In this document: one piece after another, positions 1-10,000 of the stretch
Layout: each line of letters opens with the position of its first letter
Numbering within the stretch: position 1 is the first letter of the stretch
Source of the DNA: Flavobacterium sp.
GTDB taxonomy: Bacteria; Bacteroidota; Bacteroidia; Flavobacteriales; Flavobacteriaceae
Direction: 5' to 3'
DNA: 10,000 nucleotides
Assembly (NCBI RefSeq): GCF_020217025.1
Contig: NZ_JAIWOF010000210.1
Coordinates: 1 to 10,000 of the forward strand
Notes under the pieces: model-generated
The model's input: only the letters and a program-made list of their open reading frames with translations
What the model was told of the DNA's origin: nothing
Databases searched by the model: none
Made by a program: the position numbers and the translations under genes

Positions 1-1
1 G

Positions 2-61
2 CAAGTTCAAGAGCAAAGTGTTGCTCGATTGGCGAGCCTGTGGAATAGTTATCTGGAATAG
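2..61 (+). CDS. Possible 3' end of a gene entering from the left
   Basis: Frame 2 is open from the window edge to a TAG at 59-61 and would encode 19 residues ending in ASLWNSYLE. The peptide has a balanced, helix-like composition. Frame 3 is also open a little further, but reads rich in Trp and Cys and looks like a shadow. The Flavo-1-like element starts 13 bp after the stop, which is a plausible place for an intergenic RNA. Too little is present to name a family, and the stretch may be non-coding. Confidence 0.25.
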   Translation, partial: QVQEQSVARLASLWNSYLE

Positions 62-74
62 CAAACGTCTTAAC

Positions 75-168
75 TAGCCCCGATGGGAGTGGAAATCTTT
101 TTTTGCCTTGTTTCAATTTCACTTAATAGGACAAGGCAAAAAAAATTGTAGCGGACAGCGGGACTAAG
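75..168 (+). ncRNA. Flavo-1-like structured RNA element
   Basis: The segment begins with TAGCCCCGATGGGAGTGG and ends with GTAGCGGACAGCGGGACTA. These halves bracket a long central stem: TTTTTTTGCCTTGT (98-111) pairs perfectly with ACAAGGCAAAAAAA (131-144) around a 19-nt loop. The outer TAGCCC and GGGACTA also pair with one bulge. From memory, this pattern of conserved outer purine-rich strands around a variable stem matches the Flavo-1 RNA motif, found mainly in flavobacteria and of unknown function. It is not a normal intrinsic terminator, because the run after the stem is A rather than T on either strand. Family assignment is by recall only. Confidence 0.6.
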
Positions 169-206
169 AGTTTTTATGGAATGCAGAACATCTGCTTCTA
201 AAAAAA

Positions 207-890
207 TTATTCTTTAGGCTCCGTTTTTGGCTGGATTTTGATTTTATTAATCCAGTGTTCGTTTAGTTTGTCGAAGTCGATGGGTTTTGAAGGTTCTTGT
301 TTTGAAAGTTGCCCTTGATTAAACGCGGCATTTAAGATACCTTCTATATGGTAATCTTCTTTTACATCAAAAGGTTTGTATTGCGTTTTTAAATTGATGT
401 CGAATAAATACGCCGTGGAGTTGGCCCAAAAGGCTTTCCAACTACTTTTATACTCCTTAATTAAATCGAAAGTGGTGCTTCCGGTTTGGCGGTAGATAAG
501 TTTGACTAGAATTTGACCGTCTTTACGCGATAACTTTTTTAAGCGTGGTTCGAATTCTTCCTCTAAATACTTCTCTACGATTTTAAAGTATTTCTTTTTT
601 TCGCGACTGGTTTTTAGTTTTGCCATGGTGGCGTTTAACTGCGTTAGTTTATCGGCCGTTAATTTGGCATACGGATATACTTTAAAGATTCTTCTCTTTA
701 ATATTAACTTGGCTTTTTTATCTTCATCCATCGAATACACATTGTCTGGCGTGAAAATGATTTCCTTTAATTCGATAGAATATATAATAGACGAATCCTG
801 TTGCGTCATTCGTAACGTATCGGTTTCGGTTTGGGCAAACGAGAAAGTAGCGATGAATAGGAATAAACTACTTAATAATGATTTGTACAT
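207..890 (-). CDS. DUF4294 domain-containing exported protein
   Basis: The protein is 227 aa. Residues 1-20 form a signal peptide (MYKS, hydrophobic core LLSSLFLFIATFSFA, then Q), so the mature protein should be periplasmic or envelope-associated. Residues about 40-190 match the DUF4294 family, recognisable by the basic KRRIFKVYPYA segment at 65-75, the Lys/Glu-rich helix around 90-120 and the LIYRQTGSTTFDLIKEYKSS stretch at 131-150. The tail (195-227) is rich in Lys and Pro and probably disordered. The function of the family is not known and no catalytic motif is evident. The gene diverges from the M42 peptidase; from memory this pairing is frequent in flavobacteria, which hints at a shared role but does not show one. 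The start at 890 is supported by the signal peptide. Confidence 0.85.
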   Translation of the reverse strand: MYKSLLSSLFLFIATFSFAQTETDTLRMTQQDSSIIYSIELKEIIFTPDNVYSMDEDKKAKLILKRRIFKVYPYAKLTADKLTQLNATMAKLKTSREKKKYFKIVEKYLEEEFEPRLKKLSRKDGQILVKLIYRQTGSTTFDLIKEYKSSWKAFWANSTAYLFDINLKTQYKPFDVKEDYHIEGILNAAFNQGQLSKQEPSKPIDFDKLNEHWINKIKIQPKTEPKE

Positions 891-932
891 GCTGATTGAT
901 TTTAACTTTTTAACTCACTGCAAAAAGTAAAC

Positions 933-940
933 CAAAATTA
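933..940 (-). promoter_or_regulatory. Candidate -7 box for the DUF4294 gene
   Basis: On the minus strand this reads TAATTTTG, an exact match to the flavobacterial TAnnTTTG -7 element, 42 bp upstream of the DUF4294 start. No TTG lies at the expected distance further upstream, so only half of the promoter is supported. For the divergent M42 gene the best candidate is TATTTTTA at 968-975 on the plus strand, one base off consensus and also without a -33 partner. Confidence 0.35.
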
Positions 941-1000
941 TCGAAATTATGCGAAACTCTGATATCTTATTTTTAAATTAGCAAAAAATTATATTTTAAG

Positions 1001-2095
1001 ATGAGCACAAAATCGATATTAAAGAAGTCGTCGATGACTTTTTTGGAAAATTATTTGAATAATGCTTCTCCAACAGGATATGAATCGGAAGGACAAAAAC
1101 TTTGGATGGACTATTTAAAACCATACGTTGATACCTTTATTACCGATACCTACGGAAGTGCTGTGGGCGTTATTAATCCGGATGCGCCTTATAAAGTAAT
1201 TATTGAAGGTCATGCGGATGAAATTTCGTGGTATGTGAATTACATTACCGATGATGGATTAATCTACGTGATTAGAAACGGAGGTTCGGATCATCAGATT
1301 GCGCCATCGAAGCGTGTGAACATTCATACTAAGAAAGGTATTGTTCGTGGCGTTTTTGGTTGGCCAGCGATTCACACACGTGGAAGAAGCGGAAAAGCAG
1401 AAGAAACAGCAAAAATTGAAAACATATTTATTGATTGTGGTTGCTCAACGAAAGCCGAAGTAGAAGCTTTAGGCGTTCATGTGGGTTGTGTGATTACATA
1501 TCCAGACAATTTTGAGATTTTAAACAACGATAAATTTGTATGTAGAGCTATTGATAACCGCATGGGTGGTTTTATGATTGCCGAAGTAGCGCGTTTATTA
1601 AAGGAGAACAAAAAGAAATTACCTTTTGGATTGTACATCGTAAACTCGGTGCAGGAGGAAATTGGTTTGCGTGGTGCCGAAATGATTACCCAACGCATTA
1701 AACCAAACGTTGCCATTGTTACCGATGTTTGCCACGACACGACTACGCCTATGATTGACAAAAAAATTGAAGGCGATTTAAAAATGGGACGCGGACCAGT
1801 TATTGCTTACGCTCCTGCGACACAAAACGTGTTACGTGAAATGATTGTTGACACAGCAGTAGAAAACAAAATCCCTTTTCAACGCCATGCGACTTCTCGC
1901 GTTACGGGAACCGATACCGATGCTTTTGCGTATAGCAATGGCGGAGTTGCCTCAGCTTTGATTTCGTTACCGTTGCGTTATATGCACACTACAGTAGAAA
2001 TGGTACACCGCGACGACGTAGAAAATGTAATTAAACTGATTTACGAAACGCTATTGAAAATTGAAAATAACGAAACGTTTAGTTATTTTAAGTAG
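1001..2095 (+). CDS. M42 family metallopeptidase (aminopeptidase)
   Basis: A 364-aa cytoplasmic protein of normal length for M42 (glutamyl aminopeptidase / deblocking aminopeptidase type). It lacks a signal peptide. The two-metal centre is complete by motif: His71 in GHADEIS, Asp185 in RAIDNRMGG, the Glu219-Glu220 pair in VQEEIGLRGAE (catalytic base plus metal ligand), Asp242 in VTDVCHD, and His329 in LRYMHTTVE. M42 enzymes form large tetrahedral assemblies that trim peptides released by other proteases; the exact substrate preference cannot be read here. The older label endoglucanase is a known misannotation of this family. The start at 1001 gives a normal N-terminus. Transcription probably ends in the inverted-repeat element that starts 26 bp downstream. 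Confidence 0.93.
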   Translation: MSTKSILKKSSMTFLENYLNNASPTGYESEGQKLWMDYLKPYVDTFITDTYGSAVGVINPDAPYKVIIEGHADEISWYVNYITDDGLIYVIRNGGSDHQIAPSKRVNIHTKKGIVRGVFGWPAIHTRGRSGKAEETAKIENIFIDCGCSTKAEVEALGVHVGCVITYPDNFEILNNDKFVCRAIDNRMGGFMIAEVARLLKENKKKLPFGLYIVNSVQEEIGLRGAEMITQRIKPNVAIVTDVCHDTTTPMIDKKIEGDLKMGRGPVIAYAPATQNVLREMIVDTAVENKIPFQRHATSRVTGTDTDAFAYSNGGVASALISLPLRYMHTTVEMVHRDDVENVIKLIYETLLKIENNETFSYFK

Positions 2096-2120
2096 TAGTT
2101 TTTTGATATAAAAATTTAAG

Positions 2121-2257
2121 AAGACTGTCCAAAAAGACCTTATTTTGTCAAGCTGAACTCGTTTCAGCTTCTATAAACAATGACTTATTATTGTTTTTTT
2201 AGATTCCGAAATAAATTCGGAATGACAAAGCTGACTTTTTTGACAGTCTCTTTTTTT
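2121..2257. repeat. Cloverleaf-like inverted-repeat element, probable terminator
   Basis: Outer arms AGACTGTC (2122-2129) and GACAGTCT (2242-2249) are exact inverted copies, and pairing continues imperfectly inward (AAAAAG near 2131-2136 with CTTTTT at 2235-2240). Inside lie three separate perfect hairpins: AAGCTGAA/TTCAGCTT (2150-2157, 2163-2170), AAACAAT/ATTGTTT (2175-2181, 2190-2196) and ATTCCGAA/TTCGGAAT (2203-2210, 2216-2223). The first and third are inverted versions of the same unit, TTGTCA + palindrome + TCTA. Seven T follow the right arm at 2251-2257, so it can terminate the M42 transcript. The terminal inverted repeats and size also fit a small non-autonomous mobile element (MITE-like); no clear target duplication is visible. 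Confidence 0.6.
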
Positions 2258-2455
2258 GCGCTTTTTTGAAGATTTATGAAAATGTACAGAAAATCTACAG
2301 CAATTTATTTGTGAGAATTTTGTTATATTGCAGAGTGAAATAGTCTTATCAAAGATATAAACCTAAAATTGGGTGGATAAGGCTGATTTTGTCAGAAAAT
2401 AAACAAGTTATAGCCAATTAAAAAAATGAAAACTAAAACAGTAAAATAAATACAT
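2258..2455. other. AT-rich gap with inverted repeats upstream of the accessory genes
   Basis: No gene is seen here. AATTGG at 2367-2372 is inverted as CCAATT at 2414-2419, GGCT (2381-2384) as AGCC (2412-2415), and CTGA/TCAG form a small hairpin at 2383-2395. This nested symmetry resembles a recombination-type or regulatory site, but the stems are short. TATATTGC at 2324-2331 is close to the flavobacterial -7 box (one T short) and lacks a good -33 partner. A tiny reading frame, ATG at 2426 to TAA at 2447-2449 (MKTKTVK), ends 6 bp before the next gene; it may be chance. Confidence 0.4.
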
Positions 2456-3040
2456 ATGAAAATAGAACAGAAATTTGATAAAATTATTGACATTTTATAT
2501 GATGAAAGTCTTCTTCATTGGAAAGAAATTCCAGCAACAGACATTATAGCATTTGGAAAAAGTAAATTCAATATTGATTGGTCAGACGCAGAAATTAATT
2601 TTATAATATCAACCTTACAAAATGATGGTTATATTGTACTAAACAAAACAGATGTTGACTCAATGAAAACTCCAACTTTTTCTCTAACGGCTAAAGGAGT
2701 TCAAATGAAACGAAAAGGAGGATTTCAAAAAACTAAACTCGTAGAAGATGTTAAAAATATTATCATTTTATGGGGATCTATAATTGCACTTATTGTAAGT
2801 ATTATTACAGTATATGATTTTATTAATAAAACTTGGCTAACTAATGAATCAAATATTTGTTGTAATTGTAATTCAAAGTCTGACAACGAAACTAAAGAAA
2901 AAAACAATCACAGTACAAATGAAATCAATACTGAAATTAACATAAACGAATCTGACTCAATAAAAACAAAACTTACCGATACAGTTTCCAAAAAAGGAGA
3001 TTTAAAACTGGAAAAACTACAAAAAAAAACAGATAACTAG
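2456..3040 (+). CDS. Hypothetical membrane-anchored protein with wHTH-like N-terminus
   Basis: A 194-aa protein that I cannot assign to a named family. Residues 1-90 look like a small winged-helix fold: several amphipathic helices, a hydrophobic strand (DGYIVL, 57-62), then FSLTAKGVQMKRKGGF (75-90), the LT-x-KG...GG pattern that often ends winged-helix domains. A single hydrophobic segment at about 101-121 (IIILWGSIIALIVSIITVY) should span the membrane. It is followed by a Cys cluster, CCNC (135-138), and a polar Lys/Asn/Glu-rich tail (140-194) that is probably disordered. Orientation is not certain, but the basic stretch before the helix favours the winged-helix part being cytoplasmic. The gene is very AT-rich and lies 170 bp before AIPR on the same strand, so it may be its partner or only a neighbour brought in with it. 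Confidence 0.75.
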   Translation: MKIEQKFDKIIDILYDESLLHWKEIPATDIIAFGKSKFNIDWSDAEINFIISTLQNDGYIVLNKTDVDSMKTPTFSLTAKGVQMKRKGGFQKTKLVEDVKNIIILWGSIIALIVSIITVYDFINKTWLTNESNICCNCNSKSDNETKEKNNHSTNEINTEININESDSIKTKLTDTVSKKGDLKLEKLQKKTDN

Positions 3041-3146
3041 CTACTAAGTGATTTTTAGAAATTTGGGCTTGAGGGTTTAATGAAACAAACTTTTTGTATA
3101 TTTGGCTTTGTCCAAATGGAATTGTTTGTAACAATATAAATCCAAA
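3037..3146 (+). repeat. Flanking repeat, copy 1 (after the hypothetical gene)
   Basis: Starts at CTAGC, overlapping the TAG stop of the hypothetical gene, and aligns with the segment after AIPR at 4976-5092. The best block is TGATTTT...AAATTTGG..CTT..AGGGTTTAATG, with 27 of 32 bases equal by eye from 3049, and similarity continues through TTTGG.TTT...CC.AATG and AACAA.ATAAA.CCAAAAC-like ends. This copy also contains TATATTTG at 3097-3104, an exact -7 box match that may start AIPR transcription (nearest TTG is 25 bp upstream, longer than usual). A wide inverted repeat, GGCTTTG/CAAAGCC (3104-3110, 3152-3158), encloses a small hairpin, ATTGT/ACAAT (3121-3125, 3131-3135). Confidence 0.65.
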
Positions 3147-3210
3147 CTTTGCAAAGCCACGAGACTTTAACTACAACCACTAAACTACAATAACATCACA
3201 AATAGTTATT

Positions 3211-4974
3211 ATGTCAAAATATTCTACACTTGTAAACATCTTAGATACAATAATTAAAGAAGCTCCAACTTCTATGTCAAAAAAATATTCATCTGACGAA
3301 TCAGATAATGAGCAATTGAATCAAAGTCGTTCGAGAGCATTTATACATCTGTATTTAAAAGTCAGTTTTGGTCTTTTGTTATTTGAAGAAAGAGAACATT
3401 TTTTAACTGACGGTTCATATGACGGAGGTATTGATGGCTATTACATAAATCCTGAAAATAAGACAATCTATTTGATTCAATCAAAGTTTAGAACCAATGA
3501 TAAAAATTTTGAAAACAAGCAAATTGCTTTTGAAGAAATTTTGACAATGGATGTAAATAGAATACTTGATGGAGAAACTAAAGATGAAAGAGGAAATGAA
3601 TACAACGGAAAAATAAAACAACTTCAACGAGAAATTTCTAACACCGATAGTATTGGTAGATATTCATATCAAATAGTTATATTGGCTAATCTAGCAGACG
3701 TAAAGAGTAGTGATCTTAGAAAATTATCTGGTGGAATCGCTTGTGAAGTTTTTAATTTTGAAACTTGTTATCAAAAGTTAGTTTTTCCCGTAATAACTGG
3801 AACATTTTTCAATGCTACTGATTTATCAATAAACATAGACTTAAGCAATAAAAATGCTGGTAGTAAAATCAGCTACACAGTTCAAACAAAAAAAGGAAAA
3901 TGTGAAATAACAGTATTATTTATTCCAACAATTGAATTAGCAAAAGTTATGTTTAAATACAAAAACTCTATTTTAAAATTTAATCCAAGGAGTTATCTAG
4001 GACACGAAGGAAAAAATGTACATAATTCAATTAGAGAAACAATTACACAATCCGAGACAAATGAATTTGCTTTGTTTAATAATGGAATAACAATGCTTTC
4101 TGATGAAACTTATATAAATGAAAAAATAGGTCAAAAAAACAAAGCTCAGTTAATAGTTAAAAATCCTCAAATTATTAATGGGGGCCAAACATCATATACT
4201 TTAAGTAAAATATTTGAAGAAAATATCGAAAATAATGTTGAAGAAATCTTTAAGGATAAAGAAGTTTTAATAAAAATCATTACCTTACAAGAGAACAATG
4301 ACATTGCCAACAAATTAGATTTGATTAATGCAATTTCGGACGCAACAAACAAGCAAACTCCAATTATAAATGCAGATAGATTTTCAAACGAGAAACTTCA
4401 AATTGATCTTCAAAAAACACTATTCGATAATTATAACCTTCACTATGAACGAAAACGTGGAGAATTTGCTGATGGAATATACAACAATTACATAACCGAA
4501 AATTCTATTATAGAAAGAAATCATTTCTACAAAATGTTTTATGCATCTAATGGCAAAATTGATAAAGCATCCGAAAAAAAATTATTTTATAAGCAAGGCT
4601 TAACAATAGATGATTTTTCGAAAGACGAATTAGATAATGCTTATTTTGGGCACTTGTGCTTTAAGAGGATTAATGGAGCAAAAAATCCTCATGAAAGAGT
4701 TGATATTGCTGATTTTGCCAAGATATATGCTATGACATATGTTTTCAAACCGAAATCAGTTGAAGATTATCAGAATGCTATCGATGAAAATATAGAAGCC
4801 TTTAATTCTAAGTGGACCGATTTTCTAAATTATTTTACTAAAAGTACTGTTATAACTAAAATTAGAATTGACAAAATTACAGGAGAAAAAAAATCATATC
4901 AAAAAATGGATTATCGAAAATGGTACAACAGCTCAGACTTTGCAAATGATGTGGCTTTTTTCTATAATGACTAA
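3211..4974 (+). CDS. AIPR family (abortive phage infection) protein with nuclease motif
   Basis: A 587-aa protein with two recognisable parts. The N-terminal part carries a PD-(D/E)xK/Mrr-type signature: GSYDGGIDGYYI (68-79), with Asp75, then a strand ending IYLIQSKFR (86-94), giving Gln90-x-Lys92; Gln for Glu is a known Mrr-like variant. Residues about 245-510 match the AIPR domain: FNPRSYLG (257-264), ETNEFALFNNGITML (282-296) and the very typical NPQIINGGQTSYTL (318-331). Members of this family are linked to abortive infection and phage resistance, so defence by nucleic-acid cleavage is the likely role, but the target is not known. There is no signal peptide or membrane helix. The gene is clearly AT-richer than its core neighbours (11 G/C in 4201-4260) and is flanked by related repeats, consistent with acquisition. 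The start at 3211 fits the protein's beginning. Confidence 0.88.
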   Translation: MSKYSTLVNILDTIIKEAPTSMSKKYSSDESDNEQLNQSRSRAFIHLYLKVSFGLLLFEEREHFLTDGSYDGGIDGYYINPENKTIYLIQSKFRTNDKNFENKQIAFEEILTMDVNRILDGETKDERGNEYNGKIKQLQREISNTDSIGRYSYQIVILANLADVKSSDLRKLSGGIACEVFNFETCYQKLVFPVITGTFFNATDLSINIDLSNKNAGSKISYTVQTKKGKCEITVLFIPTIELAKVMFKYKNSILKFNPRSYLGHEGKNVHNSIRETITQSETNEFALFNNGITMLSDETYINEKIGQKNKAQLIVKNPQIINGGQTSYTLSKIFEENIENNVEEIFKDKEVLIKIITLQENNDIANKLDLINAISDATNKQTPIINADRFSNEKLQIDLQKTLFDNYNLHYERKRGEFADGIYNNYITENSIIERNHFYKMFYASNGKIDKASEKKLFYKQGLTIDDFSKDELDNAYFGHLCFKRINGAKNPHERVDIADFAKIYAMTYVFKPKSVEDYQNAIDENIEAFNSKWTDFLNYFTKSTVITKIRIDKITGEKKSYQKMDYRKWYNSSDFANDVAFFYND

Positions 4975-4975
4975 T

Positions 4976-5092
4976 CTAGCAGCGGTTAATAATGATTTTA
5001 CAAAATTTGGTCTTTAGGGTTTAATGGGACAATCTTTGAATGTTTGGTTTTAGACCGAATGAAAGGTCTAGAACAAAATAAACCAAAACCCC
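4976..5092 (+). repeat. Flanking repeat, copy 2 (after AIPR)
   Basis: Begins at CTAGC one base after the AIPR stop codon and aligns with 3037-3146, including AAAATTTGG.CTTTAGGGTTTAATGGGACAA-like and TTTGGTTTTAGACCGAATG-like blocks given here only in outline. It carries about 8 extra bases near the start (GCGGTTAA region) and small indels inside. TAGACC (5051-5056) and GGTCTA (5065-5070) form a 6-bp hairpin with an 8-nt loop. At the matching place copy 1 has different bases that can form only a weaker hairpin. The TATA part of copy 1's -7 box is not kept in this copy. Confidence 0.65.
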
Positions 5093-5139
5093 CGCTCCCT
5101 TACAAATCCTTTGCTATAGCAAAATAAAAAAACAAAAAA

Positions 5140-5159
5140 AATCCCGCTTTCGCGGGATT
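5140..5159. terminator. Bidirectional intrinsic terminator between AIPR and ankyrin genes
   Basis: AATCCCGC (5140-5147) and GCGGGATT (5152-5159) form a perfect 8-bp stem with a 4-nt loop. On the minus strand it is followed by a long T-rich run (complement of 5123-5139), ideal for ending the ankyrin transcript, whose stop codon is 6 bp away. On the plus strand it is followed by TTCTTTTATC, enough for AIPR read-through to stop. The same stem-loop recurs at 8340-8359. Confidence 0.9.
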
Positions 5160-5164
5160 TTCTT

Positions 5165-5569
5165 TTATCTTCTTTTACGAGCGTCTTTGACCAGTTTAAT
5201 AATTTCTTCTGATTTTGATTTCTCGGCGTAATCTGAGATGGATAAGCCATTTTTGTCTTCGGCTCTAAAATCGGCACCGTTTCTAATTAAGAAATCTACA
5301 ATTTGCGGTTGCTTAAATAAAATGGCGTACATCAAAGGCGTTGTACCACGTTCGTCTTTTTTGTTGACGTCTACTCCTATTTCTACTAACTGTTGCACTT
5401 TTGCTAAATCGCCTTTACTAATGGCTACATTTAACTGCGAAGGTGCGGGTTTTACAACGGCAACTGGTGTTGTGTTTTCACTTGTTGTAAAGGCATTCGC
5501 TGTTACGGCATTGCTAAACAACATTACTACTGCGGGTACGATGACCCAAAATCTGTTCGTTTTTTTCAT
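5165..5569 (-). CDS. Secreted ankyrin-repeat protein
   Basis: A 134-aa protein. Residues 1-26 form a signal peptide with a basic start (MKKTNR), a hydrophobic core and an ANA-F cleavage site, so it is exported to the periplasm. After a Thr/Pro-rich linker (27-43), about three ankyrin units follow: 45-72 (NVAISKGDLAKVQQLVEIG), 75-104 with the canonical GTTPLMYAI and VDFLIRNGAD, and a degenerate capping unit at 108-130 (NGLSISDYA). Ankyrin repeats bind other proteins; the partner is not known. Small exported ankyrin proteins in other bacteria are often linked to oxidative-stress or envelope functions, but nothing here proves that. It is convergent with AIPR and divergent from the AraC gene. An ECF-type promoter lies 32 bp upstream, suggesting stress-controlled expression. 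Confidence 0.88.
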   Translation of the reverse strand: MKKTNRFWVIVPAVVMLFSNAVTANAFTTSENTTPVAVVKPAPSQLNVAISKGDLAKVQQLVEIGVDVNKKDERGTTPLMYAILFKQPQIVDFLIRNGADFRAEDKNGLSISDYAEKSKSEEIIKLVKDARKRR

Positions 5570-5600
5570 GATGATTGATTTTTAATGATTGATATGAATA

Positions 5601-5626
5601 GGACGAACTCTTGACTTATTCGTTAC
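5601..5626 (-). promoter_or_regulatory. Candidate ECF-sigma promoter of the ankyrin gene
   Basis: On the minus strand GTAAC (5622-5626) and CGTCC (5601-5605) are separated by exactly 16 nt. This fits the general ECF sigma pattern of an AAC-containing -35 and a CGTC-containing -10. The predicted transcript would begin about 25 nt before the ATG at 5569. No TAnnTTTG box lies at a suitable place in this leader; TTAGATTTT (near 5636-5644) is a weaker housekeeping-type alternative. Confidence 0.45.
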
Positions 5627-5747
5627 AGCTTTTTTAAAATCTAACATAACTTTAACAAACGGCGTGAGAAAAAGTCGGTAAAATGCTGTCTTTTAATTTC
5701 TTGTGATGATTTCATAACGTAAACTTTCTTCTTATCTTTTTGCTACT

Positions 5748-5780
5748 GTAAAATTCTTACGCAGTAAAATAAATTACGCA
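5748..5780 (+). promoter_or_regulatory. Tandem direct repeat, probable operator of the AraC gene
   Basis: GTAAAATTCTTACGCA (5748-5763) is followed without gap by GTAAAATAAATTACGCA (5764-5780), a tandem pair differing by a few bases. AraC-type regulators bind tandem direct half-sites of about this period. Eight bases further on, TATCTTTA (5789-5796) is one base off the flavobacterial -7 box and has no -33 TTG; the repeat occupies that position, as expected for an activator site. The binding protein could be the adjacent AraC regulator itself. Confidence 0.5.
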
Positions 5781-5848
5781 ACTTATTATATCTTTACAGA
5801 GAATTGTGTTTTTAAAAATGTAAAACAAAATCAGTCGTAAATTAAGAA

Positions 5849-6688
5849 ATGAATGCTATCATCATAAAACCTAAGAATGAAATACTGAAACAATATGTGC
5901 AGTATTTTCTATACTTTAAAAAGACTGATACTAGCATTTTAAATTATACTACTTTTCCAAACAAAAACTTATGCTTGGCAATTTACAAGCAGAACAATAT
6001 TAATTACCTCAACCAATCCAATACAAACCATTGTATTATTACGCAAGGAAACAATTACTTTGTTAGTAAACTCTACGGATTTCATAAAATGCCTTTTCAG
6101 GTGGATATTAATTCAAGTTTAGACCAAGTTTGTATTATTTTTTATCCTTCGGCTTTAAGAGCTTTTACTACGGTTTCGTATGCTGATTTAATGTGTTCTG
6201 ATGCTGTTTTTGAAACGGTTTTTTCTAAAAAAAACACTTTCGTTTTAGAACAACTTTTTGAAGAAGAAGATTTCAACAAAAGAACCGAAATTTTAGAAGC
6301 ATTGCTTTTGAAGAAATTAACCAATGAAATTCCGTATAAGTTAAAAGAAGCGCTACACCTCATCGCAACAAATAATTCCGAGCATTTTTCGATTGAAACG
6401 TTGGCTAAAACAATGGAAATAAGCGACAGTTCGTTATTTCGTTTGTTTAAAAATAATTTGGGACAAAACCCAAAATCGTATTTAAAAACCGTTCGATTTC
6501 GAACTATTTTAGACGAAATTAAAACGGGGAAACACACGATTACGGAAATTGAGACTCTAAATCAATATTATGACCAATCGCATTTTATAAAAGATTTCAA
6601 AATATTCACAGGAAATACGCCTAAAAAACTAATCGAGAAAGTTTCGGTACAACAAGAAGATTTGACTTGGATTTACAATAAAAAGTAA
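5849..6688 (+). CDS. AraC family transcriptional regulator
   Basis: A 279-aa cytoplasmic DNA-binding protein. Residues 1-150 form an N-terminal domain of the DUF6597 type common in Bacteroidota regulators, recognisable from the start (KPKNEILKQYVQYFLYFKK, 7-25) and the segment YGFHKMPFQVDI (76-87); it probably senses a ligand, not identifiable here. The C-terminal AraC DNA-binding domain spans about 165-262: first helix-turn-helix SIETLAKTMEISDSSLFRLF (181-200), second around ITEIETLNQYYDQSHFIKDF (231-250), and the family signature TGNTPKKL (254-261). The first part of the second helix-turn-helix is a little unusual (TLNQYYDQS instead of the common A..lGF.d.S). It is followed after 66 bp by the S41 peptidase gene with no terminator between, so both are probably co-transcribed or the regulator controls its neighbour. 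Confidence 0.9.
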   Translation: MNAIIIKPKNEILKQYVQYFLYFKKTDTSILNYTTFPNKNLCLAIYKQNNINYLNQSNTNHCIITQGNNYFVSKLYGFHKMPFQVDINSSLDQVCIIFYPSALRAFTTVSYADLMCSDAVFETVFSKKNTFVLEQLFEEEDFNKRTEILEALLLKKLTNEIPYKLKEALHLIATNNSEHFSIETLAKTMEISDSSLFRLFKNNLGQNPKSYLKTVRFRTILDEIKTGKHTITEIETLNQYYDQSHFIKDFKIFTGNTPKKLIEKVSVQQEDLTWIYNKK

Positions 6689-6754
6689 TGTGAATGATTT
6701 TTACAATTTTAGTCCAAAGGAATTGATTTCTTTTGTACTTTAAATTTAAGTAAA

Positions 6755-8332
6755 ATGAAACAGTTTTTTTGCATTAGTGCTATTTGTTTGTTAATTGCCT
6801 GCTCTTCTTCAAAACAATCTACTTCTAATTTAGATGGTTTACCAAAGTTGTCCTATTCGCAAATGTTAGAAGATCACGATACTTTGGTGTCTTTAATCAA
6901 ACAAACAAGTCCAATTATCTATTTTAATAAAGAAGTAAGAGGAATTGATTTTAACAAACACGCCGAAAACCTCAGAAAGCAAATTAATCCTAAAACTACT
7001 ACGCCAGAATTTCTTCAAATTGTAGAGAAAACACTAAACTCGGCACAAGACGGTCACACAAACCGATTAGGTCCTGCGCTATTAGACCATATGAAAAAAT
7101 ATGGAATTCCTTCAGGAACGATAAAAGACATTGATAGCGCAGATGCAAAAAACAGTTATGCCTATGACAATTATTTCAAGAAAGAGGTTTACACCAAATT
7201 AGATTTGAACTTGATTTATACTTCTGGCGAATACTATAATTTATTGCCTTTTTCATACCAAGGAAAAAATTATCCTACTTCGATGAAACTTATCAGTTGT
7301 AACGGGATAGCAATTCATGAATTCGTTAATAATCTTACCGAATTGGCTTCTCCTTTACGTTGGGACAGAACCAATAAAAGAACGTACAAAGAGAATTTTT
7401 ATCGCCATTCTGAAGTGTATAAAAACAATGTCCTGCAACTCGTTTTTCAAGACAAAGAATCCAAAACACACAAATTGAATATCGTTAAAAATGATGTCGT
7501 AACTTTTTTAGAAGAAAGAAATTGGAAATACGGTTACAATGGTAGCAAGGATTCTGTAATTACCCATTATTTTGAAAAACAAGGCATTTTTTACGCTAAA
7601 CTTCCAAGAATGGAAGAACATCTGGGCGATTCTATTGATCGTCGTCTTGGAAATATTATTCACAAAAATAAAGTGAATGCCGTTGTAATTGACATTAGAG
7701 GAAATGGTGGCGGTTTTGACGCGGCTTACAGTACTGCTTTGAAGAAAATAGTTAAAGATACCTTACGACAAAATATGGTGTTAGGAATAAATTGGAGTCC
7801 GTACACTCGTAAATATTATGAGTACAATCGCGATTCTATACAGAAAATTCCAATTTTTACTTTTAAAGTTGATGTTCCAAACTTAAAAGAACCTGAAATG
7901 TTCTTCATAAAAATGGCAAACGATTTTGTTGTTCCTGATAGTACAAAATATCCGTTTTCTGGTAAAATTTATATTTTGCAAGATCGCTTTATTTATTCGG
8001 CGTCAAGTAATTTATCAAGTTTAGCAAAAAATAGTGAGCAATTGATTAACATAGGAGAAACACCTGATTTACTTGGCGGAATGCAGAGAAGTCCTTTTAT
8101 TTTAATGCTACCCAATAGTAAAGTTATTTTTAGAGTGGAACCTCAAATTGATTTCACCGACAACAAAACGGCAGAAGATACTTTTAAAAACGATGTTGAA
8201 TATCCAGTCCAATATGCTATTGATCATTTGTATTTACGAACTACAACAAAAGAAAATGTATTTGGAAAAGAGTTTCTTTATAACCACGACCCTATGTTTA
8301 AAAAAGTGTTGGAGTTAGAGAATCGCATATAA
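6755..8332 (+). CDS. S41 family peptidase-like lipoprotein
   Basis: A 525-aa lipoprotein: signal peptide with lipobox LIAC and lipidated Cys16. The following SSSK lacks the acidic residues of the Bacteroidetes surface-export signal, so it probably faces the periplasm. Order of domains: N-terminal helical region (30-110) ending in AQDGHTN (97-103), a PDZ-like segment (about 165-195), then the S41 core with VIDIRGNGGG (311-320) and DRFIYSASS (410-418). Aligning DRF-to-GE spacing with E. coli Prc puts the catalytic serine at Ser415, but the position of the catalytic lysine is Leu440. His101 in DGHT could instead serve as base, as in tricorn-like (S41B) enzymes. Substrate unknown; it may process peptides in the envelope. 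The terminator hairpin follows the stop codon by 7 bp. Confidence 0.87.
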   Translation: MKQFFCISAICLLIACSSSKQSTSNLDGLPKLSYSQMLEDHDTLVSLIKQTSPIIYFNKEVRGIDFNKHAENLRKQINPKTTTPEFLQIVEKTLNSAQDGHTNRLGPALLDHMKKYGIPSGTIKDIDSADAKNSYAYDNYFKKEVYTKLDLNLIYTSGEYYNLLPFSYQGKNYPTSMKLISCNGIAIHEFVNNLTELASPLRWDRTNKRTYKENFYRHSEVYKNNVLQLVFQDKESKTHKLNIVKNDVVTFLEERNWKYGYNGSKDSVITHYFEKQGIFYAKLPRMEEHLGDSIDRRLGNIIHKNKVNAVVIDIRGNGGGFDAAYSTALKKIVKDTLRQNMVLGINWSPYTRKYYEYNRDSIQKIPIFTFKVDVPNLKEPEMFFIKMANDFVVPDSTKYPFSGKIYILQDRFIYSASSNLSSLAKNSEQLINIGETPDLLGGMQRSPFILMLPNSKVIFRVEPQIDFTDNKTAEDTFKNDVEYPVQYAIDHLYLRTTTKENVFGKEFLYNHDPMFKKVLELENRI

Positions 8333-8339
8333 AACAAAA

Positions 8340-8359
8340 AATCCCGCTTTCGCGGGATT
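8340..8359. terminator. Bidirectional intrinsic terminator between S41 gene and purC
   Basis: AATCCCGC (8340-8347) and GCGGGATT (8352-8359) form an 8-bp stem with a 4-nt loop, base for base the same as at 5140-5159. On the minus strand it is followed by TTTTTGTTTTAT, a good T tract for purC; on the plus strand by CTTTCTATAT, weaker, for the S41 gene. Confidence 0.88.
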
Positions 8360-8381
8360 CTTTCTATATAACAATATGTTT

Positions 8382-9332
8382 TTATCTATTTTGTAAATAA
8401 TTCAAAACATTCTTCTCAATTCTTTCATTGATGTTGGAAATATCGGCTTTTACGAATTTTTCTCCAATGATGTTTTCGAATAATTCAATGTAACGTTCTG
8501 AAACCGTTTCGATGTATTCGTCGGTCATGTTTGGAATTTGTTGGCCTTCTTTTCCTTGGAACCCGTTTTCAATTAACCATCGACGTACGAACTCTTTTGA
8601 TAACTGTTTTTGTTCTTCGCCATTTGCTTGTCTTTCAGCGTAACCTTCTGCGTAGAAATAACGAGAAGAATCAGGCGTATGGATTTCGTCGATTAATACG
8701 ATTTGTCCGTCTTTTGTTTTCCCGAATTCGTATTTTGTATCTACTAAGATTAAACCGCGAGACGCTGCAATTTCAGTTCCTCGTTGGTATAACGCTCTGG
8801 TGTATTTTTCTAAGGTTAGGTAATCTTCTTCGGTAACAATTCCGTTAGCTAAAATAGCTTCGCGTGAAATGTCTTCGTCATGCGAACCGTTATCGGCTTT
8901 CGTTGTTGGCGTGATGATGGGTGTTGGGAATTTATCGTTTTCTTTTAGTCCTTCTGGCATTTCCACACCGCAAAGGATTCTTCTTCCTGCTGCATATTCA
9001 CGAGCTGCATGTCCTGATAAATACCCACGAATTACCATTTCTACTTTAAACGGCTCACATAAATGTCCTACCGCCACGTTTGGATCTGGAGTTGCTACTA
9101 ACCAATTCGGTACAATATCGGAAGTTAATTCCATGAACTTCGTTGCAATTTGATTTAGGATTTGACCTTTGTAGGGAATTCCTTTTGGTAAAACCACATC
9201 AAATGCCGAAAGACGGTCGGTAGCGACCATTACTAATAAGTCATCATTGATATTGTAAACTTCTCTAACTTTTCCACGGTAAACCGATTTTTGACCTGGA
9301 AAATTGAAATTGGTAGTCGTAATTGTGTTCAT
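8382..9332 (-). CDS. purC: Phosphoribosylaminoimidazole-succinocarboxamide synthase (SAICAR synthase)
   Basis: Catalyses ATP-dependent joining of CAIR and aspartate to give SAICAR in de novo purine synthesis, in the cytoplasm. At 316 aa it is the longer, single-domain form seen in many bacteria and yeast. Family motifs: the glycine-rich nucleotide site YRGKVREVY (18-26), [11 protein letters not shown] (37-47), KGQILNQIA (55-63), [16 protein letters not shown] (98-113), [10 protein letters not shown] (147-156), [11 protein letters not shown] (194-204) and the signature [12 protein letters not shown] (214-225). I choose the ATG at 9332; an upstream in-frame ATG at 9368 would add [12 protein letters not shown], but those codons come from the GC-rich leader element and do not belong to the family. 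Transcription probably starts near 9395 and ends at the hairpin at 8340-8359. Confidence 0.96.
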
Positions 9333-9354
9333 TATGTTGTGTTGTTGTTTTATT

Positions 9355-9387
9355 CCGCTACGCTCCATACAGTTCGGCTCGCCTCGG
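9355..9387 (-). repeat. GC-rich stem-loop element in the purC leader
   Basis: Read on the minus strand, CCGAGGCGAGCC (9376-9387) faces GGAGCGTAGCGG (9355-9366) across a 9-nt loop. They pair as three short blocks (CCG/CGG, GCG/CGU with one wobble, CC/GG) separated by two tandem A-G/G-A mismatches, which can form sheared pairs in RNA. The element is much richer in GC than its surroundings and sits inside the predicted 5' leader. I recall similar short elements scattered in flavobacterial genomes, so it is probably an interspersed repeat; a regulatory role is only possible. Confidence 0.5.
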
Positions 9388-9400
9388 GTGTGTTGAAGTG

Positions 9401-9428
9401 CAAAAGTAAACTATTTATTTTCTTTCAA
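9401..9428 (-). promoter_or_regulatory. purC promoter, flavobacterial consensus
   Basis: On the minus strand TTG (9426-9428) is followed by 17 nt and then TACTTTTG (9401-9408), an exact match to the TTG-N17-TAnnTTTG promoter described for Flavobacterium. Transcription should start near 9395, giving a leader of about 60 nt that contains the GC-rich stem-loop. This promoter lies upstream of both possible purC start codons, so it does not decide between them. Confidence 0.75.
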
Positions 9429-9443
9429 AAAAGATTTGATAAA

Positions 9444-9473
9444 AAAAGAGAAGCTCAAATGAACTTCTCTTTT
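9444..9473 (-). terminator. Terminator of the outer-membrane protein gene
   Basis: AAAAGAGAAG (9444-9453) and CTTCTCTTTT (9464-9473) form a perfect 10-bp stem with a 10-nt loop. On the minus strand the stem ends in and is followed by seven T, 15 bp after the barrel gene's stop codon. It lies just upstream of the purC promoter and insulates it from read-through. Confidence 0.82.
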
Positions 9474-9488
9474 ATATTTTTTTAAAGA

Positions 9489-9998
9489 TTATTTAAACAT
9501 AATGTTATACGTTACTCCAACTCCTAATGAACGAATGGCAATGTCTTCGGCAAAGGTGTTTTGGTAATAACCATAAATATTCCATTTTTTGTTGTGATAT
9601 CCAATTTGGGGATTAAAATACAATCCGCCGGAATTATCAACGTTAGTTAGGAATCCGTAACCAAAATCGGCACCTACAAACACGCCTTCGGTTTGAAAAT
9701 AATATCTAGCAAAACCAGCTAATGGAACTACTCCGAAATCATCAACCTCATCTTTTCCAAAAAAATGATTGTAACCAGAAGCAATACCAATTCCAAAATG
9801 CGGATTGAACAAATATTGTCCTCTCACATCTACTCCCACATTGAAAGACGAAATATCTTTTGCATCTCCCATTGGCACACCAGCAGTTAATCCTGCTTTA
9901 AACCAAGAATTCCTAGTTGTGATATCCACTTCTGGAATTTCTTGACCATAACTTAAACCATAACATAACGTGGCTACAAACAAAACGACTTTTTTCAT
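9489..9998 (-). CDS. Small outer-membrane beta-barrel (porin-like) protein
   Basis: A 169-aa protein. Residues 1-18 are a signal peptide (MKKVVLFVATLCYGLSYG, then Q). The rest is made of alternating-residue strands rich in Gly and aromatic residues: WFKAGLTAGVPMG (32-44), FNVGVDVRGQYLF (52-64), FGIGIASGYNHFF (68-80), FARYYFQTEGVFVGADFGYGF (in 96-116), and a last strand SLGVGVTYNIMFK (157-169). That is enough for a barrel of about eight strands, as in OmpA/OmpX-like or PF13568-type proteins of Bacteroidota. Function unknown: structural, adhesion or small-pore. The ATG lies 2 bp inside the window edge; the signal peptide supports this start, but its promoter is outside. Confidence 0.85.
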   Translation of the reverse strand: MKKVVLFVATLCYGLSYGQEIPEVDITTRNSWFKAGLTAGVPMGDAKDISSFNVGVDVRGQYLFNPHFGIGIASGYNHFFGKDEVDDFGVVPLAGFARYYFQTEGVFVGADFGYGFLTNVDNSGGLYFNPQIGYHNKKWNIYGYYQNTFAEDIAIRSLGVGVTYNIMFK

Positions 9999-10000
9999 AC

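Follow-up and report, generated by a model that had tools for sequence, protein, structure and literature searches.

Two neighbouring accessory genes in a Flavobacterium sp. genome are each followed by the same element, which raises the question of whether gene and element form a mobile cassette, as a gene and its attC site do in integrons. We addressed this question using a 10,000-nt stretch of DNA that carries both genes (the window). The first gene (2456-3040, + strand) is an ORF for a 194-aa protein with a membrane stretch recognized by eye; it gave no match in Pfam, PADLOC or NCBIfam, and a search of 248 further genomes of the genus turned up no relative at E<=1e-10. The second (3211-4974, + strand) encodes an AIPR-family protein (PF10592, E 2.8e-30, 106.5 bits against a gathering score of 25; PADLOC AbiU, E 8.7e-24), a candidate abortive-infection or defence gene. 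Its score of 59.5 bits for NF041935, against a cut-off of 1050, does not make it an MzaE protein of the MZA anti-phage system.

Copy 1 of the element (~3034-3170, + strand) overlaps the stop codon of the 194-aa ORF, and copy 2 (~4989-5089, + strand) lies 3' of the AIPR ORF. When copy 1 was searched against the 2.5-Mb genome with BLASTN, the two copies aligned at 75% over 97 nt (E 8.2e-10), the longest ungapped core being 45 nt at 82% (3049-3093 and 4993-5037). Three genomic copies matched copy 1 better than copy 2 did (contig C156, E 7e-31; C166, E 3e-27; C210, E 1e-14). Given the genome-wide E value and these better copies elsewhere, the similarity is far beyond chance, and the two-copy repeat of the original prediction is real. 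The prediction had also placed the start of the element at a CTAGC common to both 5' edges (3037 and 4976). This motif lies outside the conserved element, as the alignment begins 12 and 17 nt further in; since the edge falls where intact sites have a cassette-specific arm, the shared CTAGC is probably a coincidence. No Rfam family reached its gathering score for the element.

The element was predicted to recur after unrelated accessory genes at other loci, and this was found by BLASTN within the genome, where copies sit behind FRG/PDC-S15, AbiTii, hydrolase and AIPR genes; sites also occur across Bacteroidota. The same genome also contains intact gene-plus-site arrays, one of them directly 3' of a tyrosine recombinase gene on contig C156. 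A covariance model of the intact sites (102 passed, 49 were non-redundant and 44 were used) found nothing at E<=1 in nine control loci totalling 116 kb. It matched copy 1 over the full model (3044-3169; 38.4 bits), with E 9.1e-6 in 57 kb and 5.5e-7 in 3.4 kb without filters. For copy 2 the model alone gave 9.2 bits, which is not significant, and it is the similarity to copy 1 that suggests a more decayed attC-like site there. Of 392 Bacteroidota genomes sampled, 166 contained sites, and these came from 98 of 178 genera; counts per genome are lower bounds, with at most 34 candidates scored per genome in one survey and at most 8 in the 392-genome survey. Within the genus sample, and at the thresholds used, 38 of 84 site-bearing genomes had no integrase, and 5 of 17 site-free genomes had one.

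As in integrons, a tyrosine recombinase with intact catalytic residues stands beside the array, and chains of cassettes lie behind it. We take R425, K453, H515, R518, H541 and Y550 to be the catalytic residues; H541 is found in at least 90% of 28 aligned integrases, and the other five are invariant. The IntI-specific insert near patch III is absent: 27 residues lie between the anchors that enclose 69 in VchIntIA (34 versus 76 in the profile), so that the enzyme is ~42 residues short of IntI at this point. Four integrases scored 209.6, 210.6, 220.8 and 203.6 bits with TIGR02249, below its cut-off of 265, and a short type of the integrase exceeded NCBIfam NF040815, 'site-specific tyrosine recombinase/integron integrase' (230.8 versus 220 bits). 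By profile comparison, V. cholerae IntI4 (2a3v) is the closest relative of known structure, narrowly ahead of XerA; by single-sequence and fold comparison XerA comes first. Extra modules appear at the N terminus, three predicted by model in the long type and one discerned by eye in the short type.

In 41 of 46 usable loci the integrase gene is followed by a motif whose last bases are GTT; 15 of 820 random windows contained such a motif. Mean conservation is 1.61 bits per base as far as GTT and falls to 0.50 in the 18 bases beyond it, consistent with an attI site that has a fixed crossover at G^TT. Behind the integrase, 115 cassettes were chained in 29 of 48 loci, with the sites head to tail. 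Strict chaining from the putative attI succeeded at 20 of 28 loci, compared with 5 of 880 GTT chosen at random upstream; loose chaining (24 of 28) separated poorly from controls (120 of 440 and 131 of 537). No chain was found at L053, L057 and L065, with more than 6 kb downstream, or at L070, with 4 kb.

The chained cassettes follow an arm rule: the first ~15 nt of a cassette pair with an arm of its own 3' site, corresponding to the complementarity in integrons between the inverse core and the core at the cassette's own start. At positions 12-15, which lie outside the selection, pairing was 0.76-0.89 with the own arm versus 0.36-0.63 with those of other cassettes. An unpaired A occupies arm position 11 in 113 of the 115. 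Position 4 is A or G in 114, and positions 5-7 are free of the R, R, Y restriction, so that the arms depart from the classical core consensus GTTRRRY. These figures took in all 115 cassettes with no length filter, including two with sites longer than 240 nt (L027) and one in an N-containing stretch (L034), which are probably chance chains.

The sites, about 120-130 nt long and similar in interior sequence, are covarying hairpins, with double compensatory changes in 16 of 16 pairs. We compared predicted fold energies for the 109 sites that had an arm match of at least 9 and a length below 165 nt. The circle form was more stable than the array form in 108, and the bottom strand of the circle form was the more stable one in 103, so that the folded bottom strand is predicted to be favoured, as it is in integrons.

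Of the 102 cassettes with an ORF of 60 aa, 88 have their longest ORF in the direction of the array. A scan of 92 of 99 longest ORFs (seven minus-strand ORFs were left out) found, among the matches listed, defence, toxin-antitoxin, restriction and unknown genes, as well as one protein of VCH_CASS14, a family whose name comes from an integron cassette protein. Cassettes are also common to different species. One of 1.5 kb is 99.5% identical in two species, with the alignment ending -12/+14 of the cassette boundaries, and another ends at -3/+4. The predominance of one locus (L047) in 12 of 14 integrase-side cassette pairs arises because the listing was limited to alignments that cover more than half the length of the shorter cassette.

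We conclude, with a probability of about 0.87, that the window repeats are decayed attC-like sites of gene cassettes belonging to a Bacteroidota integron-like system with its own integrase. This reading draws on sequence comparison, namely on the anatomy of the arrays, the attI-like motif, the arm rule, covariation, linkage and the cassettes common to different species. In the intact form, the gene for a dedicated tyrosine recombinase immediately precedes an attI-like site, behind which a directional array follows, each cassette comprising one or a few genes and then a ~125-nt hairpin site. The site consists of an arm ending in AAC, a short spacer, a covarying stem, a ~5-nt spacer and a GTT arm, and we infer that exchange occurs at G^TT. 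The site of a cassette circle would be presented in folded, single-stranded form, probably as the bottom strand, and the integrase may recombine it with attI; excision may proceed via the reverse reaction or via recombination between two sites. A cassette's two ~15-nt arms would pair together in the circle, while in the array an arm would face that of a neighbouring cassette and pair poorly, so that folding, and perhaps reactivity, would favour insertion of the circle. The window would then hold two old cassettes, one with a gene of unknown kind and one with an AIPR-type defence gene, that stayed in the chromosome once their sites had decayed, with the integrase elsewhere in the genome on C156.

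How do other explanations fare against these data? The repeats lie just 3' of stop codons and the family hairpin has a conserved interior, as would a 3'-UTR or terminator-like regulatory element that belongs to accessory genes and takes no part in recombination. Such an element would give no reason for arms that pair with the cassette's own downstream element, or for a motif behind the integrase that is conserved only up to GTT; near-identical cassettes in different neighbourhoods and the lack of an Rfam family also argue against it, and we consider it the least probable explanation. Hardly more probable is a dispersed MITE- or REP-like element that came to lie behind genes by accident. The many copies per genome, with their length of about 120-130 nt and similar interior, would suit such an element, but not the head-to-tail sites, the ORFs that run with the array or the cassette-specific arms.

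A less improbable alternative, though still an unlikely one, accepts the system as real and has the window genes arriving otherwise, for instance through homologous exchange in a defence region of variable content, with the repeats as passengers. Variability is indeed seen between the M42 peptidase and ankyrin genes: the close relative G310 has no counterpart of ~2109-5130 and hence neither gene, and G363 has a different gene there. The empty-site check in G310 goes against the cassette idea at this locus, as the breakpoints (~2109 and ~5130) are away from the repeats, and neither of these two nearest relatives has a precise empty site; precise cassette junctions are present at other loci. Nor does the arm rule extend to the window. 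The stretch at 2407-2420 (+ strand; GTTATAGCC...), tentatively what is left of the beginning of cassette 1, matches the copy 1 arm at chance level (909 of 2000 shuffles were as good), and pairing in cassette 2 is no better than chance. With the arm rule at chance and the breakpoints away from the repeats, the window cassettes are old and worn at best. Against arrival by another route, each gene has a site remnant at its 3' end, oriented alike for both, and the sole relative of the AIPR gene at E<=1e-60, among 248 further genomes of the genus, sits in an intact cassette flanked by sites of 96 and 85 bits. The cassette idea of the original prediction therefore stands for the family, through the arm rule and the integrase-headed array, and falls short at the window itself in the arm rule and the empty site; defence cargo and an integrase outside the window likewise hold for the family.

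The same cassette form is seen in resistance genes on plasmids, namely tet(X2), aadS and blaOXA-347. The start of tet(X3) is the same cassette start as that of tet(X2); the 3' side of tet(X3) showed no match to its own start and none to the covariance model. On an A. indicus plasmid, the recombinase adjoining tet(X3) shares 54% identity with the short integrase in an alignment covering 64% of that integrase. In the text available from two reports, an 'xerD'-tet(X3) arrangement is described on Acinetobacter plasmids, with the recombinase taken as XerD (PMC7494873, PMC7473080). The present system resembles this arrangement in the relatedness of the adjoining recombinase to the short integrase and in the tet(X2)-type cassette start. 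As far as the available text of another report goes, Riemerella anatipestifer integrates aph(3')-IVb, together with a short stretch on its 5' side and 140 bp on its 3' side, without flanking homology; the 3' stretch has an attC-like predicted fold, no recombinase is named and the authors regard the mechanism as still to be elucidated (PMC13148043). As published there, a gene taken up with an attC-like 3' stretch in the same phylum is like these cassettes.

These observations lead us to a wider proposal, to which we assign slightly less than even odds: that Bacteroidota possess a second, phylum-wide kind of integron, in which a Xer/IntI-like recombinase without the IntI insert evolved folded-single-strand cassette recombination in a manner of its own. 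Recognition would be via 15-nt cassette-specific arms with a fixed mismatch and via the N-terminal DNA-binding modules. The arms would act as a ratchet, with circle insertion easier than array excision. Resistance genes of Bacteroidota, among them the tet(X) family, would have come unnoticed from this system and been first mobilized by it, and the 'xerD' next to tet(X) would be its integrase. If the cassette reading is right, Bacteroidota acquire defence, toxin-antitoxin, restriction and unknown genes by a major route that has escaped notice, perhaps for want of the integrase domain that serves to identify integrons; the view of that IntI-specific domain as needed for cassette recombination would also be put to the test. 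The cassette reading also bears on two questions in print, as far as the text available from each source poses them: how resistance genes insert without homology in Riemerella (PMC13148043), and whether 'xerD' beside tet(X) genes mobilizes them (PMC7473080). The available part of one integron survey lists one complete integron in Bacteroidetes proper, in Salinibacter (PMC9024848), whereas the sites described here come from 98 of 178 genera. Our literature search, which had few subscription papers and no bioRxiv preprints in its scope, found no description of this Bacteroidota system; a prior description is possible.

Among known systems, integrons, including sedentary chromosomal integrons and CALINs, are alike in their directional arrays, attI-like site beside the integrase, AAC/GTT core, inferred G^TT crossover, own-core complementarity, hairpin site and bottom strand favoured in folding. 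The present system differs from them in an integrase without the IntI-specific insert, below the TIGR02249 cut-off and with extra N-terminal modules, and in the position of the integrase upstream of attI in the cassette direction, an orientation known in Treponema. It also differs in having cassette-specific arms of ~15 nt with an unpaired A at position 11, where classical integrons have a 7-nt consensus core. With XerA, XerC and XerD it shares the catalytic domain and core fold; however, Xer recombinases act on one dif site per chromosome, whereas this recombinase heads arrays of different cassettes. Taken in this way, the system would be integron-like and widespread in Bacteroidota, and would also carry mobile antibiotic-resistance genes there.

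The window spans contig C229 from end to end; the assembly, 238 contigs totalling 2.5 Mb, is probably that of a Flavobacterium, given how closely its integrase matches records from this genus. The window carries two similar stretches, one behind a 194-aa ORF (copy 1, about 3034-3170) and one behind an AIPR-family gene (copy 2, about 4989-5089). Copy 1, searched against the entire genome, found copy 2 with 75% identity across 97 nt (E 8.2e-10), and three copies on other contigs matched copy 1 better than copy 2 does. The genes ahead of these better copies are unrelated: C156 has an FRG-domain/PDC-S15 gene, C166 an alpha/beta hydrolase gene and C210 an AbiTii gene. The repeat is therefore real, dispersed and linked to accessory genes, several of them defence-type. 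On C156 and C166, genes and sites simply alternate to form cassette arrays, in which ten full sites score 63-104 bits. It was from these arrays that we first read an arm rule: each site opens with an arm ending in AAC and closes with a GTT arm, and the sequence after a GTT is complementary to the opening arm of the site that ends the same cassette. The spot after an OmpA-family gene (loci L013, L131 and L132) holds the AbiTii cassette in the window's genome, and two close relatives carry different small genes there.

Chaining from an attI-like GTT by arm match and stem yielded 115 cassettes, 3 of them doubtful, in 29 of 48 loci. Under strict settings, chains started in 20 of the 28 loci with at least 1.5 kb downstream, versus 5 of 880 random upstream GTTs. 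Loose settings gave 24/28 loci against 120/440 upstream and 131/537 downstream GTTs; with so poor a control, the strict figure alone is usable. No chain was obtained at four loci: L053, L057 and L065, each with more than 6 kb downstream, and L070, with 4 kb. Across the 115 cassettes, arm pairing reached 93-100% at positions 1-9, which were partly selected for, and 66% at position 10; it fell to 3% at position 11, where 113 starts have A and 93 arms have C. At positions 12-15, which were not selected for, pairing was 76-89% with a cassette's own arm versus 36-63% with those of other cassettes. Median cassette length was 785 nt (109 cassettes). Among the 102 cassettes with an ORF of at least 60 aa, the longest ORF ran with the array in 88; its stop codon lay 8-20 nt ahead of the arm's AAC in 51 of these and overlapped in 13.

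The sites share one hairpin structure. An alignment of 44 diverse sites showed double compensatory changes in all 16 predicted pairs. In the cassette-circle form, the bottom strand folded better in 103 of 109 cassettes (mean -30.4 vs -26.7 kcal/mol), and for that strand the circle form folded better than the array form in 108/109. Bottom-strand use would be favoured by this calculated energy, which is no proof of strand use. In intact sites, arm position 11 also sets A against C, an A/C inside the stem (alignment columns 32/135) is often unpaired, and 34 of 44 have a T.G pair at columns 23/145. Mismatches of this kind are not the same on the top and bottom strands and could mark the strand.

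The copy-bearing genes of C156 share their orientation with a tyrosine recombinase encoded ahead of them. This long integrase (locus L011, 3268-5076, minus strand) is a 602-aa ORF with a TTG start; its relatives are about 580 aa. Of the curated models, TIGR02249 (integron integrase) fits it best, but the 209.6 bits stay under the cut-off of 265. We found 672 related proteins at E<=1e-60, and scanning named genomes located 53 integrase loci, mostly from Flavobacterium, with others from Prolixibacteraceae, one from Saprospiraceae and three on archaeal contigs, where the match is confined to the catalytic part. A 32-nt motif, AAGTTGTATATATTTGATGATATTTACTA-GTT, follows the integrase within 220 nt (<=9 mismatches) in 41 of 46 loci having at least 60 nt past the stop codon, the window's genome included, versus 15 of 820 random windows from the same loci. 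In 40 motif loci, conservation averages 1.61 bits per base across the 34 positions leading up to GTT, then drops to 0.50 across the following 18, where the exceptions are base 4 (A/G, 1.15) and base 11 (always A, 2.0). Downstream of a shorter relative, the short integrase (L148, L149, L156-L180), a second stem-like stretch often precedes the attI-like site, such as CTACCCA...TGGGTG with flanking repeats, and possibly makes for a larger binding site.

The original prediction saw a possible cassette arrangement in the two window genes, each with its repeat. Both copies read as worn, copy 2 more so: aligned to R1, a covariance model of the site, copy 1 spans the full model with 38.4 bits (E 9e-6 in 57 kb), and copy 2 reaches a non-significant 9.2 bits. 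The stop codon at copy 1 lies within the arm, a few nt ahead of an AAC remnant, and the arm rule is not demonstrable for either window cassette. At the window junction, 6 of 8 relatives compared were uninformative, and the two nearest had no precise empty site. The best support for these putative cassettes comes from outside: across 249 genus genomes, an AIPR relative at E<=1e-60 turned up in just one other (45% identity), and there sites of 96 and 85 bits flank the gene, with a start/arm match of 9/10. The 194-aa gene had no relatives at E<=1e-10 in the same 249-genome sample.

The surrounding spot (2096-5130, between the M42 peptidase and ankyrin genes) varies among close relatives. G310 has another small gene and a doubled terminator (L108), and G363 has a 662-aa candidate gene of unknown function (L109) and shares window 2250-2333. 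Near-identical terminator-like hairpins (AAAATCCCGCTTTCGCGGGATTT) follow two different window genes (5131-5159 and 8331-8359) and recur after the peptidase spot in both relatives. A Flavo-1 RNA (RF01705, 74.7 bits), with no known role, lies near the contig edge at 72-169 (+).

A 1.5-kb cassette common to F. celericrescens and F. piscinae is 99.5% identical, with alignment ending at -12/+14 of its borders; for another shared pair (83%) the ends fall at -3/+4. Among 14 listed integrase-side alignments, 12 of which involve L047, the end fell at base 3-5 in 12, 7 in one and 18/19 in one (G of GTT = 1). R1 sites occur in 84 of 101 genus genomes (E<=1e-4) and in 166 of 392 Bacteroidota genomes from 98 of 178 genera (E<=1e-6), and 116 kb of control sequence gave no match at E<=1. 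Fewer genomes have the long integrase than the sites, 6/101 in the genus and 2/299 in a family sample. The short integrase is present in 45/101; in G342 a 347-aa member stands at the head of an array. For the arrays of G450 and G738, the relatives in that place match solely in the catalytic half. At short-integrase loci, the arm rule gave a first cassette in 12 of 25, 11 of them beginning 92-106 nt past the stop; of the 13 loci without one, six have <800 nt downstream. Either integrase is present in 46/84 site-bearing and 5/17 site-free genomes.

The 92 cassette proteins (Pfam and PADLOC) include methyltransferases, GmrSD, reverse-transcriptase defence (AbiP2, Drt6), HepT, ParE, barstar, CdiI and VCH_CASS14, a family whose name comes from a Vibrio integron cassette protein; of 57 Pfam families, 22 of the 25 listed match one cassette protein each. 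A plasmid search for sites matched seven records. In the four examined, the site lies directly before tet(X2) (Sphingobacterium), aadS (Bacteroides), a dihydrofolate-reductase-family gene (Flagellimonas) and a stretch beside ere(D) (Myroides). By the arm rule, tet(X2) and aadS are complete cassettes (10/10 plus 4/4 arm positions and stem 8/8 in each), with R1 sites before and after of 83/57 and 82/67 bits, respectively; blaOXA-347 scored 10/10 plus 1/4, with a 43-bit site after it. On an Acinetobacter indicus plasmid, tet(X3) has the same cassette start as tet(X2), and the recombinase ahead of it aligns with 64% of the short integrase at 54% identity. The 3' side of tet(X3) misfits the arm rule, and the locus has no R1 match at E<=0.01. 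A 2020 paper on tet(X14) describes an adjoining xerD, points out that tet(X3) and tet(X5) also have one next to them, reports no integron at this locus, and asks whether XerD mobilises tet(X) genes (PMC7473080). On a Klebsiella michiganensis plasmid (L187), a short-integrase relative lies just ahead of blaVEB-3, and upstream GTTAGCGGTAATTT resembles a cassette start; this locus has no R1 match at E<=0.01.

Judged on sequence, the system is built like an integron. Confidence in the overall reading is high, if slightly lowered by the six uninformative relatives at the window junction and the three doubtful chained cassettes. Its integrase differs from IntI in lacking about 42 residues of the IntI insert, and it scores under the curated integron integrase cut-off; by these two membership tests, in their usual form, it falls outside. 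The relevant passage of an archaeal integron paper treats the additional domain of IntI as a defining feature (PMC9668308), and that of a tyrosine recombinase classification calls it essential for integron function, yet not fully conserved in an integron-like subgroup (PMC8138268). Because the build is that of an integron, but the insert is missing, the curated score falls short and the domain is held defining or essential in those passages, we call it an integron-like system.
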